DNA of 64,000 nt. It comes from Phytoactinopolyspora limicola. GTDB lineage: Bacteria; Actinomycetota; Actinomycetes; Jiangellales; Jiangellaceae. Shown here in pieces: positions 1 through 64,000 of this stretch (the stretch's first letter is position 1; every line of letters begins with the position of its first letter). Below the pieces are notes generated by a model that was not told the DNA's origin, made no database searches, and worked only from the letters and a program-made list of their open reading frames with translations. Position numbers and translations under genes: made by a program. Where the stretch lies: positions 1 to 64,000 of the forward strand of contig NZ_JAAOEN010000012.1 of the NCBI RefSeq assembly GCF_011320225.1. Direction: 5' to 3'.

Positions 1-193
1 TGGGGTTAGTGTGGCTAATTGAACAGTGCTTTTCAACCTCCGTAATCTCGCAAGCTAGGCTTTGGTGAGGTTTTCGATACATGTGTTTCGGTAACGGAAA
101 TGCCACTAAGGCCTGGTCAGGTACCATGTTGATCAGTCACGGCTTTGCAACGTTCCCCCTACCCATGGAGTTGTTATCGAATAGAGGGGTCCC

Positions 194-1075
194 ATGACAC
201 GACCTGCAAACACACCTGACACCCGCTTCCAGGAGTACGGCCAGGCATCCGCTTTCACCTTCTGCCGCGAACCCGCCAACGGCATCATCGATGACCTACG
301 CGACGCACCCCGACATACCCACCTTGATCTTGAGGTGCACTTCGTCGAGACCGGTGGAATTACCCTCGACTGCGCCGGGCGGGAAGTCTGGCTGGCACCG
401 GGGGAACTCCTGGCGTTCTGGGGCGGCATCCCGCACCGTGACGTCGACCCTGCGCCTCCGAGAACTGTGTACCACGTCGCTCATGTCCCCATCGTCAACG
501 TTTTGACCTGGACAAACTCCGCCGAAGTGCTCGACCGGATCCTCGCAGGCGAGCTACTGAGAGCAGGAACATCAGATGTCGAAGTGGTCGTCGAAAGCAT
601 GGCGTTCCAACGATGGAGTAAAGATCTGCTAGCCGATGACTCCCGCCTGCGGACTGCCGCGGAGATGGAGATTCAGGCCCGTCTCATCCGTCTGCTGAGC
701 CAAGCGACGGCGACACCGCGCACACGTCCACGCCACCATATCCAAGGTGCCGCGACGCAGCTTGTCGCCCAGGCTATTCGGTTCGCCACCGCACACTTCG
801 TCGATCACATTACGATCGACGATATTGCCCAGGCTGTGGGCAGACATCACGATCACTTGATGACTAGCTTTCGCCGAGTCTGTGGGCTCACCCTCTGGGA
901 GTACGTGGTCAGACTGCGGCTGGCGGAGAGCCAACGCCTTCTCCGAACGACAAACCTACCCATCCGCGCCGTGGCCCACCGGGCAGGATTTGGCTCCACG
1001 AGCGGTATGTACAACGCGTTTCACCGTCACGTTGGCCAAACACCAGCAGCATATCGCTTTGCCAGACACCCCTAG
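194..1075 (+). CDS. AraC/XylS-family transcriptional regulator
   Basis: A 293-residue protein with an N-terminal cupin-like sensor half (about residues 40-115, with HTHLDLEVHF and a WLAPGELLAFWGG stretch) and a C-terminal AraC-type double helix-turn-helix (about 195-290), recognisable by the closing segment AHRAGFGSTSGMYNAFHR and PAAYR. Such proteins sense a small ligand through the cupin and activate or repress nearby promoters. The ATG at 194 follows a purine-rich AGAGGGG. It stands alone, and its target is not visible: the next gene reads toward it from the minus strand. Whether it belongs to the integrated element or to the flank is unresolved, because the left boundary was not found. Confidence 0.85.
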   Translation: MTRPANTPDTRFQEYGQASAFTFCREPANGIIDDLRDAPRHTHLDLEVHFVETGGITLDCAGREVWLAPGELLAFWGGIPHRDVDPAPPRTVYHVAHVPIVNVLTWTNSAEVLDRILAGELLRAGTSDVEVVVESMAFQRWSKDLLADDSRLRTAAEMEIQARLIRLLSQATATPRTRPRHHIQGAATQLVAQAIRFATAHFVDHITIDDIAQAVGRHHDHLMTSFRRVCGLTLWEYVVRLRLAESQRLLRTTNLPIRAVAHRAGFGSTSGMYNAFHRHVGQTPAAYRFARHP

Positions 1076-1223
1076 TCCGCGCTTGGTGTGTCAGAAAAGA
1101 CGGTTTTGCGCCATTACGCATTGGGATTCGAGGAGGTGGGAGACAGAGCGACATGCAGGCCGCTGTGGCCGGGCTGCTCGGAGAAGTCACACCAACGCGG
1201 GCAACCCGACTCACACATCCCGA

Positions 1224-1481
1224 TCACCCACCTGGACGACGTGCCACGAAGGTTCCTTTGGCGGGCAACGTGACGACGATGTTGCGTTGCCGCAGTTCCT
1301 CGGCGGCGCGTCGAACCGTCCCGATTGACACACCCAGCATCGATGCCAGCGCTCGCTCGCCCGGCAGCATCGAACCCGGTGCCATGTTCTGAGACTCGAT
1401 CACAGATGCCAGGTGATCAGCAACTCGGCTGTAGACATAACCAGGAGCCCTGTCGTCGGGGTCGAACTCGTCCCACATCAC
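1224..1481 (-). CDS. Small GntR-family DNA-binding protein
   Basis: An 85-residue protein that is essentially one GntR winged helix-turn-helix, with LPGERALASMLGVSIGTVRR as the recognition region and VVTLPAKGTFVARR as the wing. No effector-binding domain follows, so it resembles the short KorSA/TraR-type repressors that control transfer genes in actinobacterial elements. The first codon is GTG at 1481, with ATG at 1478 as alternative. It overlaps the stop of the upstream minus-strand gene, so the two are probably co-translated. It is a clear paralogue of the GntR protein at 4084-4392. Confidence 0.8.
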   Translation of the reverse strand: MMWDEFDPDDRAPGYVYSRVADHLASVIESQNMAPGSMLPGERALASMLGVSIGTVRRAAEELRQRNIVVTLPAKGTFVARRPGG

Positions 1482-1714
1482 GCACCGCCCGACCCGGACC
1501 CGCCGCCCTCACCCCAACCATCGGGGCGCGAACCAACCACGGGACCAGCGCCACCCGCGGCCGACCGAGCCGCGGCGACGTCGGCATTACTCAACAGCAG
1601 ATCCAGGCACATGATCTCGCGCTGCAAATCCCACAGCGCCGACTGCACCTCAGCCTCAGCCTGTGCCACCCGATCTACCTGACGATTCACCGCACGCCCG
1701 ACATCATCCGACAT
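1478..1714 (-). CDS. Hypothetical protein upstream of GntR
   Basis: A 78-residue protein not recognised as a family. Residues 1-50 look helical (heptad-like, RQVDRVAQAEAEVQSALWDL), followed by an Ala/Gly-rich tail. The ATG at 1714 was chosen; an upstream in-frame GTG at 1765 would add 17 less protein-like residues. Its stop overlaps the start of the GntR gene, which suggests one transcript and possibly a partner role. Confidence 0.5.
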   Translation of the reverse strand: MSDDVGRAVNRQVDRVAQAEAEVQSALWDLQREIMCLDLLLSNADVAAARSAAGGAGPVVGSRPDGWGEGGGSGSGGA

Positions 1715-1796
1715 GACCGCCACCCCGCAACAGCACCAGCGGACATTCGACCTGCCTCCGGGCAAGCGTGATCGATAGGGTGTCTCCCATGGTTCT

Positions 1797-1898
1797 CAAC
1801 CTCCATTCAGGTTGGGTTCCTAGGTCTTGGGTGGCGTTGGCGCGCCGCCCAAGACCGCCAGTTCTGGATACTTCCAGTATACAGCGCATCCACTGCGC
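1797..1898. repeat. Cluster of four inverted repeats
   Basis: Four separate inverted repeats lie in 102 bp: CAACCT/AGGTTG (1797-1814), a 14-bp stem with one mismatch starting GGTCTTGGG (1823-1836 with 1843-1856), CTGGA/TCCAG (1864-1877) and GCGCA/TGCGC (1884-1898). They fill the divergent space between a minus-strand gene and the HTH gene at 1921. This could be a regulator-binding region, a replication or transfer origin, or recombination arm sites. None of these is proved. Confidence 0.6.
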
Positions 1899-1920
1899 AG
1901 CAAGTCCGCTGTAGTCTAGC

Positions 1921-2118
1921 GTGTTCGCCGTGGCGGAGCAGGAACTATGGGACACCAAGGCAGTCGCTGAATATCTGGGAGTGACTGCCTCAACGGTTCG
2001 TGCCTATGTCGCCCGGAACGAGATGCCGGCACCGGACATGAGGCTTGCTGGCGGCTGGGTCTGGCATGCCTCCACGATCCGTGAATGGCACGAGAACCGG
2101 CCGAGCCAGCGCAGTTAG
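1921..2118 (+). CDS. MerR/excisionase-type helix-turn-helix protein
   Basis: A 65-residue protein with the typical small excisionase/MerR-like fold: WDTKAVAEYLGVTASTVRAY (helix-turn-helix) followed by a short wing (GGWVWHASTIREWHENR). Proteins of this size act as recombination directionality factors or small regulators in integrative elements. The GTG at 1921 is the longest start; GTG at 1930 is equally possible. It follows the inverted-repeat cluster at 1797-1898, a plausible binding site. A decayed second copy lies just downstream. Confidence 0.75.
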   Translation: MFAVAEQELWDTKAVAEYLGVTASTVRAYVARNEMPAPDMRLAGGWVWHASTIREWHENRPSQRS

Positions 2119-2287
2119 GCCGACGTCTTGCTCGATCCGTAGGCACAAACACCCATCCAGTTGCCATGCGTAGTTGGGCCGCCTCGAGTAGTTCAGCTGA
2201 CGGACGGCCAGTGGGGTCCGAGGTAGGGATCGGGGTTCTCCTCAGCCCACAGGTGCAACGCTTTGGCCAGGGCCGCGGCTTGCGGCG

Positions 2288-2469
2288 CAGGAGAACTCTG
2301 GGACACCAGCCGGTCGACGAACAATTAAGGTAAACGGCCCGCGACCATCCGGGCCTATGTCGCACGCGGCGAGGCGCAAGGAGCTAACACGAAACTTGCA
2401 GGCGGCTTGCTCTAGCATGCGTGCTCTATCCGCGAATGGCCCCAGAACTGGCCCAGCCAACGCGACTAG
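2288..2469 (+). pseudogene. Decayed duplicate of the HTH gene
   Basis: The 182 bp aligns along its whole length with 1939-2118 of the HTH gene: GGGACACCA, then CGGGCCTATGTCGCACGCGG, then GGCGGCTTG, then CGCGAATGG, ending in CGACTAG against CGCAGTTAG. It contains in-frame stops (TAG in place of a Trp codon) and frame breaks, so it cannot make the protein. This is a tandem duplication in which one copy has decayed. The surrounding 2119-2606 has no other gene that I can support. Confidence 0.8.
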
Positions 2470-2606
2470 CTGGCCACCCCACAACAGCAGCTAGGGACCC
2501 GCTCCGCTTGTCAGTGCCACGCCGCTGACTTAACGACGCGTCGGCCAGAGCGACGGGCCTCGCACACCTCATTGATGAGCACACGGCCAATGGGAGGTGC
2601 GCGGAC

Positions 2607-3428
2607 GTGAACGCCGAACATCACGACCTGGTTCTCAGGGTCGGTACGTTGCGACTGTCGGTGGCCTACGCCAGAACAGTGGCAGGTGAGCTGGGTGATC
2701 GGTGCCAGTATCGGTATGCGGTCGAGTCGACAGACCCCGAGTTGCCCGGAACGTACACCAGTGACGATCTCTACGCCGGCGTCGGCAACGACATCGACAC
2801 TGAGCAGGCCATGCAAGCATTGGGCTCGTTCCTACATGCCGCTGGCGAGTCGTACGGCCTGCGGTTGGCGTACCCGAATCGCGAAACCGAGAATTCGGAC
2901 CTGTTCCCCGAATGGGTGGCAGAAGCGGCGTATCAGAACAGCGAAGAACTGGCGACGCTGGCCCTGGAGCCCCAGCTCATCGCAGACGAAACTCCGGAAC
3001 ACGGCACGAATGTGCAGCAGTACATCGGCGTGGTATTCCAGCAGAGTGACGACGCTGAGCAGACGTTGCGAATCATCAACGGGCAAGGACCCAAGGCAGC
3101 ACTGGAGCATCTTGCGGCGTGGGACTTCGGCGCCGAGACCGAGTACGCGGCCGAGGCCAACGGCCACGTTTACAGCGAGCCGCCAACCGGCAGCCTGGAC
3201 CGTGAATACGCCGATGGTGAGTATGTGCTGACCTACAACCACGCGTTTGGCCACGTCGGCCTGGTCCGCAGGATCCACACCCCATCCGGACCGCCCACGG
3301 ATACCGCGCCATCGACTAAGCAAGCGCCAGCGCACGCGAGACCACATCCTGCGGCGGCGGACCCGAACGCATGGACGACACCGGCATCACAAAGCCAATG
3401 CTCCGGGTTGGAACCACCAAGCCGCTGA
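2607..3428 (+). CDS. Hypothetical protein
   Basis: A 273-residue protein, family not recognised. Residues 1-235 are acidic, mixed alpha/beta in appearance and of normal codon use; the last ~40 residues are Pro/Ala/Thr-rich and probably disordered. No signal peptide, membrane segment or catalytic motif is evident. The GTG start at 2607 has a GGGAGG Shine-Dalgarno sequence at 2591. It stands alone on the plus strand among regulators; 3429-3629 holds nothing I can identify. Confidence 0.55.
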   Translation: MNAEHHDLVLRVGTLRLSVAYARTVAGELGDRCQYRYAVESTDPELPGTYTSDDLYAGVGNDIDTEQAMQALGSFLHAAGESYGLRLAYPNRETENSDLFPEWVAEAAYQNSEELATLALEPQLIADETPEHGTNVQQYIGVVFQQSDDAEQTLRIINGQGPKAALEHLAAWDFGAETEYAAEANGHVYSEPPTGSLDREYADGEYVLTYNHAFGHVGLVRRIHTPSGPPTDTAPSTKQAPAHARPHPAAADPNAWTTPASQSQCSGLEPPSR

Positions 3429-3629
3429 CACGCGACGGCTTGGCTGGTGACAGCACGCCTCTTCTGCCTACCGGCAAGTTCCCGCACGGACAGCACATCG
3501 AATCCGGCTCAGAGATCGGACCTCCGAACGACGCCCGGGTCCAAGCCCGCTCGCCTCCCGTGCCTGCGAACGCTCACACACATCCCGCCTCGCGCCACCA
3601 GCAGCTTGGCCCGATCGCAACGCCAAGAG

Positions 3630-4091
3630 TCAGCTTTCCTCGTCACTACCGGGTACTAGCCCGCCATGCAGAAGTTGGTGGACTCGCTGGTGGGAGACGC
3701 CGAGGATGGTGCCAATATCACGCAACGACAGTCCCGCGTCAGCGAGCATCCGCGCTGCGGCACGATGCTCAACAGCAGCGGCACTGTTTGCCCAGGACGC
3801 GGTGCGTCGCAGGTCGTGAGCCTGAGTGATGTGCCGTTTGACGTCTTGAGGAAGCAGGGGCAGCACGTCAACCACGACTTCGTCCGGGAGCAGGTCAAGG
3901 TGAGCGGCGATGCCGGACCGCTGATGCTCAGCTGCGTGGGTTAGCAGCGCCACGTTTGAGCGCACTTCGGGGTGCTGGTTGCAGTGGACCAGCCAGCGCC
4001 CGTCGTGCCGAACTGCGGTGCTCGTGAACCTCCACCGACGGAGCCTCTGCTCCGAACTCCCCGAGACAACAGGTCGAGGTTGATCAGTCAT
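3630..4091 (-). CDS. HTH protein co-transcribed with GntR
   Basis: A 153-residue protein with a C-terminal helix-turn-helix resembling sigma-70 region 4 or resolvase-type HTH (MLADAGLSLRDIGTILGVSH at about 110-130). The middle part (LHCNQHPEVRSN-like; LLPDEVVVDVLPLLP) has no recognised fold. The ATG at 4091 was chosen because it overlaps the stop of the upstream GntR gene by 8 bp; a longer reading frame upstream only reads GntR DNA out of frame. It is probably a regulator of the element. Confidence 0.65.
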   Translation of the reverse strand: MTDQPRPVVSGSSEQRLRRWRFTSTAVRHDGRWLVHCNQHPEVRSNVALLTHAAEHQRSGIAAHLDLLPDEVVVDVLPLLPQDVKRHITQAHDLRRTASWANSAAAVEHRAAARMLADAGLSLRDIGTILGVSHQRVHQLLHGGLVPGSDEES

Positions 4092-4392
4092 CGTCGCCTC
4101 GCCCACGCCTCCCCGTAGTCGGCCGATGAGCGCCTTCGCCCGGCATGGTCGACCGGGCGACGTAGGTGCCTTTAGCGGGCAGCGTGACGACGAGGCCACG
4201 TTCGCGCAGGAGCTCGGTGGCGCGGCGCACGGTCCCGACGGACACGCCGTGTTCCGCGGCGAGGTCACGCTCGCCAAGCATGCGGGCACGTGGTGGGTGC
4301 GTACCATCGTTGATGCGGGCAGTGAGGTAGTCGGCGAAGGCCACGTACAGATAGCTCAGATCGGCCTGGTCAGGGTCAAACTCCGGAACCAT
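4084..4392 (-). CDS. Small GntR-family DNA-binding protein
   Basis: A 102-residue GntR winged helix (MLGERDLAAEHGVSVGTVRR, then VVTLPAKGTYVAR) plus a short basic/acidic tail, without a ligand-binding domain. It is a paralogue of the protein at 1224-1481 and is likewise likely to repress transfer or regulatory promoters. It is the middle gene of a minus-strand operon (4705 to 3630): a 4-bp gap from the upstream gene and an 8-bp overlap with the downstream HTH gene. Confidence 0.8.
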   Translation of the reverse strand: MVPEFDPDQADLSYLYVAFADYLTARINDGTHPPRARMLGERDLAAEHGVSVGTVRRATELLRERGLVVTLPAKGTYVARSTMPGEGAHRPTTGRRGRGDDD

Positions 4393-4396
4393 GGCT

Positions 4397-4705
4397 CTAG
4401 CTCGCGTATGACCGGCGCGCCTGCGCCAGTAGCGTGGCTAGGGTTTCGACCTGTCGCCAGTCGAACACCAAACACTCCTGACCAGCGGAGACTTCCAGTC
4501 GGCGCTGACCGACGCCGGTGCTGATGACCGCGACACCGAGGAAGCTGGGATTGCGTTCTGATCCAGCTCGGGCTTCACCGAGATAGCGCCGGCACGGTCC
4601 ACGATGGGAGTAGGGCTCGTCGCACCAGCGCAGCTGCTGACAGTGCTGGGGGCGGGTATCGAGGCTGGTCGACGTGGGCGTGAGCGGGTTGGGTAGCGTA
4701 CCCAT
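4397..4705 (-). CDS. Conserved-looking hypothetical protein, first gene of GntR operon
   Basis: A 102-residue protein, unrecognised. It carries a CxxxxSHRGxC-type cluster (CDEPYSHRGPC, about residues 28-38) that could bind a metal, and a predicted helical C-terminus (WRQVETLATLLAQARRSY). The ATG at 4705 is preceded by a strong AGGAGGAG. It heads the operon with the GntR and HTH genes, so promoter elements for all three should lie at 4706-4815. Confidence 0.55.
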   Translation of the reverse strand: MGTLPNPLTPTSTSLDTRPQHCQQLRWCDEPYSHRGPCRRYLGEARAGSERNPSFLGVAVISTGVGQRRLEVSAGQECLVFDWRQVETLATLLAQARRSYAS

Positions 4706-4815
4706 CGGGTCTCCTCCTGTTACGGCAGGTAGGGGATCAAGGGGTCGTCGTGGAGTGTCCGCTCCCGGCGGCCCCGCCTGGCAAAAAGGCGTGTCTGGTT
4801 AGTTGATCAGCTCCT

Positions 4816-5163
4816 TCAAGTCACGGATTGGCGGACGTTGGCGACGTCCTCATGCCGGGCGGATCGATGCCGCGCACCGCGGGTCGTGACGATCACGGCA
4901 AGGTTGACGGGAACGAAGACAAGCAGCTTCAAGCCGTTCCAGATGAACAGGCCAACGCCCCCGTACAGCCACTCCGGTGCACCGCGATCCACAAGGACCG
5001 TGCAGACGGCGGCGGCGTACAGATACCCGGCCCCAGAGAGCAGCGCAATCAGGGTGGCTGTGAGGTCTCGCCGCGTGCGCAGGTATGCGAGCAGCACGTT
5101 CGTCGGCGCGTAAGTGAGCAGTCGGTAGTAGCCGCCGCCGAGGCGGCCGATCAAACGGAACAT
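4816..5163 (-). CDS. Small integral membrane protein
   Basis: A 115-residue protein with two or three hydrophobic segments (about residues 38-58 and 66-92) and a charged C-terminus. The ATG at 5163 has a GGGAGGA ribosome-binding site. It sits directly downstream of the relaxase gene in the same orientation, so it may travel with the transfer region. No family is recognised. Confidence 0.6.
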   Translation of the reverse strand: MFRLIGRLGGGYYRLLTYAPTNVLLAYLRTRRDLTATLIALLSGAGYLYAAAVCTVLVDRGAPEWLYGGVGLFIWNGLKLLVFVPVNLAVIVTTRGARHRSARHEDVANVRQSVT

Positions 5164-5275
5164 CGTGGCATCCTCCCACCATCGAAGACGGTGACAACTG
5201 TGGAATGCGGCCCCATGAGTTGAAAGGACGCCCGAGATTCGGGGTTCGCCGCCCAGGCTAGAAGCTGGGACGGAC

Positions 5276-5297
5276 AGACATTACTGCCGCAATGTCT
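5276..5297. promoter_or_regulatory. Inverted repeat AGACATT-n8-AATGTCT
   Basis: A perfect 7-bp inverted repeat with an 8-bp spacer lies in the 221-bp gap between the relaxase stop and the small membrane gene. It has the size of a dimeric regulator site and would suit one of the GntR or HTH proteins nearby. The assignment is inference. Confidence 0.4.
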
Positions 5298-5384
5298 AAC
5301 ACTACGCCGGGTCGGCCGCTGTCGCCATCGATACCGACGGCGTGGCGGCTATCAGGATCACCGCGTGCTCCGCTCCCGGTGGGC

Positions 5385-8300
5385 TCAGAGGTCCCGGTCC
5401 ATCACCGGATGGTCGGGCGACTCATGGCTGGCGGCAGGTTGCTGGGCTGTGGCGTCGTGTGCGAGCCGGCGCGCCCGTTCCAACGCCGCGCGGGCATAAG
5501 CCGTGTCCGTGCGCCAGCGTTCGCTCGGCACGGTTACGGAACCGAGGGGGTGGGCATCGGTGATGCCGTGACGATCTCGGTACGCGGCCACAGTGACCAC
5601 TGCGCGTCGCCAAGCTGCCCGCCGCCGTGGCTCGTGCGGGTCGTTGCCGAGCCGACGCACCCAATCCGCTCGCTCCTCAATAGCAGCGCCGGCGAGCGTG
5701 TTTGCCCGGCGTTCGACGAGCCGGTGCCGTTCAGCCAACGCCTCCCGCGCCGACGCATCCATGGGGCCGACAGCTGTTGGGATCAGCCCAGCGATCAGCT
5801 CCGGCGGACGCTGACCACCGGTGTGCCGGGGAGGAACGGCGGCGATGAGGCGTCGGTGCAGCACTGCGGCGATGTCCTCGGCGTCGTCGAGGCCGCGTCG
5901 TGTGACGAGGCGCGGCAAGAGCGAGTCGACGTCGCAGTGGTGGGCTTCGGCACGGCGCAATGTCGCAGCCAGCGGACCAAACGCCTCCGAGTTGACGACC
6001 GCCACCGCCTGCTCGGGCGACAATCCGCACGTTTGCACGAGCGTCGCCCAGCGTCCCCGCTGCGCCTCCGCGGCAATGGTCTCGTACTCCGCCGCCAGCT
6101 GCGCGATGCTCATCCAACGCTCTTGTTCGGCCCGCAGCGTCTCATGTGCGGATGGCTCCGCGCCACGTCGTGCGAGCACGCCCGTCAGGACTGCGGTGGC
6201 GGTGACATCGTCCTCGCTGACCGGCTTCTGGTGCTGTTCCAGGTGCGACTGATCGGTCGCCACGTAGGCGGTGTTGCGGGTGCGGCCGCGGGTCATCGCA
6301 ACGTAGAACGCCTCGCGGGTCATCGACGGCGAGGCGACCACGGCGTGGGCAGTGTCCACCGTGACACCTTGCGCCCGGTGCACCGTCACGGCGTAGGCAA
6401 GTTCGACGTGCTCACTGACATAGTCGGGCGGCAACGTCACACTCGAACTAGGATGCCCGGCGCGGCGGACGACGACGGAACCGCCGTCGCCGATGCCGGT
6501 GACCGTCCACCGATCGCCGTTCTTCACCCACCCCCGCCCGCTCGCCAACCTCCTATCGTTACGGCGAGTGACCACCAGATCGCCGACACTGGCCCGCGTA
6601 CCGTCGTGAAGGTTCACCTCGCACGTAGCGAGTACCTCTCCAGCGACGATGCGGTCCAGTTGTGCTCTGGCATTCAGGGCCGAGACAGTGTCGATGGTCT
6701 CCGCGATCATGATCGATGCGTGCCCGGCATCGAGATCGTTGCGCCAAGCGGTGTAGGCAGCGTCGAGAATGTCGTCGAGTTTTCCGCCGACGACGCGGCC
6801 ACGCTGGTCGTACATCTCGACGACGGCGGTATCGCCGCGGCGTAGCCGCAGTGACGCGGACCGTTCCCACGCATGGTGGAAACGGCGTACACCGGTCAGC
6901 TCCGCCACGTCGTTCCCGCGGTCACGCACCAACAACCCGAACGCACCACCAGCATCGACCGCGGCGAGCTGCGCCCAGTCCCCAACCAGCAGAACTTTCG
7001 CCCCCGCCCGTGCGGCGTGACTGGCGATGGTGTCAAGCGTGAACGTCCCGGCCATCGACGCCTCATCCACGATGATCAACTGACCTCGCCGCAGCGGCCA
7101 CCGCCCGGCCGTACGCTCGCGCAACCATTTGGCTGTGTTCTCGCACGCCACCCCGAGATCAGCGGCAAGAACCTCCGCCGCTGTGGCCGAGGGCGCCAGC
7201 CCGATCACCGACCCAGGACCGTGGGCGACTTCCCAGGCCCGGCGCATGCCCCGCATCGTGGTGGTCTTTCCGGCTCCAGCCGCGCCCACGAGCACGTCCA
7301 CGGTCCGTCCAGATGTCACGATCTTGGTGATCGCGTCCACCTGCTCTGCGGCGAGCGCGCCGCCGTCGTGGATGTCTCGACGTACAAGCCGCGGACTGTC
7401 AGCCACATTCGCGCGGGGTGCAGTGGTGGCGCGCGCATGGTCCAGAAGCCGGTGCTCGGCGGCCAACAGCTCCGTCGACGTGAACACCTCGCCGTGCCGT
7501 GGCCGGAACACCGACGTGCCATCCGCGCGGCGCCACGGCTCCGGTGAAGATGCCACCTCCGGTGGGGTCAACCGCAACGAGAAACGCTCGGCCGCATCGA
7601 CCACCCGTGCCACGGCAGCTTCCCGATCAGTCGTGCTGGCGAAACGCATGTGCATCAACGTGCGCGACGCTTCAGCATGCAAGTTCCACCGCGTCCACGT
7701 GGCACGCTTCTCCCCCACCGCACGCACCACCTGCGTCGCAAGTGCACGCACATCGGTATCGGCAACCTGGCCCGCACGCAACGCCGTTGCATGCGTTGAC
7801 GACGTGCCACACAGGTTGCGCGCCCATGTTGCCGCGTCCACGCCGAGCACAGCGGTCACGCGTCGTCGCCAGTCGTCGGTCAACTCGGCCAGCGACCGCA
7901 CCATCTTCTCCGGCCGCGTCGACAGCGTCGCCTGCGCCCGCAGCCGAATCACGACATCGGTGCTGGGGCGACGCCCGTGCGCATCAACGTAGGCGGCGAT
8001 CAGGCGGTCGGTTTCGGCGTCGATTTTGCCACTGCGGGACGAGAACGACGTCAACAGCTCATCCGGCACGCCGGCGATCTCCCACGCCGGGTTGCGGTCC
8101 CGCCCACGCGGGCGCGCTTGCCACGTAATGCCCAGGTCAAGTGTGAGGCGATCCGCCAGCAACGCGTTGTAGTGCTCGGACAGCGCCACCGTCGCCGCGT
8201 GCAACGGCCGCCCGTCTAACGTCCGCCATGCGCCGTCGCGGACCGTGTGCACCTTGTTCGACACCACAATATGCGTGTGCAATTGCGGATCACCCGCACG

Positions 8301-8966
8301 CGAGTCGTAATGATCGAACGCGGTCGCCACGACCCCGGTGACCTCGGCCTGTGCAACAGCTCCGTCCAGGCCTGCACGACCAACGCGTGTTGTTGCGACT
8401 TCCCGTTCCAAGAGTGCAACTGTGTCGGCGATGGCGGCGTGGTGCGCACGCGCGATCCGTGCTTGCGTCGCCGCATCGCTGATCGCCCAGAGCACGCTCA
8501 CGCTCTTCGGAACCGAGAACGTGAAGTCGTAGCCGGCAACCGCCCGCCGGTTCCCCCGACGAGACTCCTCAGCTTCGATGGCCGAGACGGCCTCGGAACG
8601 TTCACGCTCAGTGAGCGCAGGGTCGAGGCGAGCGACGCGGTCGTTGACACGGTCCTGCACGGACGCGAACACCGGGAACGCCCGACCCAACGGATCACCA
8701 GTGACCGGATGCCTTCCCTCCCCCAGCAGAAGCCTCAACTGCTCCTCAGCCACCACGTCCCCCGCGACGACGTCGGAGGCGAGGCTGCCCACGCCGCTGC
8801 CTAGCCACCAACCAGGCGGTGTGCCCTTCTCGGTGTAGTACCGGACCAACGGCTCAGAGAGGCGACGACGCCCGTCGCCGGCGGCCACCGACTTGAGAAG
8901 ATAGGCGTAGCCGCTGCCCGCAGACATCACCCGCATCGACACCGTCACACCCGTCAGGTGCGCCAC
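5385..8966 (-). CDS. MobF-family conjugative relaxase-helicase (TrwC/TraA type)
   Basis: A 1193-residue protein that nicks the element at oriT, stays bound to the 5' end and unwinds the strand for transfer. The N-terminal TrwC relaxase domain (about 10-330) has the nicking tyrosines at Y43/Y44 (VRYYTEKG) and the metal-binding histidines H219, H230 and H232 (HYDSRAGDPQLHTH). The C-terminal half is a RecD-like superfamily 1 helicase with Walker A GAAGAGKTTT (561-570), Walker B VDEAS (633-637) and a late motif AYAVTVHRAQGVTVDTAH. GTG at 8966 has GAGG just upstream; GTG/ATG codons at 8948-8936 are alternatives. Length and domain order are normal for actinobacterial ICEs. A long plus-strand frame inside it is a shadow. 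Confidence 0.95.
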   Translation of the reverse strand: MAHLTGVTVSMRVMSAGSGYAYLLKSVAAGDGRRRLSEPLVRYYTEKGTPPGWWLGSGVGSLASDVVAGDVVAEEQLRLLLGEGRHPVTGDPLGRAFPVFASVQDRVNDRVARLDPALTERERSEAVSAIEAEESRRGNRRAVAGYDFTFSVPKSVSVLWAISDAATQARIARAHHAAIADTVALLEREVATTRVGRAGLDGAVAQAEVTGVVATAFDHYDSRAGDPQLHTHIVVSNKVHTVRDGAWRTLDGRPLHAATVALSEHYNALLADRLTLDLGITWQARPRGRDRNPAWEIAGVPDELLTSFSSRSGKIDAETDRLIAAYVDAHGRRPSTDVVIRLRAQATLSTRPEKMVRSLAELTDDWRRRVTAVLGVDAATWARNLCGTSSTHATALRAGQVADTDVRALATQVVRAVGEKRATWTRWNLHAEASRTLMHMRFASTTDREAAVARVVDAAERFSLRLTPPEVASSPEPWRRADGTSVFRPRHGEVFTSTELLAAEHRLLDHARATTAPRANVADSPRLVRRDIHDGGALAAEQVDAITKIVTSGRTVDVLVGAAGAGKTTTMRGMRRAWEVAHGPGSVIGLAPSATAAEVLAADLGVACENTAKWLRERTAGRWPLRRGQLIIVDEASMAGTFTLDTIASHAARAGAKVLLVGDWAQLAAVDAGGAFGLLVRDRGNDVAELTGVRRFHHAWERSASLRLRRGDTAVVEMYDQRGRVVGGKLDDILDAAYTAWRNDLDAGHASIMIAETIDTVSALNARAQLDRIVAGEVLATCEVNLHDGTRASVGDLVVTRRNDRRLASGRGWVKNGDRWTVTGIGDGGSVVVRRAGHPSSSVTLPPDYVSEHVELAYAVTVHRAQGVTVDTAHAVVASPSMTREAFYVAMTRGRTRNTAYVATDQSHLEQHQKPVSEDDVTATAVLTGVLARRGAEPSAHETLRAEQERWMSIAQLAAEYETIAAEAQRGRWATLVQTCGLSPEQAVAVVNSEAFGPLAATLRRAEAHHCDVDSLLPRLVTRRGLDDAEDIAAVLHRRLIAAVPPRHTGGQRPPELIAGLIPTAVGPMDASAREALAERHRLVERRANTLAGAAIEERADWVRRLGNDPHEPRRRAAWRRAVVTVAAYRDRHGITDAHPLGSVTVPSERWRTDTAYARAALERARRLAHDATAQQPAASHESPDHPVMDRDL

Positions 8967-9398
8967 CGGGCCTCAGTTGCAAGAGGTGTGACTAAAGATC
9001 AACAATCAGAGGCGTAGCCAAGGCTGCTACCACGGTAGTCGGTCGATCCCTGGCAAGCGGCGTCAAGGACGACCGCAGGACTCGTCGGCAGCGCCGGACA
9101 AAGATCCAAGATCCTACACAGCAGGAATCCTCTAGCGATGCGAACGTGCGGGCTCGATGGTTTCACTGCCCGAACCAAGGCCTGGCCCATTCGACTGGGG
9201 TAGCTGACCAAAGTCAGCACCGCTGATGCACGGGACCATCTTGACCGACCACCAGAGTGCGCGCAGCTGACCATCGCACGGTAGATTTAGCGACGTCGCA
9301 TCGCTTCGCCCACAAAGCAACGCCCTCATCGTCAACGGGCGAACCGCCCAGATCGTGGCGACACGAACCCACCAGCGTCTCGCCGGTGCCATCGAACC
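8967..9398. other. Gene-free region upstream of relaxase, candidate oriT
   Basis: The 432 bp lies between the relaxase start and the end of the TrlF-like gene and has no credible gene. It contains CTACC-AC-GGTAG (9027-9038) and GCTGAC-CAAA-GTCAGC (9203-9218). MobF relaxases commonly nick next to short inverted repeats close to their own gene, so this is the best oriT candidate in the window. No nick consensus was identified. Confidence 0.35.
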
Positions 9399-12200
9399 TT
9401 AGTACCCGTATCTCTCCTTACGGAGGCGGAACGCCTTCTCCCCACCTTCCATGACGCGCGTGATCTCGTCGCGCACAGCCACGATGTCGATTGCGCCCTC
9501 CAACTTGACGCGACCTCCAGACTGGTCGCCCTGCTTTCGGTAGTCGCAGGCGACCACAAGTTCAGCATCGCCATTCACTACCAAATTGGCGTTGTGACTC
9601 GCGAATATCAGTTGGCGCCTCTGTTTGGCAGCCCAGATTCGAGTCACGACGTCCTGCACTACTTGGCTGTCAAGGTCCTCCTCCGGCTGGTCGATGATCA
9701 GCGGGACACCCGTTTGCGCGAGCAGGACCCGAAGCAGTGCTGTCGCCTGCTGGCCGGCAGAGGCCGCGTTGAACGCAATGAACTCGCCTTCCTTGGTCTG
9801 GTACTCGAAGACAGGCTCATCTCGTATCGGCGTGAGAGCGAGGTCCAGCCAGCCGTCAGCCGTCATTCGTGTCCTGGCACGCCGCTGGTCCGGGACTGGA
9901 AAGCCGAGGCGAGTGAGGTTAGGGGTCGTCTCAGACGTGTGTTCGGCATCCTCCTCCAGGAGTAGCAGTTCCTCGAGTTCTCCCAGTACGGATTCCCATG
10001 TCTCCAGGGGGTCGGACTCGGAACGAAGGCCCGCGAAGAACTGATCTACCTTGCCGCCACGGACACTGGAGCCTTGGATGAAACCGCGGAACTTGGCCTC
10101 GACTGCCGCGAGTCCCTGGCCGCGGTTGATACTCGCCTTCAAGAGCCCGTCGGAGAGTTCAGTCACCTTGGCGGTCTCATTCGTAAGCAGGTCCGACCGC
10201 GTGCGATAGAGGTTGACGAGTGCGCCTCGCAACTCGGCATGCGCGACTACGGGGTCTCCGAGCGATTGACGATCGCGACGATGATTGGCAAGCAATTCGG
10301 CGGCCTGCGTGCGGCGAGCCTCCACACCCGCCAGCTCATCAAGCTTTGCCTGATGCGCTGTCGAGCGGCGCTTGACCTCCTCGTACTGGTTGTCGAACGA
10401 ACCGATCCCATCTCTGACGGCAGCCGCCGCGACTTGCTCGTTAGCTCCCTCCGCCCGGGCGCTCGTCGCCCTAATTAGCGCTTGACTGATGTCGCTGCGG
10501 AGCCCTTCGACCAGTTGGCGCCTCGCGTCAATCAGGGTCGAGATGTCTCCGGCAATTCCGATAGGCAGCTCGCCGGGCGTAGTGAGGGAATCGTGAATCT
10601 TGCTGAGCTGATCTACAGACGTCTGCACCTGACCAAGCGCATCCTCCAGCTCCCGCTCCTGGGACCGAAGGAGCTCCCGAACCTCATCAAACTTGGGCTT
10701 CGCGCCCAAGATTGCGCGGTCCGGGTCGGAGAGGTCGGTCAAGGCTGTTCGCAGGTTCGTGGCCTGATCGGCAAGGGATCGCTCTGCCAACAGCTGGCTT
10801 GCGATCGACGAATCAAGGCTCCGCGCTCGCTGGACCTTAGCGTAGTTCTCACGCAACTTGCCTGCGGCTTCCGTGATCTCTTGGTCGACGCTGTCAAGGG
10901 ACCGTTGCACTGGCGCGGTGACGAATCGGGTTAGCTCGTCCATCCGCAACGCGACACTACTTAGTTGTTTCTGGCTGTATGCGTGCACAGGAAGGAGCGC
11001 TCGGACATGTTCCTCGCGCACTTTGGCGAACTCTGCCTCTCCAACCTTGAGCTGGATGTCTCCCGACACAGCGTCGCGGCGAACCACGTGGGGAATCTGG
11101 TTGATCGTGAAGTAGACCTCGACCTGGCCGCCAACTGACTTCAGTGTGTTCTCGATCAACCGTTCTCGTCGCACGCTCGGGTTCGCTAGTTCCTCGTCCC
11201 CCGCGTGGGCTGCCTGATCACACAGTCCCCAGCGTAGGTAATCGAGGATCGTTGACTTGCCAGTTCCCCGCCCCCCGATGACGGCGTTGTACTGGGGGTT
11301 CAATTGGACATCTACGGGACCAAGGAACTTGCTGTTGGAGACTGCCACGCGCGACACGAAGACCGTCGGCACCTGCGGACTCACATGAGCAATGCGGGAT
11401 TGATGACCGAGGCACGCCTGACGCAGCGCTTCAGCGGTCGGCTCTGCCCACTTGACCCACGTAGAGGGCGATCCCAGGCTCGCGAAGTCTGCGGACCTGG
11501 CGTCTGAGGTTTGGAAGATGGCCAATGGTTTGTTGCCCCATGCCGCATCCTCGCCTGCGAAGATCCTCCGGTTCCCAGTCCCGACTTTGTCGATTGAGCC
11601 GTCCAGGTAGCCACCTACGCAGGGCATGTCCTTGTACTCAGCCTGCATACCCTTGCGCATGATCGTCTTGTGGCCGCTGTCGCTGGCATTCGGCAGGACG
11701 ATGTAGCGGCCCTTGAGCCAATCATGCTCATCGAACTTCCTGTACAGATCGGCCAGCGATGTGACGTGATCCAGCGGCTTTACATCAGGCAAGGCCGCCT
11801 TGGCCGGATCGTGCGGAGTGATCGCGAGCACTTGGAGCACCGATGGCAGCCGATCGTCTGGGAAGTCGGCGTCGAGGATGAGTAGAGCCTGACGCGCGAG
11901 AGCGAGCGTCATCTCGACTCCAGGGAAGACGCAGAGGCGCTCTTCGGGAGCATACGGCTGGCCGTGTTCGTTCGTTTCGTTCGCGGCGGCCTTGCGAATC
12001 AACGGAGCAAATAGGAGATCGTGATGATCGGTGATCGCGACAGCATTCAGGCCGACACGTCGGCACGCAGCGACGAAGGTCTGCGCGTAGGCGGCCCGGT
12101 CGGCGTCAGAGGTTGCCCTCTTCCCCTTCCACCTGGCGTCCCTAGGCGTGTGGACCTGGAAATCTGAGCGATAGTAATGTGCCCCACGATCTCGATTCAA
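9399..12200 (-). CDS. PHP-domain/SMC-like AAA ATPase, TrlF-type
   Basis: A 933-residue two-part protein. The N-terminal ~270 residues are a PHP-type metallohydrolase (FQVHTPRD around H17, AITDHHD at 55-61, FPGVEM around 92-97). The rest is an SMC/RecN-like ATPase: Walker A GGRGTGKS at 309-316, a long coiled-coil region (about 420-700), an ABC signature-like SAGQQ, then LIIDQPEEDLDSQ and FASHNANLV near the C-terminus. PHP-ABC fusions of this kind are found in mobile islands and are suspected defence or nucleic-acid-processing enzymes; the substrate is unknown. The start is TTG at 12200 with GAGGG upstream. It stands alone between the relaxase and the PAP2 operon and looks like cargo. Confidence 0.8.
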   Translation of the reverse strand: MNRDRGAHYYRSDFQVHTPRDARWKGKRATSDADRAAYAQTFVAACRRVGLNAVAITDHHDLLFAPLIRKAAANETNEHGQPYAPEERLCVFPGVEMTLALARQALLILDADFPDDRLPSVLQVLAITPHDPAKAALPDVKPLDHVTSLADLYRKFDEHDWLKGRYIVLPNASDSGHKTIMRKGMQAEYKDMPCVGGYLDGSIDKVGTGNRRIFAGEDAAWGNKPLAIFQTSDARSADFASLGSPSTWVKWAEPTAEALRQACLGHQSRIAHVSPQVPTVFVSRVAVSNSKFLGPVDVQLNPQYNAVIGGRGTGKSTILDYLRWGLCDQAAHAGDEELANPSVRRERLIENTLKSVGGQVEVYFTINQIPHVVRRDAVSGDIQLKVGEAEFAKVREEHVRALLPVHAYSQKQLSSVALRMDELTRFVTAPVQRSLDSVDQEITEAAGKLRENYAKVQRARSLDSSIASQLLAERSLADQATNLRTALTDLSDPDRAILGAKPKFDEVRELLRSQERELEDALGQVQTSVDQLSKIHDSLTTPGELPIGIAGDISTLIDARRQLVEGLRSDISQALIRATSARAEGANEQVAAAAVRDGIGSFDNQYEEVKRRSTAHQAKLDELAGVEARRTQAAELLANHRRDRQSLGDPVVAHAELRGALVNLYRTRSDLLTNETAKVTELSDGLLKASINRGQGLAAVEAKFRGFIQGSSVRGGKVDQFFAGLRSESDPLETWESVLGELEELLLLEEDAEHTSETTPNLTRLGFPVPDQRRARTRMTADGWLDLALTPIRDEPVFEYQTKEGEFIAFNAASAGQQATALLRVLLAQTGVPLIIDQPEEDLDSQVVQDVVTRIWAAKQRRQLIFASHNANLVVNGDAELVVACDYRKQGDQSGGRVKLEGAIDIVAVRDEITRVMEGGEKAFRLRKERYGY

Positions 12201-12537
12201 GGGAGCCCTCAGCTTCCGTAGATTCAGAGACTGTCAATTAGCCCGGGCGCGCTCCTCAAATGGGCGCGAGGCGCAAATCGTAACGTAAGTCGTCGCCCTG
12301 CTCGAACCGCTGTCCACGTCATCGAGCCCTGTCATGTCACAACCGCAATGAAGGGAGCCGACAGACGAGGGGAGCTTGGCTGAGCGCCAGGAACGTCGTC
12401 ATCTTCCGCGATCCGCGAGTCCTCCTGGACTGCGTCAAGTCGCCGCGGACCCTGGACTCGGGATCTCCAGGTGCGATCAGCGAGACCGGTTGATATCAGG
12501 TTCCCTGATGCCATCAATGCAACCGTTCTAGGTCCCT
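12201..12537. other. Intergenic region without recognisable gene
   Basis: The 337 bp between the TrlF-like start and the end of the PAP2-like gene holds only short frames. A TTGACA hexamer reads leftward at 12232-12237, but no convincing -10 follows at the usual distance. The promoter of the TrlF-like gene should lie here. Confidence 0.3.
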
Positions 12538-13143
12538 TCACCGAAGGGCGATGAAGACTGTCGCGGCGATGATCGTGCCCAGAATGGCGCCGGTGACGAC
12601 TTGGGCGGTGGTGTGGTCTCTCAACTGGATCCGGGACCAACCGGTCGCGGCGACTATGGCCCAGCTGGCTCCGAGTGCGGGTCCGAAGACGATGGTCAGG
12701 ATTGTGGCGGTGCCGGCGGCGACCGCGGTGTGAATGGAGATCTTCCACTTAAGGGTGATGGTGGTGGTGACGGCTAGACCGGTGAGCATCGCCACTAGGA
12801 GCGCGATCAGCTGCCGCGGCGCGCCCAGGATCACTAGGGCGAGCAACCCGCCGGCTGCGGCGGCCGCGGCAACGGCCAGCGGGAGAAGCCGCTGGGCGCG
12901 ATCGGGAATGTGGGGTGAGCTGAAACGACCCCGCCGCACCGCGTAAAGGACCCACGCATAGGGCGGGACGCCAACAAGGAGCGCAGCCAGCGCGCCCCAG
13001 CCAAGGCCACGGATGACTGATGTATGGCTGGCGGCTCCGATGACGGGTAATACACCGATCACGAGGTGTGCTGGCGCGAAGACCGTGGTCAACAGCGCAG
13101 CGAAACGCTCTGACCGGCCAGGAGCGGTGTCAATCCGGCTCAT
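12538..13143 (-). CDS. PAP2-like membrane protein
   Basis: A 201-residue integral membrane protein with five or six hydrophobic segments. The C-terminal third resembles the PAP2 lipid-phosphatase signature: KWKISIHTA in place of the usual PSGH motif, then SRIQLRDHTTAQVVTGAILG, matching the SR...H...D block with some departures. It may hydrolyse a lipid phosphate or may be a degenerate relative. The ATG at 13143 overlaps the stop of the upstream gene (ATGA); the upstream extension of the frame is rejected. It is the last gene of the XRE-ImmA-transporter operon. Confidence 0.65.
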   Translation of the reverse strand: MSRIDTAPGRSERFAALLTTVFAPAHLVIGVLPVIGAASHTSVIRGLGWGALAALLVGVPPYAWVLYAVRRGRFSSPHIPDRAQRLLPLAVAAAAAAGGLLALVILGAPRQLIALLVAMLTGLAVTTTITLKWKISIHTAVAAGTATILTIVFGPALGASWAIVAATGWSRIQLRDHTTAQVVTGAILGTIIAATVFIALR

Positions 13144-14324
13144 GTGCTTGTCTTCCTCACGTCCGACATGTCGTCGATTCTGTCGGCGATGGTCTGAATA
13201 AGTGGCCACGATTTGGCAATACGGGTCAGCACCCGAATCTCGTCGGTGATGGTCGCGCCGCCACTGATGCCGACCTGAGGGACGCCGCTGGGCTGAACGC
13301 GCCGGAGCTTGGCGCGCCGGCCCGTTTCCAACCAAGCCGCTTCGCCTATGAGGTCTGGATCTCTCGTGGTGACTCGACGGGCCTCGCGTAGGGCCAAGTC
13401 GCAATGGCCGGGGTCTGCGTAAGCGCGGGCGGCCAACATGCCGTCGCGAATCTCAATCACCCGCCGGTAAAGGCGTAGCTCAACGTCGTAGAGACGCGCC
13501 CGTCCCGTCACGCTGAAGGCGAGCCCGGGTTCGCCCTGAAGATACGCCCGCCACACCGGCAGCAGCCGCCGGTAGGTCATGTAGGCGATGATGTGCCGGA
13601 TCAACGGCCAGCGGACGGCGATCGGCCACAAGCTACCGACAACGAAACCGAAGACGGTGAGCGCAAGCAACCGCGCTTGCACAGACTCCATGAGGTCGGC
13701 ATGGTCCGATGCGAGACCGGCCGTGGCGGTCACGAGGTAGACGGCCTTGTTCAGGCAGTACGCCAATGCGACAAGCGCGCCGGCGCCCATCCACAACACT
13801 CCCGTCCGAAGCGCACCGGCTGGGAACGTGCGTAGCGCCGAGACCGCTACTCGGGCAATGCCCACGACGACCACGGCGAGTACGGCCAGGTAGGCCGTCC
13901 AGTAGGCCAGGAGCGCCGGCTCGCCGACGGCTGCGTTTGTGAGGCCGGGCAAGGGCTCGTCGTGTTCGGGTGCCAGAAGGAACATGCCGATCATGGCGCA
14001 GATCGCACTGATCGTGATGGCGGCGCGGCGGGCACGGTGTGTGGCTGCCTCAGTTTGCGTCAGCGCGACGTGGCGGGCGACCTCCCAGATGGCACTCGCG
14101 GCGACCACGACTGCGATGTGCTTGACCAGATGTGGTGTATTCGCACTGACTATTCGTTCCTGAAGAGTCGCGCTGACCGAGGGGATCTCCAGGGTGCATG
14201 CGATCGCAAGAGCGGTCAGTCCGACCAGGAGGTGACGCTGCGAAGTGTTCTTTCTCCGTGTCGGCAACCGGAAGGCAACCGCGACCCACAACAGGATGGC
14301 TGGAATGACGGTGTACGTGCTCAC
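13140..14324 (-). CDS. Seven-helix membrane protein, MAB_1171c-type putative transporter
   Basis: A 394-residue protein with about seven transmembrane helices in the first 250 residues, followed by a ~140-residue soluble C-terminus (RLYDVELRLYRRVIEIRDGM region). The length, topology and C-terminal block match the actinobacterial family called MAB_1171c putative transporter, whose function is unknown. It is coupled by ATGA overlaps to both the ImmA/IrrE gene upstream and the PAP2-like gene downstream. This suggests a membrane sensor or effector that works with the regulator-protease pair. The family assignment is from memory of the pattern. Confidence 0.7.
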   Translation of the reverse strand: MSTYTVIPAILLWVAVAFRLPTRRKNTSQRHLLVGLTALAIACTLEIPSVSATLQERIVSANTPHLVKHIAVVVAASAIWEVARHVALTQTEAATHRARRAAITISAICAMIGMFLLAPEHDEPLPGLTNAAVGEPALLAYWTAYLAVLAVVVVGIARVAVSALRTFPAGALRTGVLWMGAGALVALAYCLNKAVYLVTATAGLASDHADLMESVQARLLALTVFGFVVGSLWPIAVRWPLIRHIIAYMTYRRLLPVWRAYLQGEPGLAFSVTGRARLYDVELRLYRRVIEIRDGMLAARAYADPGHCDLALREARRVTTRDPDLIGEAAWLETGRRAKLRRVQPSGVPQVGISGGATITDEIRVLTRIAKSWPLIQTIADRIDDMSDVRKTST

Positions 14325-14818
14325 GGCTCTGGCTCGAACACGTCTGCGGCGCGAGTGAAGTCGGGCCCTGCGTCCACGTGAGCACGACGTCGGACGTGTG
14401 CGCCGATCAGGCCAGCGAGCATCTCGGCCTGCTGTTCCTCCACTGAGGTGTAAGCGGTGCGGGCAAGCACCGATGCGATCATTTGGGGGTCGAGATCAGG
14501 CAGCAGGCGGGCCTGTAACCGTTCGGCCCGGTCTTGTTTCGTGGTGTGGCCGAAGATCATGTGGGCGAGTTCGTGCAGGACGATGTGTTCCTGGTGGAGT
14601 TGAGATGTCGCGGCCTGGTGGAATACCCAGTCGGTGTCAGCGGTCGCCAGCCACATCCCGCACGGTGAGTCGGCACCGTCGGGCATTGGCATCAGGCGTA
14701 TTGGCTTGTCGCGCTCACGTGCCAGGGTGGAGCAGAACGCGTCGATCGTGAACGGTTCGGGCAGGACGAATCGGCGCAGTTGTTCCTCGCACGTCTGCCT
14801 GATGCGACGCGGTTCCAC
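14321..14818 (-). CDS. ImmA/IrrE-family metallopeptidase
   Basis: A 165-residue protein with the zinc-protease motif HELAH (LHELAHMIFGH, about residues 82-92) and a downstream EEQQAEMLAGLI that supplies the third ligand. ImmA/IrrE proteases cleave or inactivate a cognate XRE repressor, as in ICEBs1, and so switch on element or defence genes. The XRE gene lies 100 bp upstream on the same strand, the expected partner. It overlaps the membrane-protein gene by 4 bp. Confidence 0.85.
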   Translation of the reverse strand: MEPRRIRQTCEEQLRRFVLPEPFTIDAFCSTLARERDKPIRLMPMPDGADSPCGMWLATADTDWVFHQAATSQLHQEHIVLHELAHMIFGHTTKQDRAERLQARLLPDLDPQMIASVLARTAYTSVEEQQAEMLAGLIGAHVRRRAHVDAGPDFTRAADVFEPEP

Positions 14819-14918
14819 GTCCCTACCCCGTGTTCGTGACTAGATGCACTTGCATTGATTATGCCGCTAGTTAGGGTCGCTGTCATGAGGCTTGGCGTTT
14901 CACAACGCGGGGGCTTGT

Positions 14919-15350
14919 TCAGTCGTCGTCTGTCAAGCCTTCCATCTTTCGCGTGTTCTCGACGACGTTCTTGATCATCTGGAGGGCGGCATCGGATAGC
15001 CCGCTGGCGCGCAGGGCGATCTCGCGGACGTCGGTGTCACGCATCGCGGCAAGCAGCTCTAGTTGTGAGGTGATTTCGTCGGCGTCTTCGTCGCCGACGA
15101 GCCATCGCGTCGGGACACCGAAGAACCTGGCCAGCGCCTCGATGTGCCTCACGGAGGGGTTGACCTTATGGCCTTTGCGGAGTTGCCAGAGGTAGCTTGC
15201 GGAGATGGTCACATCGTCCGGCGAGTCGTTGATGGCCTGGGCCACTTCACGGTACGTGTACTCGCCTCGCCCCCGGGGACGGACAGTGGCGAAGAGGTAG
15301 TCAAGCCGTCCGGCCAGTGCGGAAAGCCGCGGAGTTTCAGACTGATTCAC
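14919..15350 (-). CDS. XRE-family transcriptional regulator
   Basis: A 143-residue protein with an N-terminal Cro/C1-type HTH (YTYREVAQAINDSPDDVTIS...YLWQLRKGHKVNPS, residues 30-70, then ALARFFGVPTRWLVG). The GTG start at 15350 has GGAGA upstream. It is the first gene of the leftward operon and faces the rightward ArdC/primase operon, so it is well placed to repress both from 15351-15690. The adjacent ImmA/IrrE protease is its probable antagonist. Confidence 0.85.
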   Translation of the reverse strand: MNQSETPRLSALAGRLDYLFATVRPRGRGEYTYREVAQAINDSPDDVTISASYLWQLRKGHKVNPSVRHIEALARFFGVPTRWLVGDEDADEITSQLELLAAMRDTDVREIALRASGLSDAALQMIKNVVENTRKMEGLTDDD

Positions 15351-15483
15351 GGCCCATCTCCTCGCGCTGCGATGGGTTGGCTGGAGTTCTCAGATCATGC
15401 CACGAGTCCCGTGAATGACTCATTCTTCGTCGACCTTCAACAAAGCCCTTGACCGAGCCGCATCGCTGAGGCATTCTCAATAG

Positions 15484-15513
15484 TGTTCACATCAGTAAAC
15501 ATAGCATGACGGC
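15484..15513 (+). promoter_or_regulatory. Operator-like inverted repeat and promoter of rightward operon
   Basis: TGTTCAC-ATCA-GTAAACA (15484-15501) is a 7-bp inverted repeat with one mismatch and a 4-bp centre. It is followed immediately by TAGCAT (15502-15507), a TANNNT -10 box. Transcription would start near 15514, where a GTG opens the frame of the ArdC-like gene, so a leaderless mRNA is possible. The repeat suits control by the divergent XRE repressor. The region 15351-15690 otherwise holds no gene. Confidence 0.5.
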
Positions 15514-15690
15514 GTGGTCCACATGAACAAACGTGACACACATGGGCCGTATCTGCGAGTGACAGCAGATGCCCGGCAGTCGGCCGGCGTGCGTCTGACA
15601 GCATCCGGCCCGCGGATCGCCATTGGATGCGACAACCGTCATAACTTCGCGCCAGGCGGGTCGGCCCGTCGGTGGGCGCACCTAGCCGGT

Positions 15691-16743
15691 ATGAACGACC
15701 AACGAGTCCGCAGGTCGCGGGAAGAGAAGCTGGACGAACTCAGCGAGCGACTTGAACGCGCTGTCGAGGAACTGGTCACGGGCGAGCAGTGGCGGCGTGC
15801 GATGGTGTTCGCCGCTCGGTTTAGGTCGCGATCTTTCGCCAACACCCTGCTGATTCTCAGCCAGCACACGGACGCGTATGAACAAGGCCGCGTCCCGGAG
15901 CCGTTTCCGTCATACGTGGCAGGATTCCGGCAGTGGCAGCAGCTGGGCCGGTCAGTGGTGAAGGGCCAGTCCGGCTACATGTTCTGGTCTCCAGTCACGG
16001 CCCGGTTCGCTTCACTCCACCCGGACGATCCGCATTCGTGGCGGCGGCTAGGCCGCTATGAGCGGCCCGATCCGGGCGAAACGGTCCGTCGCCGGATCGT
16101 GGGGATGAAACCTGCGTACGTGTGGGACGTCTCGCAGACCGCTGGCGAGCCGATCCCGGAGCGTCCCGAGCCCGCGGTGCTGCATGGCCAAGCTCCAGAC
16201 GGCTTGTGGGACGGGCTCGCTGCACAGGTCCGGCAACTCGGTTTCACCCTCGACGACGCTCCCGACGCAGCAGCACTGGCAGGTGCGGACGGAGTTACCC
16301 GCTTCAACGACCGCGCCGTGGTCATTCGCTCCGACATGAGCGAGGCCGCAAGGGTGGCGACGCTCGCCCACGAACTGGCCCACATCATGCTCGGCCATGG
16401 CCCTGGTGATGACCGGCATCGGGGTATCCGTGAGGTGGAGGCCGAGTCGACGGCCGTTATGGTGACGGCCAGCTTCGGCCTCGACACCCAGCCGAACTCG
16501 ATGCCCTACGTGGCGGGATGGTCGTCCACAGTCAATGGCCGTGATCCCCTCGACGTGGTGCGAGCCACCGGCGAGCGTGCCCGCACGGCAGCCCTATCGA
16601 TCCTGGAGAAGCTGCCCGAGGCACCGGTCGGTGACGGCACTCCCCCGGGTGCGCGACTCACCCGCTCGGACCCCGTCTCCCTCGCGGCACCCGCGGCGGC
16701 CGGTCCCGTGGCGGACCGCGCGGCAGTCCGGGCGGAGATGTGA
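15691..16743 (+). CDS. ArdC-like ssDNA-binding/ImmA-IrrE protein
   Basis: A 350-residue protein. Residues 1-130 match the ArdC N-terminal domain (KLDELSERLERAVEELVTGE, then FAARFRSRSFANTLLILSQ), which binds single-stranded DNA and in ArdC proteins protects incoming DNA from restriction. Residues 215-300 hold a zinc-protease-like HELAH motif (TLAHELAHIMLGH) with an E-rich third-ligand helix. It is the first gene of the rightward operon and would act early after transfer. The ATG at 15691 gives the usual family length; GTG at 15514 would add 59 residues of unfamiliar sequence, although the promoter position allows it. The primase gene follows after one base. Confidence 0.8.
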   Translation: MNDQRVRRSREEKLDELSERLERAVEELVTGEQWRRAMVFAARFRSRSFANTLLILSQHTDAYEQGRVPEPFPSYVAGFRQWQQLGRSVVKGQSGYMFWSPVTARFASLHPDDPHSWRRLGRYERPDPGETVRRRIVGMKPAYVWDVSQTAGEPIPERPEPAVLHGQAPDGLWDGLAAQVRQLGFTLDDAPDAAALAGADGVTRFNDRAVVIRSDMSEAARVATLAHELAHIMLGHGPGDDRHRGIREVEAESTAVMVTASFGLDTQPNSMPYVAGWSSTVNGRDPLDVVRATGERARTAALSILEKLPEAPVGDGTPPGARLTRSDPVSLAAPAAAGPVADRAAVRAEM

Positions 16744-16744
16744 C

Positions 16745-17620
16745 ATGGTCGCCCACGCCACCCTGCTGAGCAGAATCGGCGATCTGAGCCTGGGCTCCGC
16801 AGCCGTAGCCTACGCCGCTGCCGGTGTACCGGTGTTTCCCTGCATTCCCAGAGGCAAACGCCCGCTCACCCGGCACGGGTTCCATGACGCATCGACCAGC
16901 CGGGCACGAGTACGTGCGTGGTGGCGCCGGTGGCCGCAGGCGAACATCGGCCTGGCCACCGGCAGCCGAGGAGGGTTCGACGTTGTGGACGTCGACGTGC
17001 ACCCGTCCGGGTCAGGATTCAGAGCGTTTCGCACGGCATGCCGGGCGGAGCTGGCCGACGGTTGGGCGTGCTTGGTCCGCACGCCATCGGGCGGACTTCA
17101 CGCGTACTACCCCGGCGCTGAGAGCCAGCGGTGCTGGTCCTTGGCCAGCGCACATGTCGATTTCCGCGCCATCGGCGGGTACGTGATCGCCCCGCCGTCA
17201 ACAGTTGTTACCGGCGACGACGAGACCGCTCGTGCCTACGTCGTCGTCGGGATGCGCCGCCAGTCCCGACCTGTTGACGGCGAGGCGGTGCGGGCGCTGC
17301 TCGCTCCGCCCATGCCGACACGAGATCCTACCGGCAGACCACCTCAGGTCGACGGGTCGATCGACCGGATCGCGGCGTGGGTGGCCATGCAGCCGGAAGG
17401 AAACCGGAACTCCGCGTTGTACTGGGCGGCGCACCGCTACGCCGAGCACGGCGTGGCCGAGGCAAGCGCCCACGAAACTCTCGGTGCGGCAGCCCAACGT
17501 TCCGGACTCAATGCGCCCGAAACGCACGTCACGATCCACTCGGCCTACCGACGACACTTTCACAGCCCACGAGAGGCGGTCCACCAGCACGAGATCTCGC
17601 CGCCGGTTCTGATGCCATGA
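16745..17620 (+). CDS. Bifunctional DNA primase/polymerase (prim-pol)
   Basis: A 291-residue protein with an archaeo-eukaryotic-type prim-pol domain in its first ~200 residues: AAAGVPVFPCIPRGKRPL, GFDVVDVDVH (metal-binding DVD) and RTPSGGLHAYY, then FRAIGGYVIAPPS. It can prime and extend DNA and probably supports complementary-strand synthesis or element replication after transfer. The C-terminal ~80 residues (QPEGNRNSALYWAAHRYAE) are a helical accessory part seen in such proteins. The ATG at 16745 follows the previous stop by one base. A helicase domain is absent. Confidence 0.85.
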   Translation: MVAHATLLSRIGDLSLGSAAVAYAAAGVPVFPCIPRGKRPLTRHGFHDASTSRARVRAWWRRWPQANIGLATGSRGGFDVVDVDVHPSGSGFRAFRTACRAELADGWACLVRTPSGGLHAYYPGAESQRCWSLASAHVDFRAIGGYVIAPPSTVVTGDDETARAYVVVGMRRQSRPVDGEAVRALLAPPMPTRDPTGRPPQVDGSIDRIAAWVAMQPEGNRNSALYWAAHRYAEHGVAEASAHETLGAAAQRSGLNAPETHVTIHSAYRRHFHSPREAVHQHEISPPVLMP

Positions 17621-18393
17621 CTCCCCCGCATCCGCCCAGGACCGACCTGCCAGCACACACGGTGGAGCGGTGGGTTGTCGCCACTGCCGTCGGCGGCACG
17701 ATCCTGATCGCTCTCGGGGCGTTCTGGCTCTCCTTCGCCACGCTGACCGACCTGGCGGTGCGCTCCGGCATCGATGCCAGCCGGGCGTGGACATGGCCGC
17801 TCATCGTGGACGGCATCATCGTCGTCGCAACCATCTCCGTCGTCGCACTAACTCCGTTCGGACCACGCGCGACCCGATATCCGTGGATGTTGCTGTTCGC
17901 CGGGGCCACCGTGTCCGTGACCGGAAACGCGCTGCACGCGCTCGTGGCTCGCCATGCGACCGCCCCCGGTGTGTTGGCCGCTGCCGTGTCCGCGGTGCCC
18001 CCGCTAGTGCTGTTGGCGATCACTCATCTCACCGTCGAGTTGACCCGCCGCACGAACGTGCCCACGGCAGACGGACCGTCGTCGGGTGGTTCTTCGCTCA
18101 CATGCGCACTCACGCCGATCGACGGCGACACCGCCGCTAGCGCGAAAGCTGCCCGGCATTCCCAATCCAACGGTGCCCGCCGCCGAGAGGCGCGCGAGCT
18201 CCGCCTCGTTTCTGGCTGGCCCAATGCGCGGATCGCCCATCACCTCGGCGTTCACCCGTCGACGGTGAGCCGCTGGCTCAACATGACCGCGTCGGACGGA
18301 TCAGCACAGACGACCCCCAGCACACCTCCGGCAACACACGCTGCACGCCCTGCCGGTTATGAGCATCGACAGGATGACAAGGGGAACTCATGA
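17617..18393 (+). CDS. DUF2637/SpdB-like membrane protein with C-terminal HTH
   Basis: A 258-residue protein with four transmembrane helices in the first ~145 residues (typical DUF2637, with AWTWPLIVDGIIVVA), a linker, and a C-terminal helix-turn-helix (WPNARIAHHLGVHPSTVSRW). DUF2637 proteins resemble the SpdB spread proteins of Streptomyces elements, which assist intramycelial DNA movement. The HTH suggests DNA binding at the membrane. It overlaps the primase stop (ATGA at 17617) and the next start (18390). Confidence 0.75.
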   Translation: MTPPHPPRTDLPAHTVERWVVATAVGGTILIALGAFWLSFATLTDLAVRSGIDASRAWTWPLIVDGIIVVATISVVALTPFGPRATRYPWMLLFAGATVSVTGNALHALVARHATAPGVLAAAVSAVPPLVLLAITHLTVELTRRTNVPTADGPSSGGSSLTCALTPIDGDTAASAKAARHSQSNGARRREARELRLVSGWPNARIAHHLGVHPSTVSRWLNMTASDGSAQTTPSTPPATHAARPAGYEHRQDDKGNS

Positions 18394-18809
18394 CCACCAA
18401 CGCCTACAACGCCCCGGTAAGCAATGACCCGGACGCCTCCGACCGTGCTCACACCACGGATCTTGAGCCAGCGGCCGCCCAGGCCGAATCCGCTGTGGCT
18501 TTGGCACGCCACGGCGACCCGTCCCTGCAGCAAGCTACCAACGGGAACGAACCTTCCGCCCCGGCGCGACAACTTGCCGAGCTTCGGTGGGTCCGCGCGA
18601 CTGAGGTTCTCCAACGTACAGACGACATGGCGGCAAGCCGAGCCGCACGGGCTCAGCGCAGGCTTAACATGCTGGCGCGCCAGGGCGGGCGAGCCGCAGC
18701 CCGTCTAGCACTCTTGCGGAGGCAGCGGCAAGCCGCTGTCGGCCCACCCAATGCTGCCTCCCAGTGCCATGAACCACCAGCGGCTGAGCGGTCAGCTCCG
18801 ACGCTGTGA
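18390..18809 (+). CDS. Hypothetical protein
   Basis: A 139-residue, low-complexity protein, rich in Ala, Arg and Gln, with a basic helical segment near residues 80-115 (RAARAQRRLNMLARQGGRAA). It is unrecognised. ATGA overlap with the DUF2637 gene and a continued rightward operon support it as real. It could bind DNA through the basic region, which is inference. Confidence 0.5.
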   Translation: MTTNAYNAPVSNDPDASDRAHTTDLEPAAAQAESAVALARHGDPSLQQATNGNEPSAPARQLAELRWVRATEVLQRTDDMAASRAARAQRRLNMLARQGGRAAARLALLRRQRQAAVGPPNAASQCHEPPAAERSAPTL

Positions 18810-18914
18810 GCAGCATTCGGCAGACCATGATCACTCGCAGCCGCCTCGCACGCCAAACCGCCGGTGAACCCCGGCACCACACTGAACTGCCCGAACGCGG
18901 CCGGGACGCGGTGC

Positions 18915-18941
18915 GCACCTCCCATATATCCAGGGAGGTGC
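18915..18941 (+). promoter_or_regulatory. Hairpin that sequesters a Shine-Dalgarno sequence
   Basis: GCACCTCCC (18915-18923) and GGGAGGTGC (18933-18941) form a perfect 9-bp stem with a 9-nt loop. The right arm is the ribosome-binding site of the ATG at 18944. In RNA the stem would hide GGGAGG from the ribosome, so this looks like a translational switch for the next gene. Confidence 0.6.
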
Positions 18942-18943
18942 CC

Positions 18944-19765
18944 ATGTCGATTGCTATGCACACCACCGACGCGGACCGCTCAGCCGTAGAAGAGTTCCTC
19001 GCCACCAGTGATGGATTGCGGACTCTGCTCCATGTGCTCGATCAGCTCGGGCCCGACGGGTGGCATACCTTGCCCGCGGCACGGACACTGCTGGAGTTCA
19101 TCCAGAAACGGTTCACCCCGGTCGCTCAGGCATGGCACCGGCCGCCCGAAGACGCCACATATGCCGCCTTTATGGCGATGCGTGGGCGATCAGTTCGGAC
19201 TGCCCGGGACCCCTGGGCAGTCATCACCCGCGCTGTGGCGCTGGCCATGCAGGCCGAGACCTACGGCGAACGGCTGCTGATATCGCCTGAACGGGCTCGC
19301 CGCCCGATCCACCGGCCCGAGCGGGCACCAATGCGCGCGGGCGAACACGAAGATTTTCTCTATGACATCGTTTCGGCCGAGAGCAGCGGCACCGTTGCCG
19401 CCGGCGTCGGCGTCGAGCGGCTGATCGCAACATCGGCGGCGTTCCTGGTCGTCGCTGGCTGGCAGCATGACCGCGCACGGCGAGTTGTTGAATACGCGGC
19501 CATGCGTGCCACCGACATGGGCTCGCATGAGTCAGCCCGAGACACACTCCGCCGTGACAACGTCACCCGCCTGCATCTCGGCCTGAGCCACTCGGCCTGG
19601 ACCACGCTCATCAGGCTGCTCATCGGGTCGCGACCGGGTGCCGCATCCCCGGGCGAACTGGGTGTGTTCGCTCGTGTCCTGGTTGGTGACCAGCTCGCTG
19701 ATCTGCTTCACGATACCGATCTGATCGATCTGGCCCGGCACACCTGCCCAGGGGCGTCGTCATGA
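18944..19765 (+). CDS. Hypothetical protein
   Basis: A 273-residue, mainly helical protein, family not recognised; there is no signal peptide or membrane segment. The ATG at 18944 was chosen because of a strong GGGAGG at 18933; GTG at 18806, overlapping the previous stop, would add 46 residues that do not resemble folded protein. Its stop overlaps the ParB start. The position between a spread-like protein and ParB suggests a role in element maintenance or replication. Translation is probably controlled by the hairpin at its start. Confidence 0.6.
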   Translation: MSIAMHTTDADRSAVEEFLATSDGLRTLLHVLDQLGPDGWHTLPAARTLLEFIQKRFTPVAQAWHRPPEDATYAAFMAMRGRSVRTARDPWAVITRAVALAMQAETYGERLLISPERARRPIHRPERAPMRAGEHEDFLYDIVSAESSGTVAAGVGVERLIATSAAFLVVAGWQHDRARRVVEYAAMRATDMGSHESARDTLRRDNVTRLHLGLSHSAWTTLIRLLIGSRPGAASPGELGVFARVLVGDQLADLLHDTDLIDLARHTCPGASS

Positions 19766-20778
19766 CTCACGGGCGGTTGGACTTGCAGTACTCGGTCGCA
19801 GCGATCCGACTGGGGCGCACGTACCGGCACGAGCTTGGTGACCTCAGCGAGCTGTGCCAGTCGATCCGCGCTGTGGGGCTGCTGCACCCGGTGGTTATCA
19901 GCCCTGACGGACTGCTCATCTCCGGGCGGCGCCGACTCGAAGCCGTGAAACGGCTGAACTGGCGCCGGGTGCCGGTGTGGGTTGCCACCCATATCTCTGA
20001 CCGATTACGCACCGTCATGGCGGTCCAGCACGAAAATACGATCCGCAAAGATCTCACTCCGGTTGAAGCCGCAGAGCTCTACGCCGAGCTGAAGGCCCTT
20101 TACGCCGACGAAGCTGCCCGCCGCCAGGCCTCGACCCGGTTTGGTAGCGGGGAACACGGTGCCGTCGATTCGACGGCACCGCAAGACGCCCGTGTGCAGG
20201 CAGCACGCGCCATAACTGGCCGCGATTCACATGGCATGCTCGAACAGGTGCTCGAACTCAGACGCATCGTAGACAGCGAGGCGCCCGAGTGGCTGCGGGC
20301 CGAAACCGAGCAGGCACTCGCCGAGCTCAACGCTGACGGCAAAGTACACGGCCGCTACCTGGCGATCACGACAGCCAAAGCACGCTTTGAACTTGAAGAC
20401 ACCGCGACGGACCCCGCCGTTCCTGAACGGGTCCGTGACGCGGCCGAGTCTGAGCTGGAGCATCTAGCCGCCATCGACCATCCGGCCATTGCAGCACGCG
20501 AAGCTAAACGGGCGACCAAGAAGGTTCACTCGGTCGCGACCGGCTGGAGCGACATCGACTCCTCAGCACGCGACATCCTCAGCGCCCGCCGCGTAGCTAC
20601 GTTCGCAAAACAACATTTTGGCTGGTGGGAGAACGTCTCACCACAGGCTGTCGCCGAACATCTCGACGATGAGCAGTGGAACATCATCACCGCCTGCCAT
20701 GACGGTTGCTCAGCATTCATGCGCGCCGCTATCGACGCCCGCAACCGCCGCGACGGTGGCGTCCGCACGGCCAGCTGA
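19762..20778 (+). CDS. ParB/Spo0J-family partition-like protein
   Basis: A 338-residue protein with an N-terminal ParB/sulfiredoxin-like nuclease fold (LSELCQSIRAVGLLHPVVIS at about 30-50, then LISGRRRLEAVKRL and AVQHENTIRKDLTPVEAAELY, the arginine-patch and box regions). A central HTH-like part (AARAITGRDSHGMLEQVLEL) and a helical C-terminus follow. No ParA gene is nearby, so it may act as a regulator or as a partition adaptor for the excised circle. ATGA overlap with the preceding gene. Confidence 0.8.
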   Translation: MTHGRLDLQYSVAAIRLGRTYRHELGDLSELCQSIRAVGLLHPVVISPDGLLISGRRRLEAVKRLNWRRVPVWVATHISDRLRTVMAVQHENTIRKDLTPVEAAELYAELKALYADEAARRQASTRFGSGEHGAVDSTAPQDARVQAARAITGRDSHGMLEQVLELRRIVDSEAPEWLRAETEQALAELNADGKVHGRYLAITTAKARFELEDTATDPAVPERVRDAAESELEHLAAIDHPAIAAREAKRATKKVHSVATGWSDIDSSARDILSARRVATFAKQHFGWWENVSPQAVAEHLDDEQWNIITACHDGCSAFMRAAIDARNRRDGGVRTAS

Positions 20779-20828
20779 ACCCACCTTACGGGCAAACCTC
20801 CTTCAGCGCAGAAGGGCCGCTACCCGTC

Positions 20829-21533
20829 ATGAAACTCACCCTCTGGGCACGCACACGCCCCTCGCAGACTCCCCGGCGTTTGACCATCGCCATGGTCGCA
20901 ACGGCCATCGTGGTCATCATCGTCACCGGTATCGGGGTCTACGGCCTCATCACCGGCCCACCAAGCGAAGACCCGACACGGCACCCGGCCACCAACGTAG
21001 CCACATCAAAACCAACACCATCCACGGCGCCCACGGCGGCCTCATGGCAGGACATACCCACGCTGCCAGCGACAAACGACCCGGTCCGGTACGCACGCGC
21101 GGTCGCCACGGCGGTGTTCACGTGGGACACAATGTCGGGCCTCTCACCAGATGAGTACCGAAACGTCGCCCTGATCGATGCCGACCCCTCTGGCACCGAA
21201 ACCGCCGGGCTCATCGCCGATCTAACCCACTATCTGCCAGACATCGACACCTGGCAACATCTCCGCGACTACCACACCCGGCAGACCTTCACCATCCACG
21301 CCGCGTTCGTCCCCGACGCCTGGGAGCACATCGCCCGCGATGCCGCCGGACAGATCCGAGACGGCACCGTCGCCGTCACGATCGAGGGAACCCGCCACCG
21401 CCACGGCATCTGGCACGACCGGGCCGAGGAATCCGCACACGATACGGCATTCACCGTCTTCCTCGCCTGCCGTCCAGCCTTCCCCCGCTGCCACACCCTG
21501 CGGCTCTCCGAACTCGACAATCCACTCACCTAA
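20829..21533 (+). CDS. VirB8/TcpC-like transfer membrane protein
   Basis: A 234-residue protein with a short cytoplasmic N-terminus, one transmembrane helix (about 20-42, IAMVATAIVVIIVTGIGVYG), a Thr/Pro linker and a ~170-residue extracellular domain. This topology, and its place immediately before the wall hydrolase, fit VirB8/TcpC components of Gram-positive type IV secretion systems. The ATG at 20829 is used; the frame upstream overlaps parB out of frame. Confidence 0.6.
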   Translation: MKLTLWARTRPSQTPRRLTIAMVATAIVVIIVTGIGVYGLITGPPSEDPTRHPATNVATSKPTPSTAPTAASWQDIPTLPATNDPVRYARAVATAVFTWDTMSGLSPDEYRNVALIDADPSGTETAGLIADLTHYLPDIDTWQHLRDYHTRQTFTIHAAFVPDAWEHIARDAAGQIRDGTVAVTIEGTRHRHGIWHDRAEESAHDTAFTVFLACRPAFPRCHTLRLSELDNPLT

Positions 21534-21553
21534 CACCCCGGCAGGCCAGACAC

Positions 21554-23209
21554 ATGTTCAAAAAGGCACTGATCGTCCTGACCGCCCTTCTTCTACTCAG
21601 CCCCTCCACCGGCCTGCTCGCCGTCGCCGTGCTCATGAACCCAGGCGGCCAAGCAGCCGGAGCAGGCTGCCTGGATCTCCCTGTTGAAAACGATCAAGAA
21701 CTCAACGAAGACGCTCCGATCCCCGACGAAGCCAGGCCCTGGATCGCCACCGCCGCCGCCACTTGCCCAGCACTGCCGAGCGTGTGGATCGCGGCGGTGA
21801 TGCATCACGAATCCTCGTTCATCCCGGACGCCTACGCCGACGACGTCAACGGCGGCACCTGGGGACTGTTCCAAATCAACCGACACGTCTGGCACACCGT
21901 GTACGGCGAATGGGAGGCAGACCGCAACGGCAACGGCATCTGGGACATCAAAGAGCCGCTCATCCATGCCGAGTACGGCGCGGTTTACCTGTGCGATCTG
22001 CGAGACGACATCCGTGGCACCCGGCAAGCGAACCCTGACTGGGCCTCTACCCGCGAACTCACCGAACTCGAAGCACTCGCCGTCGCACATAACGCAGGCC
22101 CGGGCCGGCTGGCCACCTACCCCGACATCCCCGCCATCACCCGCGAGTACCTCGACACCATCCGGCACCTCACCAGAGACTGGTCCACCAACGAACCCAA
22201 CCTGACCGGCGCGACAATTCGCACGGCCGACATACCGGAAGCCGATCAGGTGGTGCTCCCGCTACCTGACGGGACATACACGTTCACCTCCGGCTACGGA
22301 CTCCGCCCCGATCCGACCGATCCCACCAAGGAAGAACTACACACCGGCATCGATCTCGCCGCCGAGGACGGCACCCCCATCCACGCCGTCGCCGACGGCG
22401 TCGTCGCCGAAGCCCACATGGCCGGCGGCGCCACCGGGACGATCATCATCGAACACCGATTCGGCGACCACATCACCGCCACCGTGTACATGCACATGTG
22501 GGAACACGGCATCCATGTCGAACCAGGCGACATCGTCACAGTCGGCGAACACATCGGCGACGTCGGCGCCTCCGGACGCGCCACCGGACCGCACCTGCAC
22601 GTCGAGGTCCGCAACGGCGGAGCCACCGCCCCGCCAAGCGACCCAGTGACCTGGTTCCGCGCCCACGGCGCCGGCGACCTCGGCCGACCCGACAACCCCA
22701 GCACCGAACAGCCAGACGAATGCGCCCCCAGCACTCCCCTGCCCGACGGCGACCTGCCACCACCACCGCAGCCATTCACCGGCTCACCAGGTGGCCGCGT
22801 CGACGACCCGACCGGCACCGGCGGCTGGGTGACCCGCCAGCTCGCCCACCTCATCGCCGAAACCCGCTCCGCGTTCCCCAACACCGGCTGGTCCTGCTGG
22901 GCCGAACGCCCAGGCACCGACTCCGACCATCCGCACGGCCGGGCCTGTGACGTGACGTTCGGCAACGCTATCGGCGAACACCCGACTGACACGCAAAGGG
23001 CCGAAGGTTGGCGCACGACTACCTGGCTGCAACTTCACGCCGACGCGCTGTGGGTGGACTACCTCATCTGGGACGGCCTGATCTGGAGCGTCAACCGAAC
23101 CGATGAAGGCTGGCGGTCCTACGACGGCGGCGGCATGCACGACCCCGACGACGTCACTGGAGGCCACTATGACCACCTACACCTGTCGGTCAGCCATAAT
23201 TCGCAATAA
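21554..23209 (+). CDS. Three-domain cell-wall hydrolase of the transfer system
   Basis: A 551-residue secreted or membrane-anchored protein. A signal/anchor helix (6-28) precedes a lytic transglycosylase-like domain (55-200; probable catalytic E86 in MHHESSF, with GTWGLFQIN). A LytM/M23 peptidase follows (about 235-360; HTGIDLAAEDGTP and GPHLHVEV zinc motifs). The C-terminal domain (about 420-550) has HPHGRACDV and HYDHLHLSV, which resemble D-Ala-D-Ala carboxypeptidase or ARB_07466-like folds. Together these can cut glycan strands and peptide bridges to open the wall for the mating channel. The stop codon's last base begins the palindrome at 23209. Confidence 0.9.
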   Translation: MFKKALIVLTALLLLSPSTGLLAVAVLMNPGGQAAGAGCLDLPVENDQELNEDAPIPDEARPWIATAAATCPALPSVWIAAVMHHESSFIPDAYADDVNGGTWGLFQINRHVWHTVYGEWEADRNGNGIWDIKEPLIHAEYGAVYLCDLRDDIRGTRQANPDWASTRELTELEALAVAHNAGPGRLATYPDIPAITREYLDTIRHLTRDWSTNEPNLTGATIRTADIPEADQVVLPLPDGTYTFTSGYGLRPDPTDPTKEELHTGIDLAAEDGTPIHAVADGVVAEAHMAGGATGTIIIEHRFGDHITATVYMHMWEHGIHVEPGDIVTVGEHIGDVGASGRATGPHLHVEVRNGGATAPPSDPVTWFRAHGAGDLGRPDNPSTEQPDECAPSTPLPDGDLPPPPQPFTGSPGGRVDDPTGTGGWVTRQLAHLIAETRSAFPNTGWSCWAERPGTDSDHPHGRACDVTFGNAIGEHPTDTQRAEGWRTTTWLQLHADALWVDYLIWDGLIWSVNRTDEGWRSYDGGGMHDPDDVTGGHYDHLHLSVSHNSQ

Positions 23210-23225
23210 TTACATTAGATGTAAT
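23209..23225. repeat. Palindrome ATTACAT-TAG-ATGTAAT, copy 1
   Basis: A 17-bp near-palindrome with perfect 7-bp arms starts at the last base of the hydrolase stop codon. Two more copies lie at 23329-23368, upstream of the recombinase gene. The GC-poor motif stands out sharply in this high-GC DNA. Confidence 0.85.
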
Positions 23226-23328
23226 AGCTGGCGGCCGAGATTGTGCAGGTTCCCTGGTCAGGCAAGGGTATCAGTGGCCACCAATGAAGCAGTAGAACCC
23301 GCTTCGGAGCAGCACAAACACACCGATG

Positions 23329-23368
23329 CCTACATTAGATGTAATTTTCCTACATTAGATGTAAGATT
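23329..23368. repeat. Two tandem 20-bp repeats with palindrome copies 2 and 3
   Basis: Two direct 20-bp units (23329-23348 and 23349-23368) begin CCTACATTAGATGTAA and differ only at three of their last four bases. Each contains TACAT-TAG-ATGTA. The second ends 6 bp before the GTG of the tyrosine recombinase. A 20-bp period places both on the same helix face. They could be the operator of the XRE protein or binding sites of the recombinase. Confidence 0.85.
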
Positions 23369-23374
23369 GTCGGG

Positions 23375-24496
23375 GTGGACTCAGAGGACGGGAACCGGCC
23401 TGGATCGGTGACGGCGCTGCGGCCTGGCAACGTGGCCTTGCTGCGTCCGGCCGGGCAGGTCTTCGATGACATGCTCACCGGGTGGTCGGCGCAGCAGTCC
23501 TCGCGGATGCTGAACCCGAAGACGATCCAGGCGAGGTTGGCGCAGGTGCGCCGGTTCGCCGGGTTCTGCGGAAGTCTGCCGTGGGAGTGGACGCCGGGCG
23601 ACGTCGAGGAGTGGACGACCGAGCTGGTCTCCGGCGACAAGCCGTGCTCGCACGGCACGATCCGCTCCTACCAGAACGCGGTCGCGCTGTTCTGCGCCTA
23701 CCTCACCGACCGCCGCTACGGGTGGGTCGAGCGGTGCGAGGAACTGTTCGGCACCCACCCGGTGCAGGTCTGCCACGAGTGGAACACGATCGTCCATACC
23801 GGGGATCACGAAGCACGCCCAGCGGTGCGACCCCTGTCGCGGAACGAGGTGCAGACCTTCTTCGACTACGCCGATGATCGCGTCGACCATGCCCGCACGC
23901 GTGGGAAGAAGGGCTGGAAGTCGGTGTTCCGCGACGCGACGCTGTTCAAGATGATCTACGCGTTCGGGCTGCGCCGCCGGGAGGTCACGATGCTGGACGT
24001 CCACGACTTCATCCGCAACCCGACTGCGACCGAGTTCGGCCGGTTCGGGGTCTGCAACGTCCGCTGGGCCAAGGCCAGCCGCGGTTCCCAACCTCGGCGG
24101 CGGGCGGTGCTGGCTGTCTTCGACTGGACCCGTCCGGTGATCGACGAGTACGTCACCGACGTGCTGCCCCTGTTCGATGCCGCTGGCACCGGGATGCTCT
24201 GGCCGACCGAACGGCAGTCACGGATCACGGGCAGCTACATCGGGATGCGGTTTGCTGAGTACCGCGACGACCTCGGCTTCGATGTCGCGCTGCACCCGCA
24301 CTGCCTGCGGCACTCGTATGTGACGCATCTGATCGAGGGCGGCTTCGACCCGTTGTTCGTGCAGCAGCAGGTCGGGCACCGGTGGGGCTCGACCACCGCC
24401 CTCTACACCGGCGTGTCCGGCGACTACCGCAACCGCACCCTGCGCCGCGCCCTGGACGCGGCGTTCACCCCACCGACCGCTATGGAGGAGGTTTGA
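23375..24496 (+). CDS. Tyrosine recombinase/integrase
   Basis: A 373-residue tyrosine recombinase. The N-terminal SAM-like core-binding domain spans about 30-140 and the catalytic domain 150-360. The catalytic set is complete: R200 or R201 (FGLRRREV), H309 and R312 (HPHCLRHSY), H335 (VGHRWG) and Y344 (ALYTGV). It cuts and rejoins DNA through a phosphotyrosine link. The GTG start at 23375 lies just behind the tandem palindromes. The next gene begins 5 bp after its stop, with GGAGGAGG inside its 3' end. It is unrelated to the serine recombinase at the ICE end, so it serves the cassette. Confidence 0.9.
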   Translation: MDSEDGNRPGSVTALRPGNVALLRPAGQVFDDMLTGWSAQQSSRMLNPKTIQARLAQVRRFAGFCGSLPWEWTPGDVEEWTTELVSGDKPCSHGTIRSYQNAVALFCAYLTDRRYGWVERCEELFGTHPVQVCHEWNTIVHTGDHEARPAVRPLSRNEVQTFFDYADDRVDHARTRGKKGWKSVFRDATLFKMIYAFGLRRREVTMLDVHDFIRNPTATEFGRFGVCNVRWAKASRGSQPRRRAVLAVFDWTRPVIDEYVTDVLPLFDAAGTGMLWPTERQSRITGSYIGMRFAEYRDDLGFDVALHPHCLRHSYVTHLIEGGFDPLFVQQQVGHRWGSTTALYTGVSGDYRNRTLRRALDAAFTPPTAMEEV

Positions 24497-24501
24497 TCCC
24501 C

Positions 24502-24840
24502 GTGACGAAGACCGTTGCCTATCGCTGGCACCTGCGCAAGGTGATGAACGAGCACGGCATGCAGTCCACCACCGATCTGGTGCCGCTGCTGGCCGACCGG
24601 GGCGTGGTGATGACCTCCACCCAGGTCTACCGGATCGTGGTCGGTGAGCCCGAGCGGCTGAACATGCGCCTGCTCGCCGCGCTCTGCGATATCTTCGGCG
24701 TCACCCCCAACGATCTGATCGAGCCCTACGTCGCCACGAACTCGCGGCGCGGACGCAAGACCGGCACCACCGGCGCCACGCCACCCAGATCGAGCAAGAA
24801 CCGTCCGACCCGTGCCGTCATCAAGCCGGCCGGGGACTGA
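24502..24840 (+). CDS. XRE-family helix-turn-helix protein
   Basis: A 112-residue protein: a Cro/C1-like HTH (LLADRGVVMTSTQVYRIVVG, then RLLAALCDIFGVTPNDLI) over residues 1-75, followed by a basic Arg/Thr/Pro tail. GTG at 24502 lies about 10 bp after GGAGGAGG; an upstream TTG is too close to that site. As second gene of the cassette it may repress through the palindromes at 23209-23368 or direct the recombinase. Confidence 0.75.
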   Translation: MTKTVAYRWHLRKVMNEHGMQSTTDLVPLLADRGVVMTSTQVYRIVVGEPERLNMRLLAALCDIFGVTPNDLIEPYVATNSRRGRKTGTTGATPPRSSKNRPTRAVIKPAGD

Positions 24841-24848
24841 CCGGCTGA

Positions 24849-26513
24849 ATGGCGAGCACGATCATCCGCGGCCCCTGTTTCCGCTGCGGACGGGTGAAGA
24901 CCCTGCGTTGGAACCACGCCCTGGACCGGGGCGAATGCCGAGCCTGCCGCGCCCGCCGCTCACCGACCGAGCCCTGCTCCGGCTGCGGCAAGCAGCGCCG
25001 GGTCAACGCCCGCACCGATGATGGCGGCGCGCTCTGCGTGACCTGCTACGCCCACACCCGCACCGCCCAGGATGCCTGCGACGAATGCGGCAGCATCGGC
25101 CCGCTAGCCACCCGAGCCGGTGGCAAGCGCGACGGGTCGCGGAACCTCTGCCCGCGTTGCTACCGCAACCCTAAACGGACCTGCGGCATCTGCGGACGGC
25201 TCAAACGGGTCGCGCTGAAAGCCACCACCACAACGCCGGATGTCTGCCCGACCTGCTACCAGGCACCGGTCATCGACTGCTCCATCTGCGGACAGCAAGC
25301 CCTCGGCCGACGCACCACCAACCACGGCCATTCCCGCTGCTTCGCATGCCAAGCCACCCAGCAGATCGATGCCGCCCTCACTGGCCCGGACGGGACGATC
25401 CGCCCCGAGCTCAAAGGCGTCCGCGACGCCCTGACCGAACTCCGCCAACCCCGATCGCTGCTCAGCAACTGGCACGACCTACCGAGCCTGCACCTGCTGA
25501 CCGCCATCGCCCAAGGCCGACTCGACCTGTCACACGATGCCCTCGACGCCCACCCACAGGTGTTCTCGGTGACCTACCTGCGAGCTATGCTCGTCGCCGG
25601 CGGCGCACTCCCACCACGCGACGAAAACGCCGCCCGGCTGCACCGCTACGTGGCCGAAGCCGTCGCCGACATCACCGATCCCGAGCTGCGCGGCGTGCTG
25701 TCCCGCTACGCACGCTGGCACGTCGTCGGCCGCGCCAAAACCGACCGCCACGGCCACCTCACCGCACACGTCGCGGCCCGCTGCCGCAACGACATCCACA
25801 CCGCCCATGCCTTCCTCGACTACAACACCGCTCTTGGCCACGACCTCAACGACTGCCCGCAAGCCTGCCTCGACGCCTGGCTGACCACCAGGCGCAGCGC
25901 ACGCCTGAGCTTCATCCGCTGGCTCAAACGGAGCGGCTACCTTTCCCAAGCGCGGCTACCCGATCCCGTTGCGAACAAGCACCCCGGCCACGACATCGAC
26001 CCCGAGGAACAGCTCGCGCTCGCCCGCAGACTCCTACACGACCCTGACGCCGCCAGCACCGAGGACCGGGCCGCCGCCTGCCTGATCCTGCTCTACGCCC
26101 AACCCGTCACGAAGATCACCGCGCTGACCAGCAGCGACATCAAGGTCCGCGACGCAGGCACCTACCTCGCACTCGGCGCCGAGCCGCTGCTGCTCATCCC
26201 GCCCCTGGACGCGCTCGTCACAGCACTGCCGGTCGCCAAGCCGTTCGGCACCGCGAGCACCCTGGCCGATGCCCGGTGGCTGTTCACCGGCAAAAACGCC
26301 GGCACCCACCTGCACCCTGCCTCGCTGATGCGCCGGATGAACCAGCTCGGCATCATCTCCCGCGCCAGCCGGAACACCGCACTGCTGCACCTGGCCGCCA
26401 CCACCCCGCCCGCCGTATTCGCCTCCCTCATCGGCATCCACATCACCACCGCCACCCGATGGGTCGAACTCACCGGCTCAGCCTGGAACAAGTACGCCGC
26501 TGCCCGACATTGA
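24849..26513 (+). CDS. Zinc-ribbon protein with degenerate tyrosine-recombinase-like C-terminus
   Basis: A 554-residue protein. Residues 1-170 contain five consecutive CxxC...CxxC units (Cys 10/13/30/33, 43/46/63/66, 77/80/101/104, 112/115/133/136, 144/147/164/167), each able to bind one zinc. The middle (about 190-380) is helical and resembles a core-binding part. The C-terminal ~150 residues follow tyrosine-recombinase order: AQPVTKITALTSSDI where the first Arg would stand, then SRNTALLHLAATTP, a LIGIHITTATRW segment and a final Tyr at 549. The usual catalytic H-x-x-R is not evident, so it may be a structural partner of the active recombinase. Third gene of the cassette, 8 bp after the XRE stop. 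Confidence 0.65.
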   Translation: MASTIIRGPCFRCGRVKTLRWNHALDRGECRACRARRSPTEPCSGCGKQRRVNARTDDGGALCVTCYAHTRTAQDACDECGSIGPLATRAGGKRDGSRNLCPRCYRNPKRTCGICGRLKRVALKATTTTPDVCPTCYQAPVIDCSICGQQALGRRTTNHGHSRCFACQATQQIDAALTGPDGTIRPELKGVRDALTELRQPRSLLSNWHDLPSLHLLTAIAQGRLDLSHDALDAHPQVFSVTYLRAMLVAGGALPPRDENAARLHRYVAEAVADITDPELRGVLSRYARWHVVGRAKTDRHGHLTAHVAARCRNDIHTAHAFLDYNTALGHDLNDCPQACLDAWLTTRRSARLSFIRWLKRSGYLSQARLPDPVANKHPGHDIDPEEQLALARRLLHDPDAASTEDRAAACLILLYAQPVTKITALTSSDIKVRDAGTYLALGAEPLLLIPPLDALVTALPVAKPFGTASTLADARWLFTGKNAGTHLHPASLMRRMNQLGIISRASRNTALLHLAATTPPAVFASLIGIHITTATRWVELTGSAWNKYAAARH

Positions 26514-26659
26514 CACAACCCTGGGGTCCGGCATCAGGGCGCCTGTCGTCGATCACGTGCGGTCCACGGTTTCGATGGCCAGGCGGGCTGGGCCTCAGCG
26601 AGACGGTGAAGATCCGCTTGCTCCTCCCATTGTCGGAGGTTATTCGTACTATTGGCCGC

Positions 26660-27364
26660 ATGGCTCAGTGCACAGCTCCAGTTGAAGGTCATCGCACTGC
26701 GAGCGGTGCCGCGAACTGCCCCGCCTGCCGCTATCGCTCTTCGTACCGGCCGACCTACTACACGCCGCCGCCCGCCTACGTGGCTCCTCCGGCGCCGCGC
26801 CGATTCCCGAGCTACGCCAGTCGATACTCTGACGGCGGCGGCAGCAGTTCAAGCCGGGCCCGGCGATCATCCGTTTCGTACTCCACGCGCGAGTATCAAA
26901 CGCTCAACCCAGTGCGCGAACAGGTCGTTCAGATCGCGCAGACCGATGACGGCGGTCGCGACTTGTTTCTCTGCCACGCATGGGACGACCGTCAGGGCGC
27001 AGCCCTCGAGTTGAACAACCTACTGACTGATCTCGACGTCTCAGTCTGGTTCAGTGAAATGGACGTCCCACTCGGCACGTCGCTGATCCGGAAGATCGAC
27101 AAGGGCCTAGCGGGCTCACGAGCAGGGATCGTGCTCGTCACGCCAGCTTTGTTCACGAGCCTCAACAACGAGGGTATCGCCGCCCAGGAGCTCTCAGCAT
27201 TGCTGGCGACCGACCGGGTTATCCCGATCGTCCACGGCACGACGTTCGACGAACTGCGACGGGTTAGCCCTTTGCTTGCGGCACGCTCCGGGCTGGACAC
27301 TGCGAACTACTCATCGCTGGAGGAAGTGGCGACGAAGATCGCTGACACGGTGCTGCTCGACTAG
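26660..27364 (+). CDS. TIR-domain protein
   Basis: A 234-residue protein with a C-terminal TIR domain (about 95-230: DLFLCHAWDDRQGAALELNN, VWFSEMDVPLGTSLIRKI, GIVLVTPALFT, VIPIVHG). The N-terminus has a likely zinc-binding CxnGH...CPAC motif (residues 4-24), then a Tyr/Pro/Ser-rich linker. Bacterial TIR domains often cleave NAD or make cyclic ADP-ribose signals in anti-phage immunity; the acidic SEMD segment lies where the catalytic Glu is expected. No partner of a known TIR system (Thoeris ThsA, Argonaute, CBASS) is beside it. The ATG at 26660 begins the conserved-looking N-terminal motif; the upstream frame overlaps the previous gene. Confidence 0.85.
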   Translation: MAQCTAPVEGHRTASGAANCPACRYRSSYRPTYYTPPPAYVAPPAPRRFPSYASRYSDGGGSSSSRARRSSVSYSTREYQTLNPVREQVVQIAQTDDGGRDLFLCHAWDDRQGAALELNNLLTDLDVSVWFSEMDVPLGTSLIRKIDKGLAGSRAGIVLVTPALFTSLNNEGIAAQELSALLATDRVIPIVHGTTFDELRRVSPLLAARSGLDTANYSSLEEVATKIADTVLLD

Positions 27365-27587
27365 GACAGACCAGGCCACAGGCGTCGGTGCAGCCGGTGC
27401 CTTCGCTCCACCCGCTCGATCGCCACCGGCCGGGGCATCAAATGCTCCCGACCCCTGCGTGCCCGGCGAACTCCGCCTGCCGTCCACACCCCTCGGGGTC
27501 TCCCGCTCACCGTGTGACATGGACATCTCGAACGCTTCGAATAATTGCGAGCGCCGGTTTGACCAGTATTCACTGGTTGGCCTGAAA

Positions 27588-28226
27588 TCAGTAGTGCTGC
27601 TCCTCCGGCTCAGGCATCGCATCGTACAGCGCCTCGACTGAGGAATAAACCGCCTGGAGTAGCTCGAATCTCTCACGGAGCAACTCAACGAGATCTGGAA
27701 AGTCAGCATAGTCTTGACTGTCTGGAAGTCCGCCCGCATACCGGAATGCGGTGCCACCGCGGTCGGCCGCGTGCAGCATGTCCACCAGGTCCTTAACGCT
27801 CTGCGGGAATTCTTCGGGCAGAGCGAGTGTGTCGTAGTGCTGAAGTAGTTCGTTCAGTAGATCTTCTAAGTTGTGACGAAGTTTGTGGCGTAGCTTCTTG
27901 TCAATTTCCTCCCGCCGCAATTCGCCATTCTGGGCCTCGTGGTAACGATGTCTCTTCTGGGCGAGGAACCGGATGAAGTCCTTTATTTCAAGCTCGAATG
28001 CGTGACGGTACAACATCAGGAACGGCATTAAGATCGTGTCGTCTTCTGGTTTTCCGCGATAGGTCGACGCAAGACGCTCGGCCGATTCTTGGTAGAAGAA
28101 CGCAAAATTGCTGTCCGTCTGGTAAGGGTAACGAACAATCAGGCGGTGATACGCCTTGTTGGGCACAAGCTCTAAGAGCCTTAGGGTTTCGTCGTCCATG
28201 TTCGCGTCGCCAGGATTCTCGTCCAC
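27588..28226 (-). CDS. HEPN-like hypothetical protein
   Basis: A 212-residue helical protein without a firm family match. The segment LYRHAFELEIKDFIRFLAQ (about 88-106) followed by LRHNLEDLLNEL resembles the RHA-E-K and H-x-L pattern of HEPN domains, a fold frequent in toxin and abortive-infection RNases, but the R-x4-6-H catalytic motif is not clear. GTG at 28226 has GGAGG 4 bp upstream; ATG at 28199 is the alternative. It is convergent with the TIR gene and reads against the surrounding transfer operon, so it is cargo. Confidence 0.5.
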   Translation of the reverse strand: MDENPGDANMDDETLRLLELVPNKAYHRLIVRYPYQTDSNFAFFYQESAERLASTYRGKPEDDTILMPFLMLYRHAFELEIKDFIRFLAQKRHRYHEAQNGELRREEIDKKLRHKLRHNLEDLLNELLQHYDTLALPEEFPQSVKDLVDMLHAADRGGTAFRYAGGLPDSQDYADFPDLVELLRERFELLQAVYSSVEALYDAMPEPEEQHY

Positions 28227-28379
28227 AACGCCTCCTGATTCATCTGCTTCGCAGCTCAAAGACCGTGTAGCGTGCTGATCATTAGCTTGTCGAGAACAAG
28301 TTATCGCCAACGGTCGCGAACTTCGAGCGCTTCGCAATCAAAGGCGGGCGAGCCGCACCCGGTCCGTTTCAAGGAGCAA

Positions 28380-28937
28380 CTACCTGATGGGGCGCCACCA
28401 GATAGATGTGTCGGCCCAGCGCTCCAGGCCACTCTTGGCATATGCGGCGCATAGTCGCGACATTGCATCATCTCGTTCAGGGCCATCCGAGTACGGACCA
28501 CCACCAGGACGCTGCGGTTCAGGAGTGAGAACGACGATTGTGTCTTCGGCATCGAACCTGAATAGGTCGGCGACTGCCTCGATCATGACTCCAGCCAGAC
28601 GATTCCCCCGGTACTGTGGTTCGAGCCCCATGCGGTCAACAAATAGAGCGTTGTCAGCGGGTCCTTGGCCACGATCCTCACGATCAATCTGTATGCGCTG
28701 AGCAACACACCCCAACGGTTCGGCGTCAGCGCTTATCGCATCCGCCGCATCGTGAAGATCCTCGTATGCGATTCGCCAGCCCACCCAACCGGAAAGGCCG
28801 CAGATCCCCACCTCGTCAACCGTGCTGATCGTGGCGTAGAACTGTCGAAAAAGATCAAAGCCCCCGTCAATCGGGTGCTGCACTGTGACTCTTTCACAAA
28901 AGATGTCATCGCGGTCTACGGTTACACGGTCAGCCAT
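28380..28937 (-). CDS. GNAT-like acetyltransferase
   Basis: A 185-residue protein. The stretch LEPQYRGNRLAGVMIEAV (about 114-131) is the acetyl-CoA pyrophosphate-binding motif A of the GNAT superfamily, with the Q/R-x-x-G-x-A-like turn RGNRLAG, and strands on either side fit. The N-terminal part is less typical and the substrate is unknown. The ATG at 28937 has a strong GGGAGGGG; the longer frame was rejected. It is the upstream neighbour of the HEPN-like gene on the minus strand, 153 bp apart. Confidence 0.6.
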   Translation of the reverse strand: MADRVTVDRDDIFCERVTVQHPIDGGFDLFRQFYATISTVDEVGICGLSGWVGWRIAYEDLHDAADAISADAEPLGCVAQRIQIDREDRGQGPADNALFVDRMGLEPQYRGNRLAGVMIEAVADLFRFDAEDTIVVLTPEPQRPGGGPYSDGPERDDAMSRLCAAYAKSGLERWADTSIWWRPIR

Positions 28938-29151
28938 CCACCCCTCCCGGCAGCACAGAACAAGGGCAGCAGCATCCTCCGGTGCCCATGCCATTGTCAA
29001 CCACCCGCACGAGGTTGACCGTGCTTCTGCGATGGCTCTGATACAGAACGCGCAAAACTCGAGTCGCAGAAAGACGGGGTCGCGAACCGCGCGTCAGGCC
29101 CTTCGCCCCGCACATACTGTGCGCCGACGACCGCCGATCGCACCTACCAAC

Positions 29152-29460
29152 GTGGAGAATCGGTACGTCAAGGATGTTCGGCTACGGCTGGACACTAGCG
29201 TCTTTCCCGACTTCGAAGGCGTCCGTGGATCCGGTGACCTCGCGGCGGTTGTTGGTGCGTTGCTCACTATCGGGCTGGTCGTCGCAGTCCTGATGCTGGT
29301 CATCTCGGCTGTGACATGGGCACTTTCTGCCGCGGCGGGCAACTACCAGGTGGCTAGCCGGGCACGTGTCGGGGCGTGGGTGTCGATCGGTGCCGCTGCG
29401 CTGACTGGCGCAGGTGTGGCGTGGATGAACTTCCTGATCGACCTCGGCACCACTTTGTAG
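29152..29460 (+). CDS. VirB2/TrbC-like pilin-type membrane protein (first copy)
   Basis: About 102 residues: a short N-terminal region (LDTSVFPDFEGVRGSGDLAA), then two hydrophobic helices (about 38-62 and 78-98) separated by a basic loop. This is the two-helix hairpin of VirB2/TrbC-type pilins, probably the actinobacterial DUF6112 family. The start is uncertain: GTG at 29152 precedes the conserved-looking region, while the frame is open further upstream. It is followed by a paralogue at 29554. Together they open the second part of the transfer operon. Confidence 0.6.
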   Translation: MENRYVKDVRLRLDTSVFPDFEGVRGSGDLAAVVGALLTIGLVVAVLMLVISAVTWALSAAAGNYQVASRARVGAWVSIGAAALTGAGVAWMNFLIDLGTTL

Positions 29461-29553
29461 CCATCGTTCGTCATCTCTTGTCCGGCAGCGCTGGCGCACC
29501 TGTGTGACAGCACCGATTCATCCGCCCGGTGGTGTGAAGGAGCGTCACTGATC

Positions 29554-29886
29554 ATGTTGGAACCCCTCACTGCCGCTTTCGACGCAGCGGCCTCCGTCGT
29601 CGACGCGGCACCGACCCAGATCAATATCAACCCCAACGAAGGTGGACTGCCGGGAATCCGGGCCCTTCGTCGCATCGTGGGGGCGGTGATGACCATTGGG
29701 CTAGTGTTGTCGGTGCTGGCGTTGATCATCTCTGCGGTCGTGTGGGGTTTCGGATCGAACTCGTCCAACCCGCATCTGGCGGGCCGTGGGAAGACTGGTG
29801 TGCTCATCTCTTGTGGCGCGGCGATCATCACTGGCGCTTCGGTCACGTTGGTCAATTTCTTCTGGGGTGTCGGCCAGGGCATCTAG
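29554..29886 (+). CDS. VirB2/TrbC-like pilin-type membrane protein (second copy)
   Basis: A 110-residue paralogue of the preceding gene: an N-terminal region with NINPNEGGLPG, then two transmembrane helices (IVGAVMTIGLVLSVLALIIS and a second at about 86-108). It probably forms part of the type IV secretion channel or a short pilus-like structure. AAGGAG lies 12 bp before the ATG. The gap to the previous stop is 93 bp, and the VirB6-like gene follows after 51 bp. Confidence 0.65.
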   Translation: MLEPLTAAFDAAASVVDAAPTQININPNEGGLPGIRALRRIVGAVMTIGLVLSVLALIISAVVWGFGSNSSNPHLAGRGKTGVLISCGAAIITGASVTLVNFFWGVGQGI

Positions 29887-29937
29887 CTGGGTCTATCTCG
29901 CATCCCCCTTCCGAAGCCGTAGCACTGGGAGTGAGTG

Positions 29938-31545
29938 ATGAGTGTCTGTGACGTGCCGGTGATCTCGACGGTGTGCAACGTTGCCGGTGAGGCCGCGGCC
30001 ACGCTTGTGTCGGCGCCGTTCGACTGGCTCGCCGATGCCATCGGTCACGCAGCAGCATGGATGTTCGAAGGCGTCTGGGCGATCTTCGATACCACGACGC
30101 TCGTCGACGTGACCTCCAGCGGATATATCGCGGTCTACAACATCTTGTTCGGCGTCGCCGTGTTCGTCATGCTGATCTTCTTCTGTCTCCAACTGATCAC
30201 CGGCACGATCCGCCGAGACCCGTCAGCGCTGCAACGTGCCGGCCTGGGGCTTGCGAAATCCGTGCTTGGCTCGTTCCTGGTCATCACCATCACCGCAACC
30301 ATGCTGGAGATTGTCGACCAGCTGTGCGTCGGTATCGTTCAAGCGACCGGCACCAGCATGCAGGAGATGGGCGATCGGATCGCGGCCCTCGCAGCGGGTC
30401 TGACTGCCATCAATGTCGCCATGCCGGGCGTCGGCGCGATCATCACGATCTTCCTCGCCGGGCTCGCCATCTCGGCCGCCGCGATCGTGTGGTTCTCGCT
30501 GCTGATTCGCAAGGCACTGTTGCTGGTGGCGATTGTGCTCGCGCCGATCGCGTTGTCAGGGCAGTCGTGGGATGCCACCAAGGGCTGGTTCGGCAAATGG
30601 GCGTCTTTTGTACTCGCGTTGATCCTCTCCAAGCTGGTGATCGTGGTCGTGTTTCTCGTCGCGATCAATCAGGTGTCGGCCCCAATAGATGTCGATCTTG
30701 CCTCGATAGCTGACCCGATCGCCGGTGTCGTATTGATGTTCGTGGCCGCGTTCGCTCCGTACATGACGTACAAATTCATCAGCTTCGTCGGCTTCGACAT
30801 GCACCATGCCATGTCCGCCGAACAGGAGGCCAAGAGCGCGCTCAACCGGCCCGTGCCGGTCTCGGCCATGCCTAACACCGACGCGGCGACTAAGGTCCTC
30901 AGCGACACCGGTGGCAACAAGTCCAGCGGCGTGAGCGACGAAACGCCCTCAAACGAACAGACGCAGACACAGCCGGTTTCCCCAACTGCCGACAGCACCA
31001 GCGGCGGTAGCGATCGCGGCCCAACAGGGACGGCCGAGGCCGATACGACGACGCAGAGCAGGCAATCCGGCCCGTTAGGCACTGGGGGCGAAGGCTCCCA
31101 GGACGCGGGTGAAGCGACAGGCCAAAAGACACCCAAGGAGAGCAGCGCGGGTGAGGCGAAGGCTTCCGGCGGAGTGGCGAGCGCAGGAGAGGCCGGGTCT
31201 GGCGCCGCCGGTGGTGCCCAAGCGGCCGCGGCCGGACACGAGGCTGACTCGAAGGTCGGATCCGCTGCCGATCAACACCTCGACGCCAGCCAGCAGGCAG
31301 AGCGCCCGAACCGAAACGAGGCGACGACCACGCAGGATCCTGCCGTACCGTCCTCGCCATCCGTGCCGAAATCGGCACGACCCGGACAAGCAGGACCCGA
31401 CGCCGCCAGCCGGCCCGCCTCGGCATCGGTGGCGGAAGGTGAAAATCCGCCCCCTGCGCCAGAGACGCCGCAGCCAACGGCACCAGTCAAAGAGGACCCT
31501 AGGCCGGTGCAGCCGCCGAGAAAGCCGGATCACGAGAACACGTAG
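29938..31545 (+). CDS. VirB6/TrbL-like conjugal transfer membrane protein
   Basis: A 535-residue protein with six or more transmembrane helices between about residues 60 and 290, the usual layout of VirB6/TrbL inner-membrane channel proteins (SCO6881-like). A ~240-residue Ser/Ala/Glu/Gln/Thr-rich, probably disordered C-terminus follows. The ATG at 29938 has GGGAGTGAG upstream (GTG at 29935 also possible). It lies between the pilins and the SCO6880-type gene, the standard order in actinobacterial ICEs. Confidence 0.8.
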   Translation: MSVCDVPVISTVCNVAGEAAATLVSAPFDWLADAIGHAAAWMFEGVWAIFDTTTLVDVTSSGYIAVYNILFGVAVFVMLIFFCLQLITGTIRRDPSALQRAGLGLAKSVLGSFLVITITATMLEIVDQLCVGIVQATGTSMQEMGDRIAALAAGLTAINVAMPGVGAIITIFLAGLAISAAAIVWFSLLIRKALLLVAIVLAPIALSGQSWDATKGWFGKWASFVLALILSKLVIVVVFLVAINQVSAPIDVDLASIADPIAGVVLMFVAAFAPYMTYKFISFVGFDMHHAMSAEQEAKSALNRPVPVSAMPNTDAATKVLSDTGGNKSSGVSDETPSNEQTQTQPVSPTADSTSGGSDRGPTGTAEADTTTQSRQSGPLGTGGEGSQDAGEATGQKTPKESSAGEAKASGGVASAGEAGSGAAGGAQAAAAGHEADSKVGSAADQHLDASQQAERPNRNEATTTQDPAVPSSPSVPKSARPGQAGPDAASRPASASVAEGENPPPAPETPQPTAPVKEDPRPVQPPRKPDHENT

Positions 31546-31650
31546 GACGCGAATACGAAGACTCACCCGGCTGAGCCCGCGAGACAGGGCGCGGTTGCGT
31601 ACCTGACTGGTGCAAGGACACCTCCGTTCGCGAACCTCGAAGGGCAGCCC

Positions 31651-33114
31651 ATGTCCAACGACACCACCCGGAACGACGCCGAGCTGGCCCCGGTGAAGTT
31701 CTCCCGTCTGACCCGCCGCGGCGTGATCCTGGGGCTTTCCGTCTCACAAGTTGTCTCCGTTGCGCTCGCGGCAACCGTTGCCGTGGCTGCGTTGTACGTG
31801 GCAGGCGGTGCGGGACTGCTCTTGGTCTCTCCGATCTGGGTGTCGGCTGTGATCGTGACGTGGGCTCCGGTGAGAGGCCGGAAGATCGTCGAGTGGATTC
31901 CGCTCATCACACACTGGGTGGTGCGGGTGATCGCAAGGCAGCTGATATACCGCCGCAGGATCAGAAAGCCCCGTCCCGCTGGCACGCTCGCGCTGCCCGG
32001 GGACGCCGCCGCGCTGCGCGAATACCACGATCCGGAAACCGACGCGGTAATGATCCACGACCCACATCAACGAACGCTGACTGCGATCCTGCAGGTGTCC
32101 CACCCCTCCTTTGTGCTGCTCGACCCCGGTGAACAACAACGCCGGGTGACCGGCTGGGGCCGCGTACTCTCCACCTGCTGCCGATCCGGCCGAATCGCCC
32201 GTATCCAGGTGCTGGAGCGCACCCTGCCAGACTCCGGCACCGGCCTGGCCCAATGGTGGTCACGCCACGGCGTGAACGACGACTCGTGGGTATCCACCAC
32301 CTACCAGCAGCTGATCGAACGAGCCGGCCCAGCCGGGGAACGCCACGTCACCACGATCTCGCTCGCGCTGGACATGAAGGCCGCGGCACGTGCGATCCGC
32401 ACCGCCGGTGGCGGGATACGCGGCGCCGCCCACGTGCTGCGACAGGAGATGAACACGTTCACCACTGCGCTGCGGTCAGCCGACCTGAAACCATCAGCCT
32501 GGTACACCCCAGGTGATCTCGCCATCGCGCTGCGCTCCGCGTACGACCCGAGCATCGCAGCAACGTTGGAACGTGCCGGCGACCTCGGCCACGACCTAGC
32601 CACCGCCGGCCCCGTCGCGGTCGAAGAATCCTGGGACAGCCTGCGCTCTGACAGCGCGGTCAACGCTGTGCTGTGGGTGTCTGAATGGCCCCGATCGCAG
32701 GTCTACCCGGGATTCCTCTCCCCCGTATTGCTCACCTCCGGCGTCCGGCGCTCGTTCACGCTGCTGTGCCACCCCGTCCGAGCCGATCAGGCCGCCCGCG
32801 ACATCCGGCGTCGAAAGACCGAGCACATCTCTGATGCCGCCCAACGGGCCAAACTTGGCCAGATCGAAGACGCCCACCAGACCGCCGAGTACCACGACGT
32901 GCTTCAGCAGGAGGCCGACCTCACCGCCGGGCACGGAGTACTGCGCTACACCGGTCTGATCGCCGTCTCCGCGGCCACACCCGACGAACTCGAAGCTGCC
33001 GTCGCTGAAATCGAGCAGGCCGCCATCCAAGCGTCCTGCGAAACCCGCCGCCTCGTGGGCCAGCAAGCACAGGCCTTCACCGCGGCCGCCCTGCCTCTGT
33101 GTCGAGGTATCTGA
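31651..33114 (+). CDS. SCO6880-family/PrgI-like transfer protein
   Basis: A 487-residue protein. Two close hydrophobic helices (about 28-70: VILGLSVSQVVSVALAATV, then AGLLLVSPIWVSAVIVTW) are followed by a large soluble domain. The pattern matches the SCO6880 family of Streptomyces and related ICEs, a VirB3/VirB4-N-like part that works with the separate ATPase encoded downstream. There is no Walker A, so ATP hydrolysis must come from its partner at 33635-35116. Confidence 0.8.
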   Translation: MSNDTTRNDAELAPVKFSRLTRRGVILGLSVSQVVSVALAATVAVAALYVAGGAGLLLVSPIWVSAVIVTWAPVRGRKIVEWIPLITHWVVRVIARQLIYRRRIRKPRPAGTLALPGDAAALREYHDPETDAVMIHDPHQRTLTAILQVSHPSFVLLDPGEQQRRVTGWGRVLSTCCRSGRIARIQVLERTLPDSGTGLAQWWSRHGVNDDSWVSTTYQQLIERAGPAGERHVTTISLALDMKAAARAIRTAGGGIRGAAHVLRQEMNTFTTALRSADLKPSAWYTPGDLAIALRSAYDPSIAATLERAGDLGHDLATAGPVAVEESWDSLRSDSAVNAVLWVSEWPRSQVYPGFLSPVLLTSGVRRSFTLLCHPVRADQAARDIRRRKTEHISDAAQRAKLGQIEDAHQTAEYHDVLQQEADLTAGHGVLRYTGLIAVSAATPDELEAAVAEIEQAAIQASCETRRLVGQQAQAFTAAALPLCRGI

Positions 33115-33144
33115 CCATCCCTCCCATTCCGAAAGGGCTTCGTG

Positions 33145-33588
33145 ATGGCGACATTCAATGATCCAAGAGCGGACGCTGCGGAAGCCGCACACGCTTTGCG
33201 TGGCCTTGCCCACGCCAGCCGAACACTCACTGATCCAGAAGCGAGCTACGACGTACTCGGCGCTCTCGCCGCCGGTCTACGGCCTCTGCAACAGTCACTG
33301 GAGCAGCTTGCCGCGTGGCATGAGCGGCACGCCGGGCACGCCGCCACCGACGACGGAGACCGGATTGCCGGGCGCCGCAACGCGCAAGCGGCAGCCGCCC
33401 ACCTGCGCGACGCCGCCTCGTTCGTCGGATTCGCCTGCGGTGAGGTCGACCACGCACACAATCGCAACAGCGGCATCGCCTGGGATCGGACGGCGTCGGC
33501 GTCCCGAAGCCGTCGCGTCTCGTCGGCGACTCCTGCGGTTACGGCTAACCCGTTGATCCCAGCCGAGCGCGACGGTATCGAGCGCTAA
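33145..33588 (+). CDS. Hypothetical protein of transfer operon
   Basis: A 147-residue helical, Ala/His-rich protein, unrecognised. It has the look of a small cytoplasmic four-helix protein (AAEAAHALRGLAHASRTL; QQSLEQLAAWHERHAG). It lies between the SCO6880-type and VirB4-like genes, where short conserved proteins of unknown role often occur. ATG at 33145 (GTG at 33142 alternative) after AAAGGG. Confidence 0.55.
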   Translation: MATFNDPRADAAEAAHALRGLAHASRTLTDPEASYDVLGALAAGLRPLQQSLEQLAAWHERHAGHAATDDGDRIAGRRNAQAAAAHLRDAASFVGFACGEVDHAHNRNSGIAWDRTASASRSRRVSSATPAVTANPLIPAERDGIER

Positions 33589-33634
33589 CACCGACGTTGT
33601 GCCCGTCCAGGTTCCGGGGAAGGAGGTTTCGGCC

Positions 33635-35116
33635 ATGCGACAGAGTCCGCCGACGAAGGTCCACGCCACCGTACTCATTGGGCCCGCCAAGGAACGGCGC
33701 CGGTACCGAAAAGCACGCCGACGGGCGGCCTCACAGATCCACGCTGACGCAGCCGCCGCACGCCGGGCTGAAACCAAAGCCCGCATCGACGCCGAGCGGG
33801 CCGAAAAGCGCAACACCCCTCTCCTTCCGGCCAGCGGTGAGCCAGGCCCGGCAGCCTTGCGGACATACCGGCGGTTCCGGATTCCACTGCATCAGGACAC
33901 CTCAGCCACGCTGTCAGGTGCCTACCCATTCCTCGCCGAGGGAGGCATGGGCAGCGAAGGCGTCTTCGTCGGCCAGGATCTCTTCTCCGGCAGCGCTTTC
34001 GTCTACGACCCTTGGGTTCTCTACGAGCACGGCATGATCACCGCACCGAACGTGGTTATGGCAGGCGTCGTGGGCTCGGGCAAATCATCGCTAGCCAAGA
34101 GCCTCTACACCCGATCCCTCGGCTTCGGCCGCCGCGTCTATGTGGCGGGCGACCCGAAAGGTGAACACGCCGCCGTCGCCGAAGCCGTAGGCGGTCACGC
34201 CATCGTCCTCGGACATGGCCTGCCCAACCGGCTCAACCCCCTGGATGAGGGACACCGCCCGTCCGCCCTGTCCGACGCCGAATGGGCCACCATCGTGGCC
34301 TCCCGACGCCGCTCACTCCTCGGCGCACTGGCCGAAACCGTTCTCGAACGGCCGCTCAGCCCACTCGAACACACCGCCATCGATGCCGCGCTCACATCCA
34401 CCCTCTCAGCCGCAGAGGTGCCAATCTTGCCTATGGTCGTTGACCGCATCCTCGACCCCGACCGCGGCACTGATGCCAGCCTCGCCGACGACGGCCGCAT
34501 CGTCGGACACGCGCTACGCCGCCTGGTCGCCGGTGACCTCGCCGGCCTGTTCGACGGCCCCTCAACCGTGGCCTTCGACCCGACAGCGCCGATGATCACC
34601 CTCGACCTCTCCCGCGTGGTGGAGAACTCCACCCTGGTGTCCGTGCTGATGACCTGCGCATCGGCCTGGATGGAATCAGCCCTGCTCGACCCCGACGGAG
34701 GACAACGCTGGGTCGTCTACGACGAAGCGTGGCGACTCATGCAGCACCCGTCCCTGCTGCGCCGCATGGACGCTCACTGGCGACTCGCCCGGCACTACGG
34801 CATCGCCAACCTGTTGATCTTCCACAAACTCACCGACCTCGACAACGTCGGCGACGCCGGCACCGCCGCACGAGCCCTAGCGTCCTCACTACTGGCCCTC
34901 GCCGAGACACGGATCATCTACCGGCAGGAATCCGACCAGCTCGGCGCCACCGCCAACGCGCTCGGCCTCACCCGGACCGAACAGAAACTCCTGCCCACGC
35001 TTGGCACCGGACAAGGCCTCTGGAGAATCAAAGAGAGATCATTCGTGATCCAGCATCAGCTCCACCCGGATGAGCTGGCCACGTTCGATACCACGGCCAG
35101 GATGGTCGCGCGGTGA
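33635..35116 (+). CDS. VirB4-like conjugation ATPase
   Basis: A 493-residue P-loop ATPase: a basic N-terminal region (20-60), Walker A GVVGSGKSSLAK (about 141-152), a DPKGE motif, Walker B RWVVYDEAWRLM (about 360-371), and a C-terminal QxxGQGxW-like GTGQGLWRIKERS. It powers the type IV secretion channel; VirB4 in these systems is split, with the N-terminal part in the SCO6880-type protein. The ATG at 33635 follows GGAAGGAGG. The stop overlaps the next GTG (GTGA). Confidence 0.9.
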   Translation: MRQSPPTKVHATVLIGPAKERRRYRKARRRAASQIHADAAAARRAETKARIDAERAEKRNTPLLPASGEPGPAALRTYRRFRIPLHQDTSATLSGAYPFLAEGGMGSEGVFVGQDLFSGSAFVYDPWVLYEHGMITAPNVVMAGVVGSGKSSLAKSLYTRSLGFGRRVYVAGDPKGEHAAVAEAVGGHAIVLGHGLPNRLNPLDEGHRPSALSDAEWATIVASRRRSLLGALAETVLERPLSPLEHTAIDAALTSTLSAAEVPILPMVVDRILDPDRGTDASLADDGRIVGHALRRLVAGDLAGLFDGPSTVAFDPTAPMITLDLSRVVENSTLVSVLMTCASAWMESALLDPDGGQRWVVYDEAWRLMQHPSLLRRMDAHWRLARHYGIANLLIFHKLTDLDNVGDAGTAARALASSLLALAETRIIYRQESDQLGATANALGLTRTEQKLLPTLGTGQGLWRIKERSFVIQHQLHPDELATFDTTARMVAR

Positions 35117-35679
35117 GAAACCGACGACGTGCCGAGCAGGAGGAAGCGGCGGGCGTGCCCGTCGTCCTGCCGCAACTGATCGTTCAGCCAACCACAGAGC
35201 CGGGCGCGTACACGATCACGCTGGACGGCCAGCCCGTGTCTGTCGAGCCCGTCCTCCGTAACTACCTCGGCCGCGCTGTCGCATCGGTGGTCGAGCAAGC
35301 CGAGACCGCGGTCCGCGTCGAGGTACACGACCCCGACGGCGGCATCTACGCCGACATCGTCCACCCACCACCCCGACGCCGCCCGGCGCTGGAACCATCA
35401 AGCCGGCGATGTCCCGATGACGTCGGGTGTGCGACCCGCTACGACGGATTCCTGCCGGGCGAGCGGGTACTCGTCACCGTCGTGGATCGTGTCGAGCACG
35501 CGGACCCAGGTGGCCACCTGGAATTCTGTGTCGATCTCTGCCGCACGGATGACCGTGATGTTGTGCTCGTCGGTTCCAAATCCGGAACAATCATCCTCAC
35601 CGAGGGCTGTGCTCGTGCGGAAACGGCTGTAACTGGCCGGTATTCTGCACGGGGTGGTCAACTCATACGCGAACTCTGA
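35113..35679 (+). CDS. Hypothetical protein of transfer operon
   Basis: A 188-residue protein, unrecognised. Residues 1-95 (LPQLIVQPTTEPGAYTITLD, AVASVVEQAETAVRVEVHDP) read as a small alpha/beta domain and are coupled to the ATPase gene by a GTGA overlap. From about residue 96 on, codon third-position GC falls while first-position GC stays high, so the second half may not be the true C-terminus. An opposite-strand frame covers that part. The end overlaps the start of the IMPase-like gene by 26 bp. Confidence 0.5.
   Translation: MRNRRRAEQEEAAGVPVVLPQLIVQPTTEPGAYTITLDGQPVSVEPVLRNYLGRAVASVVEQAETAVRVEVHDPDGGIYADIVHPPPRRRPALEPSSRRCPDDVGCATRYDGFLPGERVLVTVVDRVEHADPGGHLEFCVDLCRTDDRDVVLVGSKSGTIILTEGCARAETAVTGRYSARGGQLIREL
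35641..35656 (+). promoter_or_regulatory. Probable leaderless promoter of IMPase-like gene
   Basis: TATTCT (35641-35646) is followed by seven bases and then the GTG start at 35654, the exact spacing of actinobacterial leaderless promoters (TANNNT 6-8 bp before the start codon). No Shine-Dalgarno sequence precedes this GTG. Confidence 0.55.
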
Positions 35680-36445
35680 CGATGCCAGGGTTGCGGTAGC
35701 TGCAGCACAAGCCGGTGCGGACACTGTGCGCACCTTGCACGGCCAGCAGCTCTCCCACATCGACAAGGGCAGCGGAGACTTCGCCACCGACGCCGACATC
35801 CAGGCCGAGAAGACGATCCTCGACATCATCCGTACTGCTCGTCCCCACGACGCCGTGCTCGGCGAGGAAGGCGGACAGCAAGGCGCCGCGGCGTCTGCGC
35901 GCCAGTGGTTGGTGGATCCGTTGTGCGGCACGCTGAACTACGCCGCCCGCACCATGCTCGTCGCTGTCAACGTCGCGCTACGCGACGGGCCCGCCGCCGT
36001 CGCCGACCCATTCAGCGGCGAGATCTTCTTCACCGACGGCGAAACGGCCTGGGCACGACACCACGACATCGACATAGAACTGGTGCCCACACCCGCGACC
36101 CAACTGGTAGACCTCAACCTGGACCCGCCGTTTCCCAGCGCGCCCGAATTCCGGGCCGCGGACCTGCTCACCCACCCCGAGTTCGTCAAGAGTTTCCGAC
36201 CACGTGTCGTATCCACGACATTGGCGTTGGCCTGGGTCGCCGCCGGCAAGCGTGCTGCCTACGTCACCGATGGCAACGACCTGTCCGCGAGTGTGCACTT
36301 CGCCGCCGGCATCGCCGTGTGCCGGGCCGCTCGCTGCGTCGTTACCGGAATCAACGGTGACCCGATCGGTCCGGGAAGCCGTGGACTCGTGGCAGCCGCC
36401 GACGCCGAGACCTACGAGTCATTGACGTCGATGATTCACGGGTGA
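35654..36445 (+). CDS. Inositol monophosphatase-like protein with altered metal site
   Basis: A 263-residue protein with the IMPase fold layout: KGSGDFATDAD (38-48), VLGEEGG (68-74), WLVDPLCGTLNYA (85-97) and a C-terminal DGNDLSASVHFAAGIAVCRA. In active IMPases the third motif is DPxDGT; here the second Asp is Cys91, and the late WD-x-A-A-G motif lacks its Asp. The metal site is therefore probably weakened or repurposed. It sits between transfer genes with its own likely leaderless promoter. Its role in the element is unknown. Confidence 0.75.
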   Translation: MVNSYANSDDARVAVAAAQAGADTVRTLHGQQLSHIDKGSGDFATDADIQAEKTILDIIRTARPHDAVLGEEGGQQGAAASARQWLVDPLCGTLNYAARTMLVAVNVALRDGPAAVADPFSGEIFFTDGETAWARHHDIDIELVPTPATQLVDLNLDPPFPSAPEFRAADLLTHPEFVKSFRPRVVSTTLALAWVAAGKRAAYVTDGNDLSASVHFAAGIAVCRAARCVVTGINGDPIGPGSRGLVAAADAETYESLTSMIHG

Positions 36446-36682
36446 ACCTAATTTGCGTGTCCACACCGGTCTACCCCCGCGCTGGGCCCCGGCCGCAGAT
36501 TGACAAGGGCGTCCCCCGGGGATTGGCAGAAGCACAGCTCCGCGTTGACCCTGGGTAACGAACTACGGCGGTTTCCGGTCTTCTTTCTCGGTCCGCGTTA
36601 GGCACCAGCGCCGCCTTAGCACCGAGACCCGACCGCTTCGATCAACGCTGGCCACGCCTACTGGTAAACGCACCTGAGCGGT

Positions 36683-38443
36683 GTGACCCGTAACGCCAGT
36701 CCTCACGACCACCAAACGGCTACCGCTGGCCTCGCCCTGCTCGCCGCGATCGCCGGGCTATCAGCCGTCCTCAGGAGCGCCGGAAGCATCACCGCCGTGC
36801 TCACCGGGCAACCGCAACCGACGGCGAGCATCACGGGCAGTCTCGGTGTGCTGTCCCGTCCGCTCGACGTCGGGTCAGCGCTCGGCACCCCGGACCTCAA
36901 TCCGGTCGTCTACTGGGCCGTCGTCGTCGCCTTTCTCGCTGTCCTGGCCGTCGCGACCGTGGTGGTGTGGCGAGCCCTCCAGACCGTCCGTATGACCAGC
37001 GCGCTGGACCTGCGCCAGCGACCCGGTACCGCCAGCCGTGCCGACGTCGCTCGGGCCGCATCAGCCCGGGGGCTGCTGAAACGAGCGGGTACGCTGCGCC
37101 CGTCGCTGACCAAACCGGAACCTTCTGATGTCGGCTACCTGCTCGGCACAGCCCACGGCCGGAACGTGTGGGCTACGGTCGAAGACTCGATCCTGCTCAT
37201 TGGCCCCCCACGCTCCGGCAAAGGGCTGCATGTCGTGATCAACGCGATTCTCGACGCGCCCGGTCCGGTGATCACGACCTCGACCCGGCCGGACAACCTC
37301 ACCGTCACCCTCGCGGCACATCAGCGACAAGGCCCAGTCGCGGTGTTCGACCCCCAACAGCTTGCACCCGGTATCCCCGCCGGGCTGCGCTGGTCCCCCG
37401 TCCGCGGCTGCGACAACCCGCTCACCGCGATGATCCGAGCCACCGGGCTGGCCTCATCCACCAACTACTCCAGCGTCACCGGGGGCGACTTCTGGCAAGG
37501 CAAAACCACCGCCGCGATCCAAGCTCTGCTGCACGCCGCTGCCTTGGACGGGCGCGACGCCGCCACCTTGTACCAATGGGCGCTCAACCCCACACTCGCC
37601 GGAGATGCGGTGCGCATCTTGCAGTCCAATCCGCGCGCTGCCACTGGCTGGGCCGACTCACTGGAGGCGATGCTGCAAGCCGACCCCAAAACCCGCGACT
37701 CCATCTGGCACGGCGTCTCCCTCGCCTTCTCCGCCCTCGCCGACCCGCGCGTGCTCGACGCCGTCACACCACGCATCGGTGAGGTGTTCGACCCCGAAAC
37801 ATTCCTGCGCGACAACGGCACCCTCTACCTGCTCGCCACCGGCGCCGGAGCCGGAGCGTCAGCCAGCCTCGTCGCCGCCCTCATCGAAGACCTCGTCGAG
37901 ACCGCTCGCACACTCGCCGCCCGCTCCCCCGGTGCCCGCCTCGACCCACCACTGCTGCTCGCCCTGGACGAGATCGGCAACCTCGCACCGCTTCCGTCCC
38001 TGCCGACCCTCATGGCCGAAGGCGGCGGCACCGGCATCACCACCCTGCCCGTCTTGCAATCTCTCGCCCAAGCCCGCGAAAAATGGGGCGAAAACCAAGC
38101 CAACGCCATTTGGGACGCCGCTATCGTCAAAATCGTCCTCGGCGGCGCGTCCAACAGCCGCGATCTGCAAGACCTCGCCACGCTCATCGGCGAACGGGAC
38201 GAGACCACCGACTCGACCACCATCGACCAGCACGGTGGTCGATCAACCCAACGCTCGCTCCGCCGGATCTCGGTCATGCCCCCGGACGTGCTGCGCACGC
38301 TGCCCTTCGGCACCGGCGTGACCCTCCTGCGCACCGCACGACCGATCGTCACCACCCTGCGGCCATGGACCAAGCGCAACGACGCCGACCAGCTCGCTGA
38401 AGACCGCGACGACCTCGAACGGCGACTACGCGACGCCACCTGA
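36683..38443 (+). CDS. VirD4/TraG-type coupling protein
   Basis: A 586-residue type IV coupling ATPase that links the relaxase-DNA complex to the channel. It has two N-terminal transmembrane helices (about 15-35 and 75-95), Walker A LIGPPRSGKG (about 170-179), Walker B LLLALDEIGNLAPLPSLPTL (about 423-442) with the TraG/TraM-recognition part, and a LQSLAQAREKWGE helix. GTG at 36683 has only a weak ribosome-binding site. The 237-bp gap before it (36446-36682) holds no gene. An out-of-frame plus-strand frame inside it is a shadow. Confidence 0.9.
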   Translation: MTRNASPHDHQTATAGLALLAAIAGLSAVLRSAGSITAVLTGQPQPTASITGSLGVLSRPLDVGSALGTPDLNPVVYWAVVVAFLAVLAVATVVVWRALQTVRMTSALDLRQRPGTASRADVARAASARGLLKRAGTLRPSLTKPEPSDVGYLLGTAHGRNVWATVEDSILLIGPPRSGKGLHVVINAILDAPGPVITTSTRPDNLTVTLAAHQRQGPVAVFDPQQLAPGIPAGLRWSPVRGCDNPLTAMIRATGLASSTNYSSVTGGDFWQGKTTAAIQALLHAAALDGRDAATLYQWALNPTLAGDAVRILQSNPRAATGWADSLEAMLQADPKTRDSIWHGVSLAFSALADPRVLDAVTPRIGEVFDPETFLRDNGTLYLLATGAGAGASASLVAALIEDLVETARTLAARSPGARLDPPLLLALDEIGNLAPLPSLPTLMAEGGGTGITTLPVLQSLAQAREKWGENQANAIWDAAIVKIVLGGASNSRDLQDLATLIGERDETTDSTTIDQHGGRSTQRSLRRISVMPPDVLRTLPFGTGVTLLRTARPIVTTLRPWTKRNDADQLAEDRDDLERRLRDAT

Positions 38444-38523
38444 ACGCTAGGGCCACGCGACGCACCTGACCGGTATCCCGGCCTCGCCGGGTTCATCGGT
38501 CATCCGTCGGTCAGGAGGTAGCC

Positions 38524-39051
38524 GTGGCTATCAAGACAACACAAGCAATCAATGGCTTCATCGCCACCGAACCCAGACTCAGCTTCAACGACGACGGCCA
38601 AGCCCGCCTGTACGTCCGCATCGGCATCAACCACTTCGAACGCCAGGACGACGGCTCATTCCGCAAACTCCAGCCGACCTACCACGACCTCGTCCAGTTC
38701 GGCAGAGGCGCGGAACGCTCATACGAACGCTTCCGCCGCGGCGACGACGTCGTCGCCCAAGGCTACGTCCGCCAATACACCCGCAACATCGACGGACAAG
38801 AACGCACCGACGAACAATTCGTCGCCAAACGACTCGGGCACGACCCGAACACCACCACCTACGAGGTCCACCGCAAGCCTTCTGCCCGCGAACACGACAG
38901 CGGCCGAACAGGACCCGAGGGCGCGCGTTCGGCAGCAGCATCCGCATCACACGCATCGACCACTCACGATGCCGTGGAGGCGCGGACGAACGCGGCCCAG
39001 GCTGCCAGTCCTCCCCCGCCACCGCCTAGCCAACCGGCTGTGTCCCGCTGA
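38524..39051 (+). CDS. Single-stranded DNA-binding protein
   Basis: A 175-residue protein with an OB-fold SSB core (about 5-115: INGFIATEPRLSFNDDGQAR, then DLVQFGRGAERSYERFRRGD and VAQGYVRQY) and a disordered Pro/Ser-rich tail. It lacks the usual acidic DDDIPF-type C-terminal tip, a feature of element-encoded SSBs. It probably coats transferred or replicating single strands. The GTG start has GGAGG at -7. Confidence 0.8.
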   Translation: MAIKTTQAINGFIATEPRLSFNDDGQARLYVRIGINHFERQDDGSFRKLQPTYHDLVQFGRGAERSYERFRRGDDVVAQGYVRQYTRNIDGQERTDEQFVAKRLGHDPNTTTYEVHRKPSAREHDSGRTGPEGARSAAASASHASTTHDAVEARTNAAQAASPPPPPPSQPAVSR

Positions 39052-39066
39052 GGAGGAAGGATCGCT

Positions 39067-39717
39067 ATGCACGTCTTCAACACACCCGACCGCGCCGACG
39101 ACCATGAACACGACGCCCCCGTGGACTTCGTCCCCGACATGGATGAACCCGACGTGGTCACCGCCGAACCGCTCAACCCCACCAGCGACGACGCCCACAT
39201 CGATGACGAGGTCGATGCGCTGTTCCAGGACGCCTACGGCCTCCCCCTGCGCCCCGTCGACTGGCGCACCCTCACGGCTGAGGAAGCCGAAACCGAATGG
39301 CACACCCTCAACGACTGGGTCAACTGGCTCCGCCACGAATTCGGCCTGCCCGCATCCGTCATCCCGCCCTACTGGCACCGCCACCCCGAACTCGTCTGGG
39401 AACTCTCCGCCCTCCACCTCAAATGGCTCGGCGCCTACGAACCCCACCAAGACGCCGCCGCACCACTCGCCTGGATGGTCGACTTCCGCGCTGCCCGCGA
39501 ACGCCTCCGCGAATGGGTCACCATCTCCGGCACCCGCCTCGACCGCGACCGGCCAACCCGCCAAACCACCTGGCCCGGCGAAGCACTACCTGATGAACCA
39601 GCTGAAACACGCATCACTAACCGCGACCGGGATTTTGCCCGATTCGTCAAAGACGACGTCAACCGTCGCCGAATCGTCGAGGACGGCGTCCTGCCGGACG
39701 AGGTCGACCTGCCATGA
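39067..39717 (+). CDS. DUF4913-like hypothetical protein
   Basis: A 216-residue acidic protein. A Trp/His-rich core (WHTLNDWVNWLRHEFGLP, IPPYWHRHPELVWELSAL, then LKWLGAYE and AWMVDFRAARERLREW) fits the DUF4913 family frequent on actinobacterial plasmids and ICEs; function unknown. AGGAGGAAGG lies upstream of the ATG. The stop overlaps the next ATG. Confidence 0.65.
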   Translation: MHVFNTPDRADDHEHDAPVDFVPDMDEPDVVTAEPLNPTSDDAHIDDEVDALFQDAYGLPLRPVDWRTLTAEEAETEWHTLNDWVNWLRHEFGLPASVIPPYWHRHPELVWELSALHLKWLGAYEPHQDAAAPLAWMVDFRAARERLREWVTISGTRLDRDRPTRQTTWPGEALPDEPAETRITNRDRDFARFVKDDVNRRRIVEDGVLPDEVDLP

Positions 39718-40064
39718 GAAAGACTCACCGCCGCACGCAAGCGCGTGCTCGCGCGACAGAGGCACGAGCACGGTCCGTACACGTCGAGCCGAGCGCCGGA
39801 CCGCTCACACTCGTCGTCAACACGCCGACCGGCTGGACACCGCCTCCGAGCGCCGCTCGGGCCATACTGAAGATACTCAGAAACGTCCGCGCCCGGCAGG
39901 CCGCCAGACGGGACGGGAACACGACAGGTCTCAGCGTGGAGCGACCATGCGATTCGCCTTCTACGGCCGATGCTCAACCGAAGATGCCCAAGACCCGGAG
40001 TCCAGCCGGGGTTGGCAAATACGACGTGCACAACAGCTCATCGACCCCCACGGCGGCGAGATAG
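39714..40064 (+). CDS. Small basic hypothetical protein overlapping recombinase start
   Basis: A 116-residue protein with a very basic N-terminus (RKTHRRTQARARATEARARS), coupled by ATGA to the DUF4913-like gene. The last ~40 residues overlap the recombinase gene in another frame and look non-native, so the real stop may have been lost or the gene may be marginal. It could be a small DNA-binding helper of the recombinase, which is inference. Confidence 0.35.
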   Translation: MRKTHRRTQARARATEARARSVHVEPSAGPLTLVVNTPTGWTPPPSAARAILKILRNVRARQAARRDGNTTGLSVERPCDSPSTADAQPKMPKTRSPAGVGKYDVHNSSSTPTAAR

Positions 40065-41626
40065 TCGCCGAGTACTTCGATATCGGCCAATCACGTTCGT
40101 TGCCGTGGAAGCGACGCCCTGAGGCGGCACGGCTGCTCGACGACATCACCAACCCGGCTCGACCGTTCACAGAACTCGTGATCGGCGAACCGCAACGCGC
40201 CTTCTACGGCGCACAGTTCGCCCTGACGTTCCCAGTGCTCACGCACCACGGAGTCGGCCTCTGGGTCCCGGAGGTCGGCGGTCGGGTCGACCCCGGCAGT
40301 GAAGCACACGACCTGGTAATGGCCCTCTTCGGCGGAATGTCCAAGGGCGAACGGATGCGCATCCAAAAGCGCGTCAAGGACGCCATGGCTAACCTCGCCG
40401 AGACCACCGACCGACACCTCGCCGGCCGGCCACCCTACGGCTACCAACTAGTTGACGCTGGCGAGCATCCCAACCCGGCGAAGGCCTCGCTCGGGCAGAG
40501 GCTCAGGCGGCTTGAACCTGACCCAGTGACCGCTACCGTGGTTAAGGAGATCTTCACGATGTACCGCGGCGGCATGGGATTCCGTGCCATAGCGCAGCAT
40601 CTCACCGATGCCGGTCATCCCTCCCCTTCGCAGCACGACCCACGACGCAACCCACATCGGGACCAAAAAGGCTGGGCACACTCCGCCGTCCGCGCCATCC
40701 TGGTCAACCCCGTCTACACCGGTGTCCGGGTCTGGGGCAAGCAGGAGAAGTTCGAAGCGCTCGTCGACCCAGATGACGTCGCTGCGGGCTACCAGACGAA
40801 GATGCGATGGCGGCGCCGCGACAGCTGGATCATGCCCGACCACAAGTCTCACGAACCACTCGTTGATGACGATCTCTTCACCGCCGTGCAGACTCGAATC
40901 GCCAGCAGAAGCAAACCGGGCACCACAAGAGCAGTGCCGGCCAAGCGTTCCTACGCGCTCTCGGGCCTACTGTTCTGCGGTCAGTGCGGTCTACGGATGC
41001 AGGCGGGCTACCACAAGTCACGCCATGCCAACGGCCGAGGCTGGAAGATGTACCGGTGTATTCCCGGAAGACGACGGTCGATCACGCCAGACATGACGGG
41101 CCACCCGTCCAGCCTGTACGTCCGCGAAGACGAGATCGTCTCTAAGCTCGATCCGTGGCTCGCTACGCTTGCAAGCCCAGAATGGCTCCGCGCGGCACAA
41201 GAACCGAGCGCGACCCACGACGCCCATGTCGAATCGCTTCGCAAACAGATCGCGGACCGAGAACGCAAGATCCGCAACCTCGTTGATGCCATCGAAGAGG
41301 CCTCCGGCGAAATGGCGCTGCTCACCGAGAAGCTCGCCCAGCGCACCCATGAACGCGACCAACTCAAGGCAGAACTCCGGCGAGCCACCCAGAAGAGGAC
41401 CGTCGCGGATCAAGAGATCGAGGAACTCATCGCCCACGTGGGCGGAATCACATCGGCATTGGCCGAAGCTACGCCCGAAGAACGAGCCGAACTCTACCCG
41501 TCACTGGGCCTCAAGCTCATCTATGACGCCAACCCACGCCAGGTCAACGTAGAAGTTGACCTAGCGCGTGTGGCATGGACGTGTCCGAGGGGGGACTTGA
41601 ACCCCCACCCCCTTAACGGGGACTAG
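39947..41626 (+). CDS. Large serine recombinase (integrase of the ICE)
   Basis: A 559-residue protein. The N-terminal resolvase/invertase catalytic domain (1-150) has the nucleophile Ser10 in FYGRCSTE and the arginines of GMSKGERMRIQKRV. A recombinase domain follows (about 170-280, YGYQLV...GMGFRAIAQHL and VRAILVNPVYTGV), then a zinc ribbon with LFCGQCGLRM...YRC (about 345-370) and a C-terminal coiled coil (about 425-500). The ATG at 39947 has GGAG upstream. The final ~14 codons (ending RGDLNPHPLNGD) are antisense to tRNA-Leu, so the element abuts the tRNA 3' end and this is the integrase. Confidence 0.9.
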   Translation: MRFAFYGRCSTEDAQDPESSRGWQIRRAQQLIDPHGGEIVAEYFDIGQSRSLPWKRRPEAARLLDDITNPARPFTELVIGEPQRAFYGAQFALTFPVLTHHGVGLWVPEVGGRVDPGSEAHDLVMALFGGMSKGERMRIQKRVKDAMANLAETTDRHLAGRPPYGYQLVDAGEHPNPAKASLGQRLRRLEPDPVTATVVKEIFTMYRGGMGFRAIAQHLTDAGHPSPSQHDPRRNPHRDQKGWAHSAVRAILVNPVYTGVRVWGKQEKFEALVDPDDVAAGYQTKMRWRRRDSWIMPDHKSHEPLVDDDLFTAVQTRIASRSKPGTTRAVPAKRSYALSGLLFCGQCGLRMQAGYHKSRHANGRGWKMYRCIPGRRRSITPDMTGHPSSLYVREDEIVSKLDPWLATLASPEWLRAAQEPSATHDAHVESLRKQIADRERKIRNLVDAIEEASGEMALLTEKLAQRTHERDQLKAELRRATQKRTVADQEIEELIAHVGGITSALAEATPEERAELYPSLGLKLIYDANPRQVNVEVDLARVAWTCPRGDLNPHPLNGD

Positions 41627-41666
41627 CACCTCAAGCTAGCGCGTCTGCCTATTCCGCCACCCGGAC
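41582..41666 (-). tRNA. tRNA-Leu (anticodon GAG)
   Basis: The minus strand gives an 85-nt type II tRNA. The acceptor stem GTCCGGG (41666-41660) pairs with CTCGGAC (41589-41583), with discriminator A at 41582. The anticodon stem is CTAGC/GCTAG with loop TTGAGGT (anticodon GAG), followed by a long variable arm and a T arm with GGTTCAAGTCC. CCA is not encoded. The 3' half carries the recombinase stop codon on the other strand: it is the attachment site of the ICE. Confidence 0.95.
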
Positions 41667-41747
41667 ATGGTGTCGGCGCCTTTTGAGCGCCGGCGGCCGA
41701 GTAACTGTACCAAACTCCAGCGGCTGTCTGTCCAACCGCGGGCCTGA

Positions 41748-42863
41748 TCAGTGACCCGGTGAAGCGGCGCCCGTGTTGATCGACGCCCTCAACTCAAGAT
41801 ACCGCGCCCGCGCCTCGAAGACGTCGCGCATCTCCTCGGTGACACCCTCGAGGAACTCTTCGCGGTAGGTGGCGTCGGTGAGGATGGAGATCGCGTAGTA
41901 GAGCCCGGTAATGGCGGCCATGCCGCCGGCGACTCGGAGCAGTGCCTCGGTGATCTGGATCTCGTGCCCGAACAGCATCACGTCGTAGGACCACATGCCG
42001 TCGGTGACGGCCCACGCGGCGCGGACCTCGTCCCCCACGGCCAGCGCTCCGAATGCCACGAAGAACGCGCCGACGCCGACGCTGACGACGAAGACCTGTA
42101 GTGCTTGGCTGATCGTGAGGGTCAGTCCGATGTTGACCCGCTGGCGGCGGCTGAGTGCGGGAGTGTCGCCGCGTAGCTCCGCCTCGAGCTGTCGGACCTG
42201 GCCGGGCATGCGCAGGATGAGGAAGAGCCAGCCTAGTCCGACGAACATTCCGGCGACGATCCAGACGAAGTCGCGCGGCATCGTGGAGAAGACCTGCCAC
42301 ATTTCCGCGTTCAGGAACAGCACGAGTGAGAAGATCAACAACAACGGGAGGGCCCGGACGAGCCGCGCCAGCGAATCCGCCAGTTCGTCGGCCAGTCGGG
42401 TCAGGGCCCACCCCAGGGTGCCGATCAGGCCGTAGCCGACTACTAGGTAGATCAGCCCGAGCAGCACGGTGTTGCCGGCGATGACCCCCACCACCTGCCG
42501 AAGCTGCCCGCCGAAGATCAGCGGCAGCAAGGCTGGGAGAAAGACGAAGCCCGCCAGTTCGGGTCGGCCGATCCGCTGCGGCAGTGTCCAGAAGCCACGG
42601 CCGAGCAGCCGGTTGAGCAGCCCGAACCCGATGATCAGGATGGCCAGGCCACCAAGCGCAGCGACGACGTTGACGAGGAACGGCCAGTCCATGTCGATCG
42701 CGCCGAGCATCTCGGCGAGGAATACCAGGGCCAGCAGCGGCGCGGCGCGGGTGAAGATGTCTTCGGACGCGGTGTAGCCCTCGATGAACAGCGGCAGTCC
42801 GCTGCGTCGGAACTTGCGCTCACACGCGGCTAACTCCTCCTGGACCGGGTCAGTGCTCGCCAC
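41748..42863 (-). CDS. Conserved multi-pass membrane protein
   Basis: A 371-residue protein with about eight transmembrane helices (between residues 40 and 340) and a short charged C-terminus (REEFLEGVTEEMRDVFEARA). The N-terminus VQEELAACERKFRRSGLP is cytoplasmic. The family is not recognised; it looks like an actinobacterial membrane protein of unknown function rather than a transporter with known motifs. GTG at 42863 was chosen: it starts 11 bp after the epimerase-like gene. First chromosomal gene beyond the tRNA. Confidence 0.6.
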   Translation of the reverse strand: MASTDPVQEELAACERKFRRSGLPLFIEGYTASEDIFTRAAPLLALVFLAEMLGAIDMDWPFLVNVVAALGGLAILIIGFGLLNRLLGRGFWTLPQRIGRPELAGFVFLPALLPLIFGGQLRQVVGVIAGNTVLLGLIYLVVGYGLIGTLGWALTRLADELADSLARLVRALPLLLIFSLVLFLNAEMWQVFSTMPRDFVWIVAGMFVGLGWLFLILRMPGQVRQLEAELRGDTPALSRRQRVNIGLTLTISQALQVFVVSVGVGAFFVAFGALAVGDEVRAAWAVTDGMWSYDVMLFGHEIQITEALLRVAGGMAAITGLYYAISILTDATYREEFLEGVTEEMRDVFEARARYLELRASINTGAASPGH

Positions 42864-42873
42864 GGAATGGACC

Positions 42874-43794
42874 CTACCGCCATCGGCTGGCTGAGATACC
42901 CCACGTCCCGGTGAAGGTTCCGCCCGGTTCGAGGGTGATGAGCCCATCGCCGGTGTTGAACGCGTCGACGGCGGCGGTCATGGGCTCGACGGCCAGAGAA
43001 CGACGACGTCCCTCGGCTACGCTGACGCTGTCGGCGGTGTAGAGGAGGACGAACGGCCAGGCTTCGTCCTGCCAGAGGGCGATTCGCCAGCCGTCGGGCC
43101 GTTCGAGCACGGTGTGCGCCAGGCCGGATGTGTCCCTCGAGAGGTCGGTGTACAGCCCGAGTTGGCTCTCCCCGACGATGCGGGCCGTCCGGAAGTCGTT
43201 GTCGTTGTCGACGGGTGTGCGCTGGGTCATCATGCCGTGCTCGCCGAGGAGGATAGTCGCCCCGGGCACCGTCACGGTCACGTCGTCGACGAGTCCACCA
43301 CCGAGGGCGAGGTACGGGTGGGTGCCCGCGGCGTAGGGTGCGTCGTCGTCGCTGACGTTCTCAACTACCAGCTCAGAGGTGAGCCCACGCTCCCCCAGCG
43401 ACCATCGCGTCCAGATCCGCAGCGTCCACGGGTAACCCGGCCGGGCGGTGAGCACCGTGCCGAGTTCGATCGACGCTTCGGCCCGGGCCAGCACTTGAAA
43501 CGGCAACCAACGCACCATCCCGTGGATCGCCGTCGTCTTCCCTGGGTCGAGCGGCGTACGGTGTTCGGTCCCGGCGAAGGTGTAGCGGCCGTCGCGGATC
43601 CGGTTCGGCCACGGCACGAGCCATTGGCCCCGAGCGCTGGGGCATACGCTCCCGGCGGGATAGCCGGCTACGAGGTCGGCGCCCGCGGCGGAGTAGGTCC
43701 GCAGGCCACCTCCGGCCTCGACGACAACGGCTTCCTGCTCGCCCCATCGCAACGTATGTTCACCGGCACCGCCGACGTCGATAAGACTGTTCAC
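42874..43794 (-). CDS. Aldose 1-epimerase family protein
   Basis: A 306-residue protein of the galactose-mutarotase-like beta-sandwich fold. Motifs: WPNRIRDGRYTFAG (substrate-binding Asn-Arg), TTAIHGMVRWLPF (catalytic-type His), AAGTHPYLAL (second His) and VEPMTAAVDAFNTGDGL (Glu near the C-terminus). It would interconvert alpha and beta anomers of a sugar or bind a sugar phosphate. The start is GTG at 43794, eight bases after TAGGGT on the minus strand (43808-43803), consistent with a leaderless transcript; the longer frame was rejected. Confidence 0.85.
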   Translation of the reverse strand: MNSLIDVGGAGEHTLRWGEQEAVVVEAGGGLRTYSAAGADLVAGYPAGSVCPSARGQWLVPWPNRIRDGRYTFAGTEHRTPLDPGKTTAIHGMVRWLPFQVLARAEASIELGTVLTARPGYPWTLRIWTRWSLGERGLTSELVVENVSDDDAPYAAGTHPYLALGGGLVDDVTVTVPGATILLGEHGMMTQRTPVDNDNDFRTARIVGESQLGLYTDLSRDTSGLAHTVLERPDGWRIALWQDEAWPFVLLYTADSVSVAEGRRRSLAVEPMTAAVDAFNTGDGLITLEPGGTFTGTWGISASRWR

Positions 43795-43878
43795 GGGATC
43801 GCACCCTACGCTGCATGTCGCCCCAGGCGATGCACCGAGGGTTGGGCGACGGTCGGCTGATACGAGAGACTGAGGGGG

Positions 43879-44781
43879 ATGAGTCCTCTTAGACACCACA
43901 CCGACGGTGACGGCTGGGTGGAGTGCACGTGTGGGCAACGGCACTGGGGGTTGTTCGGCTCGGCGGGCCTCATGGTGGTCGACCCGGCCCGTGGTGTCCT
44001 GCTGCAGCACCGCGCCGAGTGGAGCCATCACGGCGGCACCTGGGGTATCCCTGGCGGGGCGCGGGCCTCCGAGGAAAGTGCACTCGACGGCGCCATCCGG
44101 GAGGCACACGAAGAGGCAGCGGTGCCGGCTGACCAGGTCACGCCCAGCCACAGCTGGGTCGAGGATCACGGCCCGTGGTCGTACACGACGGTGGTTGCCC
44201 GCTGCGACGTCGACTTCGTGCCGTATCCGAGCGACCCCGAGAGTCTCGACATCTCCTGGGTGCCGGCCGCCGACGTCGACGCGTTGCCGCTGCATCCGGC
44301 GTTCGGCAAGTTGTGGCCGGCCATCCGCGAGCAGGCATTTCGCCACCTCGTGCTGGTCGTCGACGCGGCCAACGTGGTGGGGTCCCGGCCGGACGGGTGG
44401 TGGCGGGATCGGGAAGGAGCGGCTGAGCGGCTGCACGACAAGCTGGCCGCGCTGACGTCGCTCCCCGGAGCGCTCCTCGGGCTACCGGCCACGTCCTGGT
44501 GGCCGCGGATCCACCTCGTCGTCGAGGGGCAGGCCAGAAACATCTACCGCGCCGATCAGTCCGCACCCTCCGACGACGCGTCGCCGGTTGTCATCGAGCG
44601 GGCTCCCGCCAACGGCGACGACCTCATCGTGGCCGTGGTCGACGACGCCCTCATGCGACGCCCGGACGATCACGTCGTGGTGGTGACGGCAGACCGGGAG
44701 CTACGCCAGCGGGTCACGCGAAGCGGTGCGTCGACGGTCGGCCCGCGGACCCTCCACCAGCTCATCGCCGGCGGCGCCTAA
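43879..44781 (+). CDS. Nudix hydrolase fused to NYN/PIN-like nuclease domain
   Basis: A 300-residue two-domain protein. A Cys-containing N-terminus (WVECTCGQRHWG) precedes a Nudix domain with a full box at 59-82 (GGARASEESALDGAIREAHE, then EAAV; the REx2EE is complete). The C-terminal half starts LVLVVDAANVVGSRPDGWW (about 155-173) and ends VVVVTADRELRQRV, the Asp-rich strands of a NYN/PIN-type RNase. The Nudix part would cut a nucleoside-diphosphate-X compound and the NYN part RNA; a link to RNA 5' ends or nucleotide-modified RNA is inference. The ATG has GAGGGGG. Divergent from the epimerase gene. Confidence 0.8.
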   Translation: MSPLRHHTDGDGWVECTCGQRHWGLFGSAGLMVVDPARGVLLQHRAEWSHHGGTWGIPGGARASEESALDGAIREAHEEAAVPADQVTPSHSWVEDHGPWSYTTVVARCDVDFVPYPSDPESLDISWVPAADVDALPLHPAFGKLWPAIREQAFRHLVLVVDAANVVGSRPDGWWRDREGAAERLHDKLAALTSLPGALLGLPATSWWPRIHLVVEGQARNIYRADQSAPSDDASPVVIERAPANGDDLIVAVVDDALMRRPDDHVVVVTADRELRQRVTRSGASTVGPRTLHQLIAGGA

Positions 44782-44817
44782 TCCGGCCCCGACGCGGAGG
44801 CCAGAACCACCTGAGGC

Positions 44818-45627
44818 TCACGCCGACTTCGTGCGGCGCTTCTCCTGCTTGCCGTCCTTCGCCTCTTTGGCCTGCTCGACGCTGCGGCGCAGCGCCTCCA
44901 TCAGATCGACCACCGTGCCGTCGTCCGGCTCCTCCTCCGGGGTGCTGACCTCTGCACCATCGGCCTTGGCGTTGATGAGCTCGAGCACCGCCTCGCGGTA
45001 GTCGTCGGTGTACTCACCCGGGTCGAAGTCGCCGGCCAGAGTCTCGATGTAAGACTCGGCCATGGCCATCTCCTGTTTGCGGATCTTGACGTCCTCGTCG
45101 AGGAAACCGAACTCCGGTTTGCGGATCTCGTCCGGCCACATCATGGTCTGAACGACGAGGACACCCTCGTGTGAACGCAGGAGCGCCAGCCGTTCCCGGT
45201 TGCGGAGGGCCACCTTAACCACCCCGACCCGGCCGGACTCCTCCAGCGAGTTACGCAGCAAGACGTAAGGTTTGGTGTCACCCGTCGGTTCGACGTAGTA
45301 GGCGCGAGCCAACGCCGTCGGGTCGATCTGGGCGAACGGCACGAAGCCGAGCACCTCGACGGACCGGCTGGACACCACCGGAAGGTCGGCGAGGTCGTCG
45401 CTGTCCAAAATGACCATCTCACCGTCGGGCATCTCGTAGCCCTTGGCGATGTCGGCGTAGGCGACCTCGTGCCCGCCCTTCTCGCAGAAGCGCCGGTAGC
45501 GGATACGCCCACCGTCGGCTGCGTGCACCTGCCGGAAGCTGACGTCCTTCTCGTCGGTGGCGGACACGAGCCGCACCGGGATGGACACCAGTCCGAAGGA
45601 GATGGAACCTCTCCATACCGTTTGCAT
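44818..45627 (-). CDS. ku: Non-homologous end-joining protein Ku
   Basis: A 269-residue bacterial Ku with the typical start MQTVWRGSISFGLVSIPVRL and the ring-forming core (ADIAKGYEMPDGEMVIL, VLLRNSLEESGRVGV, PDEIRKPEFGF). It forms a homodimer that threads DNA ends and recruits LigD. The Lys/Glu-rich C-terminal tail (EQAKEAKDGKQEKRRTKSA) is of the type that aids DNA binding. No ligD gene is in the window. It is convergent with the Nudix-NYN gene. Confidence 0.95.
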   Translation of the reverse strand: MQTVWRGSISFGLVSIPVRLVSATDEKDVSFRQVHAADGGRIRYRRFCEKGGHEVAYADIAKGYEMPDGEMVILDSDDLADLPVVSSRSVEVLGFVPFAQIDPTALARAYYVEPTGDTKPYVLLRNSLEESGRVGVVKVALRNRERLALLRSHEGVLVVQTMMWPDEIRKPEFGFLDEDVKIRKQEMAMAESYIETLAGDFDPGEYTDDYREAVLELINAKADGAEVSTPEEEPDDGTVVDLMEALRRSVEQAKEAKDGKQEKRRTKSA

Positions 45628-45735
45628 ATCGACGTCCCCGAATCGTCCGGTCTATACCTGCGATGATGCCGCGTCATCGGGCATCTTGCCAATGTGGACC
45701 GTCGGAGCGGCCGGAAATCATCGGTACCGGCGGCC

Positions 45736-45779
45736 CGTCGTCACCGATCCGAGCGCGGCGTCGTCACCGATCCGGGCGC
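45736..45779. repeat. Short tandem duplication at trmH 3' end
   Basis: Two 21-bp copies (45736-45756 and 45759-45779) of CGTCGTCACCGATCC(G/A-variable)GCGC differ at one base. The right copy contains the stop of the methyltransferase gene; the left copy lies in the ku promoter region. It is probably a replication-slippage duplication. Confidence 0.6.
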
Positions 45780-46567
45780 AGCGCGTAACATGCGACGGCA
45801 GTGGCGGCAGCGACGTTCAACGAGTCGACCCCGCCGCTCATGGGGATGGCCACCCGCCGGTCCGCGGCTCGAAGCCAACGCTCGCTGAGCCCCTCCCCCT
45901 CGGTGCCGACCAGCAGCGCCAGCCGCTGCGGCGGGTGTACGTCGCCAAGGTCGACGGCGTCGACGGCCGGGGTGAGCGCCAGAACCTCGAACCCGGCCGC
46001 CTGGAGCACACCCGGGCCGTCGTACCAGGTGTCCACCCGCGTGTACGGGACGGAGAACACGGTGCCCATCGATACCTTGATCGATCTGCGGTAGAGCGGG
46101 TCCGCACACCGCGGGCTGAGCAGCACGGCGTCCCAGCCCAGCGCGGCCGCGCACCGGAAGACCGCCCCAACGTTGGTGTGGTCGACGAGGTCCTCCATGA
46201 CGACGACGCGCCGCGCGTCCCGGATCACGGTGGACAGCTCCGGCAATGGTTGTCGACGCAGCGACGCCAGTGCCCCGCGGTGGACGTGGAAGCCGGTGAC
46301 CTGTTCGACAACGGGCTCTGGCGCGACGTAGACCTGGGCGTCGACGGCTGCGTCGATCACGTCGGCCAGGGGGTCCACCCATCGAGGCGCCATCAGGAAC
46401 GACCGCACCGGATACCCGGCCTGGACCGCCCGCCGGATCACCTTCTCCCCCTCGGCGAGGAACAGCCCGTGCTGGGCCTCCAACGATGTTCGCAGTTGGA
46501 CGTCGCGTAACGAGACGTAGTCGGCCAGGCGTGGGTCGGCCGGGTCGTCGATCTGGATCTGCCGCAC
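45764..46567 (-). CDS. TrmH/SpoU-family RNA 2'-O-methyltransferase
   Basis: A 267-residue SPOUT methyltransferase. An N-terminal substrate-binding part (LFLAEGEKVIRRAVQAGYPV) is followed by the knotted domain with its three motifs: MEDLVDHTNVGAVFRCAAAL, ALLVGTEGEGL and IPMSGGVDSLNVAAATAV. It methylates a ribose 2'-OH in rRNA or tRNA using SAM; the exact site is unknown. GTG at 46567 was chosen because it opens the conserved N-terminus; the longer frame runs into the hairpin at 46588. Confidence 0.85.
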   Translation of the reverse strand: MRQIQIDDPADPRLADYVSLRDVQLRTSLEAQHGLFLAEGEKVIRRAVQAGYPVRSFLMAPRWVDPLADVIDAAVDAQVYVAPEPVVEQVTGFHVHRGALASLRRQPLPELSTVIRDARRVVVMEDLVDHTNVGAVFRCAAALGWDAVLLSPRCADPLYRRSIKVSMGTVFSVPYTRVDTWYDGPGVLQAAGFEVLALTPAVDAVDLGDVHPPQRLALLVGTEGEGLSERWLRAADRRVAIPMSGGVDSLNVAAATAVACYALRPDR

Positions 46568-46587
46568 CGTCAGATTCTCCCGCCCCT

Positions 46588-46647
46588 TCCCATGATCATG
46601 AACACTTACCCGTGCTATCACCCGGAAAAGTGTTCATGATCATGGGA
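46588..46647. terminator. Perfect 20-bp stem hairpin downstream of TSUP gene
   Basis: Arms at 46588-46607 (TCCCATGATCATGAACACTT) and 46628-46647 are perfectly complementary, with a 20-bp loop. It starts 4 bp after the stop of the TSUP gene and precedes the methyltransferase gene on the same strand. There is no U-tract. It is the likely transcription end point of the TSUP operon. Confidence 0.65.
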
Positions 46648-46651
46648 GGGG

Positions 46652-47401
46652 TCAGCTGAGGAGGAACGAGACGGTGGCGACGATGCCCACCACGATCACC
46701 ACGACGCGCAGCGCCAGCGGCGGCAGGGACCGGGCGATCCGGGCCCCGATGACCCCGCCGACCGCCGCACCGGCCGCGACACACCCCACCACCGCCCAGT
46801 CGACATCCGCGATGGCGACGAAGACGAGCCCAGCGACCAGGTTGACCAGTCCGGCCAGAACGTTCTTCGCGGCGTTCACCCGCTGCAGGGTCTCGTGCAG
46901 CCCGAGACCCAGCACCGCGATCAGGATGACACCCTGCGCAGCGCCGAAATAGCCGCCGTACACGCTGCTGCCCAGGATCATCAGCCAGACCCAGAAGCCG
47001 CCGTTCTCGCTTCGCGGCCGGTGTTTGAGCCGTTCGGTCAGCCACGGTTGGATCGCCACGAGCACACACGCCAGCACGATGAGCACCGGCACGATCGTCT
47101 CGAACGCCTCCGGGGGCAGGCGCAACAGCAGCAAAGCACCAATCACGGCCCCAACCAGCGCCACGGCGCCGAGCTGAAGCAGCCGATTCCGCTGACCGAC
47201 CAGCTCACGCCGGTACCCCCAGGCACCGGCCACCGACCCGGGCACCAGGCCGACCGAGTTGGACACGTTGGCCACCACCGGTGGGTACCCCAAAGCCACG
47301 AGGGTGGGAAACGTGATCAGGCTTCCGGACCCGACGACGGTGTTGATGACGCCCGCGGCGAACCCTGCCGCGACGATCGCGACGGCTTCGAGCAGACTCA
47401 C
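46652..47401 (-). CDS. TSUP/TauE-SafE family membrane transporter
   Basis: A 249-residue protein with about eight transmembrane helices in two repeats, with the family hallmarks AGVINTVVGSGSLITFPTL in the first and SSVYGGYFGAAQGVILIAV in the second. TSUP proteins export sulfite, sulfoacetate or related anions. GTG at 47401 overlaps the stop of the SPFH gene (GTGA), so it is translationally coupled to a membrane-scaffold operon, an uncommon pairing. Confidence 0.85.
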   Translation of the reverse strand: MSLLEAVAIVAAGFAAGVINTVVGSGSLITFPTLVALGYPPVVANVSNSVGLVPGSVAGAWGYRRELVGQRNRLLQLGAVALVGAVIGALLLLRLPPEAFETIVPVLIVLACVLVAIQPWLTERLKHRPRSENGGFWVWLMILGSSVYGGYFGAAQGVILIAVLGLGLHETLQRVNAAKNVLAGLVNLVAGLVFVAIADVDWAVVGCVAAGAAVGGVIGARIARSLPPLALRVVVIVVGIVATVSFLLS

Positions 47402-48600
47402 TCGCGTGGAGGCTGCGGCACCGGCGGCGGTTCCGGGACGTCTCCGGGGTCGTCGCCAGGTGCTGGTGCTGTCGGGCTTTGTCCTTGTGCGGCCGCCTCG
47501 GCTGCCCGCAACGCCTCGCGCACCTCGTTCTCGGCCGCCGACACCGCTGCCTCACCTTCGGCCGCCGCGGCGTCGGCAGCGTCCGAGACATCGGCGGCTG
47601 CCTCGGCGGCCGGCTCCGGCTCATCCAGGTCGAGGTCGGCTGCTGTGTTGTCGGACCCCGGCCGGCTGACACCAGGCAGCGCGTTGCCGAATTTGCCGAC
47701 CGCGGTGCCGAGGCCCTCGAGCGCGGCGCCGATCTCCGACGGCACGATCCAGACCTTGTTCGCGTCGCCCTTGGCGATCTCCGGCAACATCTGTAGGTAC
47801 TGGTAGGACAGCAGCTTCTGATCCGGCCGGCCCTTGTGGATGGCGTTGAACACTGCCGCGATGGCTTTGGACTCACCGTCGGCCCGCAGGATGGCTGCCT
47901 GCTTGTCCGCTTCGGCCCGCAGGATCTGCGACGTCTTGTCACCTTCGGCGGCGAGGATGGCCGACTGCTTCTGCCCCTCGGCGGTCAGGATCTGCGACTG
48001 CCGGACACCCTCGGCGTTGAGGATCGCCGCACGTTTGTCGCGGTCGGCGCGCATCTGCTTCTCCATCGAGTCCTGGATGGACGGCGGCGGATCGATCGCC
48101 TTGAGCTCCACCCGGTTGACCCGGATACCCCACTTGCCGGTTGCTTCGTCGAGTACCCCACGTAGCGCGCTGTTGATCTCCTCGCGGCTGGTCAGGGTGC
48201 GTTCGAGGTCCATACCACCGATGACGTTACGCAGCGTGGTGACGGCCAACTGCTCGATACCCTGAATGTAGTTGGCGATCTCATAGGTAGCGGCCTTGGG
48301 GTCGTTGACCTGGTAATAGATGACGGTGTCGATGGACACGACGAGGTTGTCCTGGGTGATCACCGGCTGCGGTGGGAACGACACCACCTGCTCGCGCAGG
48401 TCGAGCAGCGGCAGCACCCGGTCGATGAACGGAACCACGATGGCGAGGCCCGGACTGAGCGTGCGCTGGTAACGCCCCAGCCGCTCGACGATGCCGGCCC
48501 GGGCTTGTGGAACGATCCGCACCGACTTCGCTAAAGCAACCAGCACGAACACGGCCAGCAGGAAGATCACGAAGAGCAGAAACACCTGTCCGGCTTCCAT
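47398..48600 (-). CDS. SPFH/Band 7 (stomatin-like) membrane scaffold protein
   Basis: A 400-residue protein: N-terminal membrane helix (5-25), SPFH domain (about 27-190; GIVERLGRYQRTLSPGLAIV, then QDNLVVSIDTVIYYQVNDP), a long Ala/Glu/Arg coiled coil (about 195-260) and an acidic Ala/Glu/Pro-rich C-terminus. Stomatin-like proteins form oligomeric scaffolds in membrane microdomains. The adjacent NfeD gene (34 bp upstream) encodes its usual partner. Confidence 0.9.
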   Translation of the reverse strand: MEAGQVFLLFVIFLLAVFVLVALAKSVRIVPQARAGIVERLGRYQRTLSPGLAIVVPFIDRVLPLLDLREQVVSFPPQPVITQDNLVVSIDTVIYYQVNDPKAATYEIANYIQGIEQLAVTTLRNVIGGMDLERTLTSREEINSALRGVLDEATGKWGIRVNRVELKAIDPPPSIQDSMEKQMRADRDKRAAILNAEGVRQSQILTAEGQKQSAILAAEGDKTSQILRAEADKQAAILRADGESKAIAAVFNAIHKGRPDQKLLSYQYLQMLPEIAKGDANKVWIVPSEIGAALEGLGTAVGKFGNALPGVSRPGSDNTAADLDLDEPEPAAEAAADVSDAADAAAAEGEAAVSAAENEVREALRAAEAAAQGQSPTAPAPGDDPGDVPEPPPVPQPPRE

Positions 48601-48633
48601 CGATCACCTTTCACGTCGACGTCGAAGCCGACC

Positions 48634-49101
48634 CTACACGGGATCATGCCCCGGGAACACCAAAGCCGTCGCACCGTCGATTTCGACGACATCCACGTTC
48701 TCGCCAGGTTCGATAACCGTGCGTCCGTCGAAGCTCCGAGCGGTCCAGATCTCGCCCTGGAGCTTGATCCGGCCACCGTCGCCGTCGACCCGTTCGAGTA
48801 CCACGGCGCTGAGCCCTACCAGGGCCGCGGCGCCGGTACGCACCCGGGTCGGCACCCGAAGATGACGTTTGGCGATCGGGCGCACGACACCGATCAACGC
48901 GGCGCTGACGCCGATCGCGATCAGTGTCTGCGCCATGAACGGCAACCCAGCCACTGAGGCTACGGCTCCGCTCGCCGCCCCGGCCGCCAGCATCAGGAAC
49001 ACGAGATCGAGGGTGGTGGTCTCGGCGATCCCGAAGATGAAGGCCAGTCCGAGCCAAGCCGACCATTCGTTGTCGCCTAGCCAGTCCCAGAAACCTTCCA
49101 T
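48634..49101 (-). CDS. NfeD-like membrane protein
   Basis: A 155-residue protein with three or four transmembrane helices (20-85) and a C-terminal OB-fold domain (about 90-150; GAAALVGLSAVVLERVD, LQGEIWTARSFDG, VDVVEIDGATALVFP). Short NfeD proteins associate with SPFH proteins and help to organise membrane domains. It is the first gene of the operon with the SPFH and TSUP genes. Confidence 0.85.
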   Translation of the reverse strand: MEGFWDWLGDNEWSAWLGLAFIFGIAETTTLDLVFLMLAAGAASGAVASVAGLPFMAQTLIAIGVSAALIGVVRPIAKRHLRVPTRVRTGAAALVGLSAVVLERVDGDGGRIKLQGEIWTARSFDGRTVIEPGENVDVVEIDGATALVFPGHDPV

Positions 49102-49178
49102 TCGACCAGATTACCGCTGAGAGCCTGCTCCCGAACCCCGGCGAGTTGCGGCGGTTTGCGCGTACCCGCTGAGATCGC

Positions 49179-49760
49179 TCAACGGCGCACCCGATAGCGG
49201 AGGTGGAGCACCCGGTTGCCCTGAATCACCACGTCGGGGTCCTCCAACAGGTGCTGCGCGTCGACCGACCCGAAGTAGCGCTTGCCGGCCCCGAACACAA
49301 CGGGTACGACGTCCATGCGCACCTCGTCGACCAGACCCGCGGCCAGCGCCTGGCCGCCGACATCGCCGGCAGCGACCTCGACGATGCGGTCACCGGCAAG
49401 CTCCTGCGCCTTGGCCACGGCTGCCTCGGCGCCGTCGACGAAGTGGAACGGCGCCTCGGGGTCCCAGCCCTCGGGTGGCGGCCGGTGGGTCACGACGACC
49501 ACGTGGTCGATCCCGCTCGGCGGCTTTCCGTCCCAGCCGTCCGTCATGTCGAAGACGTGGCGCCCGGCGATTGTCGCCCCGATCTGGTCCCAGTACGCCC
49601 GGGTGTAGTCGTAGGACGTCTGCGACACCTTCACGTAGCCGCTCTCGTCCAACGGGACGTCACCGCTGGACAACCAGTCGAACAGCGGTCCGGGCTGGTC
49701 GTTCTCGTCCGCGATGAAGCCGTCTACCGACACCGAGGCGTACATGACTACTTTGCCCAC
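49179..49760 (-). CDS. Dihydrofolate reductase family (RibD C-terminal-like) protein
   Basis: A 193-residue protein of the RibD_C/DHFR-like fold: VVMYASVSVDGFIADEND at the N-terminus, GRHVFDMTDGWDG, VVEVAAGDVGGQAL-type NADPH loop and VDVVPVVFGAGKRYF. It is an NADPH-dependent reductase of unknown substrate. The ATG at 49760 is the longest start; ATG at 49745 would keep the whole domain. It stands alone. Confidence 0.8.
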   Translation of the reverse strand: MGKVVMYASVSVDGFIADENDQPGPLFDWLSSGDVPLDESGYVKVSQTSYDYTRAYWDQIGATIAGRHVFDMTDGWDGKPPSGIDHVVVVTHRPPPEGWDPEAPFHFVDGAEAAVAKAQELAGDRIVEVAAGDVGGQALAAGLVDEVRMDVVPVVFGAGKRYFGSVDAQHLLEDPDVVIQGNRVLHLRYRVRR

Positions 49761-49827
49761 GGGGCGCTCCTCTGCTTTGGGGTGCCCCCAAAGCTAGCGT
49801 GTCGTGAGCTGTCGCTCTTGTAAGAAA

Positions 49828-50673
49828 TCAATCGGCCGGCAGCGGCCAGCCGTCCAGGGCGTGGCCGGGATGTTCGCGCAGGAACCGCCGCCGGACGTCG
49901 ACGTATCGGGTCGGTGTGAGCCCGGTGAACGCCCGGAACTCGTGGCCGAAGTGGGCCTGATCGAAATAGCCAGCGCTACTGGCGAGGTCGCCCCAGTCGA
50001 CCGGTTCGGCGGGGTTGATCGAGAAGACGGTGGCGGTGAAACGGTAGGTGCGGGCCAGCCGCTTCGGCGTGACGCCGATGAGCTCCTTGAACCGCTGTGC
50101 CAGGTGAGTGCTGCTGACACCGGCCGCCACGCTCAGGTCGCCGATCGCCGCCGCCCCGCTGGTTGCCGCGATGACGCTGCTCGTATGGCGGACCAGCCCC
50201 AGGCCGGCGGTCTCGCACAGCCGTCGCCTGAGCTCCTCCTCGAGCAGCGTCAGCATCTCGTCCGGTCCTGGCGCCGTGGCCAGCCGGTCTCGCAGCTCAG
50301 CAACGGCGGGCCGGCCCCACGCCTGCTCTACCGTCACCGGCCGGTCACACAGCTCGCTCGCGGGCATCGGCAGGAACGGCGCCAGCCCCCACGGCTTGAA
50401 ATGCGCGCCGACGGACCGGGTCCGCAGTGGGTAGCCGAACTCCAACGCGCGGGTGGGCGTGGTGACCACACAGCCGTCGGCATACTCGGCCGTCGCGACG
50501 TCGGTACCGGCGCGGATGCGGAACGGCGCCCCAAGGTTGACGATGAGAAACGCCGCCGGACTCGCCGGCAGCGTCAGCCGGGCATACGGCGACACACCCT
50601 CCAGGTAATAGAGGTCGTCGATCAGCCCGTCCAGCGGCGGTCGCGGCACTCTGGACACATACTCCACGCCCAC
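49828..50673 (-). CDS. AraC-family transcriptional regulator
   Basis: A 281-residue protein with an N-terminal sensor (DUF6597-like: GLIDDLYYLEG...ARLTLPASPAAFLIVNLGAP) and a C-terminal AraC double HTH (about 165-265; VAAGVSSTHLAQRFKELIGV, then ASSAGYFDQAHFGHEFRAFT). It is probably a local activator; the nearest gene downstream is the reductase at 49179-49760, a possible target. Confidence 0.85.
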   Translation of the reverse strand: MGVEYVSRVPRPPLDGLIDDLYYLEGVSPYARLTLPASPAAFLIVNLGAPFRIRAGTDVATAEYADGCVVTTPTRALEFGYPLRTRSVGAHFKPWGLAPFLPMPASELCDRPVTVEQAWGRPAVAELRDRLATAPGPDEMLTLLEEELRRRLCETAGLGLVRHTSSVIAATSGAAAIGDLSVAAGVSSTHLAQRFKELIGVTPKRLARTYRFTATVFSINPAEPVDWGDLASSAGYFDQAHFGHEFRAFTGLTPTRYVDVRRRFLREHPGHALDGWPLPAD

Positions 50674-50709
50674 AGTATCGCCGACACGGAACGCCCGGCT
50701 CCAGGTGCG

Positions 50710-51507
50710 CTACCCGCCGTTGCGAGCAGAGGCGCGTGCACTCCACCGGCCGTTCTGATGGCTGATGTCCAGCGACACACCAAAACAGGCCGCGAGGTTA
50801 TCGGGCGTCAACGTCTGCCCGATGGGTCCCGACGCCACCACTCGGCCCGAACGCAACAGCATGGCGTGGGTGATCCCGGCCGGAATCTCCTCCACGTGGT
50901 GGGTGACCAGCACCGTGGTCGGCGACACCGGATCGGCGGCGATCTCGCTCAGTGCCGCGACCAATGTCTCCCGCCCACCGAGGTCGAGGCCCGCCGTCGG
51001 CTCGTCGAGCAGCAACAGTTCAGGGTCGCTCATCATGGCCCGCGCGATCTGGGTGCGTTTACGTTCCCCTTCGGACAACGTCCCGAACGTCCGCCCCGCC
51101 AGATGTGCGATCCCGAGCCGTACCAGCAGCCCCAAGGCCCGGGAGTCGTCCAGATCTTCGTAGGACTCCCGCCAGGTGCCGAGCACACCGTAGGCAGCGG
51201 TGCGCACGACGTCGAGCACCCATTCACTGCCCCGGATCCGCTCGGCCAGTGCCGCACTCGTCAACCCGATTCGGGGCCGCAGCTCGAACACGTCGACCCC
51301 GCCCAGCACCTCCCCGAGTACGGACACGTACCCACTGGTGGGGTGCATATTGGTGGCCGCGATCTGCAGCAACGTCGTCTTGCCCGCGCCATTAGGACCG
51401 AGGATGACCCACCGCTCCCCCTCGGAGACCCGCCAGTTGATGCCGTCGAGCAGCCGGTTCCCGGACCGGACCAGTGTCACGTCGGCGAACTCGAGCACGT
51501 CGGACAT
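50710..51507 (-). CDS. ABC transporter ATP-binding protein
   Basis: A 265-residue nucleotide-binding subunit: Walker A LGPNGAGKTTLLQ (about 37-49), signature LSEGERKR (about 149-156), Walker B LLLLDEPTAG (about 168-177) and an H-loop in LVTHHVEEIP. No permease is adjacent, so it may serve an energy-coupling or orphan role, similar to YfiH/ModF-like stand-alone proteins. The ATG at 51507 (or GTG at 51510) was chosen; the longer frame overlaps the divergent promoter. Confidence 0.85.
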   Translation of the reverse strand: MSDVLEFADVTLVRSGNRLLDGINWRVSEGERWVILGPNGAGKTTLLQIAATNMHPTSGYVSVLGEVLGGVDVFELRPRIGLTSAALAERIRGSEWVLDVVRTAAYGVLGTWRESYEDLDDSRALGLLVRLGIAHLAGRTFGTLSEGERKRTQIARAMMSDPELLLLDEPTAGLDLGGRETLVAALSEIAADPVSPTTVLVTHHVEEIPAGITHAMLLRSGRVVASGPIGQTLTPDNLAACFGVSLDISHQNGRWSARASARNGG

Positions 51508-51650
51508 TACGGAACTCGCTCCCTCGGGCTTCGTCGATCGGCGCGACACTACGCAAGCGCACGATACCTGGCGGGTCCTGCGGGCCGATCCGCTGGGCTG
51601 TGCCGAACCACCGCGCGGATGCTCCCCACGGGACATTAGGCTTGGGGGCC

Positions 51651-52412
51651 ATGGTGACGATGCCGCGCTCCGCCCGCCTGGCCGCATGGGCCAGTGCATG
51701 GCTGCACGGCGAATGCTCTCTCGACGAGGTCGTCGACCGCGTCACCGCCGACGACGAGCCGCACGACGTGGTGGACCTCCCCGGCCACGAGTCCACCACC
51801 AGCCTGGTCACCGCGCTCACCACGCTGCGCGCCGATGGCCTCTCCTCGTTCCGGGTCTCGCTGCCGGTGCCGGGCGACCCGGTGGCGCTCGGTGGACCGG
51901 CCGCTCTCACCGCGGATGCCATCGACGCCGGCGAGACGGTCCTCGCGGTCGGCCCGCAACCCTGCGCGCTCATACCCGACGTCCGGGCCTTCGGCCCGCC
52001 AGGTGACCAAGGCCATATGGTCACCTGGCGCTGCCTGCCGGCGGCGCCACCACCGGCCGGACCCGACTTACGCGACGCCGAGCAGGCGTTGGCCACCACA
52101 CTCTTGGAGGCTGGCTCCACTCTGGCCCGGCTCGACGTCGCGGCGTGGAAGCCGGACGTCGCCGTCCTCCTCGAGGAGGTACGCTCCGACCAGGTCACCG
52201 AACCGCTGCCCCGGGCCTTTCCCAACCGGGCCCAGGTGGTGGCCGCGCGCAGCATCCGGCTGCTCGCGATCGCCGGCTTTGCCCTCGACGACGACGGCGG
52301 GGCCGTCACGGCAAGTTCCGCGGCGTCACGGCGTGCGGCGCTGGCTCCGCTCGAGCGCGCGGCCCGGCATGCCCTGGTCGCCGCGTGCAACTCACTGAGT
52401 CCGGTAGCGTGA
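51651..52412 (+). CDS. Hypothetical protein upstream of serB
   Basis: A 253-residue protein, unrecognised, with high codon bias. It looks like a soluble alpha/beta protein (ARLAAWASAWLHGECSLDEV; DAIDAGETVLAVGPQPCALI; WKPDVAVLLEEV). TAGGCT lies eight bases before the ATG, fitting a leaderless start. It overlaps serB by GTGA, so the two genes are coupled; such conserved partners of serB occur in actinobacteria. Confidence 0.7.
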   Translation: MVTMPRSARLAAWASAWLHGECSLDEVVDRVTADDEPHDVVDLPGHESTTSLVTALTTLRADGLSSFRVSLPVPGDPVALGGPAALTADAIDAGETVLAVGPQPCALIPDVRAFGPPGDQGHMVTWRCLPAAPPPAGPDLRDAEQALATTLLEAGSTLARLDVAAWKPDVAVLLEEVRSDQVTEPLPRAFPNRAQVVAARSIRLLAIAGFALDDDGGAVTASSAASRRAALAPLERAARHALVAACNSLSPVA

Positions 52413-53647
52413 ACACCGTGCTGGCCGATTCTCCTACGTCTCCCATGCCCACCCTGCTCGCCACCTTCACCGGTACCGACCGGCCCGGGCTGACGGCGCG
52501 GATCTTCGGCGCTCTTGGCGAGCGGCCGGTGGACGTCTTGGACATCGAGCAGGTCACCGCCCGAGGCAAGCTGGTGCTGGCGGCGGTTCTCGACGTAACC
52601 GGGGACGACGGGTCGGTGCGCGCACAGCTCAGCGACGTAGCAGCCACGCTGGGGCTGACGGTGGAGTTCAATAGCGGGCATGGCGATCCGGCCGAACCGG
52701 TCGAGCGCGCTCACGTCACCGTGCTCGGTGCACCGCTGCGCCCGCCCGCGGTAGCCGCGATTACTCAACGGGTCGCCGCGGCCGGGGCCAACATCGACCG
52801 CATCATGCGGCTGGCTTCGTACCCCGTCACGTCCATCGAGTTCGAGGTGTCCGGCGCCGACCCGCAGGAGCTCAAGGCCGAGCTGGCCGCAGCCGCCCTG
52901 GACGCCGGGGTAGACGTCGCGGTTCAGCCGTCCGGTTTGATCCGGCGGGCCAAACGACTGGTGGTCATGGACGTCGACTCCACGCTGATCCAGGGTGAGG
53001 TGGTCGAGATGCTGGCCGCCCGGGCCGGTGTCTTGGAAGAGGTCGCCAAGGTCACCGAGGCAGCGATGCGCGGCGAACTCGACTTCGGCGAGTCGTTGCG
53101 GGCGCGGGTCGGGCTCCTGGCCGGGCTGCCCGAGTCGGCACTCGAGGACGTCCGCGCCGACGTCCAGCTCACCGCGGGTGCTCGCACCCTGGTGCGCACC
53201 CTCAAACGGCTCGGCTACCGGTGTGGCATCGTCAGCGGCGGGTTCAGCCGGATCACCGACGCCCTGGCCGCGGACCTCGGCCTGGACTTCGCCGCCGCGA
53301 ACACCCTTGAGATCGTCGACGGGCGGCTCACCGGCCGGCTCGTCGGGCCGATCCTCGACCGCGCCGGCAAGGCCGAGGCGCTGCGACATTTCGCCGCCGA
53401 AGCCGGGGTGCCGCTGTCGCAGACCATCGCGGTCGGTGACGGCGCCAACGACCTCGACATGATCGCCGCCGCCGGCCTCGGAGTGGCGTTCAACGCCAAA
53501 CCCGTCGTGCGCGACGCCGCCGACACCGCGGTCAACGTCCCGTACCTCGACGCGGTGCTGTACCTGCTGGGTATCAGCCGCGCCGACGTCGAAGCGGCCG
53601 ACGCCGCCGACGGCTATGTCACCCCCTCCCCTCCCCTGCCCCGGTGA
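52409..53647 (+). CDS. serB: Phosphoserine phosphatase SerB
   Basis: A 412-residue enzyme for the last step of serine synthesis. Two N-terminal ACT-type regulatory domains (about 12-92 and 100-175; TGTDRPGLTARIFGAL) are followed by a HAD phosphatase domain with DVDSTLIQGE (catalytic D188 and D190), SGGF and VGDGANDLDMIAAAGLGVAF. The tandem-ACT length matches mycobacterial SerB2, which is serine-inhibited. The GTG start overlaps the previous gene; the stop TGA is inside the palindrome at 53644. Confidence 0.95.
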   Translation: MNTVLADSPTSPMPTLLATFTGTDRPGLTARIFGALGERPVDVLDIEQVTARGKLVLAAVLDVTGDDGSVRAQLSDVAATLGLTVEFNSGHGDPAEPVERAHVTVLGAPLRPPAVAAITQRVAAAGANIDRIMRLASYPVTSIEFEVSGADPQELKAELAAAALDAGVDVAVQPSGLIRRAKRLVVMDVDSTLIQGEVVEMLAARAGVLEEVAKVTEAAMRGELDFGESLRARVGLLAGLPESALEDVRADVQLTAGARTLVRTLKRLGYRCGIVSGGFSRITDALAADLGLDFAAANTLEIVDGRLTGRLVGPILDRAGKAEALRHFAAEAGVPLSQTIAVGDGANDLDMIAAAGLGVAFNAKPVVRDAADTAVNVPYLDAVLYLLGISRADVEAADAADGYVTPSPPLPR

Positions 53648-53695
53648 TCATTGGCTTTTAGCTACCGGATCCGGTAGTTAAGAGCCAATGATCAC
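53644..53695. terminator. 52-bp palindrome at serB stop (copy of the 58037 element)
   Basis: The two 26-bp halves (53644-53669 and 53670-53695) are reverse complements except for two positions; there is no loop. It starts GTGATCATTGGCTTTT and is centred on CCGGATCCGG. The serB stop codon is its TGA. It shares the sequence of the 62-bp palindrome at 58037-58098, so it is a dispersed repeat that probably ends transcription in both directions. Confidence 0.7.
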
Positions 53696-53696
53696 G

Positions 53697-53906
53697 AGGT
53701 CGGTGTGGACCGCCGACGTCGGCCGCGCCATGCGGCTATCGCGTGAGCTGGACTTCGGCTGCGTGTGGGTGAACACCCACATCCCGCTGGTGGCGGAGAT
53801 GCCGCACGGTGGGTTTAAGCATTCCGGTTACGGCAAGGACCTGTCGATGTACAGCTTCGAGGAGTACACCCGGGTCAAACATGTCATGACCAGCGTCGGC
53901 ACCTAA
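53697..53906 (+). pseudogene. C-terminal remnant of an aldehyde dehydrogenase gene
   Basis: About 68 codons read as the very end of an aminobutyraldehyde/betaine aldehyde dehydrogenase: SVWTADVGRAMRLSRELDFG, CVWVNTHIPLVAEMPHGGFK and HSGYGKDLSMYSFEEYTR. The family is ~475 residues long; everything upstream, including the catalytic Cys and Glu, is missing. The homology begins immediately after the palindrome and the frame ends 5 bp before a second palindrome, so it is a gene stump between two palindromes. Confidence 0.85.
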
Positions 53907-53910
53907 TCCG

Positions 53911-53964
53911 GTGATCGTCGGCGGGATTGAGTCGCTATAGCGACTCGATCCCGCCGACGATCAC
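53911..53964. terminator. 54-bp palindrome after the dehydrogenase stump
   Basis: The halves 53911-53937 and 53938-53964 are complementary with one mismatch, centred on CGCTATAGCG. The sequence differs from the 53644 and 58037 elements but also begins GTGATC. It probably terminates the stump's former transcript and that of the convergent phosphatase gene. Confidence 0.65.
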
Positions 53965-53996
53965 GGAGAGGTGGGGTGGGTGGAGGTGGGGTGGGG

Positions 53997-54506
53997 TTAG
54001 CCGCGGGAGACGACGAAATCGGTCAGGCGAGCGTCTCCGGGGTTGAGCTCGGCCCACTCCGTCGCCACGTCGAACACCGCGCAGGCCGCCGTGGAATATC
54101 CCATTCGCATCTCCGACCGGCCCGAGACGTCACTCGACTCGTCGTCTAACAAGGTGGCGAGGGTGCCGATGCCGGGGTTGTGGCCGATGAGGATCGCCCG
54201 GTGCACGTCGATGGAGAACCCTCGCACCAGGTCCAGCAGGTCGCCGACACCAGCCGCATACGCTGCGTCGGTGACCTGCGGCCGGGGCGGCGCGTCGAGC
54301 TGAGCGGCCAGCCGCTCGTAGGTCTCACGGGTCCGCTGCGCGCTGGAGACCAGCGCGAACTCCGGCGCCAGCTTGCTGTCTTGTAACCACCGGCCGACCT
54401 GCTCGGCGTCGCGACGCCCGCGGCCAGTGAGCGGGCGCTCATGATCGGGGACATCGTCGGGCCAGGCCGACTTGGCGTGCCGCAGCAGCAGGAGAGTTCT
54501 CGACAT
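53997..54506 (-). CDS. SixA-like histidine phosphatase
   Basis: A 169-residue member of the phosphoglycerate-mutase-like histidine phosphatases: LLLLRHAKSAW (catalytic RHG-type motif, RHA as in SixA) at the N-terminus, HERPLTGRGRRDAEQVGRWL, SSAQRTRETYERL and ILIGHNPGIGTL with the second His. SixA removes phosphate from His-containing phosphotransfer domains; the actual substrate is unknown. The ATG at 54506 was chosen; TAGCCT eight bases upstream suggests a leaderless start. Confidence 0.85.
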   Translation of the reverse strand: MSRTLLLLRHAKSAWPDDVPDHERPLTGRGRRDAEQVGRWLQDSKLAPEFALVSSAQRTRETYERLAAQLDAPPRPQVTDAAYAAGVGDLLDLVRGFSIDVHRAILIGHNPGIGTLATLLDDESSDVSGRSEMRMGYSTAACAVFDVATEWAELNPGDARLTDFVVSRG

Positions 54507-54622
54507 ACGAATCAAGGCTAACGGTCGTTTATCAGCGCCAGCCGTCAGGGCATTTGCACCGATCTGAAGGATAGTGGTGATCTCGTGGTGACCTGGGCGA
54601 GATCTTCTGATATCCATGCCTA

Positions 54623-55942
54623 GTGGAGATCAAGCTAGCCGAAGAATCGACGCCTCCTCCCCCGCCCGCGCCACGGCGGGAGACGCTACCGGCCACCCGC
54701 CCGCCGGCCGCCGAACCACCACCACCGTCCCTCACCAGTTCCCGGGCCGACCTCCGACATCGCCTGAACAGCGCCACCGCTGGATGTGACCTGCCGCTGG
54801 CGGCCGTCGACATGGACGCGTGGGACGCCAACTCCGACGATCTGGTCCGGCACGCCGCCGGCCGCCCGATCCGCGTCGTCACCGCGGCGATCCGCAACCG
54901 CGCGCTGCTCCGCGACCTCCTGGGCCGCGACGGTTATCGCGGTGTGCTGTCATTCACCCTGGCCGAGGCGATCTGGCTGGCCGGCACCGGTATCTCCGAC
55001 GACGCCCTGGTCGCCTATCCGAGCGCCGACCGCCGCGCGATCTCGCGGCTGACCAGCGACGAACATCTCGCCGGGCGGGTCACGCTTATGGTCGACGACA
55101 TCGCACACCTGGACCTCGTCGACGCCGTCGCCCCGCCCGAGGCCCGGGCCGAACTGCGGGTCTGCCTGGATCTCGACTCCTCGTGGCAGGCCCTCCGCGG
55201 CCGTTGGCGGCTCGGCTACCGCCGCTCGCCGCTACGCGCCGTCGACGACGTCACCCGGCTGGCTCGGGCCGTCATGTCCCGTCCGGGCTTCCGGCTGGTG
55301 GGGTTGATGGCTTACAACTCCCAGCCGGCCGTCGACCTCTGGCGGACTCGCCACGGCCGGATCCGACGCGCACTCGCCCGACGGGTCCTGCGCCGATCCA
55401 TGGGTCGGCTGGCCGAGCGGCAGGCGGCAGTGGTCGAGGCCGTGCGTGCCATCACCGATCTCGAGTTCGTCAACGCCGGCGGCACGGCCTCGATGGCGGC
55501 GACGGCACAGCACAGCTGGGTGACGGAGGTGTCGGCGGGCTCCGCACTGCTCGGGCCGGCGAGCACCGACGACCTCACCGACGTCCAGCCCCGGCCAGCG
55601 GCGTTCTTCGCCGCACCGGTGGTGCGCCGCCCAGGGCCGGGTGTGGTCACCGTCGCCGGCGGCGGTTACGTCGCCAGCGGCACGGCGGGTGCGCACCAGT
55701 TGCCGCTGCCCTGGTTGCCCGAGGGCCTGCGGCTGTCCCGGGACGAAGGCGCCGGCCAGACGCAGACTCCCCTGCTCGGGGGAGCTACGGCCGACAGCCT
55801 GGCCATCGGGGATCTCGTCTGGTTCCGGCACGTCAAAGCCGGCGAGATGGCCGAACGGTTCGACAACTATCACCTGGTCCGCGGCGAGCGGCTGGTCGAC
55901 ACCACACCCACCTACCGCGGTGACGGAAAGGCGTTCCTGTGA
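54623..55942 (+). CDS. Amino acid deaminase/aldolase-like (alanine-racemase-fold) protein
   Basis: A 439-residue protein. After a Pro-rich N-terminus (10-40), an alanine-racemase-like barrel (about 50-300) and a D-Ser-dehydratase-type C-terminal domain (about 305-430; VSAGSALLGP, VTVAGGGYVASG, GDLVWFRHVKAGEMAERFDN) follow. Relatives use PLP bound to a Lys near the N-terminal barrel strand. Here that strand reads RPIRVVTAAIRNRALLRDLL (81-100) and has no Lys, so PLP may not be held covalently. GTG at 54623. Divergent from the SixA gene; the MOSC gene follows after 10 bp. Confidence 0.75.
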   Translation: MEIKLAEESTPPPPPAPRRETLPATRPPAAEPPPPSLTSSRADLRHRLNSATAGCDLPLAAVDMDAWDANSDDLVRHAAGRPIRVVTAAIRNRALLRDLLGRDGYRGVLSFTLAEAIWLAGTGISDDALVAYPSADRRAISRLTSDEHLAGRVTLMVDDIAHLDLVDAVAPPEARAELRVCLDLDSSWQALRGRWRLGYRRSPLRAVDDVTRLARAVMSRPGFRLVGLMAYNSQPAVDLWRTRHGRIRRALARRVLRRSMGRLAERQAAVVEAVRAITDLEFVNAGGTASMAATAQHSWVTEVSAGSALLGPASTDDLTDVQPRPAAFFAAPVVRRPGPGVVTVAGGGYVASGTAGAHQLPLPWLPEGLRLSRDEGAGQTQTPLLGGATADSLAIGDLVWFRHVKAGEMAERFDNYHLVRGERLVDTTPTYRGDGKAFL

Positions 55943-55952
55943 GACTGGTGGC

Positions 55953-56774
55953 ATGTACATCGGTGAGCTGAACGTCTATCCGGTCAAGTCGACCCGAGGG
56001 CACTCGGTCGAGTCCGTCGACGTCGAGCCGTGGGGGTTGGCCGCTGATCGGCGGTGGATGGTGGTGGACGCCAGCGGAACCGTGGTCACCGCGCGTGTCT
56101 TTTCCCGGCTGCTCACGGTCACCGCCACCCATCACTCGCCGGGCCGGGTGACGTTGGAGCGGCCGGGCGCCGAGCCGGTGTCCGTCGACGCCACCGGCGA
56201 TGCCGAACTGGTGCCGGTGACCATCTGGCGTAGTCAGCTCAAAGCCGCTCACCCCAGCCCCGAGGCCGATCGATGGTTCAGCGCTCTGCTCAACCATGAC
56301 GTCCGCCTCGTCTGGCTGGATGAGCCCACTCGCCGGTCGGTCAACCCGGCGCACGGGCGCGAATCCGACCGGGTGAGTTTCGCCGACGGCTACCCGGTGC
56401 TTCTGACGACGACGAGTTCACTTCGCCAGCTCAACGACTGGATCGTCGCCGACGCTCTGGACCGGGGTGAGCCGGCACCGGATCCGCTGCCGATGCGCCG
56501 GTTCCGGCCGAACGTCGTCATCGAGAACGACGAGCCGTTCAGCGAAGACGAATGGACCCGGGTCCAGCTCGGCGACGTCACGTTCCGGGTCGCCAAGCCG
56601 TGCGCCCGGTGTGTACTCACCACGATCGACCCGGACACCCTGCTCAAGGGCCGCGAGCCGATCCGGACTCTGGCCCGGTATCGCCGCTGGGACGGCAAAG
56701 TGTGGTTCGGCATCAATCTGATCCCGGACAGCGCGGGCACATTACACGTCGGCTCCCCCGTCGTCCCCCACTAA
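55953..56774 (+). CDS. MOSC-domain protein
   Basis: A 273-residue protein with an N-terminal MOSC beta-barrel (MYIGELNVYPVKSTRGHSVE) and the MOSC core (about 120-265) that contains RRFRPNVVIENDEPFSED and the conserved Cys pair of KPCARCVLTTIDP. MOSC proteins bind the molybdenum cofactor and act in sulfur transfer or N-hydroxyl reduction. The ATG at 55953 lies 10 bp after the previous stop, so the two genes are probably co-transcribed. Confidence 0.85.
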   Translation: MYIGELNVYPVKSTRGHSVESVDVEPWGLAADRRWMVVDASGTVVTARVFSRLLTVTATHHSPGRVTLERPGAEPVSVDATGDAELVPVTIWRSQLKAAHPSPEADRWFSALLNHDVRLVWLDEPTRRSVNPAHGRESDRVSFADGYPVLLTTTSSLRQLNDWIVADALDRGEPAPDPLPMRRFRPNVVIENDEPFSEDEWTRVQLGDVTFRVAKPCARCVLTTIDPDTLLKGREPIRTLARYRRWDGKVWFGINLIPDSAGTLHVGSPVVPH

Positions 56775-56852
56775 TTTTCCGAGTTGTCCGGCCGGACACG
56801 TCGGCGCCCGGCCTGACAAGTGTGCGCGGCGGACGACGAGGTGCCGCCCCGC

Positions 56853-57707
56853 TCAGATGCGGCAGGCCAGGATGTCGGTCACCAGGATCGCGCGAGCACC
56901 GATCTCCCAGAGTTCGTCCATCACCCGCTGCGCCTGATCGCGCGGCACCATCGACCGCACGGCCACCCAGCCTTCACGGTGCAACGGCGACACCGTCGGC
57001 GACTCCAGCCCGGGGGTAAGTTCGCTGGCTTCTTCGACCCGCTCGGCGCGGATGTCGTAGTCCATCATGATGTAGCGGCGGGCCACCAGCACACCTTTGA
57101 GCCGGCGGAGAAGCAACTCGGTACCGACGGCCGGATCCCCCTCGGCGCGGGTGACGAGGACCGCCTCGGACTTCAGGATCGGCTCGCCGACCAGTTCCAG
57201 TCCGGCCTGGCGGAGCGTCGTTCCGGTTTCGACGACGTCGGCGATGATGTCCGCGACACCCAACTGGACCGCGGTCTCCACCGCGCCGTCAAGCTTGATC
57301 ACTTCAGCGTCGACGCCGCGTTCGTTCAGGTAGGACTCGAGCAGGCCGCGGTACGACGTCGCCACCCGTTTGCCGTTGAACCCGTCCAGGTTGGTGGCCG
57401 TACCGGGCCGGGCGGCGAACCGGAAGGTCGAGCGGGCGAAACCGAGCGGTAGCAGCTCACGTGCCGGTGCGTGGGAGTCGAGCAACAGGTCACGGCCGGT
57501 GATGCCGACGTCGAGTGTGCCCGATCCGACGTAGACGGCGATGTCACGTGGGCGCAGGAAGAAGAACTCGACGTTGTTCTCCGGGTCGGAGAGGACGAGT
57601 TCGCGCCCACCATCTTGGCGTTGCCGGTAGCCGGCCTCCCGCAACATCTCGGCCGCGGGTTCGGCCAGAGATCCTTTGTTGGGCACGGCGATGCGCAGAG
57701 TATTCAT
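56853..57707 (-). CDS. hisG: ATP phosphoribosyltransferase HisG
   Basis: A 284-residue long-form HisG that starts histidine synthesis by joining ATP and PRPP. It has RIAVPNKGSLAEPAAEMLRE at the N-terminus, the PRPP loop GAVETAVQLGVADIIADVVE with TGTTLRQ, and a C-terminal ACT-like domain (about 210-284; GWVAVRSMVPRDQAQRVMDE) for histidine feedback. It lies 19 bp downstream of hisE on the same strand. Confidence 0.95.
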   Translation of the reverse strand: MNTLRIAVPNKGSLAEPAAEMLREAGYRQRQDGGRELVLSDPENNVEFFFLRPRDIAVYVGSGTLDVGITGRDLLLDSHAPARELLPLGFARSTFRFAARPGTATNLDGFNGKRVATSYRGLLESYLNERGVDAEVIKLDGAVETAVQLGVADIIADVVETGTTLRQAGLELVGEPILKSEAVLVTRAEGDPAVGTELLLRRLKGVLVARRYIMMDYDIRAERVEEASELTPGLESPTVSPLHREGWVAVRSMVPRDQAQRVMDELWEIGARAILVTDILACRI

Positions 57708-57726
57708 GAAAGATCGTGACTCGCTT

Positions 57727-57990
57727 TCACAACTTGGCGTACACGTCGTCGAGACTGATGCCGCGCGCCAGCATCAGGACCTGGACGTGGTAGAGGAGCT
57801 GGGAGATTTCTTCCGCGGCGCGTTCAGCACCCTCATGCTCGGCTGCCATCCAGGCTTCGGCGGCCTCCTCGACCACCTTTTTGCCCACATGATGGACGCC
57901 CTGGCGCACCGCCTGCACCGTGCCCGAATCGGGCGCACCGGACTCCACCTTCGCCGACAGCTCGGCCCACAGGCCCTCGAAGCTCTTCAC
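57727..57990 (-). CDS. hisE: Phosphoribosyl-ATP pyrophosphatase HisE
   Basis: An 87-residue MazG-like helical enzyme that hydrolyses phosphoribosyl-ATP in the second histidine step. It has the acidic metal-binding set [18 protein letters not shown] and [17 protein letters not shown]. It is upstream of hisG in a two-gene operon. The promoter must lie between 57991 and the palindrome at 58037, which separates it from ribH. Confidence 0.95.
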
Positions 57991-58036
57991 GTGCGTATAG
58001 CCTACGCGGCGCCGCTACCCAGCGCGCCCCCACCCT

Positions 58037-59821
<1,785 letters not shown>

Positions 59822-59825
<4 letters not shown>

Positions 59826-60469
59826 GACCGCACCTCACTGCCGTTCGCCGGGGCAGCTCCGCCGGCCGGCGCCGTCGAGTGTCCGGCGTCTAGAAGACGT
59901 TCGACGTACTTCGCGATCACGTCCACCTCCAGGTTGACTTCTTCTCCGGGTTGGCGGGTACCGAGTGTGGTGAGCTCCAGCGTCGTCGGGATGAGGCTGA
60001 CCTCGAACCAGTCCGACCCGAGGCCGGAGACGGTCAACGACACACCGTCGATGGCGATCGAACCCTTCTCGACCACGTAGCGGCGTACCGGCTCCGGCAG
60101 GCTGAAGCGCACGACGTCCCATCGCTCCCCCGGGGTGCGGCTACGGACCACCCCGACCCCATCGACGTGCCCCTGGACGATGTGGCCACCCAGCCGGTCG
60201 CTGGCTTTGACCGCGCGTTCGAGATTGACCGGATCGTCCGGTGTGAGGTGGGCGATGGCTGATCGTCGCAGCGTTTCCTGCATGACGTCGACGGTGAAGC
60301 TGGTGTCGTCGACGTCGACGACGGTGAGGCAGACGCCGTTCACCGCGATGGACGCACCGTGCACGGCGTCGGAGGCGACCAGTGGTCCGTGCACCGTCAG
60401 CCGGGCCGATGTCTCGGCGGCGTCGAGTTTGATCACCCGGCCGAGTTCTTCGACGATTCCGGTGAACAT
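59822..60469 (-). CDS. ribE: Riboflavin synthase alpha subunit RibE
   Basis: A 215-residue protein of two similar lumazine-binding barrels: [12 protein letters not shown] at the N-terminus, [20 protein letters not shown], then [12 protein letters not shown] and [20 protein letters not shown]. It dismutates two lumazines to riboflavin. The ATG at 60469 was chosen at the invariant MFTGIV start; it lies 4 bp after ribD. Confidence 0.97.
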
Positions 60470-60473
60470 ATGG

Positions 60474-61547
60474 TCAGACCTCCAGGTTCGCGGTGGTGAT
60501 ACGGGGAACGGCGGTGATCCGTAGGTCGTCGCCAAGGACGGTCAGGTCGGTGATCTGCAGCCGGATCGCGTCGTCGACGGTCTCGACGCCGGCCGCCGCT
60601 AGTGCGTTCGCGCCGGCGCCGAGTAGTGCCGGGGCGACGTATCCGACGACGCGGTCGACCAGGCCGGCCCGGAGGAACGCCCCGGCCACCACCGGCCCAC
60701 CTTCCACCATCACGTAGCGCTGCCCCCGCTCGTGCAGGGCGGCGAGCAGCTTGACGAGGTCCACCCGGCCGTCCGGGGTGGCGCCGACCTCGTCGGCCGT
60801 GGCGATCCAGGTGGGTGCGGCGGCGTCCCTGACCTTTGCCGACGCCGGGGTCCGGCCGGCGGAGTCAACCACCACCCGCACAGGCTGGGCGGCCGGTGGC
60901 CGGGCGGTGCCGTTCGGGCGGGCGGTGAGCTGCGGATCGTCGGCCAGAACCGTCCCGATCCCGGCGACGACGGTGTCGACGGCGGACCGTAGCTGGTGCA
61001 CGTCGGCCCGCGCTTGCCCGCCGGTGATCCACTGACTGGTGCCGTCGGCCGCTGCGCTGCGCCCGTCCAACGTCGCGGCGAACTTCCAGACGACGAACGG
61101 GCGGCCGGTTCGGAAGGGCACGAGCCAGCGGGCGTTCACTTGGGCGGCTTCCGCGGCCAGCACGCCACCCTCGACGTCGACACCGCTAGCCTCGAGGGCC
61201 GCGCCGCCGCCGGCCGCTACCGGATTCGGATCCGGTACGGCGAACACCACCCGGCTGATGCCAGCTTCCACTAGAGCTTGAGTGCAGGGGCCGGTCCGGC
61301 CGTGGTGGTGGCACGGTTCGAGGGTGACGACGGCGGTCCCTCCACGGGCGCGCGACCCGGCGGCCCGTAATGCGGCGACCTCGGCGTGGGGGCCGCCGGG
61401 GTGTTCGTGCCAGCCTTCACCGGCGACGTCGCCGACAGCATCGACGATCACACAGCCGACGTCGGGATTGGGTGGTGTTGTGTACGACGCGCGGGTGGAC
61501 AGCTCGATAGCCCGGCGCATCGCCGCCAGCTCGGTGTGATCCGCCAC
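60474..61547 (-). CDS. ribD: Riboflavin-specific deaminase/reductase RibD
   Basis: A 357-residue bifunctional enzyme. The N-terminal zinc deaminase (1-145) has PHAEVAALR and LEPCHHHGRTGPC; the C-terminal NADPH reductase (150-355) has FVVWKFAATLDGRSAAADGT and VMVEGGPVVAGAFLRAG. It performs the second and third steps of riboflavin synthesis. GTG at 61547 has AGGAGGAG at the right distance. It is the first gene of the operon and lies 125 bp downstream of the FMN riboswitch. Confidence 0.97.
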   Translation of the reverse strand: MADHTELAAMRRAIELSTRASYTTPPNPDVGCVIVDAVGDVAGEGWHEHPGGPHAEVAALRAAGSRARGGTAVVTLEPCHHHGRTGPCTQALVEAGISRVVFAVPDPNPVAAGGGAALEASGVDVEGGVLAAEAAQVNARWLVPFRTGRPFVVWKFAATLDGRSAAADGTSQWITGGQARADVHQLRSAVDTVVAGIGTVLADDPQLTARPNGTARPPAAQPVRVVVDSAGRTPASAKVRDAAAPTWIATADEVGATPDGRVDLVKLLAALHERGQRYVMVEGGPVVAGAFLRAGLVDRVVGYVAPALLGAGANALAAAGVETVDDAIRLQITDLTVLGDDLRITAVPRITTANLEV

Positions 61548-61671
61548 CGGAGCTCCTCCTCGCTCGTCAGCCGAGCGGGCTCCGGGGGGATGGGTCGCTT
61601 CAACGACCGAACCCGACATACACCATGATTCGGGGACGCTTATACACGTCCGCCGACAAGGCGATGCCGTT

Positions 61672-61806
61672 GCGTGCTGCCTCCCATCCGGACTTTCACC
61701 GTCGGTTCCGGAATTCCACCGGATCAACCGACCGCCTCGTCGAGACGGCAGCCGGGTCGCGGACTGTCACCGCCGGTTCGGAATTTCACCGAGCCCCGGA
61801 GCACGC
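61672..61806 (-). promoter_or_regulatory. FMN riboswitch (RFN element)
   Basis: Read on the minus strand, the P1 stem is GCGTGCT (61806-61800) with AGCACGC (61678-61672). Between them come the invariant segments GGTGAAATTCCGAACCGGCG, GACAGTCCGCGACCC, GGTGGAATTCCGGAACCGAC and GAAAGTCCGGATGGGAGGCA. FMN binding would lower expression of ribD-ribE-ribBA-ribH. The region 61548-61671 is the expression platform; I see no clear terminator with a U-run, so translational control is as likely. Confidence 0.95.
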
Positions 61807-61885
61807 TTCGTTCTCCTAATGGGAGTATAACCGCCGCCTAGCGAGTCGTCTTCCGGCGCGGATATGACACATCGCACTCCGTCAG

Positions 61886-61946
61886 GTGCACCTGATCTCC
61901 GTTTTGACGCCTGATCTTTTTCATGGGGGCAATCAGATGCACCGAC
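61886..61946 (+). repeat. Left arm of 61-bp inverted repeat
   Basis: It matches the reverse complement of 62271-62331 at 60 of 61 positions. It begins GTGCACCTGATCTCCG and contains motif copies 1 and 2. Confidence 0.9.
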
Positions 61947-62270
61947 CACGCATGGCGGCTGGTGACGACGCGGTGAGTACATCTGATCGGATCTTAGAGT
62001 GTGAATGCGCGGCGATCAGATGCGTGAACGGGGTCTATCAGTGGGTTGGTGCATCTGATCGTCAACATCCTTAACGTCGATCCGCGTCGCGCGACCAAAC
62101 CCCATGGCACACCCATGCCCCCCTTTTTCCAGACTGCCTAGGGGCGAGGTGGTGGACCCATCGGACGATCAGATGCACTACACGGCTTAAACGGCTTGTC
62201 CGTGCATCTGATCGCCGCGCGTCCACATCTCGGGATGCGATCAGATGCACTCATCGGGCGGTCACGCGTC

Positions 62271-62331
62271 GTCGGCGCATCTGATTGCCCCCATGAAAAA
62301 GATCAGGCGTCAAAACGGAGATCAGGTGCAC
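62271..62331 (-). repeat. Right arm of 61-bp inverted repeat
   Basis: It is the partner of 61886-61946, with one mismatch. It contains motif copies 9 and 10 and ends 51 bp before the rpe stop codon. Confidence 0.9.
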
Positions 62332-62381
62332 GCGGAGGGGAGGGGGCGGGTGGCATGGTTCTCCGTGACGGGCCGTGGTCG

Positions 62382-63044
62382 CTACTGCTGGGCCGCGGCC
62401 GCCAGGTGGCGTAGCTGGTCCACCGCGGTTGCGGCGTCGTCGGCGCCGTAGACGGCCGACCCCGCCACGAAGACGTCGGCGCCAGCGTCCGCGCAGCGTT
62501 CGATGGTCTCTTTGGAGACGCCGCCGTCCACCTGGATCCAGACGTCGAGGCCCGACCGGCTGACCATCTCCCGGGTCCGGCGGATCTTCGGCAGACACAT
62601 GTCGAGAAACGCCTGCCCACCAAAACCCGGCTCGACCGTCATGATAAGCAGCATGTCGATCTCACCCAAGAGGTCCTCGAATGGTTCCACCGGCGTTGCC
62701 GGCTTCAACCCGACGCCGGTGCGGGCTCCCTGGTGCCGGATCTCCCGCGCAAGCCGGACCGGCGCCTTGGCGGCCTCAGCGTGGAAGGTGACGCTGTGTG
62801 CACCGGCCTCGGCGTAGGCCGGTGCCCAACGATCCGGGTCGTCGATCATCAAGTGGCAGTCCACCGGGAGGGAGGTGCGCCGCAGGATGGCGTCCACAAC
62901 CGGCAGGCCGAGGGTCAGATTCGGCACGAAGTGGTTGTCCATGACGTCGACATGGATGAGGTCGGCGTTGTGAATGCGGCCGATCTCCGCCTCGAGGTTG
63001 GCGAAGTCGGCGGACAGGATGCTCGGCGCGATCTGGATTCCCAC
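62382..63044 (-). CDS. rpe: Ribulose-phosphate 3-epimerase Rpe
   Basis: A 220-residue TIM-barrel enzyme of the pentose phosphate pathway that interconverts ribulose-5-P and xylulose-5-P. Motifs: [58 protein letters not shown] and [12 protein letters not shown], with metal-binding His/Asp in the usual places. GTG at 63044 lies seven bases after TACGCT (63057-63052), a leaderless arrangement; GTG at 63050 is the alternative. Confidence 0.95.
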
Positions 63045-63214
63045 GCGCACCAGCGTAGACGGCGCTGGCCGGCGCCGCTCGACCGACTGGCAACAAGATT
63101 CTTGATCTTTGTTTACCGATGTTTTCCTTGGCTTGCCTATGTTTTCCTGTGGATAACCTAATTTCGATGCCGGTTGTCTGTCACGATGGTGCGACCAGCC
63201 CCCGTGGAGGCACA

Positions 63215-63769
63215 ATGACAGTTATGGCGGTGATGCCCCGTGCGTCGTATGACTGGACAGTCGACGACCTTCATCAGCTTCCCGACGACGGTTTGCAGTA
63301 TGAGCTGCTCGACGGGATGCTCCTGGTGACTCCGGCCCCTATCCCTCTCCATCAAGGAGTGCTCGGCGAGCTATACAAGACCATCGACCGTTCATGCCCG
63401 AGCCATCTGAAGACGTTTGTGGCCCCGCTCGACTGGCAGCCTGATCACCGCACGTCGCTACAGCCCGACGTGCTGGTGGTCGCCCGCGCCGACATCGGCC
63501 AGCGCAACATCACCGAGCCACTGGTTCTCGCGGTGGAGGTCCTCTCCCCCAGCACCCGGCGCAAGGACCGGGTCCTGAAGTTCTCCAAGTACGCCGACGC
63601 GGGTGTTACGTCGTACTGGATCGTCGACCCCACCGCACCGTCGGTTGATGCCTATCAGCTCGTCGGCGGCAAGTACGTCGACGCCGGGCACGCCACGGGC
63701 AGCGAACCACTCACCGTGCGGGAGCCGTTCCCCATCACCGTGGTACCGGCCGAGCTCGTGGATCTCTGA
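63215..63769 (+). CDS. Uma2-family (DUF820) restriction-endonuclease-like protein
   Basis: A 184-residue protein with the Uma2 pattern: [20 protein letters not shown] and [12 protein letters not shown], then a PD-(D/E)xK-like core in [12 protein letters not shown] and [15 protein letters not shown], ending [14 protein letters not shown]. The fold is nuclease-like; the function is unknown. The ATG at 63215 has GTGGAGG upstream. A direct repeat ATGTTTTCCT lies at 63119 and 63139 in the promoter region. Confidence 0.85.
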
Positions 63770-63780
63770 CGGCCAGCTAC

Positions 63781-64000
63781 TCACGCCCGGCGCAGCAGCG
63801 CCAGGTACATCGCGTCCGTGCCGTGGACATGCGGCCACAGCTGCACGTCGGGCCCGTCACCGAGGTCCGGAACGCCAGGTAGATACGGTCGGGCGTCGAC
63901 GCGGTGGACGTCGTTGCGACGGGACAGTACGTCGTCGACCACGGTCACCGTCTCGGCCAGGTGTGGCGAACAGGTGATGTAGGCAATCACCCCGCCTGGG
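63781..64000 (-). CDS. rsmB: 16S rRNA m5C967 methyltransferase RsmB, C-terminal end
   Basis: The last ~72 codons of a gene that runs past the window end: VIAYITCSPHLAETVTVVDD and PHVHGTDAMYLALLRR. This is the RsmB/Fmu C-terminus with the catalytic-motif Cys in YITCSPH, which uses SAM to methylate C967 of 16S rRNA. The start lies outside the window. In actinobacteria rsmB is commonly just upstream of rpe and the rib genes, as here. Confidence 0.85.
   Translation of the reverse strand, partial: PGGVIAYITCSPHLAETVTVVDDVLSRRNDVHRVDARPYLPGVPDLGDGPDVQLWPHVHGTDAMYLALLRRA

Follow-up and report, generated by a model that had tools for sequence, protein, structure and literature searches.

The array of 13-bp repeats at positions 61886-62331 of the window is probably a copy of a non-autonomous interspersed palindromic element (REP-/MITE-like) that is partnered by an AbiEi-DUF559 protein, the single gene for which in each genome lies inside one copy of the element. 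The elements form a dispersed family of fixed geometry, the gene lies between matching arms, and the protein clade and the motif are co-distributed and have co-evolved. The window is the whole stretch of DNA that was analysed, 64,000 nucleotides of Phytoactinopolyspora limicola (GCF_011320225.1, contig NZ_JAAOEN010000012.1, positions 1-64,000); we refer to the genome it comes from as G000.

Allowing up to two mismatches, we recovered ten copies of the 13-mer in this interval, spaced by 44, 47, 36, 36, 117, 36, 36, 37 and 44 bp and leaving four spacers of 23 bp and one of 24 bp, in agreement with the coordinates, copy number and distances given in a preliminary description of this DNA. That description also called the array strictly alternating, which stands only in part. 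The ten copies do alternate in strand, but only 4/10 are exact, and two degenerate sites (cores 61908-61916 on the minus strand and 62301-62309 on the plus strand), each 19 bp inward of the outermost site and on the same strand, raise the total to 12, with which alternation is no longer strict. Chance can be excluded for the array, because 13 matches to the 13-mer were found in the whole window compared to 2.5 expected, a number reached in 0/100 shuffles, and shuffled sequence held at most one match per 450 bp. As had been proposed, this is not a CRISPR array, since the repeats alternate in orientation and are thus not direct repeats.

The element in the window is an imperfect palindrome, with outer arms of 74 nt that are 93% complementary, inner arms of 102 nt that are 72% complementary, and a 78% match between the left arm and the reversed right arm. 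Folded as single-stranded DNA, it gave a z of -19.8. The spacers had been described as unrelated, which these complementary arms contradict, as does one spacer class that is more similar within an element than between elements (0.73 versus 0.56, p=0.0005). Across the family, arm identity within one element compared to between elements was 0.91 versus 0.83 for outer arms and 0.70 versus 0.64 for inner arms. The sole Rfam match near the window element was an FMN riboswitch (RF00050, 101 bits) at 61671-61807 on the minus strand, upstream of ribD; the element lies between this riboswitch and the 3' end of rpe.

Table 1. Features of the palindromic element in the window.
Feature	Position	Strand	Basis or remark
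Whole element, imperfect palindrome	61886..62331		~178-bp left and 168-bp right arms, variable centre
Left arm, sites 1-6	61886..62063	+	inverted pairs I1 and I2
Right arm, sites 7-12, mirrors left arm	62164..62331	-	inverted-repeat comparison
Conserved terminal block GTGCACCTGATCTCCGTTTTGNCRCCTGATC, sites 1 and 2 (19 bp apart, same strand)	61886..61917	+	near-invariant over 99 family ends
Right-hand conserved terminal block (sites 11 and 12)	62300..62331	-	family end alignment
Site 3 (CAATCAGATGCAC)	61930..61942	+	13-mer search
Site 4	61977..61989	-	13-mer search
Site 5	62013..62025	+	13-mer search
Site 6, exact 13-mer	62049..62061	-	13-mer search
Site 7, exact 13-mer	62166..62178	+	13-mer search
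Site 8, exact 13-mer	62202..62214	-	13-mer search
Site 9, exact 13-mer	62238..62250	+	13-mer search
Site 10	62275..62287	-	13-mer search
Central segment, length and sequence vary between copies	62064..62163		site 6-7 gap 105-270 bp in most copies
C-rich outer flank (read towards element), weak in window copy	62332..62350	-	family consensus CCCCCGTT just outside ends

With the window element as query, a search of the P. limicola assembly (6.59 Mb, 40 contigs) returned many diverged copies, with up to 72% identity over their full length. The terminal motif CACCTGATCTCCGTTTNNNCNCCTGATC produced 143 matches (0 for the backward control). As each element has two ends, this would correspond to an estimated 70-80 or so elements, a lower bound because the assembly breaks at these repeats. 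Contigs C2, C13, C16, C18, C19, C21 and C28 end inside or just past an element. The same motif was absent from the four congeners searched. Neither GTDB contigs nor IMG/VR contained an exact 21-mer match, and plasmids gave none either, which places the family on the chromosome and, at the sequence level, within this lineage.

Complete copies mostly span about 440-650 bp and carry six sites per arm with the core GATCAGRTG, ordered from each end at 19, 25, 38/48/58, 36 and 36 bp, followed by the variable centre and the mirror arm. This geometry is kept in P. alkaliphila (G001) and in G015, and in the P. limicola genome we counted 107 GATCAGRTG site pairs with a spacing of about 36 bp. Among 99 element ends, the 31 outermost bases hardly vary, with the C-rich consensus CCCCCGTT outside them, and some elements are near-perfect palindromes. 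Core-to-core spacings fall into classes of 19, 23, 33-35, 38-40, 49-51 and 60 bp; these steps of ~10-11 bp, about one helical turn, suggest that proteins could be bound to one face of the helix at GATCAGRTG sites. Two miniatures of ~149 bp (L113, C1:352108-352257, and L120, C2:151143-151291) have three sites per side (19, 25) and are missing the inner 36-bp sites. A candidate long element at C7:51783-57602 was rejected, as it consists of two separate elements around ordinary genes, and an ORF check of the long apparent element L066 found no recognisable transposase.

The likeness to BIME/REPIN clusters noted in the preliminary description, along with its suggestions of a non-autonomous transposable element or a multi-site protein platform, pointed in the right direction, and the genome-wide search found the repeats to be dispersed. 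Nor is the 13-mer randomly frequent without bias in period or orientation; elsewhere in the genome, the motif keeps the same ordered geometry. A further suggestion, a structured RNA in the rpe 3' region, found no support: copies of the element lie at dozens of unrelated gene ends, and two congeners, G004 and P. alkaliphila, lack it in their orthologous rpe-ribD gap. This gap measures ~550 bp in P. limicola compared to ~45 bp and ~110 bp, respectively, with both flanks otherwise conserved. Another element, at L129, has no counterpart in G002 (~24 bp gap) or in P. halotolerans (G003; ~100 bp gap). No target-site duplication was visible in the element flanks, but the intergenic DNA is too diverged for exact junctions at the empty sites to be read. 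With genes called by codon composition, 25/38 elements lie between convergent genes and 2/38 between divergent genes (convergent excess p=1.4e-7, divergent deficit p=0.0016, each against 25%), often ~8 bp after a stop codon. This 3'-end bias may reflect an insertion preference, tolerance of insertions, or a role at 3' ends.

In P. limicola, one 1.47-kb copy (C7:70127-71598; L124/L132) encloses an ORF of 310 aa, with 96% identity between the flanking arms, and no relics of this gene were found in the other elements fetched from the genome. The left end of this copy (L132 1100-1200) appears to provide an upstream ROK-like kinase ORF with its stop codon, the TGA of CACCTGATC. The structure predicted for the 310-aa protein has a pLDDT of 86, with low confidence at residues 255-268. 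In fold comparisons, its residues 9-200 matched the AbiEi antitoxin 6y8q (Z 10.3), and residues 203-307 matched the endonuclease-like NGO0050 (3hrl; Z 7.6). Both Z values are middling, yet two independent lines, AbiEi profiles and DUF559, agree with them. The AbiEi profiles matched with an E of 9e-19; for DUF559 (PF04480), the C24 paralogue of P. limicola scored above the gathering cut-off (21.7 versus 20.6), others scored below it, and the C7 protein gave no match. A profile search of PDB sequences, unlike the fold comparison, gave no match. Residues D239, E250, H256, D265 and R268 are invariant within the close family of the protein. On these models, the partner is a predicted fusion of an AbiEi-like winged-helix N-terminus to a DUF559-like putative nuclease domain.

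No adjacent AbiEii (DUF1814) toxin gene was found among the scanned neighbours, pcrA in P. limicola and sdhB in G019, or among the P. alkaliphila neighbours, which were read by eye. The neighbours pcrA/uvrD and sdhB are common to Jiangella and Haloactinopolyspora, and the P. limicola gene is also beside pcrA, while that of P. alkaliphila is located elsewhere. Beside pcrA, the partner gene seems to have been passed on largely by vertical descent, so that the gene itself may not be mobile.

Our survey covered 22 Jiangellaceae genomes, including P. limicola. GATCAGRTG site pairs ~36 bp apart were present in 9/22, and the gene subclade in 8/9 of these (with a broken copy in G015) versus 0/13 of the others (one-sided p=2.8e-5, shared ancestry ignored). 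A tree of 33 homologues recovered the GATCAG proteins as monophyletic (100/100 support). The gene is located between complete or near-complete arms in P. limicola, P. alkaliphila and H. alba, and between arms short of some sites in G015, while G016, G019, G010 and J. anatolica have an arm on one side only. In G015 (C1:4789200-4790400; L144/L098), the partner is a pseudogene with an in-frame TGA and a frame break, its arms persist, and the genome has 14 site pairs. G017 has 37 GATCAGRTG pairs without a close homologue in its assembly, which counts against the partner model; it is possible that the gene was lost and the repeats survived.

The sites could instead be operators of an AbiEi-like regulator that combines autoregulation with genome-wide action, as a regulon or nucleoid platform, without mobilisation. 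AbiEi proteins bind tandem inverted repeats, including 23-bp inverted repeats in their own promoters (PMC7319586), and spacing steps of about a helical turn would suit a cooperative complex. We nevertheless consider this explanation unlikely, because the palindromes are found on both sides of the gene rather than at the promoter alone, the dispersed copies are mostly at 3' ends, element number ranges from 0 to dozens among close relatives, and the conserved nuclease-like domain is left unexplained.

Homologues outside the GATCAG subclade are flanked on both sides by different palindromes. These are GATCATGAG arrays in G006, CCGACAT...ATGTCGG in G002, G004, G021 and the second paralogue of P. 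limicola, and, for more distantly related Jiangella homologues, palindromes of the TGATCATCAAGGATC type; at the two P. halotolerans genes, we saw no repeats of this kind in the flanks. Some of these other palindromes are also dispersed, with TGATCATCMAKGATC scattered in Jiangella genomes (81 matches in G016, control 0) and CCGACAT-N22-ATGTCGG forming 24 pairs in G021, 13 in P. alkaliphila and 11 in G002. All listed G021 matches to CCGACAT/ATGTCGG are exactly 36 bp, and matches of other lengths, a minority in other genomes, are probably due to chance. Among 46 selected 36-bp copies, leaving out one same-length match judged to be coding, the stems covary (54 two-sided cells versus 28 shuffled; covariation 0.236 versus 0.155; 0/500 shuffles), with the seven outer stem pairs uninformative because the search pattern fixes them. 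The second AbiEi-DUF559 paralogue of P. limicola (L155, C24:32252-33085) is accompanied by CCGACATT...AATGTCGG palindromes, several of which are scattered elsewhere in that genome. P. limicola thus houses two independent gene-repeat systems.

Homologues are also present in Aeromicrobium, Haloechinothrix, Frankia, Hoyosella and others, and in 148/394 class-level genomes (E<=1e-15). At 15 of 25 de-duplicated loci from actinobacterial families other than Jiangellaceae, a gene-spanning inverted repeat exceeded the 99th percentile of 600 swapped-flank controls (p=5e-10). This recurrence bears on whether the elements are ordinary MITEs moved by some conventional transposase, with the AbiEi-DUF559 gene as a passenger in one copy. 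Such an origin would account for the long terminal inverted repeats, dispersal and patchy distribution, but we regard it as quite improbable, since the gene is repeatedly associated with palindromes, and with different ones, across several clades and families, which is unexpected of a passenger, and the target-site duplications of a MITE were not seen. Least probable are host-selected bidirectional 3'-end elements (terminators or mRNA stabilisers), which fit the strong convergent bias and the placement just past stop codons, but this bias also fits insertion tolerance, no T-tract follows the arms, whose flank is C-rich, and the elements are missing from orthologous junctions and most congeners.

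We therefore favour a non-autonomous palindromic element served by an AbiEi-DUF559 partner. The AbiEi-like winged helix would bind GATCAGRTG half-sites as phased protomers, and is their likely reader because AbiEi proteins recognise tandem inverted repeats (PMC7319586). The DUF559-like domain, as modelled, is likely to cut the palindrome or its hairpin, by nicking or full cleavage, and host repair would then copy elements to other locations, chiefly the 3' ends of genes. Hairpin copying or quasi-palindrome correction could account for the near-perfect arms seen in some copies. More tentatively, this may be a new class of bacterial mobile element, in which an AbiEi-DUF559/Vsr-like fusion spreads copies of its own palindromes through actinobacterial genomes without any DDE, HUH, tyrosine or serine recombinase, and the recognised palindrome has diversified along with the protein. 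In the open-access literature searched, we found no paper tying DUF559 or AbiEi to dispersed palindromes and no description of this system.

If correct, this explanation would provide a partner enzyme for interspersed palindromes of high-GC actinobacteria and a function for the large, poorly annotated AbiEi/DUF559 group, and would mean that REP/RAYT-style gene-repeat partnerships also evolved around an unrelated enzyme. Because protein clades and half-sites come in natural pairs, DNA recognition can be tested in a straightforward way.

The system shares with REP/BIME/REPIN repeats and RAYT their dispersed short palindromes, mostly extragenic, one repeat-flanked partner gene per genome, often at a conserved place, and repeat sequences that change together with the protein clade. 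REPIN/RAYT populations likewise combine a single, mostly vertically inherited partner gene with dispersed repeats (PMC8049555). However, a RAYT/TnpA-REP-like transposase, which the preliminary description had suggested looking for, was found neither in P. limicola nor in 21 relatives; the linked gene instead encodes the AbiEi-DUF559 nuclease-like protein. The Y1 HUH transposase domain (PF01797) was detected in 0/22 Jiangellaceae genomes versus 5/14 control genomes, and the terminal consensus GTGCACCTGATCTCCG has no GTAG/CGTC tag, as REP end tags are defined (PMC3733652). The elements are also larger, at about 440-650 bp with 12 phased sites per complete copy. The system works like REP/RAYT but is set apart from it, because the defining enzyme and tag are both missing.

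Like MITEs, the elements are short and non-coding, have terminal inverted repeats that form long arms, and share the genome with a longer copy that carries a gene. They differ in that no target-site duplication was visible in the flanks, in a partner unlike any known transposase, and in sites that stay fixed while spacer sequences diverge widely. The AbiE type IV toxin-antitoxin systems (AbiEi, Rv2827c) share the AbiEi-like N-terminal region and inverted-repeat sites as the likely target (PMC7319586), whereas here a DUF559-like C-terminal domain replaces the separate AbiEii toxin, and the repeats are dispersed as well as present on both sides of the gene. Finally, the weak DUF559 profile match, the resemblance of the C-terminal domain to 3hrl and the five conserved residues recall DUF559/Vsr-like endonucleases, but in this family the putative nuclease is fused to an AbiEi-like DNA-binding domain and tied to palindromic repeats.
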